Shown: piece by piece, positions 1-64,000 of the stretch
Layout: every line of letters starts with the position of its first letter
How positions within the stretch are numbered: position 1 is the first letter of the stretch
NCBI RefSeq assembly: GCF_000058485.1
Contig: NC_008278.1
Coordinates: 4,954,962 to 5,018,961 of the forward strand
DNA length: 64,000 nucleotides
Direction of reading: 5' to 3'
From: Frankia alni ACN14a
Lineage (GTDB): Bacteria; Actinomycetota; Actinomycetes; Frankiales; Frankiaceae
Position numbers and translations under genes: made by a program
Notes under the pieces: generated by a model
The model's database searches: none
What the model saw: only the letters and a program-made list of their open reading frames with translations
What the model was told of the DNA's origin: nothing

Positions 1-600
1 ACCAACGGCCTGGAGAAGCTGCCGGCCGCCGAGGTCGGCTCCCGGACGCTCACGGCGCTGCGCTCCGTCCCCGGCGTGCACGTGGTGGGCACCGAGGAGG
101 ACCCCAGCTCCGACTCCCCCGCCCGCTACGACCTGGTGATGTCCGCCACGACAACCCGGGGCACCATCGAGGAGTACGGCCAGCGGACCCAGCTCGTCAA
201 GATCAAGGACGATACCTACGTCCGCCGTGGCCGCTCCTTCTACACGGCGACGGGCGACAGTGCCGCCGCGGACCTGCTCGCCGACCGGTGGGTCCGGCTC
301 GCGCCCGCCGACGCCGCCAAGTACAGCTACTTCACCCTCGGCAAACTCAGCGACTCCCTCGGCAGTTACCTCGTGGGGCTCACCGGCGAGGTGCGGCGGG
401 AGAAGGTCGGCGGCGCCCGGGCGGTGCGGGCCGCGGCGCCCGACGGCACGACCTTCCTCGTCGCGAACACCGGCCCCGCCTACCCCCTGCGGATCACCGT
501 CGCGGGCAGCTCCACCAACCAGCTGACCTTCGACGACTTCGGGCCGGCCGCCGCCGTCACCCCGCCCGGCTCCGCCGTCGACCTGTCCAGCCTGGGCTGA
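1..600 (+). CDS. LppX/LprG-like lipoprotein, 5' end outside window
   Basis: The reading frame is open from the first base to TGA at 600, giving 199 visible residues, so the start and any signal peptide lie to the left. The visible part alternates short beta strands with motifs such as VHVVGTEED, YSYFTLGKLSDSL and PLRITVAGSS, and ends in a beta strand followed by FDDFG and a proline-rich tail. This pattern resembles the half-barrel lipoproteins of the LppX/LprA/LprF/LprG type found in actinobacteria, which carry lipids or anchor at the outer face of the membrane. The family call rests on my reading of the pattern; no catalytic residue is expected. Nothing in the neighbourhood ties it to the following glycerol kinase gene. 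Confidence 0.55.
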   Translation, partial: TNGLEKLPAAEVGSRTLTALRSVPGVHVVGTEEDPSSDSPARYDLVMSATTTRGTIEEYGQRTQLVKIKDDTYVRRGRSFYTATGDSAAADLLADRWVRLAPADAAKYSYFTLGKLSDSLGSYLVGLTGEVRREKVGGARAVRAAAPDGTTFLVANTGPAYPLRITVAGSSTNQLTFDDFGPAAAVTPPGSAVDLSSLG

Positions 601-683
601 CCGCCGCCCGGGCATGGCGCCATGCCCGTTCCCCCGAATTGCGGCAAGATCGGCGGGACGGCGGCGCGGGGCGGGAGGCGACG

Positions 684-2246
684 ATGGGAACACCGGCGCG
701 GGGCAGCGTGGTGGCCGCGGTCGACCAGGGCACCACCGGGACGACCGTCTGCCTGCTCGACCGGGACGCAACGGTCGTCGGGCGCGGCTACACGGAGATC
801 CATCCCCAATTCCCCCGGCCCGGCTGGGTCGAGCAGGATCCCGAGGAGCTGTGGCGCAGTGTCGTCGACACCGTCGCCGCGGCGCTGGCCGATGCCGGTC
901 GCCGTCCCGCGGACCTGGCCGCGCTGGGCATCACCAACCAGCGGGAGACCACCGTGGTGTGGGAGCGGTCCTCCTCCGCCCCGGTCGGTCCGGCGATCGT
1001 CTGGCAGGACCGGCGCACGGCCGCGCGCTGCGAGCGCCTGGCCGCCGACGGGCACGCGGGCACGGTCGGCGCCCGCACCGGCCTGGTCCTCGACCCATAC
1101 TTCTCCGCCACGAAGATCGGTTGGATTCTGGACCGCGACCCGGCGCTGCGCCGGCGGGCGGGCCGCGGCGAACTCGCCTTCGGCACCGTCGACTCCTGGC
1201 TGGTGTGGAAGCTCACCGCCGGCGCCGTCCACGTCACCGACGTCACGAACGCGTCCCGGACGCTGCTGCTCGACCTCGCCGCCGCGGCCTGGGCTCCCGA
1301 CATGCTGGACCTGTTCGACGTGCCCGCCGAGCTGCTGCCCGACGTGGTGCCGAGCTCCCGGGTCTACGCCGAGACCGACCCGGACGCCTTCCTCGGCGTG
1401 CGGATCCCGGTGGCCGCCGCCGTCGGTGACCAGCAGGCCGCCCTGTTCGCCCAGGGCTGCGTCGAGGCGGGGCAGGCCAAGAACACCTACGGCACCGGCT
1501 CGTTCGTCCTGGTCAACACCGGGACGGCGGTGCCGCCGCCGCAGTCGTCGCTGCTGCGGACCATCGCCTACCAGCTCGACGGCGAGCCCGTGCGCTACGC
1601 CCTGGAGGGCGCGATCCTGTCCACCGGCGCGGCCGTCGGCTGGCTGCGCGACTCCCTCGGCGTCATCCGCGACGCCGCCGAGACGGCCGACCTGGCCGCC
1701 TCGCTGCCCGGCAACGACGGCGTCTACTTCGTCCCGGCGCTGACCGGCCTCGGCGCGCCGCACTGGGATCCGCGCGCCCGCGGCACCCTGCTCGGGATCA
1801 CCCGCGGCACCGGCCGGGCGCACCTGGCCCGCGCGGTGCTGGAGGGGATCGCCTACCGGACCCGTGACGTCGTCGAGGCGATGGCCGCCGCCGGCTTCGC
1901 CGTGCGGGAGCTGCGCGCGGACGGCGGGGCCGCGCGCAACCCGTGGCTGATGCAGTTCCAGGCCGACATGCTCGGCGTCGACGTCGACGTGCCCGACAAC
2001 ATCGAGTCCACGGCGCTCGGCTCCGCGTACCTGGCGGGCCTGGCGACCGGCTTCTTCACCGACCCCGCCGCGCTGGCCGCGCACCGGCGCAGCGAGCGGC
2101 GCTACCACCCGGCGATGCCGGCCGACCGGCGCGACCGCGCCTACCGCCGGTGGCGCTCCGCCGTCGACCGCGCCCGGGACTGGGCCGACGACCTCGACGA
2201 CCTCGACGACCGCGACGACCCCGCCGCCCCCGCCGCACCTCGCTGA
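684..2246 (+). CDS. glpK: Glycerol kinase
   Basis: The 520-residue product phosphorylates glycerol with ATP to glycerol 3-phosphate in the cytoplasm. The N-terminal FGGY phosphate-binding motif VAAVDQGTTGTTVCLLD lies near residues 9-25. GWVEQDPEELW, typical of GlpK, follows, then ITNQRETTVVW and, in the C-terminal FGGY domain, ALEGAILSTGAAVGWLRD and ADGGAARNPWLMQFQAD. The length matches the family (about 500). ATG 684 is chosen because a GGGAGG ribosome site stands six bases upstream and the conserved start begins there; longer forms in this frame have no homologous sequence. A run of Asp-rich residues ends the protein. No glpF or glpD is adjacent, so it appears to be monocistronic. Confidence 0.93.
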   Translation: MGTPARGSVVAAVDQGTTGTTVCLLDRDATVVGRGYTEIHPQFPRPGWVEQDPEELWRSVVDTVAAALADAGRRPADLAALGITNQRETTVVWERSSSAPVGPAIVWQDRRTAARCERLAADGHAGTVGARTGLVLDPYFSATKIGWILDRDPALRRRAGRGELAFGTVDSWLVWKLTAGAVHVTDVTNASRTLLLDLAAAAWAPDMLDLFDVPAELLPDVVPSSRVYAETDPDAFLGVRIPVAAAVGDQQAALFAQGCVEAGQAKNTYGTGSFVLVNTGTAVPPPQSSLLRTIAYQLDGEPVRYALEGAILSTGAAVGWLRDSLGVIRDAAETADLAASLPGNDGVYFVPALTGLGAPHWDPRARGTLLGITRGTGRAHLARAVLEGIAYRTRDVVEAMAAAGFAVRELRADGGAARNPWLMQFQADMLGVDVDVPDNIESTALGSAYLAGLATGFFTDPAALAAHRRSERRYHPAMPADRRDRAYRRWRSAVDRARDWADDLDDLDDRDDPAAPAAPR

Positions 2247-2524
2247 CCTGCTTCGGCAGTCACCGAGACGGGCGCGGACCGGCCGCCGCGCGGCCACTTT
2301 CGCCGCCGGGTGCGATCATGACAAGGGGCGCAAGTCGGTCACCGAGCGCTACTTTCCGGGCGACGCAGCCCCGAGATCTGCTGCACCCCGCATTCGCGGG
2401 ACCACGCCGGGGCCACATTCCCTCGCGTCTTCTTGGTCGAACCGGCTGCCAGGCGCACCGATGCCTGACAGGCTGTCACTGGGGGCGGTTGGCGTCTCCT
2501 GTCGACCTGACCCGGACGGAGACC

Positions 2525-3064
2525 GTGACCGAGGCGGACTACGCCCTGGAGCTCGGGCGCCGGCTTCGCGCGGCGCGCAACCGGCGTGGCATGTCGCTGC
2601 TGGATGTCCAGGAGCGCACCCACGGCCGGTGGACCGCGGGCACGCTGGGGGCCTACGAACGAGGCTCCCGCACCCTGCGGGTGCACCGGCTGGTCGAGCT
2701 CGCCGAGTTGTACGACGTTCCCGCGACCCTGCTGGTCCCGCCGGCAGCCGACCGCCGTGACGTCGACCACCTTCCCCCGCTCGTCATCGATCTGCGCCGG
2801 CTGCGCAAGCTGCCGCCGACCCGGACCGGTCCGCTGCGGCGCTGGATCGCGATCGTGCAGGTCCTGCGCTCGGACAGCTCCCGCGACATCCTGCGGCTGC
2901 GCCGCTCCGACCTGCAGTCGCTGTCACGCCTGTACAGCACGACGCCGTCGATGCTCTACGAGCGGCTCGGCGCCTGGGGCGCGTTGGTGGAGCCGGGCGA
3001 GCCGGTGGCGGTCGGCGCGCGGCGCCGCGTCCTGCCCATCCGGCCGCCGCAACAACGACGTTGA
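2525..3064 (+). CDS. BldD-like helix-turn-helix regulator
   Basis: The 179-residue protein starts with an XRE-type helix-turn-helix: YALELGRRLRAARNRRGMSL, then GRWTAGTLGAYERGSRTLRV, then VHRLVELAELYDVPATLL. This layout closely follows Streptomyces BldD, a developmental repressor that dimerises through cyclic di-GMP in its C-terminal domain. The C-terminal half (IDLRRLRKLPPTRTGPLRRW onward) has the BldD-type arginine-rich look, but I cannot confirm the c-di-GMP site. GTG 2525 is preceded by GGAG at 2518-2521. It could be BldD itself or a paralogue; a GGDEF-EAL gene elsewhere in this window makes the c-di-GMP link worth testing. Confidence 0.75.
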   Translation: MTEADYALELGRRLRAARNRRGMSLLDVQERTHGRWTAGTLGAYERGSRTLRVHRLVELAELYDVPATLLVPPAADRRDVDHLPPLVIDLRRLRKLPPTRTGPLRRWIAIVQVLRSDSSRDILRLRRSDLQSLSRLYSTTPSMLYERLGAWGALVEPGEPVAVGARRRVLPIRPPQQRR

Positions 3065-3132
3065 GGGTGCCCGGCGGGCGGGTCGGCTCCGAGGTGGCGG
3101 GTACCGGCCCCCCTGGCCCCCGGTCGGATCCG

Positions 3133-3138
3133 TAGGAT
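3133..3138 (+). promoter_or_regulatory. -10 box TAGGAT of a leaderless promoter
   Basis: TAGGAT fits the actinobacterial -10 pattern TANNNT and ends six bases before GTG 3145. Transcription would therefore start at the start codon itself. No Shine-Dalgarno sequence precedes this GTG and no clear -35 box is visible. Confidence 0.45.
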
Positions 3139-3144
3139 CGCCAG

Positions 3145-4248
3145 GTGGCCGAGATCCTGGCAGTCAGCGTCACTGGCCTCGTGAAGACCTACTCCGCGCG
3201 GTCCGTTCCCTCCCGGTCCGCCACCGCGCGCGGTGAGGGCTCCCGGGGCAACGGTCGACGTGGCCGCCGCGCCTCCGCCGCGCCGGCGCTGCGGCCCGCG
3301 CCGTTCACCGAGGTCTCGACGATGCCCGCCACGCTCGCGGCGCCGGCGGGGCGGGCCGCCTCCTCCGACGGCCGGATCCGCGCGGTCGACGAGCTGTCGC
3401 TGAGCGTCCCGGTCGGCTCGGTGACGGCGCTGCTGGGTCCCAACGGCGCCGGCAAGACGACGACCGTGGAGATCTGCGAGGGCTTCCGCCGGGCCGACGC
3501 GGGCGAGGTCCGCATCCTGGGCCGCGACCCGATCGCCGACGCGGTCGCCCTGCGTCCCCGCGTCGGCGTGATGCTCCAGGCCGGCGGGATGTACCCGGGC
3601 GCCCGGGCCGGGGAGATGCTGCGGCTGGTCGCCGCGCACCACCGCCACCCGCTCGATCCCGCGGCCCTGCTGGACCGGCTCGGCCTGACCGACTCCGCCG
3701 CCACCCCGTTCCGCCGGCTGTCCGGCGGCCAGCAGCAGCGGCTGTCGCTGGCGATGGCCGTGGTCGGCCGCCCCGAGCTGGTCTTCCTCGACGAGCCGAC
3801 GGCCGGGCTGGACGTCGCGGGCCGGCGCACCACCTGGGAGCTCGTCGAGGAGCTGCGCACGGCCGGCGTCACCGTCGTGCTCACCACCCACGCGATGGAC
3901 GAGGCCGAGCGCCTCGCCGACCAGGTGATCATCATCAACCGCGGCCGGGTCGTGGCCGTCGGCTCGCCCGCCGAACTCACCCGTGGCGGCGCCGAGGGCC
4001 AGCTGCGCTTTCGCGCCCCGACCGGCCTGGAGCTCGGCAAGCTGCTGCTGGCGCTGCCGGACGGCACCACCGCCCACGAGGGGCCGGTCGGGCACTACCT
4101 GGTCCAGGGCACGGTCGACCCGCAGCTGCTCGCCGCGGTGACCGCCTGGTGCGCCGGCAACGGCGTGCTCGCGGAGGATCTCCGGGTGGAGCAACGAACG
4201 CTGGAGGACGTCTTCGTGGAGCTGACCGGTTCGGAGCTGGGCTCGTGA
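3145..4248 (+). CDS. ABC transporter ATP-binding protein with N-terminal insertion
   Basis: This 367-residue ATPase has Walker A GPNGAGKT at residues 98-105, the signature LSGGQQQR, Walker B LVFLDEP and the switch histidine in TTHAMDEAERLAD. It belongs to the ABC-2/drug-export (DrrA-like) group and would power the permease encoded next, with which it overlaps by four bases. The first strand VTGLVKTYS is separated from its normal continuation RAVDELSLSV by about 60 Arg/Ser/Ala-rich residues (roughly 18-78), an insertion not expected in this family. An internal ATG at 3322 would start after most of the insertion but would lose the first strand. The substrate is unknown. The heme A synthase gene follows, and in actinobacteria an ABC exporter near ctaA is common. 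Confidence 0.88.
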   Translation: MAEILAVSVTGLVKTYSARSVPSRSATARGEGSRGNGRRGRRASAAPALRPAPFTEVSTMPATLAAPAGRAASSDGRIRAVDELSLSVPVGSVTALLGPNGAGKTTTVEICEGFRRADAGEVRILGRDPIADAVALRPRVGVMLQAGGMYPGARAGEMLRLVAAHHRHPLDPAALLDRLGLTDSAATPFRRLSGGQQQRLSLAMAVVGRPELVFLDEPTAGLDVAGRRTTWELVEELRTAGVTVVLTTHAMDEAERLADQVIIINRGRVVAVGSPAELTRGGAEGQLRFRAPTGLELGKLLLALPDGTTAHEGPVGHYLVQGTVDPQLLAAVTAWCAGNGVLAEDLRVEQRTLEDVFVELTGSELGS

Positions 4249-5105
4249 CCGCCGCCGACGCCTTCGGCGCGCCCGGCGGCCCGGGTCCCCTTCCGCCGAC
4301 TGCCGGCCGTGACGGCTCCGGCACGGGGTCCCGTCTGCTCGACCTGCGCCCGGCGCCGGCGGCGGCCACCCGCGCCCGGATGTTCGCCGCGCAGACCCGG
4401 CTCGAACTGATCCTCACCCTGCGTCGCGGCGAGTCCGTGCTGTTGACCATGATCATCCCGGTCGGCCTGCTCGCCTTCTTCACCGCCGTGGACGTGCTGC
4501 CGAGCGGTACCGAGAAGTCGGTGGACTTCCTCGTCCCCGGGGTGCTGGCGCTTGCGGTGATGTCGACCGCGTTCACCGGCCAGGCGATCGCCACCGGCTT
4601 CGAACGCTCCTACGGGGTGCTCAAACGCCTCGGCGCGACGCCCCTGCCGCGCTCGATCCTGCTCGCCGGCAAGACCGCGGCAGTGCTCGCCGTCGAGGTC
4701 ATCCAGCTCGTCCTGCTGCTCGCCGTCGGCTTCGCGCTCGGCTGGGATCCCAGCGGCGGGGCCGGCGCCGTGCCGTCCGTGCTGGCGCTGCTCGTGCTCG
4801 GTACGGCCGCATTCTCCGGGCTCGGTCTGCTCATGGCCGGCACCCTGCGCGCCGAGGCGACGCTCGCCGCCGCCAACGGCGTCTACCTGCTGTTGCTGCT
4901 GATCGGCGGGGTGGTCTTCCCGCTGTCGGAACTGCCCGGCTGGCTGCGGGCGATCGCCGAGGTGCTGCCCACCGCCGCGCTGTCCGACGGGCTGCGCGAC
5001 GTCCTCGCCGACGGCTCCGGCCCGGGGGTCCGCAACCTGGTCGTGCTCGCGGTGTGGGCCGTGGTGACCCTGGGCCTGGCCGCCCGCACGTTCCGCTGGG
5101 AGTAA
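4245..5105 (+). CDS. ABC-2 type transporter permease
   Basis: The 286-residue membrane protein follows the ATPase with a GTGA overlap (GTG 4245, ATPase stop 4246-4248), so the two are translationally coupled. After a proline-rich cytoplasmic tail of about 40 residues it shows the ABC-2 layout: SVLLTMIIPVGLLAFFTAVD, FLVPGVLALAVMSTAFTGQA, then ERSYGVLKRLGATPLPRSIL, the typical cytoplasmic connector, and three more hydrophobic segments ending at VVLAVWAVVTLGLAARTF. Six membrane segments are likely. It forms the membrane half of the exporter; the cargo cannot be read from sequence. Confidence 0.88.
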   Translation: MTAADAFGAPGGPGPLPPTAGRDGSGTGSRLLDLRPAPAAATRARMFAAQTRLELILTLRRGESVLLTMIIPVGLLAFFTAVDVLPSGTEKSVDFLVPGVLALAVMSTAFTGQAIATGFERSYGVLKRLGATPLPRSILLAGKTAAVLAVEVIQLVLLLAVGFALGWDPSGGAGAVPSVLALLVLGTAAFSGLGLLMAGTLRAEATLAAANGVYLLLLLIGGVVFPLSELPGWLRAIAEVLPTAALSDGLRDVLADGSGPGVRNLVVLAVWAVVTLGLAARTFRWE

Positions 5106-5174
5106 CCGGCCGCCGCGCATGACCCGACCGGGCGGCGCCGCGTCCGGCCGGGCAGGCGTGGGCGCACCGGGCGT

Positions 5175-5180
5175 TACTAT
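5175..5180 (+). promoter_or_regulatory. -10 box TACTAT, leaderless promoter of ctaA
   Basis: TACTAT fits TANNNT and ends seven bases before GTG 5188. The alternative start ATG 5179 lies inside the hexamer, so if the promoter is real that ATG would not be in the transcript. There is no good ribosome site before either codon. Confidence 0.45.
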
Positions 5181-5187
5181 GGCACCC

Positions 5188-6297
5188 GTGCCAGCTTCTA
5201 CAACGCGTCGGAGATTGCCGCTCGTCAGCCGGCGCGCGTTCCAGGTCGTCACCGCGCTCAACGTCTTCGCGCTGTCCCTGATCGTGGTCAGCGGCGGAGT
5301 CGTCCGGCTCAGCGGCTCCGGCCTGGGCTGCCCGACGTGGCCGCAGTGTGGCGACGGCTCGTTCACGCCGCACTCCGAGTACGCCCTGCACGGCGCGATC
5401 GAGTTCGGCAACCGGGTCGTCGGGCTGGTCGTCGGGCTCGTGGTGCTCATCACCCCGATCATGGCGCTGCGCCTGCGCGAGGGCCGCCGCCGGGACCTGA
5501 CCCTGCTGTCGTTCGGCCTGTGGCTGGGCTACCTCGGCCAGGCGGTGCTGGGCGGCATCACGGTCCTGACGAAGCTCAACCCGGTGACCGTCGCCGCCCA
5601 CTTCCTGCTGTCCATGGTGCTGCTGTGGAACGCGGTCGTCCTCGACCGGCGGGCCCGCCAGGGCGCGGGTGCGGTGACCCCGGCGGTCGCCCCCGCGCTG
5701 CTGTGGCTGGCCCGGCTGCTCGTCGTCGTCTCGGCCGGCGTGCTCGTCCTCGGCACGGTGGTGACCGGGACCGGCCCGCACAGCGGTGACAGCGAGCACC
5801 CCGCCCGGTTCGGCTTCGACATCGTCAACGTCTCCCAGCTGCACGCCGACGGCGCGATGCTGCTGACCGGCCTGGTCGCGGCGATGGCGTTCGCGGTGCG
5901 GGTCACCGCCGCCCCCGCGGCCGCCCGGCGCGACTCGCTCGCCCTGGTCGCCGTGGTCGTCGCGCAGGCCGGCATCGGCTTCGCCCAGTACTTCCTCGGC
6001 GTCCCGTCCGGCCTCGTCGCCCTGCACATGACCGGCGCCACCGTCATGTGGGTCGTCGCGCTGCGCCTGTGGCTGGCCATGGTCACCCGCCCGGCCCTGG
6101 CCAGCCCCCGGGCGTCTACCGTCAGTCCGCCGGTCGACGCCCCCGCGACCACCGTCCTCGCCACCCATGCTCCCGCGACCGACGTCACGCCGACCGAAGC
6201 CTCCGCGACCACCGTCCTCGCCACCCACGCTCCCGCGACCGACGTCTCGGCGACCGACGGAGATCTTCCCCTGACCGTTGGTGCGCCACGCTCCTGA
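5188..6297 (+). CDS. ctaA: Heme A synthase (COX15/CtaA)
   Basis: The roughly 369-residue integral membrane protein converts heme O to heme A for cytochrome aa3 oxidase. Key features are GGVVRLSGSGLGCPTWPQCG in the first loop, with the paired cysteines of the CtaA family, HGAIEFGNRVVGL carrying a heme-ligand histidine, and later histidines in AAHFLLSMVLLW, SQLHADGAMLLTG and LVALHMTGATVMW. About eight membrane segments are present. The last 60 or so residues after ALRLWLAMVTRP are a hydrophilic Thr/Ala/Asp-rich tail built from a duplicated stretch and are not part of the enzyme core. GTG 5188 is chosen because of the -10 box; ATG 5179 and ATG 5119 are in frame. CtaB, the preceding enzyme of the pathway, is encoded 0.8 kb away on the other strand. 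Confidence 0.92.
   Translation: MPASTTRRRLPLVSRRAFQVVTALNVFALSLIVVSGGVVRLSGSGLGCPTWPQCGDGSFTPHSEYALHGAIEFGNRVVGLVVGLVVLITPIMALRLREGRRRDLTLLSFGLWLGYLGQAVLGGITVLTKLNPVTVAAHFLLSMVLLWNAVVLDRRARQGAGAVTPAVAPALLWLARLLVVVSAGVLVLGTVVTGTGPHSGDSEHPARFGFDIVNVSQLHADGAMLLTGLVAAMAFAVRVTAAPAAARRDSLALVAVVVAQAGIGFAQYFLGVPSGLVALHMTGATVMWVVALRLWLAMVTRPALASPRASTVSPPVDAPATTVLATHAPATDVTPTEASATTVLATHAPATDVSATDGDLPLTVGAPRS
6143..6246 (+). repeat. 44-bp direct repeat in the ctaA tail
   Basis: Bases 6143-6186 recur at 6203-6246 with one mismatch, a 60-bp period that keeps the frame. It encodes two copies of ATTVLATHAPATDV in the C-terminal tail of CtaA. Confidence 0.85.
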
Positions 6298-6637
6298 CGG
6301 TGGTCCGAGCTCCCGTCGCAGCGGACCATTGCTGATCTGCCTCTGGGGAGACCGCGATCTGCCCAGGGTTACCAGCTGGCCTCGCGCCACCGCCGCCCAC
6401 TCGGCGCCCGTCGACCCGGCCCACGTCACACCCGTTCTGTGGTCGCTCGCGCACACAGACATGCCGAGGGTCCGGCACGCTTTTCGGCCAGAAAACCGTG
6501 CCCAGGCCTCGGCACGATCTGACCGCGATCTGACCGCGATCTGACCGCGATGTGGCCGGAAGGCGGGCGGGCGAGCGACGGCTCGTCCACTGTCTGCGGC
6601 AGGAATACGGGTCGGACGGGCGTGGGTTGGCTCGGAC
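6298..6637. other. Intergenic region ctaA–PPOX gene
   Basis: No convincing gene is seen in this 340-bp stretch. It contains a short 11-bp tandem repeat, about two and a half copies of GATCTGACCGC, near 6524-6550. I see no strong hairpin. Confidence 0.5.
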
Positions 6638-7069
6638 ATGACCACTACGCCCTTCGACCCGCGGGCGCTGCTCGCGGCGAGTCGACTCGGTGTCCTAGCC
6701 ACGATCAAGGCGGACGGTCGGCCCCAGCTCTCGCCCGTCCAGCCCTTCTTCGACCGGGAGACCGGGGTCCTGCACGTGTCGATGACCGAAGGCCGGGCCA
6801 AGACGGCGAACCTGCGGCGGGACCCGCGCGCCACCCTGGAGGTCACCAGCCCGGACGGCCGGGCCTGGGCCACCGCCGAGGGCACGGCGACGCTCGTCGG
6901 GCCGGGGACCGACCCCCACGGGCCCGAGGTCGAGGCGCTGGTGCACTACTACCGCAGCGCCGCCGGGGAGCACCCGGACTGGGACGAGTACCGGTCGGTG
7001 ATGGTGGCCGACCGCCGGGTGCTCATGCGCATGACGGTCGACCACGTGTACGGCGAGAAGCTGGGCTGA
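6638..7069 (+). CDS. PPOX-class, probably F420-dependent, oxidoreductase
   Basis: The 143-residue protein is a single split-barrel flavin-reductase-like domain. It starts with FDPRALLAASRLGVLATIKADGRPQLSPV and continues through MTEGRAKTANLRRDPRATLEV and WATAEGTATLVGPG to MRMTVDHVYGEKLG. This is the pattern of the actinobacterial PPOX-class F420-dependent family (Rv1155-like). Such proteins bind F420 or FMN and reduce small molecules; the substrate is unknown. It is convergent with ctaB, with only 37 bases between the two stops, and seems to be a single-gene unit. Confidence 0.85.
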   Translation: MTTTPFDPRALLAASRLGVLATIKADGRPQLSPVQPFFDRETGVLHVSMTEGRAKTANLRRDPRATLEVTSPDGRAWATAEGTATLVGPGTDPHGPEVEALVHYYRSAAGEHPDWDEYRSVMVADRRVLMRMTVDHVYGEKLG

Positions 7070-7106
7070 GTGCCCCGGACCGACCCGGACTGTGCCGCGC
7101 GGCTGC

Positions 7107-8687
7107 TCAGACGACGGCGGTCACCGCGATCGCGACGAACAGCAGCGTCAGGTAGGTGATCGACATGTGGAACAGGCGCATCGGGCGGGGGTCGTCGCCG
7201 CGGCGGGTCCGGCGGTCGATGCGGTGCGCCTCAGCGAGGAACCAGGCGCCGACGACCACCGCGGACACCAGGTACACCGGGCCGGTGTGGGCCACCGGGA
7301 CCAGCGCGAGCGAGGCGGCCACCATCGCGTAGGAGTAGCCGACGATGCGCCGGGTCACCACCTCGACGGGGGCGACGACGGGCAGCATCGGGATGCCGGC
7401 GGCGGCGTAGTCGTCGCGGAACTTCATCGCCAGCGCCCAGAAGTGCGGCGGGGTCCAGAAGAACACCACGGCGAACAGCAGCACCGCGGACCAGCCCACG
7501 GTGCCGGTGACCGCGGACCACCCGATGAGGACGGGGAAGCAGCCGGCGGCGCCGCCGATGACGATGTTCGACGGGGTGCGGCGCTTGAGCCCGAGGGTGT
7601 AGACGAAGACGTAGAAGGCGATCGCGCCGTCCGCCAGCAGCGCCGACGGCCAGTTCACCAGCAGGCCGAACATCAGCGTCGAGACGATGCCGATGACGAT
7701 GCCGAAGGTCAGGGCCTCGGTCGGGGTGACGGTGGCACGGACCAGCGGGCGGCGCTTGGTGCGGCCCATGACCTGGTCGATGTCCCGGTCGACGTAGCAG
7801 TTGATCGTGTTGGCGCTGCCGGCCGCCAGGGTGCCGGCGACGAGGGTGACGGCGATCAGCCAGAGCGAGGGCATCCCGCGGTCCGCGAGCATCATCACCG
7901 GCACGGTGGTGATGAGCAGCAGCTCGACCACGCGCAGCTTCATGAGGGCGACGTAGGCGCGGATCTTCGCGTTCACCGCGGCGAGCCCACCCGCGGCGGG
8001 GGGCACCGCGGCTGCGGGCTCCCCGTGGGCGGCCACCGTGCCGTTCGACACCGCCAGGGCGGAACCGTAGCCGTGGGTCGCCGTGGGGGACGCGGTTCCG
8101 TTCGAGCCGGAGGTGCCGTTCGAGCCGGACGTGCCGTTCGAGCCGGACCCGACGCGGGGCCTGGCGGCCGAACCGTGGGGGATCACCGTCACGTTCGACA
8201 GGACGGCACCGGCCGGGGAGACCGCTGCACGCGAGACCGCCGTGCCGCTGGACGCGCTGACCCCGTTCGATGCGCTGACCCCGTTCGAGACCGCGACACC
8301 GTTCGAGACCGCGACACCGTTCGACGCGCTGATCCCGTTCGAGACCGCCACTCCGTTCGAAACCTCAAGGCCGGTGGGGAGGCCGACCCGGGTGGGCTTC
8401 GCGACGCCGTTCGAGTGACCGGCCCCAGCGGTGATCGTGCCACCGGTGGGCGTCGCGGTCGCGGGGGACGGCGTGGCTGCTCCGGTCGGCGCGGACCCGA
8501 TCGTTGCGGACCCGATCGTTGCGGACCCGATCGTTGCGGACCCGATCGGCGCGGACCCGATCGGCGCGGGCTCGGTCGCCGGGTGAGAAGCGTCCGCACG
8601 GTCGGGGGCGCTGCGGGCCGGGCCGTCGGGGGCACCCTGGGCCGGGACATGGTCCAGGGTCGGTGGCAGCGTGGTTGCGGCGATCAC
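7107..8687 (-). CDS. ctaB: Heme O synthase (protoheme IX farnesyltransferase) with repetitive N-terminal extension
   Basis: The conserved UbiA-type core begins near 7970 with [20 protein letters not shown] and includes [20 protein letters not shown], the Asp-rich motif that binds the farnesyl diphosphate-magnesium complex, and a second motif around [17 protein letters not shown]. About nine membrane segments follow. It makes heme O, the substrate of CtaA. The core needs only about 290-310 residues, yet the frame stays open much further upstream and there encodes (S/T)NG repeats and IGSAT repeats. Repeat units of 15 and 18 bp keep the frame, which suggests the extension is translated. I placed the start at GTG 8687, where codon use begins to look coding; GTG 8036 or 7976 would give a normal-length enzyme, and the frame reaches GTG 8876. 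Confidence 0.88.
8095..8358 (-). repeat. 18-bp tandem repeats in the ctaB extension
   Basis: Three 18-bp units occupy 8095-8148 and six related units occupy 8251-8358. In the ctaB frame they encode SNG-containing hexapeptides (SNGTSG and [12 protein letters not shown] types). All nine units contain CCGTTCGA or a close variant. They vary by point changes but not in length. Confidence 0.85.
8491..8565 (-). repeat. 15-bp tandem repeats in the ctaB extension
   Basis: Five perfect or near-perfect copies of GCGGACCCGATCGTT/GGC. In the ctaB frame they encode the pentapeptide repeat IGSA(T/P). Confidence 0.85.
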
Positions 8688-9387
8688 CGACGGAGAGGTG
8701 CCCGACCGCACCGGTCCGCGTGTGGTGACGTGCCGGCGACGAAGGGCGGCCTCGGTAGACAGAGCGACCTCGCGATCGGCGGGATCGGCGGACGACCCGC
8801 ACTGTACGGAGCCCCGGGGACGGAGCGGACGGTGTTCTACGACGTGTCGGAGTCTAGCCGCCGGATTGGGGCACACGCGCGGCGGCCGCGCCCGGACCGG
8901 GCAACGGGCCGTGCGGTCTGGATCACGTCGCCGGCCGCGCCCGGCCGTCCGGACCGCCGGACACCGGCCGCCACCGCCGCGGCGAGACCCGGCGTGGTGT
9001 GTCTCACGGGCCCCGTCGCGCCAGTTCGCGCCGGGTGTTCTTCCAACCGCTACCCGCGCGTCACGGAGTCGAACAGATGGGGATCACACTGGAACGAGAC
9101 TGGGATGGAGCCGGCGCGACGGGGTAGTGCCCACAGGGGAGCAGGCTGGCGTCGGGCCGGAACTGCCGGCGTCGGCGGCGCCGCCCGACTGCGCCGGTGG
9201 GCGGCGCACCGGATCCGCCTCCCGGCGGCGGGCATCACCGGCACCGAGAACGACTTGCAGTCTGAGAACGGCTTGACCCTACGTACGGCTGGACCTTCGA
9301 ACGGCTCGACCTTGCGAACGGCTCGACCTTGCGAACGGCTCGACCAGTTGTGGACGTTCACCGCCCGCGGAGAGGAACCAAAGCCCG
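8688..9387. other. Intergenic region ctaB–tal (usual place of tkt)
   Basis: I find no credible gene in this 700-bp stretch. The possible extreme 5' end of ctaB lies at its left, and a 17-bp tandem repeat lies at 9266-9347, followed by the tal ribosome site GGAGAGGAA at 9369-9377. In Streptomyces and Mycobacterium a transketolase gene lies between ctaB and tal; no remnant of it is recognisable here. Confidence 0.55.
9266..9347 (+). repeat. 17-bp tandem repeat upstream of tal
   Basis: There are five units, two of them perfect copies of GAACGGCTCGACCTTGC (9299-9315 and 9316-9332), flanked by degenerate units at 9266, 9283 and 9333. The unit length is not a multiple of three, as expected for non-coding DNA. 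It ends 40 bases before the tal start and lies in its leader or promoter region. Confidence 0.85.
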
Positions 9388-10503
9388 ATGAGCAACCCCC
9401 TGTCCGAGCTCTCGGCCGCCGGAGTGGCGGTCTGGTTGGACGACATCAGCCGGGACCGGCTGCGCACCGGCAACCTCGCCGATCTCGTCGCCAACCGCAG
9501 CGTCGTCGGTGTCACCAGCAATCCGACGATCTTCCAGAAGGCGATTGCGTCCAGCGACCTGTACAACGAGCAGCTGCGCGACCTGAAGGTCCGCGGTGTC
9601 GACGTCGGCGAGGCGGTGCGCGCGATCACCGCGGCGGACGTCCGCGAAGCCTGTGACGTGCTGCGCGGCGTCTACGACGCCTCCGGCGGGGTGGACGGGC
9701 GGGTGTCCCTCGAGGTCGACCCCCGCCTGGCCCATGAGGCCGAGCGCACCGTCGCCGAGGCCCGGGCGCTGTGGTGGCTGGTGGACCGCCCCAACCTGTT
9801 CATCAAGATTCCGGCCACCCAGGACGGGCTGCCGGCGATCACCGAGACCCTGGCCCAGGGCATCAGCGTGAACGTCACCCTGATCTTCGGCCTGGACCGC
9901 TACGACGCCGTGATCGACGCGTTCATGTCCGGCGTCGAGCAGGCGATCGAGGCCGGCCGGGACGTCAGCGACCTGGCCTCGGTCGCGTCGTTCTTCGTCA
10001 GCCGGGTCGACTCCGAGGTCGACGCGCGACTGGACAAGATCGGCACGCCGGAGGCGAAGGCGCTGCACGCGAAGACGGCGATCGCGAATGCCCGACTGGC
10101 CTACGAACGGTACGAGAAGGCGTTCGCCACCCCTCGGTGGAAGGCGCTGGCCGCGAAGGGCGCGAAGCCGCAGCGTCCGCTGTGGGCGTCGACCTCGACG
10201 AAGGACCCGTCCCTGCCGGACACGATCTACGTCTCCGAGCTGATCGCGCCCGGCACCGTCAACACCATGCCCGAGGCGACCCTGCAGGCGTTCGCCGACC
10301 ATGGCCAGGTCAAGGGCGAGACCATCCGCCCGCACTACGACGACGCCCGCCAGGTGTTCGCCGCGCTGGCCGCCGTCGGCGTGGACATCGACGACGTGAT
10401 CGAGACCCTGGAGACCCAGGGAGTACAGAAGTTCGAGGACTCGTGGAACCAGCTGCTCGGCACCATCGCGCAGCAGCTCGGCAGGTCCGGTACGGACGGC
10501 TAG
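9388..10503 (+). CDS. tal: Transaldolase
   Basis: The 371-residue enzyme transfers dihydroxyacetone units between sedoheptulose 7-phosphate and glyceraldehyde 3-phosphate in the pentose phosphate pathway. It has the long actinobacterial form: [29 protein letters not shown], and the Schiff-base lysine in [15 protein letters not shown], followed by [21 protein letters not shown] strong ribosome site GGAGAGGAA precedes ATG 9388. It is the first gene of the run tal-zwf-opcA-pgl, all on the plus strand. Confidence 0.96.
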
Positions 10504-10656
10504 CAGGCACGTCCCGCGTCGTGAGCATGACCCTGATCGGCCGGATGACCGGGCCGGTCCGCGGCCGTGGTGATCGTCTCAGCGTCCGTCATGGACAGGC
10601 GATGGTCGCAGGTGAAACAACCTCGGTAGACCGAAGCGAGAACGAAGGGGGAACGG

Positions 10657-12189
<1,533 letters not shown>

Positions 12190-12301
12190 GCGCGCCCACC
12201 CACCGGCTGCGCCCAGCCGGCCACCACGGCGTGCACCCTGCCGGCGACCGAGGCTCCCTGCCGCCCGCCGGCCCACTCCCGCGGACGGACAGGAGCCCCT
12301 C

Positions 12302-13507
12302 GTGACCACACTGTGGGACACCACCGGTTCTGAGGTGGTCAAGGCCCTTTCCGCCGAGCGGCGGGCGGCCGGGGCGCTGGCCTTCGGGCTGGCGCTCACC
12401 CTCGTCGTCGTCGTCGACGAGAAGCACGTCAGCGAGGCCGAGGGCGCGGCGACGCTCGCGGCCTCCGCCCACCCGTGCCGGCTGCTCATCGTGGTGCGCC
12501 GCCAGATCGAGTCGCCGCATCCGCGGCTGGACGCCGAGGTCTCGATCGGCGGCCGGCTCGGGCCGGGTGAGGCCGTCGTCATGCGGATGTCGGGACGCCT
12601 GGCGCTGCACGCCGAGTCGGTCGTGCTGCCGCTGCTCGCCCCGGACGCCCCGGTGGTCACCTGGTGGCACGACGAGCCGCCGACCCGGATCGCCTACGAT
12701 CCGCTCGGCGTCTTCGCCGACCGCCGCGTCACCGACGTCACCGCCGCCCCCGACCCGCTGGCCGCGCTGTCGCAGCGGGCGAAGGACTTCGCCCCCGGCG
12801 ACACGGACCTGTCGTGGACCCGCCTGACGCCGTGGCGGACCCTGCTCGCCGCGGCGTTCGACACCGTCAGCGACCGGCCCGGCTCGGCGGTGATCACCTC
12901 CGGTCGGGCCAATCCCAGCGCCCAGCTCTTCGCCGGCTGGCTGCAGAACAAGCTCGACATCCCCGTGTCCGTCGAGGAGGTCGGGACCCGTCCCGACATC
13001 ACGAAGGTCACCGTGTCCTTCGGCGGCTCCGAGCTCGCGATCTTCCGGACCGACTCCCGGACGGCGACGATCTCCCGGTCCGGTTACCCGGACCGGGTCC
13101 TCCCGCTGCCGGGCCGCGGCGTCGGCGAACTGCTCGCCGAGGAGCTGCGCCGGCTCGACGACGACGAGGTCTTCGGCGAGGCGCTGGGCACCTGGAGCGG
13201 CCTGGCGCACCTCGCCGACCGCTCGCCGCACCGCGAGCACATCTGGCACGACCCGATGGACAGGTCCGAGACGGCCACCAGCACCGCTGCGCCGACCGGC
13301 GGCGCCGCCCAGGCCGCGGCGGCCACCGCCGCCGGAAGCACGGCCGCCGGAAGCACCCCCGCCGGAAGCACCGCTCCCGGCGGCCCGTCGAGCTCGGCCG
13401 TCCGGGCGAAGCGCCCGAAGCCCGGCCCGGCCACCAGCTCGACTTCCGGATCCGAAACCGCCGGGTCCACGGCGGCGGCGGAGCGGCCGAAGGCGGGCGG
13501 CGCATGA
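12302..13507 (+). CDS. opcA: Glucose-6-phosphate dehydrogenase assembly protein OpcA
   Basis: OpcA promotes assembly or redox activation of G6PDH in actinobacteria and cyanobacteria. The 401-residue product begins TTLWDTTGSEVVKALSAERR and has the family blocks HPCRLLIVVRR and APVVTWWHDEPP. The start is GTG 12302 with AGGAG upstream. The last 80 or so residues, after the natural end near HIWHDPMDRSE, form a Gly/Ser/Thr/Ala-rich tail that includes a 15-bp tandem repeat. The gene overlaps pgl by four bases (ATGA), so translation is coupled. Confidence 0.94.
   Translation: MTTLWDTTGSEVVKALSAERRAAGALAFGLALTLVVVVDEKHVSEAEGAATLAASAHPCRLLIVVRRQIESPHPRLDAEVSIGGRLGPGEAVVMRMSGRLALHAESVVLPLLAPDAPVVTWWHDEPPTRIAYDPLGVFADRRVTDVTAAPDPLAALSQRAKDFAPGDTDLSWTRLTPWRTLLAAAFDTVSDRPGSAVITSGRANPSAQLFAGWLQNKLDIPVSVEEVGTRPDITKVTVSFGGSELAIFRTDSRTATISRSGYPDRVLPLPGRGVGELLAEELRRLDDDEVFGEALGTWSGLAHLADRSPHREHIWHDPMDRSETATSTAAPTGGAAQAAAATAAGSTAAGSTPAGSTAPGGPSSSAVRAKRPKPGPATSSTSGSETAGSTAAAERPKAGGA
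13328..13372 (+). repeat. 15-bp tandem repeat in the opcA tail
   Basis: Three units of the type GCCGCCGGAAGCACC encode AAGST-like pentapeptides in frame. Confidence 0.85.
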
Positions 13508-14304
13508 CAGCCGAGCCGCAGCTCGTCCCGCACCGCGACGCCGGCCTCCTCGCCCGCGCCACCGCCGCCCGGTTGATCACCCGGCTGATCGACGGACAGG
13601 CGGCCCGCGGCGAGGCGTCGGTGGTGCTCACCGGCGGCGGCATCGGCATCGCGCTGCTGCGCGCGGTCCGGACGAGCCCCGCGGTCGACGCGGTCGACTG
13701 GTCCAGGGTCGACGTCTGGTGGGGCGACGAGCGGTTCGTCCCCGCGGACTCGCCCGACCGCAACGACCGGCAGGCCCGCGAGGCGCTGCTCGACCACATC
13801 CCGGTCGACCCGAAGCGGGTGTTCCCGATGGGCCATCGTGCGGCCCAGACGGCCGGTGGGGATGTCGAGGGCGCCACTGCGGCGTCCGGCTACGCCGACC
13901 CGGAGTCGGCGGCGGCGGAGTACGCGGCCCTGCTCGCCGGTCGCGCCGCGCCCGGCGCCGCGGTCCCCGCGTTCGACGTCGTGCTGCTCGGTCTCGGCCC
14001 GGAGGGGCACGTCGCGTCGCTGTTCCCGAACTCGCCGGGGGTCGTGGCCACGGAGCCGGTGGTGGCCGTGCACGACTGCCCGAAGCCGCCGCCGGAACGC
14101 ATCTCGCTGACGTTGCCAACGATCCAGTCCGCCCGCGAGGTGTGGGTGATCGTCGCGGGCGAGGAGAAGGCCGCGGCGGTGGCCGCGTCGTTCTCCGGAG
14201 CCGGGCCGATCGACGTCCCGGCGACCGGAGCCGTCGGCCGCGAGCGCACCCTCTGGCTGGTCGACCAGGCGGCCGCCTCCCGCCTGCCAGCGCCCCAGCG
14301 CTGA
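13504..14304 (+). CDS. pgl: 6-phosphogluconolactonase
   Basis: The 266-residue enzyme hydrolyses 6-phosphogluconolactone, the next step after G6PDH. Family motifs are LTGGGIGIALLRAV (sugar-phosphate binding), VDVWWGDERFVPADSPDRND, and LGLGPEGHVASLFPNSPG, which carries the catalytic histidine. A slightly unusual point is PEGHV in place of the common EDGHT. ATG 13504 overlaps the opcA stop (13505-13507). This closes the tal-zwf-opcA-pgl unit; a hairpin follows. Confidence 0.95.
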   Translation: MTAEPQLVPHRDAGLLARATAARLITRLIDGQAARGEASVVLTGGGIGIALLRAVRTSPAVDAVDWSRVDVWWGDERFVPADSPDRNDRQAREALLDHIPVDPKRVFPMGHRAAQTAGGDVEGATAASGYADPESAAAEYAALLAGRAAPGAAVPAFDVVLLGLGPEGHVASLFPNSPGVVATEPVVAVHDCPKPPPERISLTLPTIQSAREVWVIVAGEEKAAAVAASFSGAGPIDVPATGAVGRERTLWLVDQAAASRLPAPQR

Positions 14305-14451
14305 CACCCGCCGCCTGACTCCGCCACCCCAGTGACACTCGCCACCCCAACCCGCCACCCAGCCACGCACGGCGCACCGAGCGACGGCTGGGGCGGCGGG
14401 TCGGTGGGTCGGTGGGTGGTGAGGTCGGTCGTCGGTCGGGGGGGCCGGATT

Positions 14452-14480
14452 CGCCGGGCCCGCCGACTTCGGGCCCGGCG
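14452..14480. terminator. Perfect hairpin between convergent genes
   Basis: CGCCGGGCCC at 14452-14461 and GGGCCCGGCG at 14471-14480 form a perfect 10-bp stem with a nine-base loop. It lies between the end of pgl and the end of the opposite-strand SHOCT gene, so it may terminate both. There is no T-run, as is usual in high-GC actinobacteria. Confidence 0.65.
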
Positions 14481-14515
14481 TCTTCGGGCCCGCTGCCCCG
14501 GGCCGCCGCCTGCAC

Positions 14516-14905
14516 TCAGGCGAGGATCCGCGTCTTGCCGCGTTCGAACTCGGCGTCGCTGATGATTCCCTGATCACGCAGGTCCGCGAGCTTGACCAGC
14601 TCGTCGGCGCTGCTCGTCGGGGCCGCGGCCCGCTCGAGGTACGCCCGCCACATCCGCTCGTCCCGATCCGCCGCGGCGCGGCTGCGCTCGTGCATGCTGC
14701 CGCCGCGGGCGATGAGGTAGGCGATCACACCGAGCCAGGGCAGCACGACGATCGCGGCGGTCCAGGCGGCCTTCGCCCAGCCGGACAGGTCCGGGCTGCG
14801 GAAGACGTCGGTGATCACGGCGAACAGCAGGAACAGCCACAGCACGAAGGCGAAGAACCAGACCATGTAGAGAAACACGCTCAGCAACGGGAAGTCGGGA
14901 TCCAC
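14516..14905 (-). CDS. PLDc_N/SHOCT-domain small membrane protein
   Basis: The 129-residue product starts VDPDFPLLSVFLYMVWFFAF and has two hydrophobic segments, the first over about residues 6-30 and the second at AAWTAAIVVLPWLGVIAYLI. The middle matches the phospholipase D N-terminal-like (PLDc_N) helix pair common in actinobacteria. The C-terminus ELVKLADLRDQGIISDAEFERGKTRILA is a SHOCT (short C-terminal) domain. GTG 14905 is chosen because GGAGGT stands six bases upstream; the longer frame to 15028 lacks family character. The function is unknown; such proteins are often linked to membrane stress or oligomerisation. Confidence 0.82.
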   Translation of the reverse strand: MDPDFPLLSVFLYMVWFFAFVLWLFLLFAVITDVFRSPDLSGWAKAAWTAAIVVLPWLGVIAYLIARGGSMHERSRAAADRDERMWRAYLERAAAPTSSADELVKLADLRDQGIISDAEFERGKTRILA

Positions 14906-15058
14906 CGCGGCACCTCCAGTCAGTACCGCGCCCCGGAGACGGGGCACGGTCGCCGGTCCGCGCGGGGCCTGCGGGCCGAGACCCGGGTCATACCCGCCCG
15001 CAGCCGCCCGGCCGTCGCTCCCGGTCACCTGTCGCGGGTGGAAATCCGCGTCCTCGCG

Positions 15059-16630
15059 TCATCCGGACACGCGACGCAGGACCGCATGCCCGCCGGAGGT
15101 CAGCGGGGACGCCGGATAGTGGTAGTCGAGAGTGGCGTCGGTGCCCAGCGCGAGCACCTCGGCCTCGAGCGCGAAACACTCCCCGACGCCCGCGGTGAGT
15201 CGTTCGGTGAAGTGAGCTCCGGCACTGTCGACGGCCAGTAGTCGCAGGTCGGCGGTGCAGCCGTCGCGGGTGTTCCAGGCCCGGCCGAGGGTCTCGCCCA
15301 CTCGGCCGCCGGCGAGGGTGATCTCGACCGGATACGAGACCGTGCCCTGGCTGACGGTGCCCCGCCATCGTCCGATCATGCCCGCGGGCAGATCACTGCC
15401 GCCGGCACCGCCACCACCGGCGGGCAGGAGCAGGCGTCCGACCGCCGCCACGACCAGCACCAGCAGCAGGGCGGCGAGCACCAGGCCGGTCAGCCGCCGG
15501 CTCCGGCGCACTCCGCTCGGCGCCGACCGCAGGACCCCGCCCCCCGCCAGGTCCCACCCCGCCGGCACGCCGCCCGCGGGACGCCGTCCCGACCCACCAC
15601 CGGCGACCACCCGACGCCGTCCCGACCCGCCGTCGAGAGGGAGTCGCGGTGACGCCACCAGGGACACCGGCGTCGCAGCTCCACCCCCGGCGGTGGGCGG
15701 GCCGTCCTGTGTCGCACCGCTGCGGGCCACTGAAACGGATCCCGCCGCACCGCCCGCACCTCGACGGCGCGGGCCGGCCTCCGGGTGCGCCCGCGCGGAG
15801 GCGGACAGCGCCCGGGTGAGCAGGGCGTGCGCGCCGTCCGGGCGCAGCCGGCTCGCCGGGCTCTTGGCCAGCAGCCCCGAGATCGCGGGGGCCAGCGGCC
15901 CGGCGCGGGTGAAATCGGGCGGGTTGGCGTGCAGCACCGCGCCGACGGTCAGCGGCACGCTCTCCCGCTGGAACGGGGAGACGCCCTCGACCGCGAGGTA
16001 CAGGGTGGCGCCGAGCGCGAACAGGTCGCCGGCCAGGGTCGCGGCGCCGCCGAGCAGCCGCTCGGGCGCCAGGTAGGCGGGGGTGCCGCCGCTGCCGAGT
16101 CCGCCGATGAGCGTCGGGTCGGAGACGTGCGTGGCGATGCCGAAGTCGGTGAGCAGCACCCGGCCGTCCTGCGTCAGCAGGATGTTGGACGGCTTGACGT
16201 CACGGTGCAGCACGCCGAGCCGCTTGCCGGCGACGAGGGCGTCGAGGACGCCGAGTCCCACCTGGGCGGCCCGCTCCACCGGCAGCGGTCCCCGCCCTGC
16301 GACGGTGGCGGCGAGGGTGGCGGCGGGCACGTAGTCCATCACGATCCACGGCAGGCCGTCCTGCTCGACGGCGTCGTGGACGGTCACGACGTGCGGGTTG
16401 CCCCGCAGCCGGGCGGCGTTGCGCGCCTCCCGCATCGCGGTCTCGACCTGGCCGGCCCGCTCGGCGTCGTCGAGGTCGGCCGGAAACCGGATCTCCTTGA
16501 CCGCGACGTCGACCTGCAGCACCTCGTCGTACGCCCGCCAGACGGTGCCCATCCCACCGGCGCCCAGCCATTCGGCCAGTCGGTAACGCCCCGCGACGAG
16601 CCGCCCGGCGCCGACATCATTCGTGGTCAC
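15059..16630 (-). CDS. Receptor-type serine/threonine protein kinase
   Basis: The 523-residue protein has a complete PknB-type kinase domain: glycine loop LGAGGMGTVWRAYD, catalytic-lysine strand VDVAVKEIRFP, HRDVKPSNILL, DFGIATHV and the APE motif in PAYLAPERLLGG. After a Gly/Arg/Pro-rich juxtamembrane linker of about 100 residues comes one membrane span (LTGLVLAALLLVLVVAAVGRLLL). An extracellular domain of about 110 residues follows, with two cysteines (DGCTADL and GECFALEAE). The outer domain looks like a small beta-sheet sensor and I do not recognise it. GTG 16630 starts VTTNDVGAGRLVAGRYRL; the frame upstream is open but not conserved-looking. It is divergently independent of rbpA, which ends 158 bases away on the same strand. 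Confidence 0.93.
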   Translation of the reverse strand: MTTNDVGAGRLVAGRYRLAEWLGAGGMGTVWRAYDEVLQVDVAVKEIRFPADLDDAERAGQVETAMREARNAARLRGNPHVVTVHDAVEQDGLPWIVMDYVPAATLAATVAGRGPLPVERAAQVGLGVLDALVAGKRLGVLHRDVKPSNILLTQDGRVLLTDFGIATHVSDPTLIGGLGSGGTPAYLAPERLLGGAATLAGDLFALGATLYLAVEGVSPFQRESVPLTVGAVLHANPPDFTRAGPLAPAISGLLAKSPASRLRPDGAHALLTRALSASARAHPEAGPRRRGAGGAAGSVSVARSGATQDGPPTAGGGAATPVSLVASPRLPLDGGSGRRRVVAGGGSGRRPAGGVPAGWDLAGGGVLRSAPSGVRRSRRLTGLVLAALLLVLVVAAVGRLLLPAGGGGAGGSDLPAGMIGRWRGTVSQGTVSYPVEITLAGGRVGETLGRAWNTRDGCTADLRLLAVDSAGAHFTERLTAGVGECFALEAEVLALGTDATLDYHYPASPLTSGGHAVLRRVSG

Positions 16631-16788
16631 GGCGCACCATCCTCGGCGGCGGGCCTGACGGAGCCGGCCGGGAGCGTCCCGCGCACCCGCAACGGGCACC
16701 GATCGGAAGCGGCCCGCCTGCCCGGCCCCGGACGGCCGCGGGCGCGGCACGGACCGGAGGCCGGGCGGGCGTCAGGCCTCGAATCAGC

Positions 16789-17124
16789 CTAGGGGGCACC
16801 CCGCAGCTTCGCGAGTGCTTCCGCGAGGATCGCCTCGCCGTCCTTCTCGTTACGCCGTTCCCGGACGTAGGCGAGATGGGTCTTGTACGGCTCGGTCCGC
16901 GGCGGGGCCGGGGTGTTGTCCCGGTCCCGCCCCGCCGGAAAGCCACAGCTCGGACAGTCCCACGTGTCGGGAATGGCCGCGTCCGCGGCGAACGACGGTC
17001 TCGTCTCGTGCGCGTTGGCGCACCAGAAGGAGATGCGCTGGCGGGGCGCGGTCTCACCGCGCTCCGCCTCTCCCATCGGTCCTGCCCCGACCCGGCTCCC
17101 CCGGATGGCGTTGCCACCTGCCAC
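16789..17124 (-). CDS. rbpA: RNA polymerase-binding protein RbpA
   Basis: RbpA binds RNA polymerase holoenzyme with principal sigma factors and stabilises the open complex in actinobacteria. The 111-residue product has the family start NAIRGSRVGAGPMGEAERGE, the zinc-binding core with WCANAH and WDCPSCGFPAG, and the sigma-interacting end EPYKTHLAYVRERR followed by EAILAEALAKLRG. GTG 17124 is preceded by AAGGAG, ten bases upstream. The length matches M. tuberculosis RbpA. A possible sigma-R type promoter lies about 66 bases upstream of the start codon. Confidence 0.95.
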   Translation of the reverse strand: MAGGNAIRGSRVGAGPMGEAERGETAPRQRISFWCANAHETRPSFAADAAIPDTWDCPSCGFPAGRDRDNTPAPPRTEPYKTHLAYVRERRNEKDGEAILAEALAKLRGAP

Positions 17125-17197
17125 GGCCCGCGTGCTCCTTCGTCTCGTCCCATGGGTGGTAGCCCGGAACCCGCTGCGGCGGCCCCGCGGTGTGCCC

Positions 17198-17223
17198 CAC
17201 CGCGGAATCCGACAGCCGGTTCC
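17198..17223 (-). promoter_or_regulatory. Possible sigma-R-type promoter of rbpA
   Basis: Read on the minus strand the site is GGAAC-N18-GTG, close to the sigma-R consensus GGGAAT/GGAAC-N18-GTT. It also forms part of the inverted repeat GCGGAA...TTCCGC. In S. coelicolor rbpA belongs to the sigma-R regulon, which makes the match more credible, but the last base differs from consensus. Confidence 0.4.
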
Positions 17224-17369
17224 GCAAGCATGACGTTCCCGGCCACTCCCCCGGGTTGTCCCTCCGGGTACGTCCTGGGGGGAGTGTAGGCCGCCACGGC
17301 CCAACGTGGATGCACCGACCACCCCAACTCGGCCATGCGCAGCCGGGACGATCATGGACGGGTCGGGCG

Positions 17370-19187
17370 TCATCCGGATCCGAGCGACACGGCGGACGGA
17401 TCGGCCGTGCCGACGGACGGGACGATCGCGAACGTCGTGACCCCCGCGCTGTGGAACTCGGGGGCGTGCACGACCGCCAGCGGGATCACCGCGGCGCTGC
17501 CGACGACCGTCTGCTCCAGCGCGCCCCACGAGGCCGCCGCGGTGGTCTCCGAGGTGGCCCGCAGGGCGGCGTCGAGCTGGCGGGAGGCGTTCGGATCGCG
17601 GTAGCCGCCGTCGGCGGGCCGCGGTCCGAGCCAGTCCTCGTCCAGCAGCGGCTGGAAGACCGTGCGCCCGGCGTCACCGAACCACGCCGGGGTGATCGTG
17701 GACAGCGCCAGGTCCCAGAACTGGCCGGTCGGCTGGTTCGCCGCGGCGGCGAACCGCGCACCCGTGCGGATCCGCACGTCGAGGCGGACGCCGGCGCGGG
17801 CGAACGCGGTGCGCAGCGCCTCGGCGACTGCCGCGTCGGTGGCGCTGTCCGTGGTGAGCAGCGACAGCGCCGTGACGGGGCCGCCGGGAGTCTGGCTGAG
17901 CGCCTCCCGGCAGCGGGCCGGGTCGCCGAGGCCGGCGGGGCTCGGGAAGGGGTCGGCGTCGTGGTAGCCGGTCATCGGCTCCTGCAGCAGGCCGCCCGTG
18001 GTCGAGGCGAACTCGGGGCCGCCGAGGGCCGCGGCCAGGCTCACCCGGTCCACGCAGTACGGCAGCGCCTGGCGGATGACCGGTTCGCGCAGCGCGGCCG
18101 CGGACGGCCCGTCGAGGCCCACCGTGAGCGCCAGGGTGGACCCCACCGGGTCGACGACGAGGCGCGGATCCTTGGCCTTCGCCAGCTCCGCGGCCCGGCC
18201 GGCCGGGAGTTCACCGTCGAGCGCCATGTCCGCGTCGCCGCGTTCGAGCTGCTGCTGCATCTGTTCGGGGGTCAGCCCGTCGGTGATCGTGATGTGGTCG
18301 GGCAGCGCCCGGCGGATGCCGTCCGAGGAGGCGCTCCACGACGGGTTGCGGGCCAGCCGGTAGCCCGGCGTGGCATCGTCGTCCGGGGCGATGGTGAACC
18401 GGTAGGGCCCGTCGGAGACCAGGTTGCGCAGGTACTCCGGTGAGTCGGGCGGGTAGGCGAGCGCCTCCAGCGGCACCGGCGACGCCGCCGGCAGGGCCAG
18501 CACGTCGACGAAGTCATTCACCGGGGCGAGCAGGTGGAACGCGACGGTGTCGTCGCCGACGATCTCCACCCCCTCGATGGTGCTGCTCTCGACGAAGGCG
18601 GCGGCGTCCGCGACCGGGGTCGCCGCGAGCTCGGTGCAGAACTCGCGGAAGCCGACGACCGTCGCGGCGAAGTAGCCGCGCAGCGGGGAGGGGTCCGGCG
18701 GCACGCACAGCCGCTTGAGGCCGCGGGCGACGTCGTTGGCCGTGATCCGCCGCTGGTTCGGGGTGTCCCAGCGGGCCGCCGACCGCAGCCGGACGGTGTA
18801 GACCAGCCCCTCCTCGGTGACGATCGGCGCCCCGGCGGCCAGGTCGGGCCGCGGGACCGTCGACTTCGCCGGGTCGGCGTCGGCGGGATAGCTGTAGAGC
18901 TGGCGGGTGACGAGGCGGGTCACGGCCTGCTCGCCGGGCTGGTCGGCCCAGCCCGGGTCTCCGCTGGGCATCTGCTGGGCGACGATGCGCAGGGTGCCCC
19001 CGGGCTTGGCGGCCGGCGGGGTCGTGGCGGCGGCCGTCGGGGTGGGGCTGGTGGGGGCGGCGAGGCGGCCGGAGCCGCCGGAACCGCCGCTGCAGGCCGC
19101 GACCGCGACGGCGAGCACGGCGGCGAGCGCCGCGAGTCGGGATGCCGCCGCCCTGCGGGGGCGCCGGCGCGCACGCGGGGCGTTCAA
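17370..19187 (-). CDS. Family 5 (peptide/nickel type) solute-binding lipoprotein
   Basis: The roughly 605-residue protein has a lipoprotein signal: basic PRARRRPRRAAASRLAAL, a hydrophobic stretch, then lipobox VAAC. A Ser/Thr/Pro linker and a full SBP_bac_5 domain follow, from GGTLRIVAQQMPSGDPGW through KSTVPRPDLAAGAPIVTEEG, LVSDGPYRFTIAPDDDATPG and AYPPDSPEYLRNL to the C-terminus. It should bind peptides or a similar solute outside the membrane. I chose TTG 19187, which overlaps the secG stop in TTGA, because it sits just before the signal peptide; upstream frame is secG antisense-frame sequence. No ABC permease or ATPase gene is adjacent, so its transporter is elsewhere or it has another role. 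Confidence 0.85.
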   Translation of the reverse strand: MNAPRARRRPRRAAASRLAALAAVLAVAVAACSGGSGGSGRLAAPTSPTPTAAATTPPAAKPGGTLRIVAQQMPSGDPGWADQPGEQAVTRLVTRQLYSYPADADPAKSTVPRPDLAAGAPIVTEEGLVYTVRLRSAARWDTPNQRRITANDVARGLKRLCVPPDPSPLRGYFAATVVGFREFCTELAATPVADAAAFVESSTIEGVEIVGDDTVAFHLLAPVNDFVDVLALPAASPVPLEALAYPPDSPEYLRNLVSDGPYRFTIAPDDDATPGYRLARNPSWSASSDGIRRALPDHITITDGLTPEQMQQQLERGDADMALDGELPAGRAAELAKAKDPRLVVDPVGSTLALTVGLDGPSAAALREPVIRQALPYCVDRVSLAAALGGPEFASTTGGLLQEPMTGYHDADPFPSPAGLGDPARCREALSQTPGGPVTALSLLTTDSATDAAVAEALRTAFARAGVRLDVRIRTGARFAAAANQPTGQFWDLALSTITPAWFGDAGRTVFQPLLDEDWLGPRPADGGYRDPNASRQLDAALRATSETTAAASWGALEQTVVGSAAVIPLAVVHAPEFHSAGVTTFAIVPSVGTADPSAVSLGSG

Positions 19188-19414
19188 TTCTTCAGCAGCA
19201 GACCGAGACCGATGATGCAGACGAACCACACGGTCCCGACCAGGACGGTCAGCCGGTCGAGGTTCTTCTCCACGACGGAGGAACCCCCGAGCGACGAGGA
19301 CACTCCCCCACCGAACAGGGTGGACAGACCGCCGCCCTTGGCCCGGTGCAACAAGACGAGCAGGATCATCAGAATACTCGCGATGATCAAGGCGATCGAC
19401 AGACCGACCGTCAT
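19184..19414 (-). CDS. secG: Preprotein translocase subunit SecG
   Basis: The 76-residue protein has the SecG layout: first membrane helix LSIALIIASILMILLVLLHRAKGGG, a Gly/Ser-rich loop (LFGGGVSSSLGGSS), and a second helix LTVLVGTVWFVCIIGLGLLL. SecG assists SecYEG-mediated export. Its place downstream of tpiA-pgk-gap is conserved in actinobacteria. The stop overlaps the TTG start of the solute-binding lipoprotein gene. Confidence 0.96.
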   Translation of the reverse strand: MTVGLSIALIIASILMILLVLLHRAKGGGLSTLFGGGVSSSLGGSSVVEKNLDRLTVLVGTVWFVCIIGLGLLLKN

Positions 19415-19839
19415 TCAGACCAGCTCCTGCTCCTCGGCAACCTGCGCCTGCCAACAACGTGGGTGGATCCGGCGACCGTCGGGGGGCAGGCGGTATCGGC
19501 ACACGTCGTCATGCGACAATATCCGCCCGCGCCGGCCAGACCTCGCCGGAACCGGCACCGTGAGGGGCCAGGCGCGTGACCGGGTGTACGGCGGGCAGCC
19601 GCGCACAGAACGGCCCGGCCGGCCGATTCTCGACGGTTCCGCCAAGGTACCGCACCCGCCCGCCCGGACCGTGGTGACGCACCCCGCCGGGTGCGGGCGA
19701 TGCGCCGCCGGGTCCGGCCGGGGGGCGAGCGTTGCGCGCGTCGAGATCTGGCACCGCGCCCCGACGACGAGAGCCCGGCGGGGTTCACCCCCACCGGGCT
19801 CTCGGTGCGACTGCCCCGTCGGGGCTCGGTGCGGCTGCC
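19415..19839. other. Intergenic region secG–tpiA
   Basis: No gene is supported in this 425-bp region. It holds the strong hairpin at 19769-19803 just after tpiA. The rest would contain the secG promoter, which I cannot pinpoint. Confidence 0.5.
19769..19803 (-). terminator. Strong hairpin terminator after tpiA
   Basis: GAGAGCCCGG at 19769-19778 pairs perfectly with CCGGGCTCTC at 19794-19803, and the stem extends inward through GGGG/CCCC around a TTCA loop. It lies about 37 bases past the tpiA stop, in the direction of tpiA transcription, and would end the gap-pgk-tpiA transcript. No T-run follows. Confidence 0.8.
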
Positions 19840-20634
19840 TCAGGCGGGCGGGCCGCTGCGCACGATGCCGACGAACTCCTCGGCGACGAGGCTGGCCCCG
19901 CCGACAAGCCCGCCGTCGACGTCGGGCATGGTGAACAGCTCGCCGGCGTTCGCCGCCTTCACCGAGCCGCCGTAGAGGACGCGGATGCCCGCGGCCGCCG
20001 CGTCGCCGTAGAGCTCGGCGAGCTTCCCGCGCACGGCGGCGCACATGTCCTGGGCGTCCTGGGCGGACGCCGTGCGGCCGGTGCCGATCGCCCACACCGG
20101 CTCGTAGGCGATGACGATCGTCGCGGCCTGCTCGGCGGTGATCCCGGCGAGCGACCCGGCGAGCTGGCCCAGCACGTGCTCGACGTGGGTGCCGGCCGCG
20201 CGGATCTCCTCGACCTCGCCGACGCACAGGATCGGCGTGATCCCGGCGGCGTAGGCCGCCTTTGCCTTCGCGGCGACCAGGGCGTCGTCCTCGTGGTGGT
20301 CGGCGCGGCGCTCGGAATGGCCGACGACGACGTAGGAGCAGCCGAGCTTGGCCAGCATCGACCCGCTGATGTCGCCGGTGTGGGCGCCGGAACCGTGCTG
20401 GGAGAGGTCCTGTGCGCCGTAGCCGAGCGCGAGCTTGTCGCCGTCCACCAGCGTCTGGACGCTGCGCAGGTCGGTGAACGGAGGAATGACGACGACCTCG
20501 ACGGTCTCGAGCTCCGCGGGCTTGAGATCGAAGGCGATCTTCTGCACCAGCGCGATGGCCTCAAGGTGGTTGAGGTTCATCTTCCAGTTGCCGGCCACCA
20601 GTGTCCGCCGCCCGGTGCCCTTGTCCTTGCTCAC
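19840..20634 (-). CDS. tpiA: Triosephosphate isomerase
   Basis: This enzyme interconverts glyceraldehyde 3-phosphate and dihydroxyacetone phosphate. The 264-residue product contains [17 protein letters not shown] (catalytic Asn and Lys), [10 protein letters not shown] (catalytic His), and [13 protein letters not shown] (catalytic Glu), followed by [13 protein letters not shown] (phosphate loop). GTG 20634 gives a normal-length protein; ATG 20691, with GGGAG upstream and only 15 bases after pgk, would add 19 residues and is a real alternative. The pgk-tpiA spacing indicates one operon. Confidence 0.95.
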
Positions 20635-20706
20635 GCTGTTCTTACCCTTCTCGGTGCCCCGTTCGGAACGTCCCCGGCCCAGCGGTGCCATCACACGCTC
20701 CCGGTC

Positions 20707-21909
20707 TCAGACATCGAGCGCCGCGAGGCCGGGCAGTGTCTTGCCCTCGAGGTACTCCAGGCTCGCCCCGCCGCCGGTGGAGATGTGGCTGAAGGCGTCC
20801 TCGGGGATGCCGAGCGTGCGCACGGCGGCGGCGGAGTCCCCGCCGCCCACCACGGAGAAGCCGTCCCCGGCGGCGATGGCCTTGGCGACCCCGCGGGTGC
20901 CGGCGGCGAACGGCGCGAGCTCGAACACGCCCATCGGGCCGTTCCAGAACACGGTGGCGGCGCCGTCGAGCCGTCCGGCGAACAGCGCGGTGGACGCCGG
21001 GCCGATGTCGAGGCCGAGCCAGCCGTCCCCGATCCCGTCGGCGGGGACGACGGCGGTCTGCGCGTCGGCGGCGAAGCGGTCGGCGACGACGACGTCGGTC
21101 GGCAGCACGATGCGGTCCCCGCCCTCGGCGAGCAGCGCCTTGCAGGTGTCGATCATCTCGGCTTCGAGCAGGGAGCCCCCGACGCCGTGGCCGAGGGCCG
21201 CGAGGAAGGTGAAGCACATGCCGCCGCCGACGAGCAGCGCGTCGACCTTGGGCAGCAGGGCCCGGATGACCCCGAGCTTGTCCGACACCTTCGAGCCACC
21301 GAGGACCACCGCGTAGGGGCGGGCCGGGTCGGCGCTGAGCCGGCGCAGCACGTCGAGCTCGGTGAGCACCAGTCGGCCGGCCGCGTGCGGCAGCCGCTTG
21401 GGCACGTCGGCGACGCTGGCGTGGGCCCGGTGGACCGCGCCGAAGGCGTCGCCGACGTAGAACTCGGCCAGGGCGGCCAGGGCGTCCGCGAACGACGCCC
21501 GGGTCACGGCGTCCTTGCTGGTCTCGCCGGGAGAGAAACGCAGGTTCTCCAGCAGCGCCACCTCGCCGTCGCCGAGACCCGCGACGACCTCGCGTGCGTG
21601 GGCGCCGGCGATGTCGCCGGTGCCGTCGCCGGCGAAGGCGACCGGTCGGCCGAGCAGCTCGCCGAGGCGGGCCGCGACCGGCTCCAGCGAGTACCTGGGG
21701 TCGGGCTCACCCTTGGGGCGGCCGAGATGGGAGGTCACGATCACGCGCGCGCCGCGGTCCAGCAGCGCGGCGATCGTCGGGACACTGGCGCGGACCCGGC
21801 CGTCGTCGGTGATGCGCGGGGTGTCGCCCGAACGGTCCAGCGGCACGTTCAGATCGCTGCGGACCAGGACGCGGTGCCCGGCGACCTGCAGGTCGTCGAT
21901 CGTCCTCAC
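20707..21909 (-). CDS. pgk: Phosphoglycerate kinase
   Basis: The 400-residue glycolytic enzyme makes ATP from 1,3-bisphosphoglycerate. Motifs are [50 protein letters not shown] and the nucleotide-binding [16 protein letters not shown] 21909 has GGAG nine bases upstream. It lies between gap and tpiA, 240 bases downstream of gap. Confidence 0.97.
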
Positions 21910-22149
21910 TCTTGGTTACTCCATTGGGTTCGAGACCGGGGAAGGGAGACGGGCGATGCTGCGAACCGCCTCCGGCGATCCCCACCGGGAACCTGGCCGG
22001 ACACGCTCCGCGGCGTTGCGGTTGCGGGACTACAGGGAGAGTGCGGGACGCAACCACGACGGCCGGGACCGCGGACGGCGGCCCCGGCCGGAACAGCGCC
22101 TCGCACCACAGCGAATCCGTACTGCAGCGGAACCAGGACGACGGCGCGC

Positions 22150-23658
<1,509 letters not shown>

Positions 23659-24645
23659 TCAGGCGTTCTCCAGCAGGTCCGGGGAGACGCTTGCCTCGGT
23701 GTTGGGGATGCCCAGTGCGTTCGCCCGCTTGTCCGCGAGCGCCAGCAGCCGCCGGATCCGCCCCGCGACGGCGTCCTTGGTCAGCGGCGGGTCGGCGAGT
23801 GCGCCGAGTTCCTCCAGCGACGCCTGGGCGTGTTCCAGGCGCAGTCGGCCCGCGGCGAGCAGGTGCTCGGGCGCGTCGTCGCCGAGGATGCGCATCGCCG
23901 CCTGCACGCGCGCCCCGGCCGCGACCGCGGCACGGGCCGAGCGGCGAAGGTTGGCGTCGTCGAAGTTCGCCAGCCGGTTCGCCGTCGCCCGGACCTCGCG
24001 GCGCATCCGCCGCTCCTCCCAGGCCATCAGGCTGTCATGGGCACCGATCTTGGTCAGCAACGCGCCGATGGCGTCCCCGTCCCGGATGACCACCCGGTCC
24101 ACCCCGCGCACGTCGCGGCTCTTGGCCTGCACGCCGAGCCGCCGCGCCGCCCCGACCAGCGCAAGCGCCGCCTCGGGACCGGGCGAGGTCACCTCGAGCG
24201 AGCAGGACCGGCCCGGCTCCGTCAGCGACCCGTGGGCGAGGAACGCACCCCGCCAGGCCGCCGCCGCGTCGCAGGCCGAGCCGGTGACGACCTGCGGCGG
24301 CAGCCCGCGCACGGGCCGGCCACGCTGGTCGAGCAGGCCCGTCGAGCGGGCGAGCTGTTCGCCGTCGCGTTCGACCCGCACGATGTAGCGCACCGAGCGG
24401 CGCAACCCCCCGGCGGCGAGCACCGCGACCGTGGACGGGAAGCCGAAGACCTCGGCGACCTCCCGGCGCAGCCGGCGCGCGGTCGCACCCGTATCCAGCT
24501 CCGCCTCGACCACGATGCGGCCCCCGACGATGTGCAGCCCCCCACCGAAGCGCAGCAGGGCTGCCATCTCGGCCCGCCGGCAACAGGGCTTCGCGACCCG
24601 TAGCCGGCTCAGTTCGTCCTTGACGGTGGCCGTCATCGCCGCCAC
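23659..24645 (-). CDS. whiA: Sporulation/cell-division regulator WhiA
   Basis: The 328-residue protein combines an N-terminal LAGLIDADG-homing-endonuclease-like fold with a C-terminal helix-turn-helix; in Streptomyces it acts with WhiB to switch on sporulation septation genes. Clear family blocks are [77 protein letters not shown] and [23 protein letters not shown] 24645 is chosen because AAGGAG, the last codons of yvcK, lies eight bases upstream; ATG 24636 is too far from it. It is the last gene of uvrC-rapZ-yvcK-whiA. Confidence 0.96.
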
Positions 24646-24650
24646 ACCGA

Positions 24651-26108
24651 TCACTCCTTGGCTTCACCGGATGGGGTCCGGCGAACGGCGCCGCCGGACG
24701 ATGGGTACTTCGTGGCCGGCCGCCGGCTGCCCCCCGCGGACGGCGCCCGCGGCACCGACGGGGCAGGCGGCCCGGGCGGCCCGGTGCGGACGGCCGGCGA
24801 CGCCGCCGCGGACCCGTCACCGGAGGGTCCGGGCTGAGCCTGCGCCGCGGCAGCCGCCAGCCCGGTCTCCGTCTCGACCGCCAGGCCCCGCGCGGCCGTC
24901 CCGCCTCGCGAGACCGTCCCGGCCCGCGGAACCGTCCCGGCCTGCGGAACCGCACCGGCCTGGGCGACCGCACCGGCCTGGGCGACTGCTCCGGCCAGGG
25001 CGAACACCGCGCGGAAGGCCTCGGCAAGGCGGGCCGGGTCGTGCACGGGTGCGCCCGGCACCCGCACCGGCGCGAGATGCAGCCGGGCGCCGAGATCCGC
25101 CGCGGCCCGCGTCAGCGACTCGGGCTCGGGCACGGCGCTCGGATCGGCGATCACGACGTCCAGGCGCAGGCCGGGCACGTGCCGGCGCAGGGCGTCGAGG
25201 TGGGCCTGCGGGGTGTATCCGGCGGTCTCCCCCGGCTGGGCGGCCAGGTTGAGAACCATCAGCGTGCGCGCCCGCGAGGTGATGATCGCCTGTCGCATCC
25301 CGGGGACCAGCAGGTGCGGCAGCATGCTCGTGTAGAGCGAGCCCGGGCCGAGAACGAGCCAGTCGGCCGCCCGGGCCGCCGCCACCGCCTCCGGGCAGGC
25401 CGCCGGTTCCGCCGGCGCGAGCCGGACGCCGGCCACCCGTCCCGCCGTGGTGGCCACCGCGGCCTGCCCGCGCACCTCGGTCACCGCCTCCGGGGCGACC
25501 GGGTCCACCCCGAGGACGTCGGCGACGATGTCGATGCCCTCGGTGGACAGCGGCAGCACCCGCCCCCGCACCCCGAGCAGGTCGGCGGCGAGATCGAGGG
25601 CGACCACCGGGGAGCCGGTGTGCTCGGCCAGCCCGGTCAGCACCAGGTTCCCCACGGCGTGCCCGGCCAGCGGGCCCGAGCCGGCGAACCGGTGTTGGAA
25701 CAGCTCCGCCCAGGTCGCCGGCGGGCCGTCCGGGCCGGCGAGCGCCGCCAGCGCCATCCGCAGATCCCCCATGGGCAGCGCACCGAGCTCCGCCCGCAAC
25801 CGCCCCGACGACCCACCGTCGTCGCCGACGGTCACCACCGCCGTCAGCGCCGAGGTGAGCTGGCGCAGCGCGGCCAGCGAGGCGGCGAGCCCGTGGCCGC
25901 CGCCGAAGGCGACGACCGCCGGCTCCGGCCCGCAGACGGCGCCCTCGGCGCCCTCGGCGGTCTCCGTGGTCCCAGCGGTCTCCAGGGCCCCGGCGGTCAC
26001 CGTCGCCCCGGCGGACTCCAACGCCCCGGCGGTCTCCAGGGCCTCGGCGGCCCGGTGATCACGGCCCGCGGCGGGGTCGACGGGGTCGACGGGCTCCGGC
26101 ACGCTCAC
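24651..26108 (-). CDS. yvcK: YvcK/CofD-like morphogenesis protein with low-complexity ends
   Basis: The core of this 485-residue protein has the YvcK pattern: [79 protein letters not shown] and [14 protein letters not shown]. These proteins bind UDP-GlcNAc-type nucleotides and affect carbon metabolism and cell shape. The first 65 residues (Glu/Thr/Ala/Gly-rich) and the last 120 (Ala/Gly/Pro-rich with an 18-bp repeat) are outside the usual family length. GTG 26108 overlaps the rapZ stop in GTGA. The last codons supply the ribosome site of whiA. Confidence 0.93.
24908..24997 (-). repeat. 18-bp tandem repeat in yvcK C-terminal tail
   Basis: Five 18-bp units encode [12 protein letters not shown]-like hexapeptides in the yvcK frame. 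Similar but more degenerate units lie near the N-terminus of the same protein at about 25960-26050. Confidence 0.8.
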
Positions 26109-26974
26109 TCCCGTCCCAGGTCGCGGTGCACGACCCGGACCCCGACGCCGTCGGCGGCCAGTCGCGCGCCGAGCTGCTCGGCCATCGCCACGCTGCGGTG
26201 CTTGCCGCCGGTACACCCGACCGCGAGGGTCAGGTACCGCTTGCCCTCCCGCGCGTAGCCCTCCCCGACCAGGCGCAGCAGGGCCGCGTACTGGTCGAGG
26301 AACTCCTGCGCCCCGGGCTGGGCGAGGACGTAGCTGCGCACCTGCGGATCCCGCCCGGTGTACGGGCGCAGCTCCTCCACCCAGTGCGGGTTGGGCAGGA
26401 ACCGGCAGTCGGCGACGAGGTCGGCGTCCAGCGGCAGCCCGTACTTGTACCCGAACGACACCACGGTGGCGTTGAGCCGGTTCGCGCCCGGCTGCCCGAA
26501 CGCCGCGTCGATCTTCGACCGCAGCTCGTGGACGTTCAGGTCCGTGGTGTCGAGGACGAGGTCGGCCTCGCCGCGCAGCTCGGCGAGCAGCGCCCGCTCC
26601 CGGCCGATGCCGTCGACCACACGCTCGTCGCCCTGCAGCGGATGCGGCCGGCGGACGTGGTCGAACCGCCGGATGAGCGCGTCGTCGCTGGCCTCGAGGA
26701 AGAGCATCCGGGGATGCATGCCCCGGGCGTCGAGCGCTGCGATCGCCGCCCGCAGGTCGGAGAAGAACGCCCGGCCGCGGACGTCGACGACCACGCCGAT
26801 CCGGCTGACCGCGCCCCCGGAGCGGTGGCCGAGCTCCGCCATGGTGGACAGCAGGGCGGGCGGCAGGTTGTCGACGACGAACCAGCCGAGGTCCTCCAGG
26901 CACTTGGCCGCGGTGCTGCGCCCGGCGCCGGACAGGCCGGTGATGATGGCGAGGTCGAGGGTCGGGGTGGTCAT
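26105..26974 (-). CDS. rapZ: RNase adapter/nucleotide-binding protein RapZ (YvcJ)
   Basis: The 289-residue P-loop protein has Walker [21 protein letters not shown] (Arg in place of the usual Lys), then [31 protein letters not shown] and the C-terminal [14 protein letters not shown]. It binds nucleotides and, in E. coli, controls small-RNA decay; its actinobacterial role is less clear. ATG 26974 overlaps the uvrC stop (ATGA) and its own stop overlaps yvcK. All four genes of this run are therefore translationally linked. Confidence 0.95.
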
Positions 26975-29379
26975 GACGGCCTTCCCGAGTCGGCGGGGTG
27001 CAGGGCGCGTGCCGCGGCGGCGGGGTCGTCCGCCGCGGGCGCCGGTGCGGTCCGGGCCGGGTCGGGCTCCACCGGGGACGCCGGCGGCGCCCCGTCGAGG
27101 ATCTCACCGGTGCGTGGGTCGACCGCGGGGGCGGGGGCGGCGGCGGTCCCCGGCGCGGACCGGCCGAGCGCCGTGAGGATCGCCGCGGCGGTGCGCGGCC
27201 CGATCCCGGGCACCTGGGCGATCTCCTCGGCACTCGCCGCCCGCACCTTCGCCACCGAGCCGAACTGCCGCAGCAGCGCCTTGCGCCGGGTCTCCCCGAG
27301 ACCGGGCACATCGTCGAGCGCGGAGGTCACCATCGCGGCGGACCGCTTCTGCCGGTGGTAGGTGATGGCGAAACGATGCGCCTCGTCGCGGACCCGTTGC
27401 AACAGGTACAGCGCCTCGGAGGTGCGGGGCAGGATCACCGGCTCCGCGGAGTCGGGCAGCCAGACCTCCTCCAGCCGCTTCGCGAGCCCGCACAGCGCCA
27501 CTCCGCCGGGCCCGGTGTCGATGCCGAGCTCGTCGAGGGCGCGGGCGGCCGCGGCGACCTGCGGCGGGCCGCCGTCGACGACGACGAGGTTCGGCGGGTA
27601 GGCGAACCTGCGGGGCCGGCCGGTGTCGGGGTCGATCGGCTGCGCCGCGCCCGGCGTGACGGCCCGGCCCCGCCCGTCCCGCACACCCGTGTCGGCGGCG
27701 AGATCCTCCGCGGAGTCGACGATGTCGACGAGTTCACCGGTGCGGGACCGTTCGGCGAGGTACCGGGAGAACCGGCGGTGGATGGTCTCGTACATGCTGG
27801 CGACGTCGTCCTGCCCGGCGTCCGCCCGCCCGTGCTCGCGGCCGGCGCCGCCCGCGCCGCCACGGATGGAGAACCGGCGGTACTCCGACTTGCGCGCCAG
27901 CCCGTCCTCGAAGACGACCATGCTCGCGACGACGTTGGTGCCCTGGATGTTCGACACGTCGTAGCACTCGATGCGCAACGGCGCGTCCGGCAGCTCCAGG
28001 GCCTCCTGGAGCTCGGCGAGCGCGCGGCTGCGTGCGGTCAGGTCGCTGGCCCGCTTCGTGCGGTGCAGCGCCAGCGCCTGGCGGGCGTTGCGCTCCACGG
28101 TCTCCAGCAGGGTGCGCTTGTCGCCGCGGCGCGGCACCCGGATCTCGACCCGGCCGCCACGGGCGACGCCGAGCAGCTCGGCCACGGCGTCCGCGTCCGG
28201 GGGCAGGGCGGGCACGAGGATCTCGCGCGGGATGCCCGCGCCCTGCGGGTCGCTGCGCGGCGCCCGGGCCGGCGGAGTGGGCCCCCCGACCCGGGTGGCG
28301 TCCGCGACGGTGACATCCGGGACCGCGGCGTCCGCGGCGGCGTCCGTGGTGGCGTCCGTGGTGGCATTCGGCACGCCGGCCTGCCCGGCGGGGCCGGCAC
28401 CGGCCGGGTCCGCGCCGGCGGGGACGGCCGTGGTGAGCGACGCGCCCTCCAGGTACTCCTGGGTGAGGAACTGCTCGACGAGGTCGGCCGTCGTCACCTC
28501 GTCGAGCTTGTCGACCACCCAGCCGCGTTGCCCGCGCACGCGCCCGGCGCGGACGTAGAAGATCGCGACGGCGGCCTCCAGCTCGTCCTCGGCGAAGGCG
28601 ACCACGTCGGCGTCGGTGCCGTCGGGCAGCACGACGGCCTGCTTCTCGATGGCGCGCCGCAGGGCGCCGGCGTCGTCGCGCAGCCGCGCGGCCCGCTCGT
28701 ACTCCTGGGCCGAGGCGGCCTGCTGCATCTCCTGCTCGAGCCGGCGCAGGTAGCGGCCGGTCTGACCGGACATGAAGTCGCAGAAGTCGTCGACGATCTC
28801 CCGGTGGGTCTCGGCGTCGACCCGGCCGACGCAGGGCGCCGAGCAACGGTCGATGTAGCCGAGCAGGCACGGCCGGCCGACCTGCCCGGCCCGCTTGAAC
28901 ACCCCCGCCGAGCAGGTGCGCGCCGGGAAGACACGCAGCAGCAGGTCGAGGGTCTCCCGGATCGCCCAGGCATGGGCGTACGGGCCGAAGTACCGCACGC
29001 CCTTGCGCTTCGGTCCCCGCATGACCTGCAGGCGCGGGAACTCCTCGTGGAGGGTCACCGCGAGACTCGGGTAGCTCTTGTCGTCGCGGTACCGGACGTT
29101 GAAGCGCGGATCGAACTCCTTGATCCACGTGTACTCGAGCTGGAGGGCCTCGACCTCGGTGGAGACCACGGTCCAGTCGACCGCGCTGGCCGCCTGGACC
29201 ATGTGCTGGGTACGCGGGTGGAGCGTGTGCAGATCGGCGAAGTAGTTGGCCAGCCGGGCCCGCAGGTTCTTGGCCTTGCCCACGTAGAGCACGCGGCCGT
29301 GTTCGTCACGGAAGCGGTAGACGCCGGGGGTCTCGGGAATCGAGCCCGGCGCGGGCCGGTAGGACGCCGGATCAGCCAT
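26971..29379 (-). CDS. uvrC: Excinuclease ABC subunit C
   Basis: UvrC makes both incisions in nucleotide-excision repair. The 802-residue protein has the GIY-YIG domain ([22 protein letters not shown]), the UVR motif around [22 protein letters not shown]-like sequence near residue 215, an RNase H-like C-terminal nuclease ([36 protein letters not shown]), and tandem helix-hairpin-helices ([31 protein letters not shown]). An Ala/Asp/Pro/Thr-rich insertion of about 75 residues lies between [12 protein letters not shown] and [14 protein letters not shown], and the C-terminus also carries about 45 extra residues; hence the length above the usual 600-700. It heads the uvrC-rapZ-yvcK-whiA operon. 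Confidence 0.96.
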
Positions 29380-29629
29380 GAACCGAGCCTACGGCGACCA
29401 TCATCCCGCCTGAGCAGCGCCTGCACGTAACCATTTCATCACGCATAGCGCGCGACCTCATCGGCGGGCCCTCTCGAAGCGTGGCAGAAGTGTGACGGCA
29501 GGCGACAGATCCGGAAGCTGGTCGTGATTAATCCCAGACTTTCCGTTGTTTCCGGTGCCCCCGCTGGCGTCCGGCGCGGGGGGCTGCGACCCTCGACACA
29601 TCGGGCAAGCGAACCGAGGGAGCCAGCTC

Positions 29630-30043
29630 GTGCTTGGTGAGGACGTCACGGCGGAGTTCGTCGTGGACGACGCGGCCAGCCGTGGGCGGGTGACGGTGTT
29701 CCAGATCTGCTGGCGTGCGTGCGATCCGCTGGCCGTGTCCATGACTCTGGTGTCCAGGCCGGAGCACCCCGCGCTGCCGCAGGGAAGCTGGGTGGCCCCC
29801 CGCGACGCCCTGCGTGCCGGGCTGGAGGCGACGGTCGGCGACGGCGACGTGCGGATCGGCCCCGACCCCGGGGAGGGCGGCGTCCGGCTGGACCTGGTCG
29901 ACGGGGATCGCCACTCCGTCGTGGTCCTCGCGACCGCGTCGCTGCGCAGCTTCCTGGACCGCACCGAACGGCTGGTGCCGACCGGCGAGGAGCACACCGA
30001 GCAGGAGCTGGACACCGTCCTGGCGAACCTGCTCCAGACCTGA
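29630..30043 (+). CDS. SsgA-like (SALP) cell-division protein
   Basis: The 137-residue protein matches the SsgA-like family: CDPLAVSMTLVS, WVAPRDALRAGLEATVGDGDVRIGPD, then SLRSFLDRTERLVPTGEEH and a DTVLANLL end. In Streptomyces these proteins direct septum placement and peptidoglycan remodelling during sporulation, and occur only in morphologically complex actinobacteria. GTG 29630 is chosen because GAGGGAG lies seven bases upstream and gives the family length; the frame is open to ATG 29546. It is alone on the plus strand between uvrC and uvrA, convergent with uvrA. Confidence 0.85.
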   Translation: MLGEDVTAEFVVDDAASRGRVTVFQICWRACDPLAVSMTLVSRPEHPALPQGSWVAPRDALRAGLEATVGDGDVRIGPDPGEGGVRLDLVDGDRHSVVVLATASLRSFLDRTERLVPTGEEHTEQELDTVLANLLQT

Positions 30044-30071
30044 CCTGCCCGGCTCCGGGCCGGCGCGCCCC

Positions 30072-33002
<2,931 letters not shown>

Positions 33003-33357
33003 CGTCGATCCCTCATGATCTTCCGGAAAATCGGACCTGGGCGAGTGTGGCCATGCTACGGATGGGGTCCGACAGTTTTCCGCGGCCGGTCCCCGGCGGC
33101 GCCCGGCGGGCACCCGCCCACACGCCGACGGCACGGCCGCCACCCGACGGACGGTAACGACCTGCCTGACGTGGGTGTTCCGCACCCGGCGCGGTCTCAC
33201 GCCGGTCCGCGGCGTCGGCGGACCCCCGGGACGCCGACAATGACCTCAGGCGGACGCGACCACCACAGGCCGCGCGAGCACCACAGGCAACGCGAACACC
33301 ACAGGCGGACACGACGCCCGAGCAGACCCAGCCGTCCGCCCGGAGAGGGGACCACCC
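33003..33357. other. Divergent region uvrA–MBL gene with short repeat
   Basis: This region holds the promoters of both genes. A degenerate repeat of about 18 bp with the constant part ACCACAG (or CACCACAGGC) occurs three times at about 33250-33305. The ribosome site GGAGAGGGGA lies just before ATG 33358. No gene is seen. Confidence 0.55.
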
Positions 33358-34059
33358 ATGAGCGACGCCCACAGCGACGAGGCCGGCGCGGCCACCACCA
33401 CCGGCGACTACACCGGGAAGGTCACCGTCGGCGGCCCGGCGGACACCAGAACCCTGCCTGGCCTGACCGTGACCAAGGTCGCGGTCGGCCCGGCGGACAA
33501 CAACGCCTACCTGCTGCGCTGCCCCGTCACCGGAGAGCAGCTCCTCATCGACGCCGCGAACGAGGCCGACACGCTGCTGCGGCTGATCGGCGACGCGGGC
33601 CTCGCCACGGTGGTCACCAGCCACCGGCACGGCGACCACGTGCAGGCGCTCGCCGAGGTGGTGGCCGCCACCGGGGCGACCACCGTCGCCCACGCCGACG
33701 ACGCCTCCCAGATCCCCGTGCCCACCGCCCGGATCGTGCACGACGGCGACGAGATCACCGTCGGCCGGGCGACCCTGCGGGCGATCCATCTGGTCGGCCA
33801 CACCCCCGGCTCGATCGCCCTGCTCTACGACGCCGACCCCGCCGCCCCACACCTGTTCACCGGCGACTGCCTGTTCCCCGGCGGCCCCGGCAACACGTTC
33901 GGTGACGCCGACGCCTTCGTCACCCTGATGGACGATTTGGAGCGCAAGGTGTTCGGCCCCCTGCCGGACACCACCTGGATCTACCCGGGCCACGGCTTCG
34001 ACTCGACGATCGGCACGGAGCGACCGCACCTGGCCCAGTGGCGCGCCCGCGGCTGGTAA
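33358..34059 (+). CDS. Metallo-beta-lactamase-fold hydrolase (glyoxalase II-like)
   Basis: The 233-residue protein has the MBL signature SHRHGDHVQAL (HxHxDH), then HTPGSIALLYD, LFTGDCLFPGGPGNTFG and a final GHG in IYPGHGFDST. These ligand residues make a two-metal hydrolase likely; the compact size and single domain match glyoxalase II-like family members next to uvrA in Streptomyces. A strong ribosome site precedes ATG 33358. The substrate, possibly a thioester, cannot be told. Confidence 0.92.
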   Translation: MSDAHSDEAGAATTTGDYTGKVTVGGPADTRTLPGLTVTKVAVGPADNNAYLLRCPVTGEQLLIDAANEADTLLRLIGDAGLATVVTSHRHGDHVQALAEVVAATGATTVAHADDASQIPVPTARIVHDGDEITVGRATLRAIHLVGHTPGSIALLYDADPAAPHLFTGDCLFPGGPGNTFGDADAFVTLMDDLERKVFGPLPDTTWIYPGHGFDSTIGTERPHLAQWRARGW

Positions 34060-34092
34060 GCACGCCCTGTCACGCATCCGCCACCGATCGGC

Positions 34093-34809
34093 TCAGAGTG
34101 TGGCTCCCACGGGGCGCCACGGCGGCGCGGCCTCGGAATTCTCGCCACCTTCCGAGCCGCGCGTGAAGGTGAGGTGCGCGGTGCCGCTCTCGGCGGTCTC
34201 CGCTCGCACGGAGTAGTTGTGTTCGAGGCCGCGCAAATCGTCCCAGAGGCGGACGCCGCCACCGAGGAGGATCGGGGCGATGGCGACGTGGAGGGCGTCG
34301 ATGAGGCCGGCCCTGAGGAAGTCGCGGACCACCGTCGGTCCGCCGCCGATCCGGACATCGCGTCCGCCCGCAGCGCCCGCGGCCAGCTGCAGCGCCTCCT
34401 CGGGCGAGGCCGACAGGAAGTGGAAGGTGGTGCCGCCCGCCATCACGAGGTCCGGGCGCCGCTCGTGGGTGAGCACGAAGACCGGCGTGTGGAAGGGCGG
34501 GTCCTCGCCCCACCAGCCCCGCCACTCGGGATCGTTCGGGTGCACGTGCAACCCGAACTTGCCGGCTCCCATGATCTCGGCGCCGATCTCGGCGAAGTAG
34601 TTCGCGGCGTACGTGTCGTCGACGCCCGTCGTGCCCGCGCCGCTCGTGTCGCCGAGCACGCGTTCGCGGAAGGTGCGCGTGGCGGTGTAGGCGGCGACGA
34701 GCCGGAACCAGTCCGTGCCGAGGGGATCGTCGGGGGTCCCGTCGATCGTCGACCCGAAGCCGTCGAGCGAGATGTGCAGGTCGGCGCGCACCTTCATCAG
34801 CAGTCCCAT
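34093..34809 (-). CDS. Dihydrofolate reductase-family (RibD C-terminal) protein
   Basis: The 238-residue product starts KVRADLHISLDGFGSTIDG and continues with AANYFAEIGAEIMGAGKFGL, FVLTHERRPDLVMAGGTTFHF, and VRIGGGPTVVRDFLRAGLIDALHVAIAPILLGGGVRL. This is the RibD_C/DHFR-like fold of stand-alone actinobacterial reductases. It is probably an NADPH-dependent reductase with unknown substrate. ATG 34809 (MGLLMKVRAD) or ATG 34797 could be the start; the frame runs to 34878 without good support. It is convergent with the MBL gene, 33 bases between the stops. Confidence 0.87.
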   Translation of the reverse strand: MGLLMKVRADLHISLDGFGSTIDGTPDDPLGTDWFRLVAAYTATRTFRERVLGDTSGAGTTGVDDTYAANYFAEIGAEIMGAGKFGLHVHPNDPEWRGWWGEDPPFHTPVFVLTHERRPDLVMAGGTTFHFLSASPEEALQLAAGAAGGRDVRIGGGPTVVRDFLRAGLIDALHVAIAPILLGGGVRLWDDLRGLEHNYSVRAETAESGTAHLTFTRGSEGGENSEAAPPWRPVGATL

Positions 34810-35058
34810 CCCCGTGCTTGCACTGGCTCGCGGCTCGATCGAGGAGATCGCGTCGAACATCTTCCCCCAGCACACCACCGCGGCCGAGGGAGGACGCGCC
34901 TTCGCGTTCCTGCGGGGCTACCAAAGCAGCGGCAGCGTGGCCACCGTGGACCAGGCATAGACCCGGTTGTCCCGGTTCAGGTCGATCAACTGCACCTCCG
35001 CGACCGGGTGACGACGCTGCGCGGAGTTGAGCCCTGACCCAGTCCGGTGCCGACCGTG

Positions 35059-35088
35059 TTGTGACGCTTCGTGGCAGCTCGGTAGACT
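35059..35088 (+). promoter_or_regulatory. Promoter TTGTGA-N18-TAGACT
   Basis: A -35 box TTGTGA (35059-35064) and a -10 box TAGACT (35083-35088) are separated by 18 bp, a good match to the housekeeping promoter pattern. Transcription would start near 35095, only about three bases before ATG 35098 of the leader ORF. Confidence 0.6.
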
Positions 35089-35097
35089 TGCGCAGCC

Positions 35098-35154
35098 ATG
35101 AGTGGGGCCGACGAGATGGAACGGCATGCCCACCCGCCGCGGGCCGTGACGTGA
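35098..35154 (+). CDS. 18-codon leader ORF upstream of the WD40 kinase
   Basis: ATG 35098 opens a short frame coding for MSGADEMERHAHPPRAVT and stopping at TGA 35152-35154. The stop overlaps GTG 35151, the likely start of the kinase gene, in the sequence GTGA. It begins almost at the predicted transcription start. It could couple kinase translation to its own reading, or simply be a chance frame in a short leader. There is no Shine-Dalgarno sequence; it would be read as a near-leaderless message. Confidence 0.4.
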   Translation: MSGADEMERHAHPPRAVT

Positions 35155-37670
35155 TCGTCGGCCGGGAGCGGGTGGAGAAGGCCCTGCCCGGCTACACCGT
35201 GGGCGAGCGGCTGGGGTCGGGGGCGTTCGGGCTGGTGCTGGCCGGGCAGCACCAGCGGACGGGCCATCCGGTGGCGATCAAGGTAATGGAAGCCGAAGGC
35301 TCCGAGGGGACGACCTTCGGCTTCGCCGCCGAGGCCCGGGTGCTGGCTGGGTTGAACCATCCCCACGTGGTGCGGGCCTTCGACTACGTCGAGGCTGAGG
35401 GTCTGTGCCTGGTGGTGATGGAGCTGCTGGCGGGGGGCACGCTGACCCGTCGGCGGGTGGGGATCGGCCCGGAGCAGGTGTGCGCGGTGGGCCTGGCGGT
35501 CGCCGCGGCGTTGGGCCATGCGCATGGGCGGGGAGTGCTGCACCGCGACATCAAGGCTGACAACATCCTTTTCGCCGCGGACGGAACCCCTAAGGTCGGT
35601 GACTTCGGGATCGCGAAGCTGTTCGAAGGGTCGGCGGCCACCGCGAGCAGCCGGGCCGGGACCCCGATGTACATGGCACCGGAGCAGATCGAGGGCGGTC
35701 GGCTGGGGCCGGCGACGGACCTGTACGCGCTGGGCGTGGTGCTGTACCACCTGCTTACCGGAGCCCCGCCGTTCGACTCGCGACAGCCGCTGCCGGTGCT
35801 GTGGCGCCAGCACCTGAACGACCCACCCCCACCCATGGTCGGGGTACCGGCCTCGGTGGCGGCGGTGGTGCTGCGCGCGTTGGCGAAGGCCCCCACCGAC
35901 CGCTACCCCGATGCCGCCGCGTTCGCCCTCGATCTCGCCCACGCCGCCACCGAGGCCTACAGCTCGGGCTGGCTCACCCGTGCCAGGCTGCCGTTGCACC
36001 TCGACGACCACGTCCTGCGGGCCACCGACCCGCCGGCACCTCCCCCTCGGGTGGGCGACAGTGACGACGCGAGGACAGTCGCCTCGGGAGCCGACGGCGG
36101 CGCTGTCGGGCCGGACGCCGGGAGCGAGAACGGCGGGCCGAGGCGCGCCCGGAGGCGGCGCGGGCGGGCACGACGGAGGGTGGCCCTGCCCCTGGCCGCG
36201 ATGGCGGTGCTGGTGGTGGTGTCGCTGGTGCTCTGGCGCATCACCGGTGGGAGCAGCCCCGGCCCCAACCTCGACCGGGAGGCGGTGTCACGGCAGTTGG
36301 CCGCCGCATCAACGAAGAAGGCCGCCGACCAGCCTGACCTCGCCCGCCGGCTGGCGCTGGCCGCCTACCGCACCGCCCCCACCCCTCAGGCACGCAACAG
36401 CGTGCTGCGCCTGCTCGCCTTCACGAACCGGCCGCTGGCCACCCTCGCCGGCGGCTACGCTCGAACATTCAGTCCGGATGGGCGGCTGCTCGCCACCACC
36501 AGCGACGAGAATTTCCTCTCCACGCCCCCTGAGCCAGGCACCGTCCAGCTGTGGAATGCCTCCGCCCGCGGCGAGGCCCGCACTCCGCTGACCACCTTCG
36601 CCGACGGCATCGACCACTTCGCGACCACCATCGCTCCGGTGTTCAGTCCGGATGGGCGGCTGCTCGCCGTCAGCGGCTGGAATGACAACGGTCCCATCGT
36701 CCAGCTGTGGGATACCGCGGCCCGCGGCGAGGCCCGCACTCCGCTGACCACCTTCACCACCTCCACCACCTCCTACGACAACGGCGTCTCCGCTGTGGCG
36801 TTCAGTCCGGATGGGCGGCTGCTCGCGACCACCAGTAAGGACGGCACCGCCCGGCTCTGGGACACCACCGCCCGCGGCAAGGTGGACCAGTCGTTGGCCA
36901 CCTTCGCCGCCAGCATCGTCCTCAGTGCCGCGGCGTTCAGTCCGGATGGGCGGCTGCTCGCCGTCAGCGGCTGGGGCCGCATCGCCCAGCTGTGGGACAC
37001 CACCGCCCGCGGCGAATTCCACACTCCGCTGACCTCCTTCACCGGCCACACCGGCCGCTTGGGCGCCGTCACAGCCGTGGTGTTCAGTCCGGACGGGCGG
37101 CTGCTCGCCACCAGCGGCGAGGACGGCACCGCCCGGCTGTGGGATACCACCGCCCGCGGCGAGGGCAACGCTGCGCTGACCACCTTCACCGCTCACACCG
37201 ACTGGGTCTCCGAGGTGACGTTCAGCCCGGATGGACGGCTGCTCGCCAGCAGCAGCCGCGACGGTACAGCCCGGCTGTGGCCCACCACCGCCCGCGGCAC
37301 GGTGGACCAGTCGTCGGCCACCTTCAGGTTTGCGCCCACGCACGTCTTCTGGGATGGCGGTGTGGTGTTCGACCGAGCCGGGCGGCTGCTCGCCACCAGC
37401 GGAGACGGCGATCCCCAGCTGTGGGACACCACCGCGCGTGGCGAGGTGGACCAGTCGTTGGCCACCCTCACGAACGCTGCCGCGGGCGTGGTACCCAGCC
37501 CGGATGGGCGGCTGCTGGCCACCGCCAACAGCAACAACATCACTCGGATATGGGATCTGGACCCCGACCGGTTCACCAAGGCCGCCTGCGCGGAGAGGGC
37601 CAACCGACTCACCGAAGCCGAATGGAAGGCTGTGCTACCCGAGGTCGCTTACACCCCACCCTGCTCCTGA
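35151..37670 (+). CDS. Serine/threonine protein kinase fused to WD40 beta-propeller
   Basis: The 839-residue protein has an N-terminal kinase domain: VGERLGSGAFGLVLAG, VAIKVMEAEG, VLHRDIKADNILFAADG, DFGIAKLFEG and MYMAPEQIEGG. A linker and one membrane span (LPLAAMAVLVVVSLVLWRI) follow. Then comes a stretch AASTKKAADQPDLARRLALAAYR and eight repeats each containing FSPDGRLLA or a variant, most with a following ARLWDTTARG. The layout is like PkwA of Thermomonospora. The propeller would be outside the membrane and may bind a partner or ligand. GTG 35151 is favoured by its overlap with the leader ORF; GTG 35172 is possible. No obvious target is beside it. Confidence 0.93.
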   Translation: MIVGRERVEKALPGYTVGERLGSGAFGLVLAGQHQRTGHPVAIKVMEAEGSEGTTFGFAAEARVLAGLNHPHVVRAFDYVEAEGLCLVVMELLAGGTLTRRRVGIGPEQVCAVGLAVAAALGHAHGRGVLHRDIKADNILFAADGTPKVGDFGIAKLFEGSAATASSRAGTPMYMAPEQIEGGRLGPATDLYALGVVLYHLLTGAPPFDSRQPLPVLWRQHLNDPPPPMVGVPASVAAVVLRALAKAPTDRYPDAAAFALDLAHAATEAYSSGWLTRARLPLHLDDHVLRATDPPAPPPRVGDSDDARTVASGADGGAVGPDAGSENGGPRRARRRRGRARRRVALPLAAMAVLVVVSLVLWRITGGSSPGPNLDREAVSRQLAAASTKKAADQPDLARRLALAAYRTAPTPQARNSVLRLLAFTNRPLATLAGGYARTFSPDGRLLATTSDENFLSTPPEPGTVQLWNASARGEARTPLTTFADGIDHFATTIAPVFSPDGRLLAVSGWNDNGPIVQLWDTAARGEARTPLTTFTTSTTSYDNGVSAVAFSPDGRLLATTSKDGTARLWDTTARGKVDQSLATFAASIVLSAAAFSPDGRLLAVSGWGRIAQLWDTTARGEFHTPLTSFTGHTGRLGAVTAVVFSPDGRLLATSGEDGTARLWDTTARGEGNAALTTFTAHTDWVSEVTFSPDGRLLASSSRDGTARLWPTTARGTVDQSSATFRFAPTHVFWDGGVVFDRAGRLLATSGDGDPQLWDTTARGEVDQSLATLTNAAAGVVPSPDGRLLATANSNNITRIWDLDPDRFTKAACAERANRLTEAEWKAVLPEVAYTPPCS
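36460..37560 (+). repeat. Eight WD40-coding repeats with very similar DNA
   Basis: A near-identical DNA core, TTCAGTCCGGATGGGCGGCT, recurs about every 130-180 bases near 36468, 36643, 36801, 36933, 37082 and 37220, with degenerate copies after that. Units carry either AVSGW or ATTS/ATSG after the core. DNA identity this high suggests recent duplication or gene conversion among units. Confidence 0.85.
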
Positions 37671-37722
37671 CCGGGGGCGCCAGCATCGCCGAGGTGCGGC
37701 TCGCGGCCGCGCGTCGCCCGGC

Positions 37723-38376
37723 TCAGGACGCCAGGGCGAACTCCAGGGTTGCCTGTGCGAGGTCGCGCAGGAACAGGTCACGGTCGAAGCCGTCGCCGTC
37801 GTCGGCCAGGTCCGGCGGCGGCGAGTGCATGAAGCTGAAGTGACCCGCGTTCGGCACGATGCGCAGATCCACGTCGCCCGGCGCACTTTTCAGCAGGATG
37901 GCCTGGTCGACGGGCGTGACGGTGTCGAGCTCGGCGGCGTGGACGAGCATGGGGACCGTCACTGCGGCCAGGGCGCCGGGAGCGGCGAACCAGCCGGTGG
38001 CGGGCGCCCACAGGGCAAGACGGCTGACCCGGGGTTCCCGCGGCACGTCCAGCGGCGTGCCGTCCCGCGCCCAGGGGGTCGCTCCGGCCAGGCAGAGGGC
38101 GGCCCAGCCGCCGATGGAGTGACCCACCGCCACGACCGCCGCGTCCGCAGACGCTTCCCGGCGGAGCGCCTCGACCAGCCCGGCCGGACGGGCGACCAGC
38201 TCGGCCGTCGTCGCCTCTCGGCCGGCCATGCGCTCGAAGTGGGGCGCGACGACCCGGCAGCCATGGGCGGCGAGATGCTCCAGGAGCGGCTGGTATCGCT
38301 GCGGGTCGCCGCCTGCGCCGGTGGCGAAGAGCACGATCCGCTCGGGCTCGGCCGGGCCCAGCGTCAGGATGTCCAT
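37723..38376 (-). CDS. Alpha/beta hydrolase
   Basis: The 217-residue protein has an alpha/beta-hydrolase core: LFATGAGGDPQRYQPLLEHL, the nucleophile elbow VAVGHSIGGWAALCL, an acid region HAAELDTVTPVDQAILL and the catalytic histidine in VPNAGHFSFMHSPP. It resembles small actinobacterial dienelactone-hydrolase or chlorophyllase-like esterases. The substrate is unknown. ATG 38376 has GGAG with good spacing. It is convergent with the WD40 kinase. Confidence 0.85.
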   Translation of the reverse strand: MDILTLGPAEPERIVLFATGAGGDPQRYQPLLEHLAAHGCRVVAPHFERMAGREATTAELVARPAGLVEALRREASADAAVVAVGHSIGGWAALCLAGATPWARDGTPLDVPREPRVSRLALWAPATGWFAAPGALAAVTVPMLVHAAELDTVTPVDQAILLKSAPGDVDLRIVPNAGHFSFMHSPPPDLADDGDGFDRDLFLRDLAQATLEFALAS

Positions 38377-38530
38377 GTGTCACTCCTCCACCACGCACGG
38401 TTCTCCGGCGGGACCTGACACCCCGTCCCACCCGGCAGGCCCCCGTGCCGCATCAGGCTACTGAGCCGGTGCCGATCCCGGTCCGCCCCATCGGCCCGGA
38501 CGTCGCTGTCCGCCGGGGTCGTGGCGAGGC

Positions 38531-39580
38531 CTACCCGGTGGCGAGAGGGTCGGCGACCGCCGGGTCGGGTCCCGGCCCGAGCTCGCCGGATCGGGACGCC
38601 CGCGCCGGGACAGCGGGCGTCGTGGGGCGGGCGGCGTCGGCCGGGGGGAGGCGGCCGAGGCGACGGCGGGTCGCGGCGGGGGCGGCGCGCCAACGGGAGT
38701 GCACGGCGGGTTCCCAGCTCGGCCGGGTCAGGCCGGCCGTGAGGCCGGCGAGGATCCCGGCGGCGCGGCGCGCGTCGTGGACGTGACCGGTGGCGAGTTT
38801 GCGGGCGGTGAGGACGACGAGCTGGCCGGCGTGCACCGCGGGCCAGCTCCAGCCCAGGGTGGCGCGGTGGCGACGGGCGTAGATGGCGGCCGAGCGGCCG
38901 AGCTCGGCATGCAGCAGGTCGGAGCGGCCGACGGTCTCACCGCCGACATGCACCACCGGCCATTCGTCGTCGGCCCAGGCAAGCCGGCCGCCGGCCGCGT
39001 ACAGCCGGGTGAACAGGTCGGTCTCCTCGTAGTACATCCAGTAGGCGGGGTCGAAGCCGCCGAGGCGCAGGAAGGTCGGGACGCGGATGGCGAAGAAGGC
39101 GCCGACGGGGTGGCGCAGCTCCGGCCACCGGGCGACGGCCGCCGCTTCGCCGCGCAGCGTGATGAAGGCGTTCGTGCGCGAGGTCGGCAGCACGCCGCGG
39201 GACCGTCCGGGGCCGCCCTCGCTGGCGAGGAACGGGAATCCGACGACGTCGACGGACGGCGGGTACCAGGCGAGGAGCTTCGGAAGGACCTCCGCGGTGT
39301 CGTGGGGGATCGTCACATCACTGTTGATCACCAGTAGCCAGTCCGGCGCCGGGCCGTCCGCGAGGGCGCCTCGGACGGCGAGGTTGACGGCCGTGCCGTA
39401 GCCCACGTTGCCGTGGCCCTCGACGATCCGCACCCCGGCGGGCACCGGGCGCCCGGCGAGGGTGCCGTTCTCTACCAGCACCGTCTCGCAGCCGTTCATG
39501 GCGACCAGGACCGAGAGCAACTGGTGCAGATGGGTCGAGCCTCCGTGGGACACGACGACCGCCAACAAACTGTGCATCAT
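38531..39580 (-). CDS. Family 2 glycosyltransferase (rhamnosyltransferase-like)
   Basis: The 349-residue protein begins LLAVVVSHGGSTHLHQLLSV and has the GT-A features VLVENGT, GHGNVGYGTAVNLAV, and WLLVINSDVTIP with the metal-binding DxD replaced by SDV, as often seen in this group. It then shows VGAFFAIRVPTFLRLGGFD and YYEETDLFTRLYAAGGRL, with the catalytic ED/TDL region. It likely adds a sugar to a cell-surface glycan. The C-terminal 50 residues are Pro/Arg/Ala-rich. Start is ATG 39580 or 39577. It has no neighbouring polysaccharide genes. Confidence 0.87.
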   Translation of the reverse strand: MMHSLLAVVVSHGGSTHLHQLLSVLVAMNGCETVLVENGTLAGRPVPAGVRIVEGHGNVGYGTAVNLAVRGALADGPAPDWLLVINSDVTIPHDTAEVLPKLLAWYPPSVDVVGFPFLASEGGPGRSRGVLPTSRTNAFITLRGEAAAVARWPELRHPVGAFFAIRVPTFLRLGGFDPAYWMYYEETDLFTRLYAAGGRLAWADDEWPVVHVGGETVGRSDLLHAELGRSAAIYARRHRATLGWSWPAVHAGQLVVLTARKLATGHVHDARRAAGILAGLTAGLTRPSWEPAVHSRWRAAPAATRRRLGRLPPADAARPTTPAVPARASRSGELGPGPDPAVADPLATG

Positions 39581-40038
39581 CCGCCTTCACTAAAACATAA
39601 AGCGATTACGAGAGGATCGATGATCGCCTCGCCGTACGTCCACGGAGTACACCGGCGAACATATCGGGCCAGGTTGATCGATCAGGATTTCGCCGATGCC
39701 GCCGCACTCATGGCCACACCCCCGTCCACGACGACAGTCGTGACCCACCCCACCCCGGCCGACCAGCCCGGACAGCTGTCGCGACCAGGGTAACTAGCGC
39801 ATCGAAGTGCTCCACGTTTCCCTTCCCGGCGAGTCGCGCATCGCGACCGGTCCAGCCGTCAACCGAATCTTCCGAATCATGCACCGGAAACACTTCGGAT
39901 GCGGATCACGGCATCACCCGAGCGAAATTCCGACCCCCGATCACGCTCACCTCCGTCGCCCCACGAGGCACCGAATCCGGCGCCGAACCCACGCCTGTCG
40001 CGCCGCCCGCCGCCGCCGGTCACCGGGCCGCGCCGCCC

Positions 40039-40086
40039 GCGTCCGCCGCCGCCCGCGTCCGCCGCCGCCCGCGTCCGCCGCCGCCC
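40039..40086 (+). repeat. 16-bp tandem repeat, three perfect copies
   Basis: Three perfect copies of GCGTCCGCCGCCGCCC lie at 40039-40054, 40055-40070 and 40071-40086. The unit is not a multiple of three and lies outside any supported gene. Confidence 0.88.
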
Positions 40087-40176
40087 GGGTCCTGCGCGGT
40101 TCGGCGCCGCGGCCATCGCACATCACGGGCATGGGGCAGCGAGATTGCCCAAGTCGCGCTGTTTCGCCACCAGTCG

Positions 40177-40192
40177 TGACAGGGCCCTGTCA
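40177..40192. promoter_or_regulatory. Perfect 16-bp palindrome at the WYL regulator start
   Basis: TGACAGGGCCCTGTCA is a perfect palindrome ending two bases before GTG 40195. Its place, directly at the start of a helix-turn-helix gene, suggests an operator used for autoregulation. Confidence 0.65.
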
Positions 40193-40194
40193 AC

Positions 40195-40941
40195 GTGGAA
40201 CGCATGCCGCACCCAGATCGACTGACCGCGATCGTCGAGGAGCTGCGCCGGGCCGGACCCGCCGGGCGAACAGCCGCAAGCCTGGCGGCCCGGCTGGACG
40301 TCAGCGTGCGAACAATCCGCCGGGACCTGCTCGCCCTCCAGGACGCCGGGGTTCCCGTCGGCGGGATCTCCGGACCCGGGGGCGGGTACGTGCTCGCCCA
40401 GCACGCGATGCTGCCGCCCGTCGCGTTCACCCAGGGCCAGGCGAGCTCGGCCGCCGTGGCACTGGCCGCCGCCGCGACCGGCCCACTGACCCGCGACGGC
40501 GCGGCGGCGCTCGAGAAGCTGCTCGACATCATGCCTGCGCCGCAGCAGCGACAGGTCGCCGAGCTGGCCTCGCGCGGCTGGGCAGGACCACCCGTCGTCG
40601 CCCGCACGGCGCTGGCCACCACGATCGAGGACGCGCTGCGGGGCGGCCGGGTGCTCGCGATCGACTATCAGGACGCCGCCGGCAGCCGAACCGTCGGCCG
40701 CCGGGTGGAGCCCCAGCTGCTCGCCTTCACCGGCGGCCACTGGTACCTGCTGGCCTGGTGCCTGGATCGGGGCGGCCCACGCTGGTTCCGCTGGGACCGG
40801 ATCTCCCGCGCCGTCGACACCGGCCAGTCGGTGGACGACCGCGACCCGTTCGCAATCTTCACCGCGCCCCCGCCCGGCCTTCGGCGTATCCGCCGGGCCC
40901 CGGCGCCCGGCCCGCGCGGCGAGCCGGCGAGGCCGAGCTGA
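40195..40941 (+). CDS. WYL-domain (YafY-type) transcriptional regulator
   Basis: The 248-residue protein has an N-terminal HTH_11 helix-turn-helix (GRTAASLAARLDVSVRTIRRDLLALQDAGVPV, GGISGPGGGYVLA) and a C-terminal WYL domain (VLAIDYQDAAGSRTVGRRVEPQLLAFTGGHWYLLAWC, FRWDRISRAVDTG). WYL regulators sense small ligands or nucleic acids; many regulate themselves or a neighbour. GTG 40195 is at a palindrome; no ribosome site is visible, so ATG 40204 is an alternative. Confidence 0.88.
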   Translation: MERMPHPDRLTAIVEELRRAGPAGRTAASLAARLDVSVRTIRRDLLALQDAGVPVGGISGPGGGYVLAQHAMLPPVAFTQGQASSAAVALAAAATGPLTRDGAAALEKLLDIMPAPQQRQVAELASRGWAGPPVVARTALATTIEDALRGGRVLAIDYQDAAGSRTVGRRVEPQLLAFTGGHWYLLAWCLDRGGPRWFRWDRISRAVDTGQSVDDRDPFAIFTAPPPGLRRIRRAPAPGPRGEPARPS

Positions 40942-41020
40942 CCGGTCCCGCGGGCCGTACCCGGCGGGCGGTCCGCCGGGGACGGGCCGACGGGCCGCCC
41001 GCGCCGGGCGGAATGCTGGC

Positions 41021-42112
41021 CTAGCGAGGGTGCCCACCGGGGAACCCGCCGCCCGCCCCGGCGACCTGGCGTGGTTCGGCCTGGTCGGCCGCCGGGGCCG
41101 GTGCGGAACTCGTCTCCGCCGCCGGCGAGCCTTCCACATCCGCCTCCACTTCGGCCTGCGCATCCGCCTCCGCTTCCGGCGCCGGCTTGTCGGCGGCCCT
41201 CTCCGCGGGCGGCTCGGTCAGCAGCGACCAGACCACCGAGACGGCCAGCGCGACGGCGATGACGCCGAGCGACAGCGCGATCGGCATGTGCCACACGTCG
41301 GTGAGCAGCATCTTCACGCCGATGAAGGCAAGGATGAACGCCAGCCCCGTCGCCAGGTGGTGGAACCGTTCCATCAGGCCCGCGAGCAGGAAGAACAGCG
41401 ACCGCAGACCCAGGATGGCGAGCGCGTTGCTGGTGTAGATGAGGAACGTCCGGTCGGTGACGCCCAGGGCTGCGGGCACCGAGTCGAAGGCGAACAGCAC
41501 GTCGGCGGTCTCGATCGCGACGAGGACGGCGAGCAGCGGCGTGGCGACGAGCCTGCCCGCGCGGCGCAGGACGAAGTGCTGCCCCTCGTACTGATCGGTG
41601 ACCGGCATGACCCGCCGCAGCAGTCTCACCGCTCGGCTCTGCCCCGGGTCCATCTCGACCCCGCTGTCGCGCAGCATCTTCACGGCCGTGTAGATGAGGA
41701 AGGCGCCGAAGATATAGATGATGAAGCTGAACTGCTCGAGCAGGGCGACCCCGGCGGCGATGAAGACGAACCGCAGCACCAGAGCGCCGAGAACGCCGTA
41801 GAACAGCACCCGGTGCTGGTACTCCCGGGGGACCTTGAAATACGAGAAGATCAGCGCGAAGACGAACAGGTTGTCGACGGACAGGCTCTTCTCGAGCAGC
41901 CAGGCCGCCGTGTATTCGCCGGCGGCGCCGGGGCCCTGCCAGGCCCAGATCACCCCGGCGAAGCCGAGGCCCAGCGATACCCACAGCACGCTCCACCAGG
42001 CGGCCTCGCGGAAGCCGATGACGTGCGCCTTGCGGTGGGCCAGCAGATCGATGGTGAGGAGCCCGAGCAAGGCGCCGACGAAGGCGGCCCAGGCCCAGAG
42101 GGGAACGTGCAC
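41021..42112 (-). CDS. TerC/Alx-family membrane protein
   Basis: The 363-residue protein has the TerC family pattern: AWWSVLWVSLGLGFAGVIW, EKSLSVDNLFVFALIFSYF, LIYTAVKMLRDSG, TPLLAVLVAIETADVLFAFDSVPAALGVTDRTFLIYTSN, GLRSLFFLLAGLMERFH and GVKMLLTDVWHMPIALSL. Conserved acidic residues in the membrane (SVDN, ETADVLFAFDS) are intact; Alx/TerC proteins take part in manganese export or tellurite/metal handling. The last 90 residues are a hydrophilic Glu/Ala-rich tail. Start GTG 42112, with GGAG upstream. The 5' leader holds two hairpins. Confidence 0.92.
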   Translation of the reverse strand: MHVPLWAWAAFVGALLGLLTIDLLAHRKAHVIGFREAAWWSVLWVSLGLGFAGVIWAWQGPGAAGEYTAAWLLEKSLSVDNLFVFALIFSYFKVPREYQHRVLFYGVLGALVLRFVFIAAGVALLEQFSFIIYIFGAFLIYTAVKMLRDSGVEMDPGQSRAVRLLRRVMPVTDQYEGQHFVLRRAGRLVATPLLAVLVAIETADVLFAFDSVPAALGVTDRTFLIYTSNALAILGLRSLFFLLAGLMERFHHLATGLAFILAFIGVKMLLTDVWHMPIALSLGVIAVALAVSVVWSLLTEPPAERAADKPAPEAEADAQAEVEADVEGSPAAETSSAPAPAADQAEPRQVAGAGGGFPGGHPR

Positions 42113-42402
42113 GGAGATCTCCAGAGGTGTCGCCGGTCGCGGCCCGGATGCGCCACCCCGGTTCCTCCGGGGCGGAAGGTGTCGCCCTGACCGGCCGGGC
42201 GCCGTTGCCAGCGGCCGGTCAGAGCACGTTCACGTACGCCACACCATCAGCAGATGAGCGTGCAGCGACGAATTAATTACTATTAGTAGCTATTGGGAGG
42301 CGCGATCGTCCCGGCGTCCCCGGACCGGATCCCTCGAGGGGGTCCGGTCCGGGGCGTGGCCGAGGTGGACCGGCCGGGCGGGCGAACTGCCCGCCGGCGG
42401 GA
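42113..42402. other. Leader of terC-like gene with hairpins and an AT-rich patch
   Basis: TGACCGGCCG (42188-42197) and CGGCCGGTCA (42212-42221) form a perfect 10-bp stem with a 14-base loop. A second hairpin CCCCGG...CCGGGG lies near 42160. Around 42272-42295 a patch ATTAATTACTATTAGTAGCTAT is almost free of GC. I do not see the conserved core of the yybP-ykoY manganese riboswitch. Confidence 0.5.
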
Positions 42403-43809
42403 TCAGCGCCAGAGGTTGCCGGGCCGCACCGGTCGGGTGCTCCGCCCGCGCAGCGGCGCCGTCTCGATCGCCTGGCTGAGCTCGACCGGGCCGACGGTGC
42501 CGACCATCCGGGGGCTGCCGTCCGCCACCGGCTCGACCACGACGACGCAGCCGGCGGCCGGCCGTTCGAGCAGCCTCGCGGGCAGGTCGGCCACCGCGTC
42601 GTCCGGGGCGGCGGTCGCGACCATGGACAGCGGGATGCAGACCCGGTTGACCCGGGCGAGGTCGCGGTCGTCCATCGGGACGGCGGCGAGGTCGCGCAGC
42701 AGCGCCACCCCGGCGAGCGAACCATCGAAGTCCTCGACCCCGAAGACGGCGCGGTGGGCGGGCAGGACCACGTCGTCGAGGGCGTCGTCGACGGTCGACC
42801 AGGACGACAGCGCCGGCGGCGCCGGGCTCATGACGTCCCGCGCCACCAGCCCCGCCAGGGCGGCGTGGGTGCGCTGCTGGGACTGGGCCAACCGGGAGGC
42901 CCCCAGCGCCAGCCAGCCGAGCAGCACCGCCCACAGCCCGACGAAACCGACGAGGAACACGCCCGCGACACCCACGGCGATCATTGACCAGCCGCTGATG
43001 ACGCCGGCCCGGGCGACGGCCTGCTCGGCGCGCTCCCGGCTGCCGGTGCGGCGCAGCACCCGGGCGGCGATCAGCCGCCCACCGGAGCTGCGCGGGCTGG
43101 GCAGCACGTCGATGAAGGCCACCAGCAGCGCGAACGTACCCACCCAGACGGCCACCTGGCCGGCCAGTTCGAGCGTCCCCGCCGGCGCCAGCGCGCCGAG
43201 GGTGACAAGCAGCGCACCGGCCAGGGCGGTCACGCTGAGACCCGCGCGGGCGACCTGCGCCTCGGCGCGGACCTCGGCACCCGACTCGACGAACCTCGGG
43301 CCGGTGGCCGGGCTCCCCGGGCCGGTCGCGGAGTTCCCTGAGGCGGTGTTCGGCGGCACGACGACGTCGACTCCGCCGCCCGCGCCGAACGTGCCCGCAG
43401 ATCCGGCCGCTCCCGAACGCCCGGTGGGCGAGGCCGACCCGCCCGGCGCAGGTGCGGGCCCGGCGCGGCCCGCGAGGGTCACGCCCGCCCCGCCGCCGCC
43501 CCCGTCACGGCCACCGAGGGCGACCGTCAGGCGGCTGCCGAAGGCGCCGAGGGTGATGCCGACGACGGTCAGCCCGGCCCGGCGGGCGGCCCGGGCCCGC
43601 CGCAGATCCGCGCCCAGCATGATGCCGACAAGCAGGCCCGCGCCGATCAGCCCGCCGCAGAGGTAGGCGAAACCGGGCCGGTCCGGCACGGTGGCCGGCA
43701 GCGTGATCGCGGCGAGCAGGACGGTGACGACCGCCACCGAGACGGCGAGCCCCGGACGCACCGTGATCGGCGGAAACCCTCCCCGCCTGGTGGCGTCGTG
43801 GGTGGTCAT
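42403..43809 (-). CDS. Site-2-protease-like membrane protein with CBS domains, metal ligands lost
   Basis: The 468-residue protein follows the layout of M50 site-2 proteases with CBS domains: membrane segments, a RRAGLTVVGITLGAFGS segment, VWVGTFALLVAFIDVLPSPRSSGGRLIAARVLRRTGSRERA, GWSMIAVGVAGVFLVGFVGLW, and two C-terminal CBS domains (ARDVMSPAP...TVDDALDDVVLPAHRAVFGVEDF and VADLPARLLERPAAGCVVVVEP). Where an active enzyme has HExxH before ARRAGL, this one has [15 protein letters not shown], and the usual NLxPxxPLDGGR is VLPSPRSSGGR, so both metal-binding sites are missing. I infer an inactive homologue. A Gly/Pro-rich insertion of about 80 residues lies after the first membrane part. Confidence 0.75.
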   Translation of the reverse strand: MTTHDATRRGGFPPITVRPGLAVSVAVVTVLLAAITLPATVPDRPGFAYLCGGLIGAGLLVGIMLGADLRRARAARRAGLTVVGITLGAFGSRLTVALGGRDGGGGGAGVTLAGRAGPAPAPGGSASPTGRSGAAGSAGTFGAGGGVDVVVPPNTASGNSATGPGSPATGPRFVESGAEVRAEAQVARAGLSVTALAGALLVTLGALAPAGTLELAGQVAVWVGTFALLVAFIDVLPSPRSSGGRLIAARVLRRTGSRERAEQAVARAGVISGWSMIAVGVAGVFLVGFVGLWAVLLGWLALGASRLAQSQQRTHAALAGLVARDVMSPAPPALSSWSTVDDALDDVVLPAHRAVFGVEDFDGSLAGVALLRDLAAVPMDDRDLARVNRVCIPLSMVATAAPDDAVADLPARLLERPAAGCVVVVEPVADGSPRMVGTVGPVELSQAIETAPLRGRSTRPVRPGNLWR

Positions 43810-43937
43810 GTCCGCTCAGACTCCTCTCCGTTTCCCCGTTCCCCGGCCGGGGTCGCCGACCGGGTGCTACACATGCTCAACGTCTAGCGTGCCCTTCAAC
43901 GTCCCGGCAGACACCGCACGGACTCCGCGACTTCGCC

Positions 43938-43963
43938 TATGATTTTGCTGCCGAGGCTCGGCA
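43938..43963 (+). promoter_or_regulatory. -10 box and 15-bp palindrome at PucR-type gene
   Basis: TATGAT at 43938-43943 is a -10-like box. The palindrome TGCCGAGGCTCGGCA (43949-43963, seven-base arms around one G) covers the expected transcription start and lies just before the ribosome site. It would be well placed as an operator or as an early hairpin. Confidence 0.5.
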
Positions 43964-43985
43964 ATCAGGAGCGGGAGGCGAGGAA

Positions 43986-45572
43986 GTGGACGAGGCGGAC
44001 GAACCGGCCGGGACGGCCGCGGTCGACGACGACGCGCCGGCCGGTCTGCCCGAGACGAGCCTGACCCGGCTACCCCGCGCCGCCGTGCTCGCGGCTGCCG
44101 ACTCCCGGCTGCATGCCGGCCTGCTCGGCGACTATCTCGACGTCCTCGCCTCGGCGGCGGACAGCGGCCGGCGGCTGACCCGGGCGGAACTGGAGGCGTT
44201 TCGCGACCTCGGCCAGGCGGCGGCGGAGTCCGGGGCGTCGCTGCGTGCCCTGGTCGACCTCTACCTTTCGGCGACCTGGCGGGTGTGGCCGTCGCTGCCG
44301 GCGGTGCGGGCCGCCGACCGCGCCGCCCGCGAGCTGACCAGGGCGTCGAGCGAGCCGGTGGCGCCGCGGCAGCTCGCCGACGCGCTGCGCTCGGCCGGGG
44401 AATCGGTCGGGGCGGTCTCGCGCACCCGCGCCGCCGCCTCCGCGGTGCTGCGGGCCAGCGACGACGCCGTCGCCGCCGTGTGCGAGGGCTACGAGGCGGC
44501 CCGCACCGCCCGGGCGCGCTCCGAGGAGGCGCTGCGCCGCGAACTCGTCGACGACCTGCTCACCGGCACGTCGGCGGTGAGCCAGTTGCTGGAGCGGGCC
44601 GGGGCATTCGGCCTGCGGCTGGAGGCACCGCACACCGTTCTGGTCGTCGCCGGCAACCGGCGCTTCCTCGACGGGCGGGCGCTGACCCGCGCGGCCGAGA
44701 CCATCCTGCGCGAGCACAGCCTCACCGATCCGCTGGTCGCGACCCGCGACGGCCTGCTCGTCTGCGTGGTGCCCGAGCAGGGCGACCTGGCCCGCGGCCC
44801 GCAGCCGCCCGTTCGCGGCCGCGCCCCGGCCGGCCGGTCGGCGGCCGGGGTGGACGCCGCCGGCGGCGTCGCGGCGGCCGGGCAGGCGCGCGGCGCCGCG
44901 CCGGGGCCGCCGGGATCACCGGGATCACCGGGCCCGTCGGGATCACCGGGGGCGCGGGCCCGGCCCGCGGCGGCCGCGGGCAGCCGTCCGCCCGGCCGGC
45001 GCCGGGCGGACGAGTCGGGGGCCGCGGACGCGGGTTTCTCCCCGCTGCCCGCGTTCGCGCCCACGCCGGAGGCCCCGGCCGCGATGGCCGCGCTGACCCG
45101 CCGGCTGCGGGCCGAGCCCGGCCTGCTGTGGCGGGTGGGGGTCGGCCGCGCGCGCAGCGGCGTCGCCGGGGTCCGGATCGGTTTCGAGGAGGCCCGCGGC
45201 GCCGCGGAGCTCGCCGGCCGCCTCGGGCTGGAGGGAGCCGTCGTCCACACCGACGACCTGCTCATCTACAAGGTCCTGCTGCGCGACCGGGAGGCGCTGG
45301 CGGAGCTGGTCGAGGCGGTGCTCTCGCCGCTGCGGGCCGCCCGGGGCGGCGCCGGCCCGCTGATCGACACCCTCGACGCCTACTTCACCACCGGCGCAGT
45401 GGCGCTCGCCGCGGCACGTCGGCTGCACCTGTCCGTGCGGGCGTTGACCTACCGGCTCGACCGCATCCACGCGCTGACCCGCCACGACCCGACCTCCCCG
45501 ACGGATCGGTACGTCCTGCAGACGGCGGTGCTCGGCGCACGGCTGATCGGCTGGAACCCGGCTGGCGGGTGA
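43986..45572 (+). CDS. PucR-type transcriptional regulator
   Basis: The 528-residue protein has an N-terminal helical domain ([20 protein letters not shown]), a central GGDEF-like/CdaR region ([31 protein letters not shown]), and a C-terminal PucR helix-turn-helix ([40 protein letters not shown]). A Gly/Pro/Ala-rich stretch of about 80 residues splits the middle. Such proteins respond to small metabolites, e.g. purines or proline. GTG 43986 has GGGAGG and GAGGAA upstream. It is divergent from the degenerate S2P gene, sharing a 176-bp region. Confidence 0.85.
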
Positions 45573-45624
45573 GCCGCCGGTGGCCGGTCGGAAACTGTCG
45601 GAGGGCTGTGGTGTTCTGGTAGAC

Positions 45625-47757
45625 GTGAGCACAACGTTCGAACGGCCCAGCCTCGACATCGAGCGGACGCGCGCCCCGTTCGAGGTCGTGTCCGACTTCT
45701 CCCCGTCGGGCGACCAGCCCGCCGCGATCGACGAGCTGGCCCGGCGCGTGCGGGCCGGCGACACCAACGTGGTCCTGCTCGGCGCGACCGGCACCGGCAA
45801 GTCGGCGACGACGGCGTGGCTCGTGGAGCGCCTACAGCGGCCGACGCTGGTGATGGCGCCGAACAAGACGCTCGCGGCGCAGCTCGCCAACGAGTTCCGC
45901 GAGCTGCTGCCGCACAACGCGGTCGAGTACTTCGTCTCGTACTACGACTACTACCAGCCCGAGGCGTACATCGCGCAGACCGACACCTACATCGAGAAGG
46001 ACTCCTCGATCAACGAGGAGGTCGAGCGGCTGCGGCACTCGGCGACGATGAGCCTGCTCACGCGGCGGGACGTCATCGTGGTGGCGAGCGTGAGCTGCAT
46101 CTACGGCCTGGGCACGCCGCAGGAGTACATCGACCGGATGGTGCGGCTGCGCGTCGGTGACGAGATCGAGCGGGACCTGCTGCTGCGCCGCTTCGTCGAC
46201 GTCCAGTACACCCGCAACGACCTGGCTTTCACCCGGGGGACCTTCCGGGTCCGCGGCGACACGGTGGAGGTGTTCCCGGTCTACGAGGAGCTCGCCGTGC
46301 GGGTCGAGATGTTCGGCGACGAGATCGAGCGGCTGACCTACCTGCACCCGCTGACCGGGGAGATCGTCCGCGAGGTGGAGGAGATCTTCGTCTTCCCGGC
46401 GACGCACTACGTCGCCGGCCCGGAGCGGATGGAGCGGGCCATCGCGGGGATCGAGGCGGAGCTCGCCGAGCGCCTCGCGACGATGGAGCGCCAGGGCAAG
46501 CTGCTGGAGGCGCAGCGGCTGCGGATGCGCACCACCTACGACATCGAGATGATGCGCCAGGTCGGCTTCTGCTCCGGGATCGAGAACTACTCCCGGCACA
46601 TCGACGGCCGCGAGGCCGGCACCGCGCCGCACACCCTGCTGGACTACTTCCCCGACGACTTCCTGCTGGTGATCGACGAGTCGCACGTGACGGTCCCCCA
46701 GATCGGCGGGATGTACGAGGGCGACATGTCCCGCAAGCGCAACCTCGTCGAGCACGGCTTCCGGCTGCCCAGCGCGATGGACAACCGCCCGCTGCGATGG
46801 GAGGAGTTCCTGGAGCGCATCGGCCAGACCGTCTACCTCTCGGCGACGCCGGGCCCCTACGAGCTGGGCCGGGCCGACGGCGTGGTCGAGCAGATCATCC
46901 GGCCGACCGGGCTGCTCGACCCGGAGGTCGTGCTCAAGCCGACGAAGGGGCAGATCGACGATCTCGTCCACGAGATCCGCCTGCGCGCGGAGCGCGACGA
47001 GCGCGTCCTCGTCACCACGCTGACCAAGAAGATGTCCGAGGACCTCACCGACTACCTGCTCGAACTCGGCATCCGGGTGCGCTACCTGCACAGCGAGGTG
47101 GACACCCTGCGCCGGGTGGAGCTGCTCACCGAGTTGCGCCGCGGCGACTTCGACGTCCTCGTCGGGATCAACCTGCTGCGCGAGGGCCTCGACCTGCCCG
47201 AGGTGTCGCTGGTGAGCATCCTCGACGCCGACAAGGAGGGCTTCCTGCGCTCCGACAAGTCGCTGATCCAGACCATCGGCCGCGCCGCCCGCAACGTGTC
47301 CGGCCAGGTGCACATGTACGCGGACAAGATCACCCCGTCGATGCGCCACGCCATCGACGAGACGAACCGGCGCCGCGAGAAGCAGATGGCCTACAACGCC
47401 GAACGCGGCCTCGATCCGCAGCCGCTACGCAAGAAGGTCGTCGACATCCTCGACGACATGGTCCGCGAGTCGGCCGAGGGCGAGCTGATCGGCGGGGGCG
47501 GGCGGTCACAGTCACGCGGCAAGGCGCCGGTGCCGGGGATGAAGTCCCGGGGCGGGGCGCAGGGCACGGTCGGCCGGTACGCCGCCGAGCTCGCCGGGAT
47601 GCCCTCGCACGAGCTGGCGCAGCTCATCCGCCAGCTCGACGACCAGATGCACGAGGCGGCCAAGGAACTTCAGTTCGAGCTGGCGGCCCGGTTGCGCGAC
47701 GAGATCGCCGAGTTGAAGAAGGAGCTGCGCGGCATGGGTGCCGCCGGGGTGCAGTAG
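45625..47757 (+). CDS. uvrB: Excinuclease ABC subunit B
   Basis: UvrB is the helicase-like damage-verification subunit. The 710-residue protein has Walker [18 protein letters not shown], the beta-hairpin [25 protein letters not shown]-equivalent [17 protein letters not shown], helicase motifs [12 protein letters not shown] and [19 protein letters not shown], and a C-terminal UVR domain ([29 protein letters not shown]) that binds UvrC. GTG 45625 begins [25 protein letters not shown] 45580 is in frame but less likely. It lies on the same strand as the PucR-type gene, close behind it. Confidence 0.96.
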
Positions 47758-47786
47758 CCCACGCACCCGGCCGCGACGTGCGTTGG

Positions 47787-48419
47787 TTACGGGGTGGCGG
47801 CCGGGGGGTGTTCGGTGGCGGCCCGGGCGTCGCGGCGGGCGAGCAGCTCCCGCCAGACCTCGTCGAGGCGGGCGTCGAGCTCGTCGAGGCTGCCCCCGTT
47901 GTCGATGACGATGTCGGCGGCGGCGCGGCGCTGTTCGTCGCTGGCCTGCGTGGCCATCCGGGCGAGTGCCTGGTCGCGGGGCAGGCCGCGGCCCTCCAGC
48001 CGCACCAGCCGCAGCTCGCGCGGCGCCTCGACGACCAGCACCAGGTCGTAGTTGCCCTCCGCGTGCACCTCGACGAGCAGCGGCACATCGTGCAGGACGA
48101 TCCCGTCCGAAGAGAGCTGCGCGATCCGCCGGCCGGTCTCGGCCCGGATGAGTGGATGGATGATCGCCTCCAGGCGCCCACGGGCCGCGGCATCGGCGAA
48201 GACGATCCGGCCGAGTGCCGGGCGGTCGAGGCTGCCGTCGGGCGCGGCCAGCTCGGCTCCGAACTCCGCCAGCACGGCGGCGAGGCCCGGGGTGCCCTGA
48301 GCGACCACGTCCCGGGCGATCTGGTCGGCGTCGATCAGCAGCGCCCCGCGAGCCGCGAGGCGCGCCGACACCGCGCTCTTGCCCGAGCCGATACCACCCG
48401 TCAGACCCACTGTGAGCAC
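47787..48419 (-). CDS. coaE: Dephospho-CoA kinase
   Basis: The 210-residue enzyme does the last step of coenzyme A synthesis. Walker A LTVGLTGGIGSGKSAVSARL lies at the N-terminus, followed by GALLIDADQIARDVVAQGTPGL, IVFADAAARGRLEAIIHPLI, VLHDVPLLVEVHAEGNYDLVLVV and ADIVIDNGGSLDELDARL. GTG 48419 is the natural start; a CAGACT -10 box at 48427-48432 ends seven bases upstream, suggesting a leaderless message. It is convergent with uvrB. Confidence 0.94.
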   Translation of the reverse strand: MLTVGLTGGIGSGKSAVSARLAARGALLIDADQIARDVVAQGTPGLAAVLAEFGAELAAPDGSLDRPALGRIVFADAAARGRLEAIIHPLIRAETGRRIAQLSSDGIVLHDVPLLVEVHAEGNYDLVLVVEAPRELRLVRLEGRGLPRDQALARMATQASDEQRRAAADIVIDNGGSLDELDARLDEVWRELLARRDARAATEHPPAATP

Positions 48420-48426
48420 GATGCCG

Positions 48427-48432
48427 AGTCTG
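48427..48432 (-). promoter_or_regulatory. -10-like box CAGACT, leaderless promoter of coaE
   Basis: On the minus strand CAGACT is followed by seven bases and then GTG 48419. The first base deviates from TANNNT. No Shine-Dalgarno sequence precedes the GTG. Confidence 0.35.
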
Positions 48433-48548
48433 CCAGCCCGTGCCGGTAGATGTTCCGCCGGGCCGTCGGGCGCGGCAGCTGCACTGATCGGGCACTTTAC
48501 TGCTCGGCCACCTCGGCCTACCGCCTTCGCCGCGCGGGCGGCGGTTGG

Positions 48549-48554
48549 CAGACT
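48549..48554 (+). promoter_or_regulatory. -10-like box CAGACT, leaderless promoter of the membrane-protein gene
   Basis: CAGACT is followed by seven bases and then GTG 48562, the same arrangement as at coaE on the other strand, 120 bp away. Confidence 0.35.
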
Positions 48555-48561
48555 GGTCCGT

Positions 48562-49479
48562 GTGGGGGTAGCCGAGACGGGGCGGGCGCAGTCCGTTCCC
48601 ACGCCCGCCGTCCCCAGGCCTGCCGTTCCTGAGCTGCCCGGTGGCGCCGACGCGGCACGGGCCGGTGGCGCGGGAGGAGCAGGACGGGCCGACGGCCCCG
48701 CACGGGCGGAGCCGGTCGAGGACCCGGCAGGAGTGAGCCCAGCCGAGCACGCCACAGAGGCGGGGCCAGCCGAGCACGCCGCAGAGGCGGGGCCAGCGGA
48801 GCACTCGTCCCGGGCGGTACCGGCCGGGCGACGGCTTGCTCACCGATTGTGGCCGGTGCTGCTCACCGGCTCGCTGCTCGGGCTCGGCGCCCTGGGGCTG
48901 GCCCTGGTGCCGGCGCTCGCCGGCCGGGCGCCGCTGCTGCTCATCGCGCTGCGGCCCACCTGGGCGATCCTGCTGCTGGTGGGCGGGTCGGTGCCGTTCG
49001 TGCCGGCTCTGCTGGTCGCCGCGTTCTTTCGGGCCCTGGTCGACGTCGGCTACTTCGGGCTCGCGCGCAACAACATCCGCTCGGTCCTGTTGCGGCGTCT
49101 CGGCGACAGCCGCCTGGTCACGGCCCTGGGCCGACCGGGGACGCAGACTCCCCTGCTGTGGTTCTGCCTGGTCAACACCAACGCGGCGGTCGACGCCGCG
49201 CTCGGTGCGGGTGGTGTGCCGATGCGTCGATTCCTGCGGTTCCTGATTCCCGGTTCCCTGCTGTCCGCCGCGCTCTACCTGACCGCGGCGCGGGCGGTGG
49301 CCCCCGGGATGCGCGGCGCCGTGAACTGGCTGGACGCGCACATGACCTACCTCGTGCTCGGCGGTCTGGCGCTGGCCCTCGCGCAGGCGGCCGCGCGGGC
49401 CGGGCTCCGGCAGTGGCACGGCCGGCGGGGCAAAGTACCGGAGGACCAGCTTCGCCGCCATGGCGATGACACGCCATAG
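48562..49479 (+). CDS. Hypothetical membrane protein with repeat-bearing N-terminus
   Basis: The roughly 305-residue protein has a hydrophilic N-terminal third, Pro/Ala/Glu-rich, including a 27-bp repeat encoding AEH(A)xEAGP units. The rest has about five membrane segments, among them RLWPVLLTGSLLGLGALGLALVPALAG, TWAILLLVGGSVPFVPALLVAAFFRALVDVGYFGLARNN and FLIPGSLLSAALYLTAARAV. The segment organisation is faintly like small DedA/SNARE-associated proteins, but I do not recognise the family. GTG 48562 is chosen because a leaderless promoter fits it; the frame is open upstream to 48379, over the divergent coaE start. Confidence 0.6.
   Translation: MGVAETGRAQSVPTPAVPRPAVPELPGGADAARAGGAGGAGRADGPARAEPVEDPAGVSPAEHATEAGPAEHAAEAGPAEHSSRAVPAGRRLAHRLWPVLLTGSLLGLGALGLALVPALAGRAPLLLIALRPTWAILLLVGGSVPFVPALLVAAFFRALVDVGYFGLARNNIRSVLLRRLGDSRLVTALGRPGTQTPLLWFCLVNTNAAVDAALGAGGVPMRRFLRFLIPGSLLSAALYLTAARAVAPGMRGAVNWLDAHMTYLVLGGLALALAQAAARAGLRQWHGRRGKVPEDQLRRHGDDTP
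48742..48804 (+). repeat. 27-bp direct repeat in the membrane-protein gene
   Basis: Two copies of a 27-bp unit (48742-48768, 48769-48795) and a third partial one encode AEHATEAGP-like nonapeptides in frame. Confidence 0.8.
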
Positions 49480-49626
49480 CGCAACAACCACACAACACAG
49501 ACACGCCAGCACACTCTGGACATCCTGCGCCGCAGGTAGCAGGGTCGGTGGCCAGGAGTCACACCACCCGTCGGAGGCACGCCGGGCCTCGGTCCCGGCC
49601 GCCGCCGCCACCCTCCGGAGTCGATC

Positions 49627-50733
49627 ATGCCCTGCCCCCGCCCCACCGCGACGAGCCCCGTCTCCCCGGGCGCCACCGTCCCCGGCCCCACCGTGCCCTG
49701 CGCCGTCCCGCCGCACGTCCTCGAACGCATCGTCCGCAACGGCAGCGACGACCAGCGTTCCTGGGCGCTGTCCACCCTGCTGCAGGACAGCTCGCACCGC
49801 ACGATCCGCCTCCACAACGCCCAGCTTCGCTCGGCGCAACGCGGAGTCGTACCGCCGCGGCTGGACCCGGACGCCGGTCCACGGCGCACGGTCGCAGACG
49901 CCGCCGGCACCGAGTCGCTGCCGGGCAGAACGGTCCGCACCGAGAACGAGCCTGCCGTCGACGACGTGGCGGTCAACGAGGCCTACGACGGCCTCGGTGC
50001 CACCTTCAGGTTCTACTCGGAGGTGTTCGGCCGCGACTCGATCGACGACGAGGGAGTGGGACTGCTCGCCAGCGTCCACTACGGCGACCACTACGACAAC
50101 GCCTTCTGGAACGGCCGGCAGATGGTGTTCGGCGACGGCGACGGCGAGCTGTTCCAGCGGTTCACGGTGTCGCTGGACATCATCGGGCACGAGCTGACCC
50201 ACGGCGTCACCGAGGACGAGGCGGCGCTGATGTACGTCAACCAGTCCGGGGCGCTGAACGAGTCGGTCAGCGACGTCTTCGGTTCTCTGGTGAAGCAGTA
50301 CGCGCTCGGGCAGACGGCAGAGCAGGCCGACTGGCTGATCGGCGACGAGCTGCTCACCGACGCGGTGCAGGGCGTCGCGCTGCGGTCGTTGAAGGATCCC
50401 GGCACCGCCTACGACGATCCCGTGCTCGGCGACGACATCCAGCCCGCGCACATGACCGGCTACGTCCAGATGACCGGTGACAACGGTGGCGTGCACATCA
50501 ATTCCGGCATCCCGAACAAGGCGTTCTACCTCGCCGCGATCGCGCTCGGCGGCTACGCGTGGGAGCGGGCCGGCCGCATCTGGTACGAGAGCCTGCGCGC
50601 CCCGCAGGTGCGGCCGAACGCGACCTTCCGCTCGTTCGCGGCGGCGACGCGCCGCCAGGCCGGCGTGCTGTTCGGCGCGGACGAGCGCAAGGCCGTCACC
50701 GAGGCGTGGCGCGAGGTCGGCATCGCGGTCTGA
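49627..50733 (+). CDS. M4-family metalloprotease (protealysin-like)
   Basis: The 368-residue protein has a short propeptide with PPHVLERIVRNGSDDQR, the PPx motif of protealysin-type precursors, then a thermolysin domain: VNEAYDGLGATFRFYSEVFGRDS, HYGDHYDNAFWNGRQMVFGDGDG, zinc motif IIGHELTHGVTE, the third ligand in NQSGALNESVSDVFG, and GGVHINSGIPNKAFYLAA with the catalytic His. No signal peptide is visible, as in protealysin, suggesting a cytoplasmic protease or non-classical release. ATG 49627 has GGAG upstream. Protealysin genes are often followed by an emfourin inhibitor gene; the next gene here codes for a lipoprotein instead. Confidence 0.93.
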   Translation: MPCPRPTATSPVSPGATVPGPTVPCAVPPHVLERIVRNGSDDQRSWALSTLLQDSSHRTIRLHNAQLRSAQRGVVPPRLDPDAGPRRTVADAAGTESLPGRTVRTENEPAVDDVAVNEAYDGLGATFRFYSEVFGRDSIDDEGVGLLASVHYGDHYDNAFWNGRQMVFGDGDGELFQRFTVSLDIIGHELTHGVTEDEAALMYVNQSGALNESVSDVFGSLVKQYALGQTAEQADWLIGDELLTDAVQGVALRSLKDPGTAYDDPVLGDDIQPAHMTGYVQMTGDNGGVHINSGIPNKAFYLAAIALGGYAWERAGRIWYESLRAPQVRPNATFRSFAAATRRQAGVLFGADERKAVTEAWREVGIAV

Positions 50734-50860
50734 CGCCGCCGGGCCCAGAGCCCCACGAACCGCATGAAACACCCAGCCTCGGCACAGGCTCCCCACAGCG
50801 GGGCCCGGCAGCGTGTCCTCCAGTCGCCACACCGGCGGTCCCGCTGTCCCGAGGAGGAGC

Positions 50861-51430
50861 ATGAACCACGTCAGGATGTCCCGGTTCGCGGGCCGCAAGG
50901 GCGCCGCGACGCGACGACACCGGCTCATCCTGCCACTGCTCACGGTCACCCTGACGGCGGTGCTGGCCGGATGCGGGGGCGCCGGGAGCAACGCGGCGGC
51001 CGGCGCGGCCTCGTCGGGGACCGCCCCGTCGGCGACCCCGTCCACGGGGGCGACTCCGTCCACGGGGGCGACTCCCGCCACGGGGGCGACTCCCGCCGCC
51101 GGCGCGTGGGAGGCGATGGTCGCCTACCGGACCTGCCTCGCGAACAACGGGGTGACGCTGCCGACTCCGGGCACCGGCACCCCGAGAGACGCCCCGGCGC
51201 AGGGCGCCCGTCCGACCGGCGCCCCGCCGTCGGGCGCCCCGAACGGCGGCGGACCCGGTGCCGGCGGCGGGACGGGGGCCGGCGGCGGATCTGGCGGTGG
51301 TGCGGGGCCGGGCTCTACCGCGGCCCCGCCTGGCGTGGATGCCGACACCTGGCGTACCGCGCGAACTGCCTGCGCGTCGCTGGCGCCCACCCCCCCGGCG
51401 ACCGCCCCGGGGACAGCGGCCGCACGCTGA
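50861..51430 (+). CDS. Small repeat-rich lipoprotein
   Basis: The 189-residue protein has a lipoprotein signal (basic start, LILPLLTVTLTAVLAG, lipobox LAGC). A Ser/Thr/Ala/Pro-rich linker follows, including an 18-bp repeat at 51039-51092. Its conserved-looking part is WEAMVAYRTCLANNGVTLP, then a Gly-rich stretch and ADTWRTARTACASLAP. The two Cys-containing motifs recall small secreted proteins found near efflux transporters in Streptomyces, but no transporter is here. ATG 50861 has GAGGAGGAGC directly upstream. Confidence 0.75.
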   Translation: MNHVRMSRFAGRKGAATRRHRLILPLLTVTLTAVLAGCGGAGSNAAAGAASSGTAPSATPSTGATPSTGATPATGATPAAGAWEAMVAYRTCLANNGVTLPTPGTGTPRDAPAQGARPTGAPPSGAPNGGGPGAGGGTGAGGGSGGGAGPGSTAAPPGVDADTWRTARTACASLAPTPPATAPGTAAAR

Positions 51431-51486
51431 CCCGCGCGCGATGGTGGGTCCGGGCGGTCAGCCGTGCGAGGTGGTGGTCCGTGTGG

Positions 51487-53664
51487 TCAGCTGCGCGACG
51501 GGGGTCGACCCTCGATGCGCCGGCCCGACCGGGCGGGCACTCCCTGCTGCTGGCCGCGTCCCCCCGGCCCGGCTCCCGCCTCGTCCCCGGTCGGGAGCGA
51601 GTCCGGCCGCCCGGCCTCCGCCGACCCCACGCCCCCGGCCACACCACCCCCGGCCGTCTCACCCCCGGCGCGCCCCTCCCCCGGCACCTTGCCACCGTCC
51701 GTCAGTCCGCCACGGGGCAGTCCCCCGGCCCACTCCGCGGGGGCGCGTTCCGAGGCCGGCAGGGTCGTGGGCGGCAGGGTCGTGGGCGGCAGGGTCGTGG
51801 GCGGGGCCGACGGTCGTGCCGCGGCCCGGGAGCGGAGCAGCTCGGACATCTTCGCCGCCGGCAACGGCACCGAGATCGCCTCGCCCTGAAGCAGGTCGCA
51901 GCCAAGGTCGATCATCATCGCCAGCGTGCGCTCGTCCTCGATCCCCTCGCCGACCACCCGCAGCCCGAGCCGGTGGCCCAGGTCGAGCACCGATCGGACG
52001 ATCGCGGCGTCGGGCAGGCTGCCGCGGGCATCCGTGACGAAACCCCGGTCGATCTTGACCTCGTCGAAGGGGAGCGTCTTGAGGATCTCCATCGAGCTGT
52101 AGCCGGTACCGAAGTCGTCCAGGGACAGCGAGACTCCCTGCGTCCGCAGTTCACTCAGCATCGTCGCCGCCCGGGTCGGCTGGGTGACCAGTGCGCTCTC
52201 GGTGATCTCCAGGGTGAGGACGTCGCTGGCCAGGCCGTGGGCCGCCAGTGAGCCGGCAACGACCTGGGGCAGGTCGTCGAGCACCAGCATCCGGGCGGAG
52301 AGGTTCACCGAGACGGGCAGGCGCAGGCCCTCGTCCGCCCAGGCGGCGCACTGGCGCAGCGCCTCGTCGAGGACCCAGCGGGTCAGATCGGCGATCAACG
52401 GGGAGCGTTCGGCGACGGGCAGGAACACGCCGGGCGCCAGCAGCCCCCGCGTGGGGTGGTGCCAGCGCAGCAGCGCCTCCGCGCCGACGATCCCACCCGA
52501 GCATGCCGACTGCAGCGGCTGGTAGTACAGCACCAGCTCGCCGCGAGTGATCGCGGTGCGCAGCTGCGCGTACAGCGCGATCTCCTCGGGCCGCACGCCG
52601 GTGATGCCGGGATCCCACAGCCCGACGCTCTCCCCCACGCGCTTGGCCCGCAGCAGCGCCGAGTCGGCGCAGGTCAGCAGCCCGCTCATGGTGGTGCTGT
52701 CGCGGGGGGCGACGGCGATCCCCACGGAGGCGTCCACCTCGACGTCGACGCCGCAGACCTGGAAGGGGCCCTGGATCTGGCGCAGGACCCGCCGGCCGAG
52801 CACCCGGCGCCGCTTCGTCTCCGCCGCGGTGGGCACCGGCAGGGGCGCTCCCGGGCGGCTGGCGGCCATCGCGACCGTGGAGGGGACCGGCATCCCGCGG
52901 AAGACGAGGGCGAACTCGTCCCCGCCGGCCCGGCCGACGAAGGCCGGGATCGGCCGCAGCCCGGACAGCGTCCTCGCGATGATCTGCAGCAGCCGGTCCC
53001 CGCCGACGTGCCCGAGCGCATCGTTGATCTCATGGAAGCGGTTGATGTCGACCAGGATCAGGATCGCCTCCCGACCCTCCGCCTGGATCTCCGCCACGGC
53101 GGTCTCGCCACCTTCGAGGGTGCCGGCCCGGTTGGCCAGGTGCGTGAGGGGATCGGCGTGGCTTTGCAGCAGGCCCGCCCGGAACAGGCCCTTCACCACC
53201 GCTCCGGCCACGACCGTGCTGAGCGCCGCCGACATCGGACCCGCCGTCTGACCCAGGTCGCCGCCGGCCGCCACGCCCGCCACAAGCGCGCCGGTGATCA
53301 TGGCGATCACCAGGACCGCCATGGGAGCCGTCACCAGAGCGACATACGCACACAGCGGGGGGAACCAGACCAGGTACATGTCGGCGTCGCTGCCGGCGCT
53401 GGCTCCGGCGAGCGCGAGGGCGAGGGCGGCTGCCAGCGAGGCGGCGGCGAACGGCGGCACCCAGCTCCAGCGCGGCCTCGCCACCAGTCCCAGCACGACG
53501 TTGGCCGCCGCGACCAGCAGGCCGACCCAGCTCTCCCAGCGCAGCTGGCCCGGTGAGCCGGGCAGGACGGCGGCGAGCAGGAACAGGGCGGCGGCGCCCG
53601 TCGGCGCGGCGACGAGGAACCGCCGACGGTCGGCGAACGTACGACCGCTGTGCACGAACCGCAT
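51487..53664 (-). CDS. Membrane-bound GGDEF-EAL protein (cyclic di-GMP turnover)
   Basis: The roughly 725-residue protein has five or six N-terminal membrane segments, then a GGDEF domain (DPLTHLANRAGTLEGGE, ILILVDINRFHEINDALGHVGGDRLL, FVGRAGGDEFALVF) and an EAL domain (ELVLYYQPLQ, GAEALLRWHHPTRGLL, PVSVNLSARML, LEITESALV, LDDFGTGYSS, EVKIDRGFV, VVGEGIEDERT). GGDEF, EAL and the catalytic acidic residues are intact, so it could make or break cyclic di-GMP. The C-terminal 120 residues are Pro/Thr/Gly-rich and include a 15-bp repeat. Start ATG 53664 lies very close to GGAGGG; the frame runs to 53730. Confidence 0.9.
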   Translation of the reverse strand: MRFVHSGRTFADRRRFLVAAPTGAAALFLLAAVLPGSPGQLRWESWVGLLVAAANVVLGLVARPRWSWVPPFAAASLAAALALALAGASAGSDADMYLVWFPPLCAYVALVTAPMAVLVIAMITGALVAGVAAGGDLGQTAGPMSAALSTVVAGAVVKGLFRAGLLQSHADPLTHLANRAGTLEGGETAVAEIQAEGREAILILVDINRFHEINDALGHVGGDRLLQIIARTLSGLRPIPAFVGRAGGDEFALVFRGMPVPSTVAMAASRPGAPLPVPTAAETKRRRVLGRRVLRQIQGPFQVCGVDVEVDASVGIAVAPRDSTTMSGLLTCADSALLRAKRVGESVGLWDPGITGVRPEEIALYAQLRTAITRGELVLYYQPLQSACSGGIVGAEALLRWHHPTRGLLAPGVFLPVAERSPLIADLTRWVLDEALRQCAAWADEGLRLPVSVNLSARMLVLDDLPQVVAGSLAAHGLASDVLTLEITESALVTQPTRAATMLSELRTQGVSLSLDDFGTGYSSMEILKTLPFDEVKIDRGFVTDARGSLPDAAIVRSVLDLGHRLGLRVVGEGIEDERTLAMMIDLGCDLLQGEAISVPLPAAKMSELLRSRAAARPSAPPTTLPPTTLPPTTLPASERAPAEWAGGLPRGGLTDGGKVPGEGRAGGETAGGGVAGGVGSAEAGRPDSLPTGDEAGAGPGGRGQQQGVPARSGRRIEGRPPSRS
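51758..51802 (-). repeat. 15-bp tandem repeat in GGDEF-EAL tail
   Basis: Three perfect copies of GGCAGGGTCGTGGGC encode PTTLP units in the protein tail. Confidence 0.88.
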
Positions 53665-54014
53665 CCCTCCCCGCCGCTCCGGCCGGTCCACAGGACGTGG
53701 CCCGGACCGCCCATTCCGCCACGGTCCCACGGCGGGCTATTCGGCTGGGTCGACATATCCGGCGGAGAATTGCGGGCCGCACCAGGGCCACGGTGACCCG
53801 GTGCCGAGGTCACCACCCGCGACGCTGACGAGATCCAGGTCAGGCTTTCTTCAACATAGCCGGTGCGGCGCAGCGGCTAACATCCGCGTCCGATACCTGC
53901 ACCGCCACCACGCGACCATGTCCGGACATAGCCCGCCGCGCGTCCACGGAAATCCCGGCCGGAACGTATACAGACCATCGGCACAACCTCCCCGGGAATG
54001 GGCGTTTCCGGCAT
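53665..54014. other. Intergenic region GGDEF-EAL–polA
   Basis: No gene is supported. The region follows polA on the same strand and must contain the promoter of the GGDEF-EAL gene. I see no strong hairpin or repeat. Confidence 0.45.
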
Positions 54015-57000
54015 TCAGTGGGCGGCGTCGTCCCAGGTCCGGCCGGCTCCGACGCTGACGTCGAGGGGCACCGACATGGTGTATGCCGACGTCATCTCGG
54101 CGCGGACGAGCGCCTCGACCGCGTCGTACTCGCCGGGAGCGATCTCCAGCACGAGTTCGTCGTGGACCTGGAGCAGCAGCCGGGAGGCATGCCCGCCGGC
54201 CCGCAGCGCCCGGTCCACCCCCAACATGGCAATCTTGATGATGTCGGCGGCCGAGCCCTGAATCGGGGCGTTGAGGGCCATCCGCTCGGCCATCTGCCGG
54301 CGCTGGGCGTTGTCGCTGGTCAGGTCGGGCAGGTAGCGCCGGCGGCCGAGCATCGTCTCGGTGTAGCCGTCCCGGCGGGCTCGTTCGACCACGCCGCGCA
54401 GGAAGTCGCGCACCCCGCCGAATCGGCCGAAGTAGGCGTCCATGTGCTCGCGCGCCTCGTCGGGGGCGATCCCGAGCTGGCTGGCGAGTCCGAACGCCGA
54501 CAGCCCGTACGCCAGCCCGTAGGACATCGCCTTGATGCGCCGCCGCAGTTCGGGGTCGACCTCGCTGACGGGCAGGCCGAACGCCTCCGCGGCGACGAAG
54601 GTGTGCAGGTCTTCGCCGGACCCGAACGCCTCGATGAGGCCCTCGTCGCCGGACAGGTGCGCCATGATCCGCATCTCGATCTGCGAGTAGTCGGCGGTGA
54701 GCAGGGTCTCGTAGCCGGGGCCGACGACGAAGGCGCGCCGGATCTGGCGCCCCTCGGCGGTGCGGATCGGGATGTTCTGCAGGTTCGGGTCCGTGGACGA
54801 CAGCCGGCCCGTGGCGGCGATCATCTGGTTGAACGTGGTGTGGATGCGGCCGGCATCGTCGATCATGGGCAGTAGCGAGTCGACGACGGTCTTGAGCCTG
54901 GCCACGTCCCGGTGGCGCAGCAGCACCGGCAGCAGCGGATGGTCGGACTGCACCGCGAGCCACGCGAGGGCGTCGGCGTCGGTGGTGTAGCCGGTCTTGA
55001 TCTTCTTGGTCTTGGGCAGACCGAGGTCGTCGAACAGGATCTGCTGAAGCTGCTTGGGGGAACCGAGGTTGAACGTCCGGCCGACGATCTCGTGGGCCTG
55101 CGCGGCGACGGCCGTGACCTCGCCGCCGTAGTGCTTCTGCAGCTCGGTCAGATGATCCTGGTCGGCGGCGATGCCGGCCCGCTCCATCCCGGCGAGGACC
55201 GTGACCAGCGGAAGCTCCATGTCCCGCAGCAGGACCGCGGCGGAGCGGCGCTCCAGGTCCGCGTCGAGCTCGTCGGCGAGCTCCAGGCACGCGCGGGCCC
55301 GCACCGCGTCGGCGTGGGACTCCTCCGCCTCCCCGGAGCCGTCGAGGGTGAGCTGGCCGTTGCCGGCCGGCTCGACGGCCAGATCCCGGTGCAGGTAGCG
55401 GGCGACCAGATCGGCCAGGTCGAACGAGCGCTGGCCGGGCAGGGCCAGGTAGGCGGCCAGCGCGGTGTCACTGGTGACGCCGGCCAGTGTCAGGCCCAGC
55501 TCCGCGAGAGCCAGCATCGGACCCTTGACGTCGTGCGCCGCCTTCGGCTGGTGGGCGTCGGCGAGCCAGCCGCCGAGCGCCGCCAGGTCCGCCGGGGTGA
55601 GCTGGGTCGGGTCCAGCCAGGCCGCGGCGCCGTCGGCCGAGGCCAGCGCGAGGCCGGACAGCACGCCCGTGCCCCGCCCCCAGGTTCCGCGGGGATGCAG
55701 GCCGGTACGGCCGACGCCGCGGGCGTGCTCGTCGAGCCACTGGGCCACCTCGTCGGGGCCGAGGGTGGTCAGCTCGACCTCGAAGCCCTCCTCCACGGGC
55801 GGCGGGGCGGTGGCCAGGGCGGCGTAGAGGCGCTCACGCAGGACGCGGAACTGCAGCGTGTCGAACAACTGGTGGACGGCCTCGCGGTCCCAGGGACGCA
55901 GGCGCAGCTCGTCCGGGCCGACGGGGAGCGGGACATCGCGCGACAGCTCGGTCAGCGAACGGTTGCGGATGACCGACGCCAGATGGGCGCGCAGCGACGC
56001 CCCGGTCTTCCCGCCGATCTCGTCGGCCCGGTCCACCAGCTCGGCGAGGGACCCGAACTGCTGGATCCACTTGGTCGCGGTCTTCTCCCCCACCCCCGGC
56101 ACGGAGGGCAGGTTGTCGGACGGGTCGCCGCGCAGCGCCGCAAAATCCGGGTACTGCACCGGCGAGAGACCGTACTTCGCCTGCACCTCGTCCGGGGTGA
56201 AGCGGGTCATGTCGGAGATGCCCTTGCGGGTCATCAGGACCGTGACCCGCTCGTCGACGAGCTGCAACGCGTCCCGGTCGCCGGTCACGACCAGCACGTC
56301 CATCCCCACCGCGGCGCCCGCGGTCGCGAGCGTGGCGATCACGTCGTCGGCCTCGTAGCCGGCGGCGCTGACCCCCGGCACGGCGAGCGCGTCGCACACC
56401 TGATGAATGAGGCTGACCTGCCCGACGAAGTCGGCCGGGGTCTCCGAGCGGCCCGCCTTGTACTCGGCGTACTGGGTGTGGCGGAAGGTCGGCGTCGGCA
56501 GGTCCCAGGCGACCGCCACGTGGGTCGGCTTCTCGTCGCGCAGGACGTTGATGAGCATCGAGGTGAATCCGTACACGGCATTGGTCGGCTGACCGGTGGT
56601 GGTGGAGAAGTTCTCCACCGGCAACGCGTAGAAAGCGCGGTAGGCCAGCGAATGCCCGTCAAGCAGCAACAGCCGCGGGACCGTGGCTGCGGCTGCGGCT
56701 GCGGCCTTCTTCGCCGCGGGCGCCGCCTTCTTCGCCGCGGGCGCCCTCGCCGGCCGAGCCGCCGCCGTGGGCTTCGCCGCCGCGGCCGACCCACCTGCCG
56801 CGGGCGCGCTCGTCTCGACGGCATCGCCGGCTCCGGCAGCGAGAGCCGCGTCGGTCGACAACTCGGCCCCGGCGGACCCCGCCTCGTCGGCGGATCGTGC
56901 TTGGCCAGCGGATCGTGCCTGGCCGGCGGACCCTGCCTGGGCGACCGACCCCGCGTCGGCGGCGGACCCCGCCGGCGGAACCTCGGCGGCGGACGGAGCC

Positions 57001-57038
57001 GACTGGTCGGCGGGCGAGTTCGACGTGGTGACGGACAC
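54015..57038 (-). CDS. polA: DNA polymerase I with long Ala-rich N-terminal extension
   Basis: The 1007-residue protein has a 5' nuclease domain (LLLLDGHSLAYRAFYALP, AGYEADDVIATLA, VPGVGEKTATKWIQQFGS), a middle domain, and a complete polymerase domain: TADYSQIEMRIMAHLSGDEG (motif A), RRRIKAMSYGLAYGLSAFGL (motif B/O-helix) and LQVHDELVLEI (motif C). The 3'-5' exonuclease region (around LSGLALASADGAAAWLDP) lacks the DxE metal pair, as in other actinobacterial PolA. The first 115 residues are an Ala/Ser/Gly-rich extension with 18-bp repeats and PAAKKA units; family members usually lack it. The start is GTG 57038; a start nearer VPRLLLLDG has no obvious codon. Confidence 0.95.
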   Translation of the reverse strand: MSVTTSNSPADQSAPSAAEVPPAGSAADAGSVAQAGSAGQARSAGQARSADEAGSAGAELSTDAALAAGAGDAVETSAPAAGGSAAAAKPTAAARPARAPAAKKAAPAAKKAAAAAAATVPRLLLLDGHSLAYRAFYALPVENFSTTTGQPTNAVYGFTSMLINVLRDEKPTHVAVAWDLPTPTFRHTQYAEYKAGRSETPADFVGQVSLIHQVCDALAVPGVSAAGYEADDVIATLATAGAAVGMDVLVVTGDRDALQLVDERVTVLMTRKGISDMTRFTPDEVQAKYGLSPVQYPDFAALRGDPSDNLPSVPGVGEKTATKWIQQFGSLAELVDRADEIGGKTGASLRAHLASVIRNRSLTELSRDVPLPVGPDELRLRPWDREAVHQLFDTLQFRVLRERLYAALATAPPPVEEGFEVELTTLGPDEVAQWLDEHARGVGRTGLHPRGTWGRGTGVLSGLALASADGAAAWLDPTQLTPADLAALGGWLADAHQPKAAHDVKGPMLALAELGLTLAGVTSDTALAAYLALPGQRSFDLADLVARYLHRDLAVEPAGNGQLTLDGSGEAEESHADAVRARACLELADELDADLERRSAAVLLRDMELPLVTVLAGMERAGIAADQDHLTELQKHYGGEVTAVAAQAHEIVGRTFNLGSPKQLQQILFDDLGLPKTKKIKTGYTTDADALAWLAVQSDHPLLPVLLRHRDVARLKTVVDSLLPMIDDAGRIHTTFNQMIAATGRLSSTDPNLQNIPIRTAEGRQIRRAFVVGPGYETLLTADYSQIEMRIMAHLSGDEGLIEAFGSGEDLHTFVAAEAFGLPVSEVDPELRRRIKAMSYGLAYGLSAFGLASQLGIAPDEAREHMDAYFGRFGGVRDFLRGVVERARRDGYTETMLGRRRYLPDLTSDNAQRRQMAERMALNAPIQGSAADIIKIAMLGVDRALRAGGHASRLLLQVHDELVLEIAPGEYDAVEALVRAEMTSAYTMSVPLDVSVGAGRTWDDAAH

Positions 57039-57351
57039 GCGGCGAGTTTAGGCCGTGCGTCCGACAGTTTCGTCGCCTGTGGGCGGTCCGCCGCGGCGCG
57101 GGGCCACTGCACGCCCGGCACCACGCGGTGGTGACCGCGACCTCCGCACTGTTCGGGCGGCCTGCCCTGCCCTCCCTCCGCAGCCTCCGGGTCGCCTCGG
57201 CGCTTCGACGCCCGTGGGTGCGTTCCCCTGCACAGCGGTCGCGGGGCGGTTCCGGTGGCCGTCCGGCGGCGAGGCGAGCGCCGCGCTGCCACCACAGACC
57301 GTCACCGGACACCGCAAGGAACAGGTGAGCGGCTGCACTAGGCTGATGGTC
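57039..57351. other. Divergent region polA–thioesterase with leaderless promoter
   Basis: TAGGCT at 57339-57344 fits a -10 box and ends seven bases before ATG 57352. AAGGA at 57316-57320 stands before an alternative in-frame GTG at 57325. No gene is seen in the rest. Confidence 0.5.
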
Positions 57352-57930
57352 ATGACCGCTGCCGATGCCGCGCCCGCGGCTGACGACATCGCCGCGATCC
57401 AGAGCAGCGGCGCAGGCGCCGGCACAGACGTCGGCGGGAACGGCGGTACAGACGCCGGCGGTACAGACGCCGGCGGCGACCGGCGCGCCGAAGCCGACGC
57501 GGTGCGGCTCGCCGCGCAGATCAACGCCGCGCGCGGGGAGATCGAGCAGCGGATGGGCATCGTCCTCACCGAGGCGAGCCCCGACCGGCTGGTCGCCACG
57601 ATGCCCGTCGAGGGCAATCGGCAGCCCTACGGTCTCCTGCACGGCGGCGCCTCCGTGGTGCTCGCGGAGACGCTGGGCTCGGTCGGGGCGAACCTGGACG
57701 CGCCGCCCGGCTCGATGGCCGTCGGCATCGAAATCAGTGCCTCGCATCACCGGTCGGCGACCTCGGGCACCGTCACCGCCGTCGCCACCCGGATCCGTGG
57801 GGGGCGCACCCTTGTCACCTACGACATCCGGATCACCGACGACGCCGGCCGCGTGACCTGCACCTGTCGCCTCACCTGCATGATCCGCGGCGGCCTGTCG
57901 GCCGGTCGGAACGAATCCGACCCACGCTGA
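57352..57930 (+). CDS. PaaI/hotdog-fold thioesterase
   Basis: The 192-residue protein has a hotdog thioesterase domain: GEIEQRMGIVLTEASPDRLVATMPV, QPYGLLHGGASVVLAETLGSVGAN with the HGG and catalytic acidic residue, GIEISASHHRSATSGTVTAVATRI and the end TYDIRITDDAGRVTCTCRLT. It likely hydrolyses an aromatic or acyl-CoA thioester. The first 45 residues are Gly/Ala/Asp-rich. ATG 57352 is favoured by the leaderless promoter; GTG 57325 or ATG 57346 are possible. It is divergent from polA. Confidence 0.88.
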   Translation: MTAADAAPAADDIAAIQSSGAGAGTDVGGNGGTDAGGTDAGGDRRAEADAVRLAAQINAARGEIEQRMGIVLTEASPDRLVATMPVEGNRQPYGLLHGGASVVLAETLGSVGANLDAPPGSMAVGIEISASHHRSATSGTVTAVATRIRGGRTLVTYDIRITDDAGRVTCTCRLTCMIRGGLSAGRNESDPR

Positions 57931-58422
57931 CCGGAGTGGACCGCCGCCACCCGGGACACAAAATCCGGGCAAGGATCGCCCTGATCGCAGTATTTCCCGT
58001 TTCTCCTGCCCACCAAAGAGGATGCCCGAACGGACACACCGGACCACTCCGGTGCATTGACCAGATGCATGGACCGGCCTAATCTCATCGCCGGTGGCAC
58101 CCGGGAGGGGCGAGTAGACAACGCCCGGACGCGGGGAAGGTCCGGACGGCACCAAAGTCGATCCCGGGTGCCTCAACCTTGAATCCCCGGTCGTGCGAAC
58201 CCCGACCGGGGCATCGACCCTGGATCCCCGTCTGCGGCCTACAGCCACCCGAACGTCACAGCGACCCGAACGTCACAGCGACCCGAACGTCACAGCGACC
58301 CGAACGGCACAGCGACCCGAAGGTCACAGCAGCCCGGACGGCAGACCGCCGGGTCCGCCCCGCGTGACGCGGACGGACCCGGCGCAGGCGCGGCGGTGCG
58401 GGACCGGGGACCAGCCGTGGCG
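57931..58422. other. Intergenic region thioesterase–solute-binding gene
   Basis: No gene is supported. A less GC-rich stretch lies at about 57955-58030, and a 17-bp tandem repeat at 58251-58335. Confidence 0.5.
58251..58335 (+). repeat. 17-bp tandem repeat, five units
   Basis: Three perfect copies of GAACGTCACAGCGACCC (58251-58301) and two near copies (58302-58335). The unit length and the GAACG start match the 17-bp repeat before tal at 9266, though the rest differs. Confidence 0.88.
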
Positions 58423-59595
58423 TTACGGCTTGATGAGTGACTCGACCGGGCCGAGCACCGTCCGCTTCCCGTCCCGCACCTCGTAGAGGTAGACCGTCGC
58501 CCCCTCCACCTCGCCGTTCTTGCGGAACCGGATCTGCTTGGTGACGCCGGGGACGTTCACGGAGCCGAACGCGGCCGCGACCGACTCCCGGGTGGCCCCC
58601 GGGCCGATCTTGCGCAGCACCTCGATGATCGCGTTGGTGGCGTCGTACGCCTCGCCGGAGTACGTGCCCGGCCGCGCCCCGCTGTTGACCGTCCGGTACT
58701 CGGCGACGAATTCGGCCGCGGCGGGATCGCTGTTCGGATCTCCGCAGGCGCAGGTGAGCAGCGTGCCCTCGGCGTTGCCGACGCCGGCCTCCCGGATGAG
58801 CTGGTCGTCGTTGGACCCGTCCCCGCTGACGATCTTCCCGGTGAAGCCCTTGCTGCGCAGCGTCTTCGTCAGCGCCGCGAGCTCCGAGTAGTAGCCGGAG
58901 TAGTAGAGCACGTCCGGATGCGCATCGATGATCTTCGTAGCCTGAGAGGTGTAGTCCTTCGTCGGGTTGATGCCGTCGTGGACGACCGTGACGTCGTGGG
59001 CGGTCAGCGCCTGCTCGAGCGCCCCGGACAGGCCGATGCCGTACTCACTGCGGTCGTCCAGCGAGTAGACCTTCGTCGCCTTCAGCACCTTCGTCAGGTA
59101 TTCGGCCGCAGCCGCGCCCTGGACCGTGTCGGGGGCGATCACCCGGTAGAAGGTGAGGAAGCCGAGGTCGGTGAGCGCCGGGTTCGTCGCCGACGGACTC
59201 ACCGACAGCAGGCCGGCCTGGGAGTAGAGCGGCTCGCTCGACTTCGTCGGCCCGGAGAAGACCGGACCGACGACGGCGACGACGCCCGGGTTGTCGAGGA
59301 GCTTCTGCGCGGCGGTCGGGCCCTGGTCGGGGTTGCCCTGGTCGTCCGAGGAGACCAGCCGCAGCCGGAACGGCAGATCCTCGCGCCGATTGGCCAGGTC
59401 GACGGCGGTCACTACGCCGTCGAAGGCGTTGATGCCAAGTTGCTGGTTGTCGCCGGACAGCGGCCCCTGGAAGCCGATGACGAACTCCTTCTTGCCGACC
59501 TCGGCGGTGGAGCCGCCGCACCCGCCGAGCGCGGCCACGGCCGCCAGCACCCCCGCGGCCCCCAGCACTGCCCATCGCCGTCCAGGACCGCTCAT
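58423..59595 (-). CDS. Branched-chain amino acid-type (Peripla_BP_6) binding lipoprotein
   Basis: The 390-residue protein has a lipoprotein signal (RRWAVLGAAGVLAAVAAL, lipobox LGGC) and a type I periplasmic-binding fold: KKEFVIGFQGPLSGDNQQLG, PGVVAVVGPVFSGPTKSSEPL, SPSATNPALTDLGFLTFYRV, KVYSLDDRSEYGIGLSGALE and TYSGEAYDATNAIIEVLRK. It should bind an amino acid-like ligand. ATG 59595 has GGAAGGA upstream. The liv-type permeases and ATPases that usually follow are absent. It is downstream of another binding-protein gene and pdtaR on the same strand. Confidence 0.92.
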   Translation of the reverse strand: MSGPGRRWAVLGAAGVLAAVAALGGCGGSTAEVGKKEFVIGFQGPLSGDNQQLGINAFDGVVTAVDLANRREDLPFRLRLVSSDDQGNPDQGPTAAQKLLDNPGVVAVVGPVFSGPTKSSEPLYSQAGLLSVSPSATNPALTDLGFLTFYRVIAPDTVQGAAAAEYLTKVLKATKVYSLDDRSEYGIGLSGALEQALTAHDVTVVHDGINPTKDYTSQATKIIDAHPDVLYYSGYYSELAALTKTLRSKGFTGKIVSGDGSNDDQLIREAGVGNAEGTLLTCACGDPNSDPAAAEFVAEYRTVNSGARPGTYSGEAYDATNAIIEVLRKIGPGATRESVAAAFGSVNVPGVTKQIRFRKNGEVEGATVYLYEVRDGKRTVLGPVESLIKP

Positions 59596-59858
59596 GACAC
59601 GTCCTTCCGCAGCACTTCGCCGCTGGTGTCGGCACCCCGGGCACCGGAGTCCGCCGGAACCGTCGTCGCGAAATCAAGTAACCGATCGACGACTTGTCGC
59701 GACGAAACCTAGCCTGCGATACCGACCAAGGAAAGCCCGTAGTGAGCGTGTCGTAGCCTTGAGTAGTTCCTTGGAGTGGAGGCGGAACGTAGGGCCGCGC
59801 GACCACACCCGCTCGGCGGGTACGACGACCGGCGGCGCCGCGGGAACCGACTCGCGGG

Positions 59859-61799
59859 TCAGGCCCGGGTTGTCAGGGCGACGAACCGGCCCCCCAGCAC
59901 GGTGTAGAGGACGACGCTCGGCGTGCGCGTGTCCCCCCACCGATCGAATCCAACGGAGCCCGTGACGCCGGCGAACGAGCCGCGGCCGATCGCGGCCACG
60001 ATGTCGTGCCGGGCGGCCGCGTCGACGGCCGGACGGCCGGGCAGCACCGTCGCCGCCGCCCGGATGATCGTCCGTGCCGCGTCGTAGGCGTAGGCGGCCA
60101 CCGCGGGAACGGCCTCGGCGCGACGCTGGGCAAGCTCGACGGCGGCGTCGTGGGCCGCCTGCCGGCGCTGCGCCGCGGCCGCGTCGCCATCGGCGGCGTC
60201 GCTTCCGGCGGCGTCGCTTCCGGCGGCGTCGCTTCCGGCGGCGTCGCTTCCGGCCGGGTGCCGTGCCGCCGGATGGCGGCTCTCCCGCGGCGGCGCTGCC
60301 GGCTGGCCGCCCGTCGCCGTAACCGCGGCCGCTTCGGAAGGGCGGGCGGCGGACGAGGTGCGGGTGGCCGGCGAGGTGCCGTTGGCGGACGTGGTGCGGG
60401 TGGCCGGCGGAGTGTGGGTGGCGGCCGACGGGGTGGCGTGCTCGCGGTTCCGCTGGCCGGAGTCGGACCCGTGGGTGCCGTCGGCGCCGCTCGGGGTGGT
60501 GCTGCCGTCGTCGTCCGCCGGACCGCCGAACCGCTCGGAGTAGTCCGCGACGAAGGCACCGGCGGCCGGAAGCCTCGTCGGCGGGACCAGCAGGCTGGTG
60601 ATCAGGTCGCCGTCCGCGGCCGACTTCGCGTCGTCGGTGTAGCGGCGTTGCAGCAGTGCGTCCGAGCCCATGACCTGGATCGACGCGCCCGCCTCGGCGA
60701 GCCGGGTCCGCAGCTTCCCGGCGAAGGCCGCGCCGGTGGCGACGTAGACCAGGTCGGGGGCCTCCTGCTCGATCGCCTCGACGGTCGATTCCAGCTCAGA
60801 CCCGTCGGGATCGTCCCCCTGGACCTGGTAGACCGACGTGACCGTCGCCCCCAACGCGGCGGAGCGCACCGCGAACCGGCCACCGAGCGTCGTGCCGTAG
60901 CGGGGTTCCCCGTCGACGACGGCGATGCGGCGGCGGCCGAGTGTTCGCACCGCGTACTCGGCGGCCACCCGCGCCTGCAGCTCGTCGGTGCCAGCGAGCC
61001 GGAAGTAGGTCGGGTAGGGGCGGGTGCGCGGGTCGGTGCCGACGCCGGTCAGGGCGGGGTCGGCGTTGGACGGGGAGACGACCGGGATGCCCCCGGCGCT
61101 CAGCGTGGGCAACGCGACCCTGGCCACGAGTGAACTCAACGGTCCGACGACGCCGATGAGGCGGTCGTTGGCGGTGAAGGCGTCGGCGGCCTGGGCTCCC
61201 CCGTCCGGGCGGGACAGGTCGTCGCGGGTGGACAGCTCCAGGCGCCAGCCCGGGATCGCCCCCGAGTCGTTGGCCTCGTCGACGGCGAGCGCGACCGCGT
61301 TGCGCACGCTCGTTCCGTCGGCGGACAGATCACCCGAGAGCGGTGCCATGACACCGAGGGTTGCCACCCTGGTCACGGCGACGTCGGCGCCGCGGTCGCC
61401 GTGCAGGACGGTGACCAGGACGAGCCCCAGCGCCGACGGCACGGCCAGGATCAGGGCGACGGTCGCGGCGAGGATCGCCCGACCGCGCCCGGTGCGCCAC
61501 CGGGCCCGGGCCCACCGGCCGATTCGGCCGGTAACCGCCAGGAGTGCGATCCGCGCATGACCCACGCGGGCCCGCCACGACCGAGCGGACCCCGGCGTCG
61601 CTCGCCGGTCGGCCTCGGTCGGCTCGGGCAGGGGGGCGGATGAGCCCGTCGCCTCCGACAGGGGGGCGGATGAGCCCGTCGGCTCGGGCAGGGGGGCGCA
61701 GGCGCCCGGCGGGGCGGGCTCCGGTGCCTGGGGGGACGGCTGCGGCGCGTCCTCGGGGCCGGGGATCGGCGCTGATCCCGGCGTGGAGGGGTCGCTCAC
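59859..61799 (-). CDS. Membrane-anchored Peripla_BP_6 protein with low-complexity insertion
   Basis: The 646-residue protein has an N-terminal cytoplasmic Pro/Ala/Glu-rich stretch of about 100 residues, a membrane anchor (ILAATVALILAVPSALGLVLVTVL), and a type I binding fold (ATLGVMAPLSGDLSADGTSV, LIGVVGPLSSLVARVALPTL, VSPSNADPALTGVGTDPRTR, RRIAVVDGEPRYGTTLGGRF, VYVATGAAFAGKLRTRLAEAG). At about residue 445 an insertion of some 120 residues, Thr/Ser/Ala-rich and with SDAAG repeats, splits the domain before AYAYDAARTIIRAA. No lipobox is present, so the protein stays anchored by its helix with the ligand-binding part outside. It starts 46 bases after pdtaR ends. It may be a receptor rather than a transporter part; the ligand is unknown. 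Confidence 0.82.
   Translation of the reverse strand: MSDPSTPGSAPIPGPEDAPQPSPQAPEPAPPGACAPLPEPTGSSAPLSEATGSSAPLPEPTEADRRATPGSARSWRARVGHARIALLAVTGRIGRWARARWRTGRGRAILAATVALILAVPSALGLVLVTVLHGDRGADVAVTRVATLGVMAPLSGDLSADGTSVRNAVALAVDEANDSGAIPGWRLELSTRDDLSRPDGGAQAADAFTANDRLIGVVGPLSSLVARVALPTLSAGGIPVVSPSNADPALTGVGTDPRTRPYPTYFRLAGTDELQARVAAEYAVRTLGRRRIAVVDGEPRYGTTLGGRFAVRSAALGATVTSVYQVQGDDPDGSELESTVEAIEQEAPDLVYVATGAAFAGKLRTRLAEAGASIQVMGSDALLQRRYTDDAKSAADGDLITSLLVPPTRLPAAGAFVADYSERFGGPADDDGSTTPSGADGTHGSDSGQRNREHATPSAATHTPPATRTTSANGTSPATRTSSAARPSEAAAVTATGGQPAAPPRESRHPAARHPAGSDAAGSDAAGSDAAGSDAADGDAAAAQRRQAAHDAAVELAQRRAEAVPAVAAYAYDAARTIIRAAATVLPGRPAVDAAARHDIVAAIGRGSFAGVTGSVGFDRWGDTRTPSVVLYTVLGGRFVALTTRA
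60196..60255 (-). repeat. 15-bp tandem repeat in anchored binding protein
   Basis: Four copies of GCGTCGCTTCCGGCG (the last with one change) encode SDAAG pentapeptides in the inserted low-complexity region. Confidence 0.9.
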
Positions 61800-61845
61800 C
61801 CGGTCCCCGGCCGGCGCGTGGCCGGGGAGGGCCCGAACGGGGACG

Positions 61846-62445
61846 TCACGAGCCTGGCAGCGCCTCGCCCGACAGCACAGCCTCGGCGACGGCGCGCATC
61901 GTCCTGCGCTGGTTCATCGACGTCCGCTGGATCCAGCGGAAGGCGTCCGGCTCGGTCATGCTGTGCTCGGTCTGGAGCACACCCTTCGCCCGCTCGATGA
62001 TCTTCCTGGCCTCGAGCCGGCCCTGCAGGTCCTCGACCTCGGCCTCCAGGCTCACGATCTCCGTGAACCGGCTCATCGCCATCTCGATCGTGGGCAGCAG
62101 GTCCTTCTTCTGGAACGGCTTGACGACGTAGGCCATGGCGCCGGCCTCACGGGCCCGCTCGACCAGCTCCCGCTGACTGAACGCGGTGAGGATGACCACG
62201 GGGGCGATGCGGTCCTTGGCGATCTTCGCGCCGGCCTCGATCCCGTCCATCCTGGGCATCTTCACGTCGAGGATGCACAGGTCGGGCCGGAGCTTGCCGG
62301 CGAGGTTGACGGCCATCTCGCCGTCGCCGGCCTCCCCGACAACCTCGTAACCCTCCTCTTGCAGCATCTCCCTGAGGTCGAGCCGGATCAGCGCTTCGTC
62401 CTCGGCGATCAGAACCCGGCGCGGGTTCGAGGAGGGTTGGCTCAT
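61846..62445 (-). CDS. pdtaR: ANTAR response regulator PdtaR
   Basis: The 199-residue protein has a response-regulator receiver (VLIAEDEALIRLDLREML, phosphoacceptor in LCILDVKMPRMDGIEAG, VVILTAFSQ, VVKPFQKKDLLPTIEMA), a coiled segment (SLEAEVEDLQGRLEARKIIERAKGVLQ) and an ANTAR RNA-binding domain (EPDAFRWIQRTSMNQRRTMRAVAEAVL). It is the RNA-binding antiterminator of the PdtaS-PdtaR pair in actinobacteria. ATG 62445 has AGGAG upstream. The partner kinase PdtaS is not in the window. Pyruvate kinase often lies next to this gene; here a tRNA and a recombinase are on that side. Confidence 0.95.
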   Translation of the reverse strand: MSQPSSNPRRVLIAEDEALIRLDLREMLQEEGYEVVGEAGDGEMAVNLAGKLRPDLCILDVKMPRMDGIEAGAKIAKDRIAPVVILTAFSQRELVERAREAGAMAYVVKPFQKKDLLPTIEMAMSRFTEIVSLEAEVEDLQGRLEARKIIERAKGVLQTEHSMTEPDAFRWIQRTSMNQRRTMRAVAEAVLSGEALPGS

Positions 62446-62594
62446 CGAGTCGTACTCCTGGTCTCGGAGGTGTGACCCTAGTGTGACAGGGCAGGGGAGT
62501 CAGATTGACATCCTGCCCGAGCAGAGGAGGGCGGGAGGTCGAAACGCACCCTACCCGGATAGAGTCGTGGACGAGACGTTCCGGACCGGATCGA

Positions 62595-62861
62595 TCACGA
62601 TCCCTTCGTCCAGCTCCGCCCGGTCGTCTCCGCAGCGGCCCCGCCCGCTCGACCACGCTCCACCCGCCGGCCCCGGTACTCCAACGGCAGAGAGACGGTG
62701 CTCAAACCACCGACAGTGTGGGTTCGAATCCCACCCGGGGTACGTACAGCTTCCACGCGCCGTGGATGCCCAGTGGCTGCCGGGTGCGGTCCGGGGGCGG
62801 CGGTCACTTCCGCCAGATGGGCAACCTTGTCGAGGTCTGCCACCGGAATCTTGATCATCAT
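62595..62861 (-). CDS. Small ORF coupled to the recombinase, running antisense through the tRNA
   Basis: ATG 62861 overlaps the recombinase stop (ATGA) and is preceded by AGGAGGT, a near-perfect ribosome site. The first part, MMIKIPVADLDKVAHLAEVT, looks like real coding sequence. Beyond about 62745 the frame is the reverse of the tRNA (GGIRTHTVGGLSTVSLPLEY), a known false-protein pattern. I read it as the beginning of a genuine small gene of the element, cut off where the element joins the tRNA, so the true product is unclear. Confidence 0.35.
   Translation of the reverse strand: MMIKIPVADLDKVAHLAEVTAAPGPHPAATGHPRRVEAVRTPGGIRTHTVGGLSTVSLPLEYRGRRVERGRAGGAAAETTGRSWTKGS
62670..62742 (+). tRNA. 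tRNA with anticodon CAA (Leu), short variable loop
   Basis: The acceptor stem GCCCCGG pairs with CCGGGGT, and the D-stem is CTC/GAG. The anticodon stem is CGGTG/CACCG around loop CTCAAAC, giving anticodon CAA at 62703-62705. The T-arm is GTGGG-TTCGAAT-CCCAC. CCA is not encoded. CAA reads UUG (leucine), but the variable loop is only five bases (ACAGT), whereas leucine tRNAs normally have a long arm. The charging identity is therefore uncertain. Confidence 0.8.
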
Positions 62862-64000
62862 GTGCACCTCCTGCCTTTCGTGATCGAGGTGGACGGTGAG
62901 CTGAGTTCGGCGACCGACCACTGGCCGGGTCCCCGGTCGGTCAGCGCGGTGCAGGTGCCGCGGGGGTGGTGGGCTCGGACGCCGAGCCGGCGGGTCAGGG
63001 TCAGGATTTGGCCGGGGCCGAACCGGTTGGTGCGTTTGGGTGGGCGAAGGCCGTCGGTGTTGAGCTGGTCGGCGATCTGCCGGCTCGACAGGCCGCGGTC
63101 GGCGAGCTCGGTGACGCGCCGGACCAGCTGCGGGTAGTAGGACAGCTGGTCGAGGCGGGCGACCGGGCGGACGGCCTGCCCGGTGGTGTGGTGGCCGCCG
63201 GCCCAGGTGATGGTGACGTCGACCCGTTCACTGTCGCCGACGACCGCCACGGTGATCGTGTCGATGACCGTACGCAGCAGTTCCTTGCGTTCGGTCGCGG
63301 TGGTGGTCGGGGCGCGCCAGACCGCCGGGAGATCATTGGCGAGGGTGCGGATCGCGTCGCGTTCCCGGGCGGTCAGGGTGAGCGGCTGGGTCTCGGTGAA
63401 CCGCCGATACTCGACGTCCAGGTGGTCGACCTGCGCCAGCGTGGCCTCCCAGTCGGTTTCCAGCTGTCGGGTGACCAGCCGGTTCTCCGGCTCGGCCAGC
63501 TGATATTGGCGCCGGGCACGGTCGGCGGCGTACCGGGCGCGCTCCAGCCGCTGACGCCACAGCGTGTCCAGGGTGGCCCGTTCGGCTTCGGCCTGCCCGG
63601 CGGCCTGGACGGAGACCTCCAGCGCGGCCGGGGCGACCGCGTCCAACAGCTGGGTGGTCACGTACCGGTCCAGGGCGGGTCCGGCGATGTGCTGACACAC
63701 CTCGCCGGTGCCGTAGTTGGCGTTGTCGTAGCCGCAGACGTAGCTGTGGGCGGGGCTGCCGCCGGTCGGCGTGTGGTAGCGGACCGTCATCCGATGGCCG
63801 CCGCACAACCCGCACCGCAGCAGGCCGGCCAGCAGCGCCGGTCCCGCCCGCGGGGCATCCGGAGACTCGGCGATCTGCCGGTTCGCAGCCATCCGGGCAA
63901 GGTTCGCCTCGTACCGTTCGGCCGTGATGTAGGCGGGCATCCGATCCGGGAGAGCCACCAGCCACTCGTCCATCGCGCGCACCACCCGTCCGGTACTCGG
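62858..64000 (-). CDS. Large serine recombinase, C-terminal part (N-terminus outside window)
   Basis: The visible 380 residues (frame open to the window edge) belong to the C-terminal half of a large serine recombinase: YITAERYEANLARMAANRQ, then the zinc-ribbon domain LLAGLLRCGLCGGHRMTVRY...YVCGYD...VCQHIAG, a coiled region (AERATLDTLWRQRLERARYAADRARRQYQL) and a terminal helix-turn-helix-like part (VTELADRGLSSRQIADQLNTDGLRPP). The N-terminal catalytic serine domain lies to the right, outside the window. Such enzymes integrate phages and integrative elements. The gene ends 115 bases from the tRNA and overlaps the start of a small ORF. Confidence 0.9.
   Translation of the reverse strand, partial: PSTGRVVRAMDEWLVALPDRMPAYITAERYEANLARMAANRQIAESPDAPRAGPALLAGLLRCGLCGGHRMTVRYHTPTGGSPAHSYVCGYDNANYGTGEVCQHIAGPALDRYVTTQLLDAVAPAALEVSVQAAGQAEAERATLDTLWRQRLERARYAADRARRQYQLAEPENRLVTRQLETDWEATLAQVDHLDVEYRRFTETQPLTLTARERDAIRTLANDLPAVWRAPTTTATERKELLRTVIDTITVAVVGDSERVDVTITWAGGHHTTGQAVRPVARLDQLSYYPQLVRRVTELADRGLSSRQIADQLNTDGLRPPKRTNRFGPGQILTLTRRLGVRAHHPRGTCTALTDRGPGQWSVAELSSPSTSITKGRRCT

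Follow-up and report, generated by a model that had tools for sequence, protein, structure and literature searches.

Remnant of a candidate tRNA-targeting serine integrase at the left edge of a decayed island array in Frankia alni

Integration by serine recombinases at tRNA genes is described as rare by Ghinet et al. 2011, who cite phiRSM1 and a group of Mycobacterium AICEs at tRNA-Leu (PMC3218068, in the portion available); the sequence-only reading of the locus studied here had likewise called a serine recombinase at a tRNA uncommon, in agreement with that account. The same portion includes a serine-recombinase AICE from the very strain treated here, Faln2929 of F. alni ACN14a, which reportedly interrupts a putative endonuclease gene rather than a tRNA. 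The word 'tRNA' is absent from the main text of Durrant et al. as available (PMC10083194). A likeness of another kind is found in M. abscessus prophages and mycobacteriophages, where attP lies in a coding gene and integration alters the C-terminus of the protein; in the available sections on this integration-dependent immunity, the C-terminal residues are host-encoded in one case (PMC8092301).

We analysed a window of 64,000 nucleotides, positions 4954962-5018961 of the single-contig genome of F. alni ACN14a (7,497,934 bp), at whose right end a tRNA-Leu(CAA) gene, a small ORF and a serine recombinase gene, here LSR-B, follow one another. We consider it highly likely that this is the left edge of a decayed array at tRNA-Leu(CAA), that a different recombinase, here LSR-A, integrated at the tRNA, and that a later deletion fused LSR-B to LSR-A. 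Positions are those of the window unless given as genome positions; compared genomes carry G numbers, contigs C numbers and loci L numbers.

The tRNA edge, the small ORF and the fusion joint

The features at the edge are as follows.

61846-62445, minus strand: pdtaR-like response-regulator gene, the conserved upstream neighbour of the tRNA; in other Frankia the synteny reaches up to the tRNA 3' end.
62595-62861, minus strand: small ORF of 88 aa, which begins at an internal Met of the LSR-A tail and reads across the tRNA; not judged a gene.
62670-62743, plus strand: tRNA-Leu(CAA), 74 nt with a short variable loop (ARAGORN; Rfam RF00005, 49.5 bits), the target of the island array.
62744-62906, minus strand: LSR-A 3' remnant, about 54 codons with no stop before the tRNA, 94-96% identical in DNA to the LSR-A of relatives.
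62858-64000, minus strand: visible part of the serine recombinase LSR-B, 680 codons, which extends to window-equivalent position 64900.
62906/62907, no strand: LSR-B::LSR-A fusion joint; LSR-A similarity stops at 62906, and LSR-B relatives match from 62903 and 62908.

The pdtaR-like name of the first gene is presumptive, taken from the gene's sequence. The tRNA-Leu(CAA) gene is present in 13/13 Frankia genomes. In eight of them similarity stops at the last base of the tRNA (+/-2 bases), which bears out the earlier claim that integrated DNA has its edge at the tRNA 3' end, and in two of these eight (G004 and G001) the stretch that follows the tRNA in F. alni is present elsewhere, separated from the tRNA. 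The next 107-163 bp past the tRNA are kept in 5 of the 13 genomes, F. alni among them. Short variable loops are seen in this tRNA and in tRNA-Leu(TAA) (76 nt, with C at position 33; genome 6755297-6755371); by contrast, the F. alni Leu(TAG), Leu(CAG) and Leu(GAG) tRNAs have 83-86 nt. No second copy of a CAA or TAA tRNA was found among the 42 tRNAs typed, of 45 over the Rfam cut-off. Further left in the window, a 15-bp unit occurs about four times at 60195-60255, inside the ORF at 59859-61799, where by eye it gives repeated AAGSD residues.

The recombinase gene ends at 62858 on the minus strand and shares an ATGA overlap with the ORF that starts at 62861, as had been described; the ORF also enters the antisense tRNA as claimed, after 39 codons and not about 35. 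The identity over 62744-62906 is with the LSR-A of G005, G007, G008 and G001. In the first three of these the LSR-A gene adjoins the same tRNA-Leu(CAA) and has no stop before the tRNA, and LSR-A of the relatives is read in the same frame as the small ORF. On this comparison, the small ORF represents the last part of another serine integrase and not a coupled gene. The sequence-only reading had coupled it to the visible recombinase and had taken it for a small gene interrupted by integration; both proposals give way to the tail of an earlier tRNA-linked integrase, of a family whose integrated members usually read into the tRNA. What could still recommend a genuine gene with translational coupling to the recombinase is the ATGA overlap together with a good ribosome-binding motif. 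The ribosome site reported earlier, AGGAGGT, does sit ahead of 62861, but it consists of the codons Q-E-V of LSR-A; moreover, the start Met is Ile in three surveyed homologues (L238, L239 and L247), in relatives the ORF corresponds to the in-frame end of LSR-A, and it matched no Pfam family. A coupled gene is on these grounds extremely improbable. We also tried 62744-62850 as a native flank common to all strains and rejected this, because the same stretch follows tRNA-Arg in CpI1 together with the LSR-A gene.

LSR-A and LSR-B each contain Resolvase, Recombinase and zinc-ribbon domains (Pfam), and the two proteins are only distantly related. The last 13 codons of LSR-B are foreign and stand in place of 75-77 C-terminal codons of its two closest relatives (59% and 72% identity), near which no tRNA was found in the 10.5 and 15 kb around them. 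LSR-B is probably not the recombinase that recognised the tRNA. At the joint, CTC/ACTC is common to both sides, which is what an end-joined deletion would leave, and we infer such a deletion. The joint lies inside a recombinase gene with LSR-B directly beside it, so that 62906/62907 might instead be the attachment junction of an LSR-B element integrated site-specifically into the LSR-A 3' end. We regard this as very unlikely, since it would make the joint cost LSR-B the codons that both relatives have; F. alni has no match in which the missing LSR-A body is kept with this joint, and the only other strong LSR-A-like piece is an N-terminal remnant of 58-65% identity at genome 5069660-5070130.

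Predicted attachment sites of LSR-A and the island array

Comparison of attL, attR and empty sites gave, for three genomes, an LSR-A attP of 48 bp, with 15-bp inverted arms and an 18-bp centre. At tRNA-Arg(CCT) of Frankia torreyi CpI1 (G011), attL reads ...TACCTGGGGCAC followed by GTACAGCATCCACGC, and the same tRNA in F. alni is an empty site, ...TACCTGGGGCAC followed by GTTCCCGCACC. This F. alni flank recurs on another CpI1 contig, after GCGTAGATGCTGTACGAGCCTCCCCTGGGGCAC (attR). The attP reconstructed from these sites is GCGTAGATGCTGTAC-GAGCCTCCC in its left half and CTGGGGCAC-GTACAGCATCCACGC in its right half. At tRNA-Leu(CAA) in G008 and G007 the left half is the same as in CpI1 and the right has CCGGGGTAC. 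The arms are complementary at 14/15 positions in each of the three, a value that 0/20,000 shuffles each reached; the three reconstructions share ancestry and are not independent. Both ends lie on one contig in G008, 43.7 kb apart, and on separate contigs in CpI1 and G007, and the same gene borders attR in all three. In G006, which has no LSR-A at tRNA-Leu(CAA), the sequence after the tRNA is nearly that following the G007 attR.

Two further features of the window follow from this comparison.

62734-62735, no strand: predicted crossover dinucleotide CC, the start of the attB/attP common core and the centre of the reconstructed 48-bp attP.
62744-62758, no strand: LSR-A attL arm, GTACAGCTTCCACGC, one base off the arm of relatives, GTACAGCATCYACGC.

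The CC crossover is predicted because the common core begins at the symmetry centre. The tRNA is intact at attL, and attR retains CTGGGGCAC or CCGGGGTAC; as the right half of attP bears the tRNA 3' end (the acceptor-stem 3' strand), the tRNA would be restored on integration. As reconstructed, this inverted-arm attP is of the layout used by serine integrases. Genes for tRNAs are common targets of tyrosine integrases (PMC3218068 and PMC10654092, in the portions available), one ORF of that family lies in the F. alni island, and the identity blocks between attL and attR run up to 12 bp, so a tyrosine integrase could be thought to make the insertions with LSR-A as a passenger beside the tRNA. There is little probability in this, given that the attP arms are symmetric about a centre at which the core begins, that the attL structure tracks LSR-A at several tRNAs and in several genera, and that the 26 proteins scanned, out of 45 predicted for the G008 element, include no tyrosine integrase. 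LSR-A itself is the favoured enzyme.

The exact attR pattern was found at three places in 13 genomes (G007, G008 and G011). LSR-A matches of more than 500 aa are present in these three and in G006, for which no attR was obtained and in which LSR-A is C-terminally deleted and lies at a contig end. With up to two mismatches the pattern gave 21 matches in the 13 genomes against 16 for a reversed control, so that weaker attR matches mean little alone. A lenient att pattern gave 683-882 matches per strand and genome, below its reversed control (996-1207), and from it only one place (L200) was used, as a lead. LSR-A attL arms were also seen at tRNA-Arg(CCG), in G002 at 4463959 and in G001 on C162 at 21460, each without an adjacent LSR-A match, as further remnants.

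The element of Frankia sp. R82 (G008) occupies C222 21034-64707 and has 45 predicted proteins, called by codon composition rather than taken from annotation, of which 26 were run against Pfam. Actinomycete integrative and conjugative elements (AICEs) combine an FtsK/SpoIIIE Tra protein with a Rep protein and an integrase. The G008 element contains a Replic_Relax gene near attR in addition to LSR-A, and there is no FtsK among the 26 proteins scanned. A LanC-like protein and a PCMT methyltransferase flank an ORF of 1035 aa, and a lanthipeptide cargo is possible. PADLOC, applied to six of the element proteins, returned one match, mad2, from the methyltransferase.

To the right of the F. alni window, a second att site and pyk had been expected. 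The first expectation fared in two ways, as no repeat of at least 13 bases of the tRNA 3' end occurs in the first 35 kb rightward, and 12-base copies emerged when the search was extended to 115 kb. The last 12 bases of the tRNA, CACCCGGGGTAC, recur exactly at genome 5060480 and 5063886, and a third copy, one base shorter, lies near 5069584. These three attR-like ends, 43-52 kb to the right, each stand behind the same flank, with remnants nearby of the gene found next to attR in G007, G008 and G011, although at the third the match to this gene is just 31 residues (E 1e-6). A length of 12 bases alone is insufficient against chance, since internal segments of the tRNA also have two 12-base matches within these 120 kb, both without such context. 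What sets the att copies apart is that all of them stop at the final base of the tRNA and have a flank and a neighbouring gene in common. We considered whether the attR-like ends of F. alni and G004 come from an unrelated tyrosine-integrase element and rejected this, since remnants of the LSR-A right-end gene are present at these ends.

The arms of the F. alni attR-like ends (GATGTCGAAC) differ from the attL arm in the window, which argues that these ends and the attL do not belong to one element and that the array is composite. On these comparisons, the left edge of a decayed, composite island array lies in the window. With LSR-A reduced to a tail and LSR-B truncated, the array is probably immobile. 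A block at genome 5066251-5068845 is common to F. alni and G004 (96.5%); from about 5093788 onward the two genomes are again syntenic over a longer stretch. Also in the island are an ORF of the tyrosine-integrase family and an IS66-type transposase ORF (genome 5024170-5025366 and 5057258-5058235). The pyk gene was not where it had been expected: the genome has a single PF00224 match, at 4926939-4927901, about 90 kb left of the tRNA, and pyk is 72-91 kb from the tRNA in G011, G004 and G002.

LSR-A homologues and a second clade at tRNA genes

A scan of a genome collection found 13 LSR-A loci in Frankia, Amycolatopsis, Actinacidiphila, Streptomyces and Lentzea. An antisense tRNA abuts nine of the 13, all nine in Frankia, Amycolatopsis or Actinacidiphila, and the ORF enters it in 9/9; the Streptomyces and Lentzea loci had no abutting tRNA. 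Seven of the 13 were already known, and four of the six others abut a tRNA. In a class-level survey of 393 genomes, one per species, LSR-A homologues were present in 16, at 18 loci (E <=1e-60, 42-100% identity). Every one of the 18 matches was examined as a locus; 12 of them were new relative to the loci above, and 9 of these 12 abut a tRNA, the remaining six having come up already. An antisense tRNA lies at the 3' end of 14 of the 18; 13 of the ORFs run into it, and the fourteenth (L243) is broken. The tRNAs are Leu(CAA) at four loci, Arg(CCT) at five, Arg(CCG) at three, and Glu(TTC) and Arg(ACG) at one each. At two Amycolatopsis loci the tRNA-Leu(CAA) has 75 nt.

A second clade, about 29% identical to LSR-A, was found in 38 of the 393 genomes (E <=1e-80). 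Among 30 loci examined, of 47 matches listed, 24 abut tRNA-Leu(GAG), with 23 ORFs entering it. No tRNA was found at four of the 18 LSR-A loci and six of the 30 second-clade loci. One second-clade protein, L076, has Resolvase and Recombinase domains only, and five loci of this clade, all in one genus (f4/g10), have VRGGT-stop tails at tRNA-Leu(GAG). By rough, simple arithmetic, tRNA adjacency is expected by chance at about 0.0005 per locus. The read-in itself has to be weighed with the knowledge that in-frame openness is cheap in high-GC DNA. LSR-A homologues mostly enter the tRNA in one and the same frame, but within the second clade the frame varies, so that the tail peptide itself is not conserved there. 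Searches of phage and plasmid records (12 and 24 records matched, all below 60% identity) gave no close relative of LSR-A, and a search of NCBIfam gave sub-cut-off matches only.

Proposed history and comparison with known systems

On the history that we propose, an element adjacent to the tRNA would once have carried LSR-A, a large serine integrase gene at the end of the element that, without a stop of its own, would run through the attP arm into the antisense tRNA. The attB that LSR-A would recombine with the 48-bp attP would lie at the 3' end of the tRNA, with the crossover inside the CC, and the tRNA would be rebuilt from the acceptor-stem 3' strand in the right half of attP. Integration would by the same step swap the C-terminal tail of LSR-A itself. 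A deletion later in F. alni would then have joined LSR-B to the last 54 codons of LSR-A, giving the apparent coupled small ORF.

The tail of LSR-A reads ...RVDAVRAPGRNRTYGLPLRRR... in the integrated CpI1 form and ...RVDAVRAPGEARTASTQNRAK...AKAGA-stop in the predicted circular form. With attP inside the integrase gene, integration and excision would each exchange the C-terminus of the integrase. An integrase whose C-terminus changes on integration offers a testable regulatory idea, that the swap itself switches stability or direction, the tail in the integrated state being supplied by the antisense of the host tRNA; we hold this to be speculative and rather unlikely.

Serine integrases are valued tools, and those that target tRNAs are described as rare. 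In Actinomycetes, most of the loci of two related clades have now been found beside the 3' end of a tRNA, and one clade uses several different tRNAs; the predicted attP/attB pair suggests candidate integration vectors for Frankia and its relatives. The findings are also a warning for annotation, as ORFs that read into an antisense tRNA may be integrase tails and not genes. The F. alni locus is a fossil, and the interest lies in the family that it reveals.

Among described systems, the serine recombinases of the Mycobacterium AICEs are likewise actinobacterial and at tRNA-Leu, and they are probably of the same kind as the second clade at tRNA-Leu(GAG); their description in the available portion of PMC3218068 does not include the att structure, tRNA read-in or which tRNA-Leu is used. 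LSR-A homologues differ from them in using Leu(CAA), Arg(CCT), Arg(CCG), Arg(ACG) and Glu(TTC). The serine recombinase of phiRSM1, as cited in the same portion, also acts at a tRNA 3' end, that of a tRNA-Ser of Ralstonia, but phiRSM1 is a filamentous phage. No report of the integrase-tail arrangement was found in the open-access literature as available (including PMC10654092, PMC12884075 and PMC9513070). Serine integration at tRNAs is rare but known; what appears to be new is that attP lies within the integrase gene and that the host encodes the C-terminus. In the systems described in the available sections of PMC8092301 it is a repressor that is split and the enzyme is a tyrosine integrase, whereas in the case of LSR-A the gene split would be that of the serine integrase itself.
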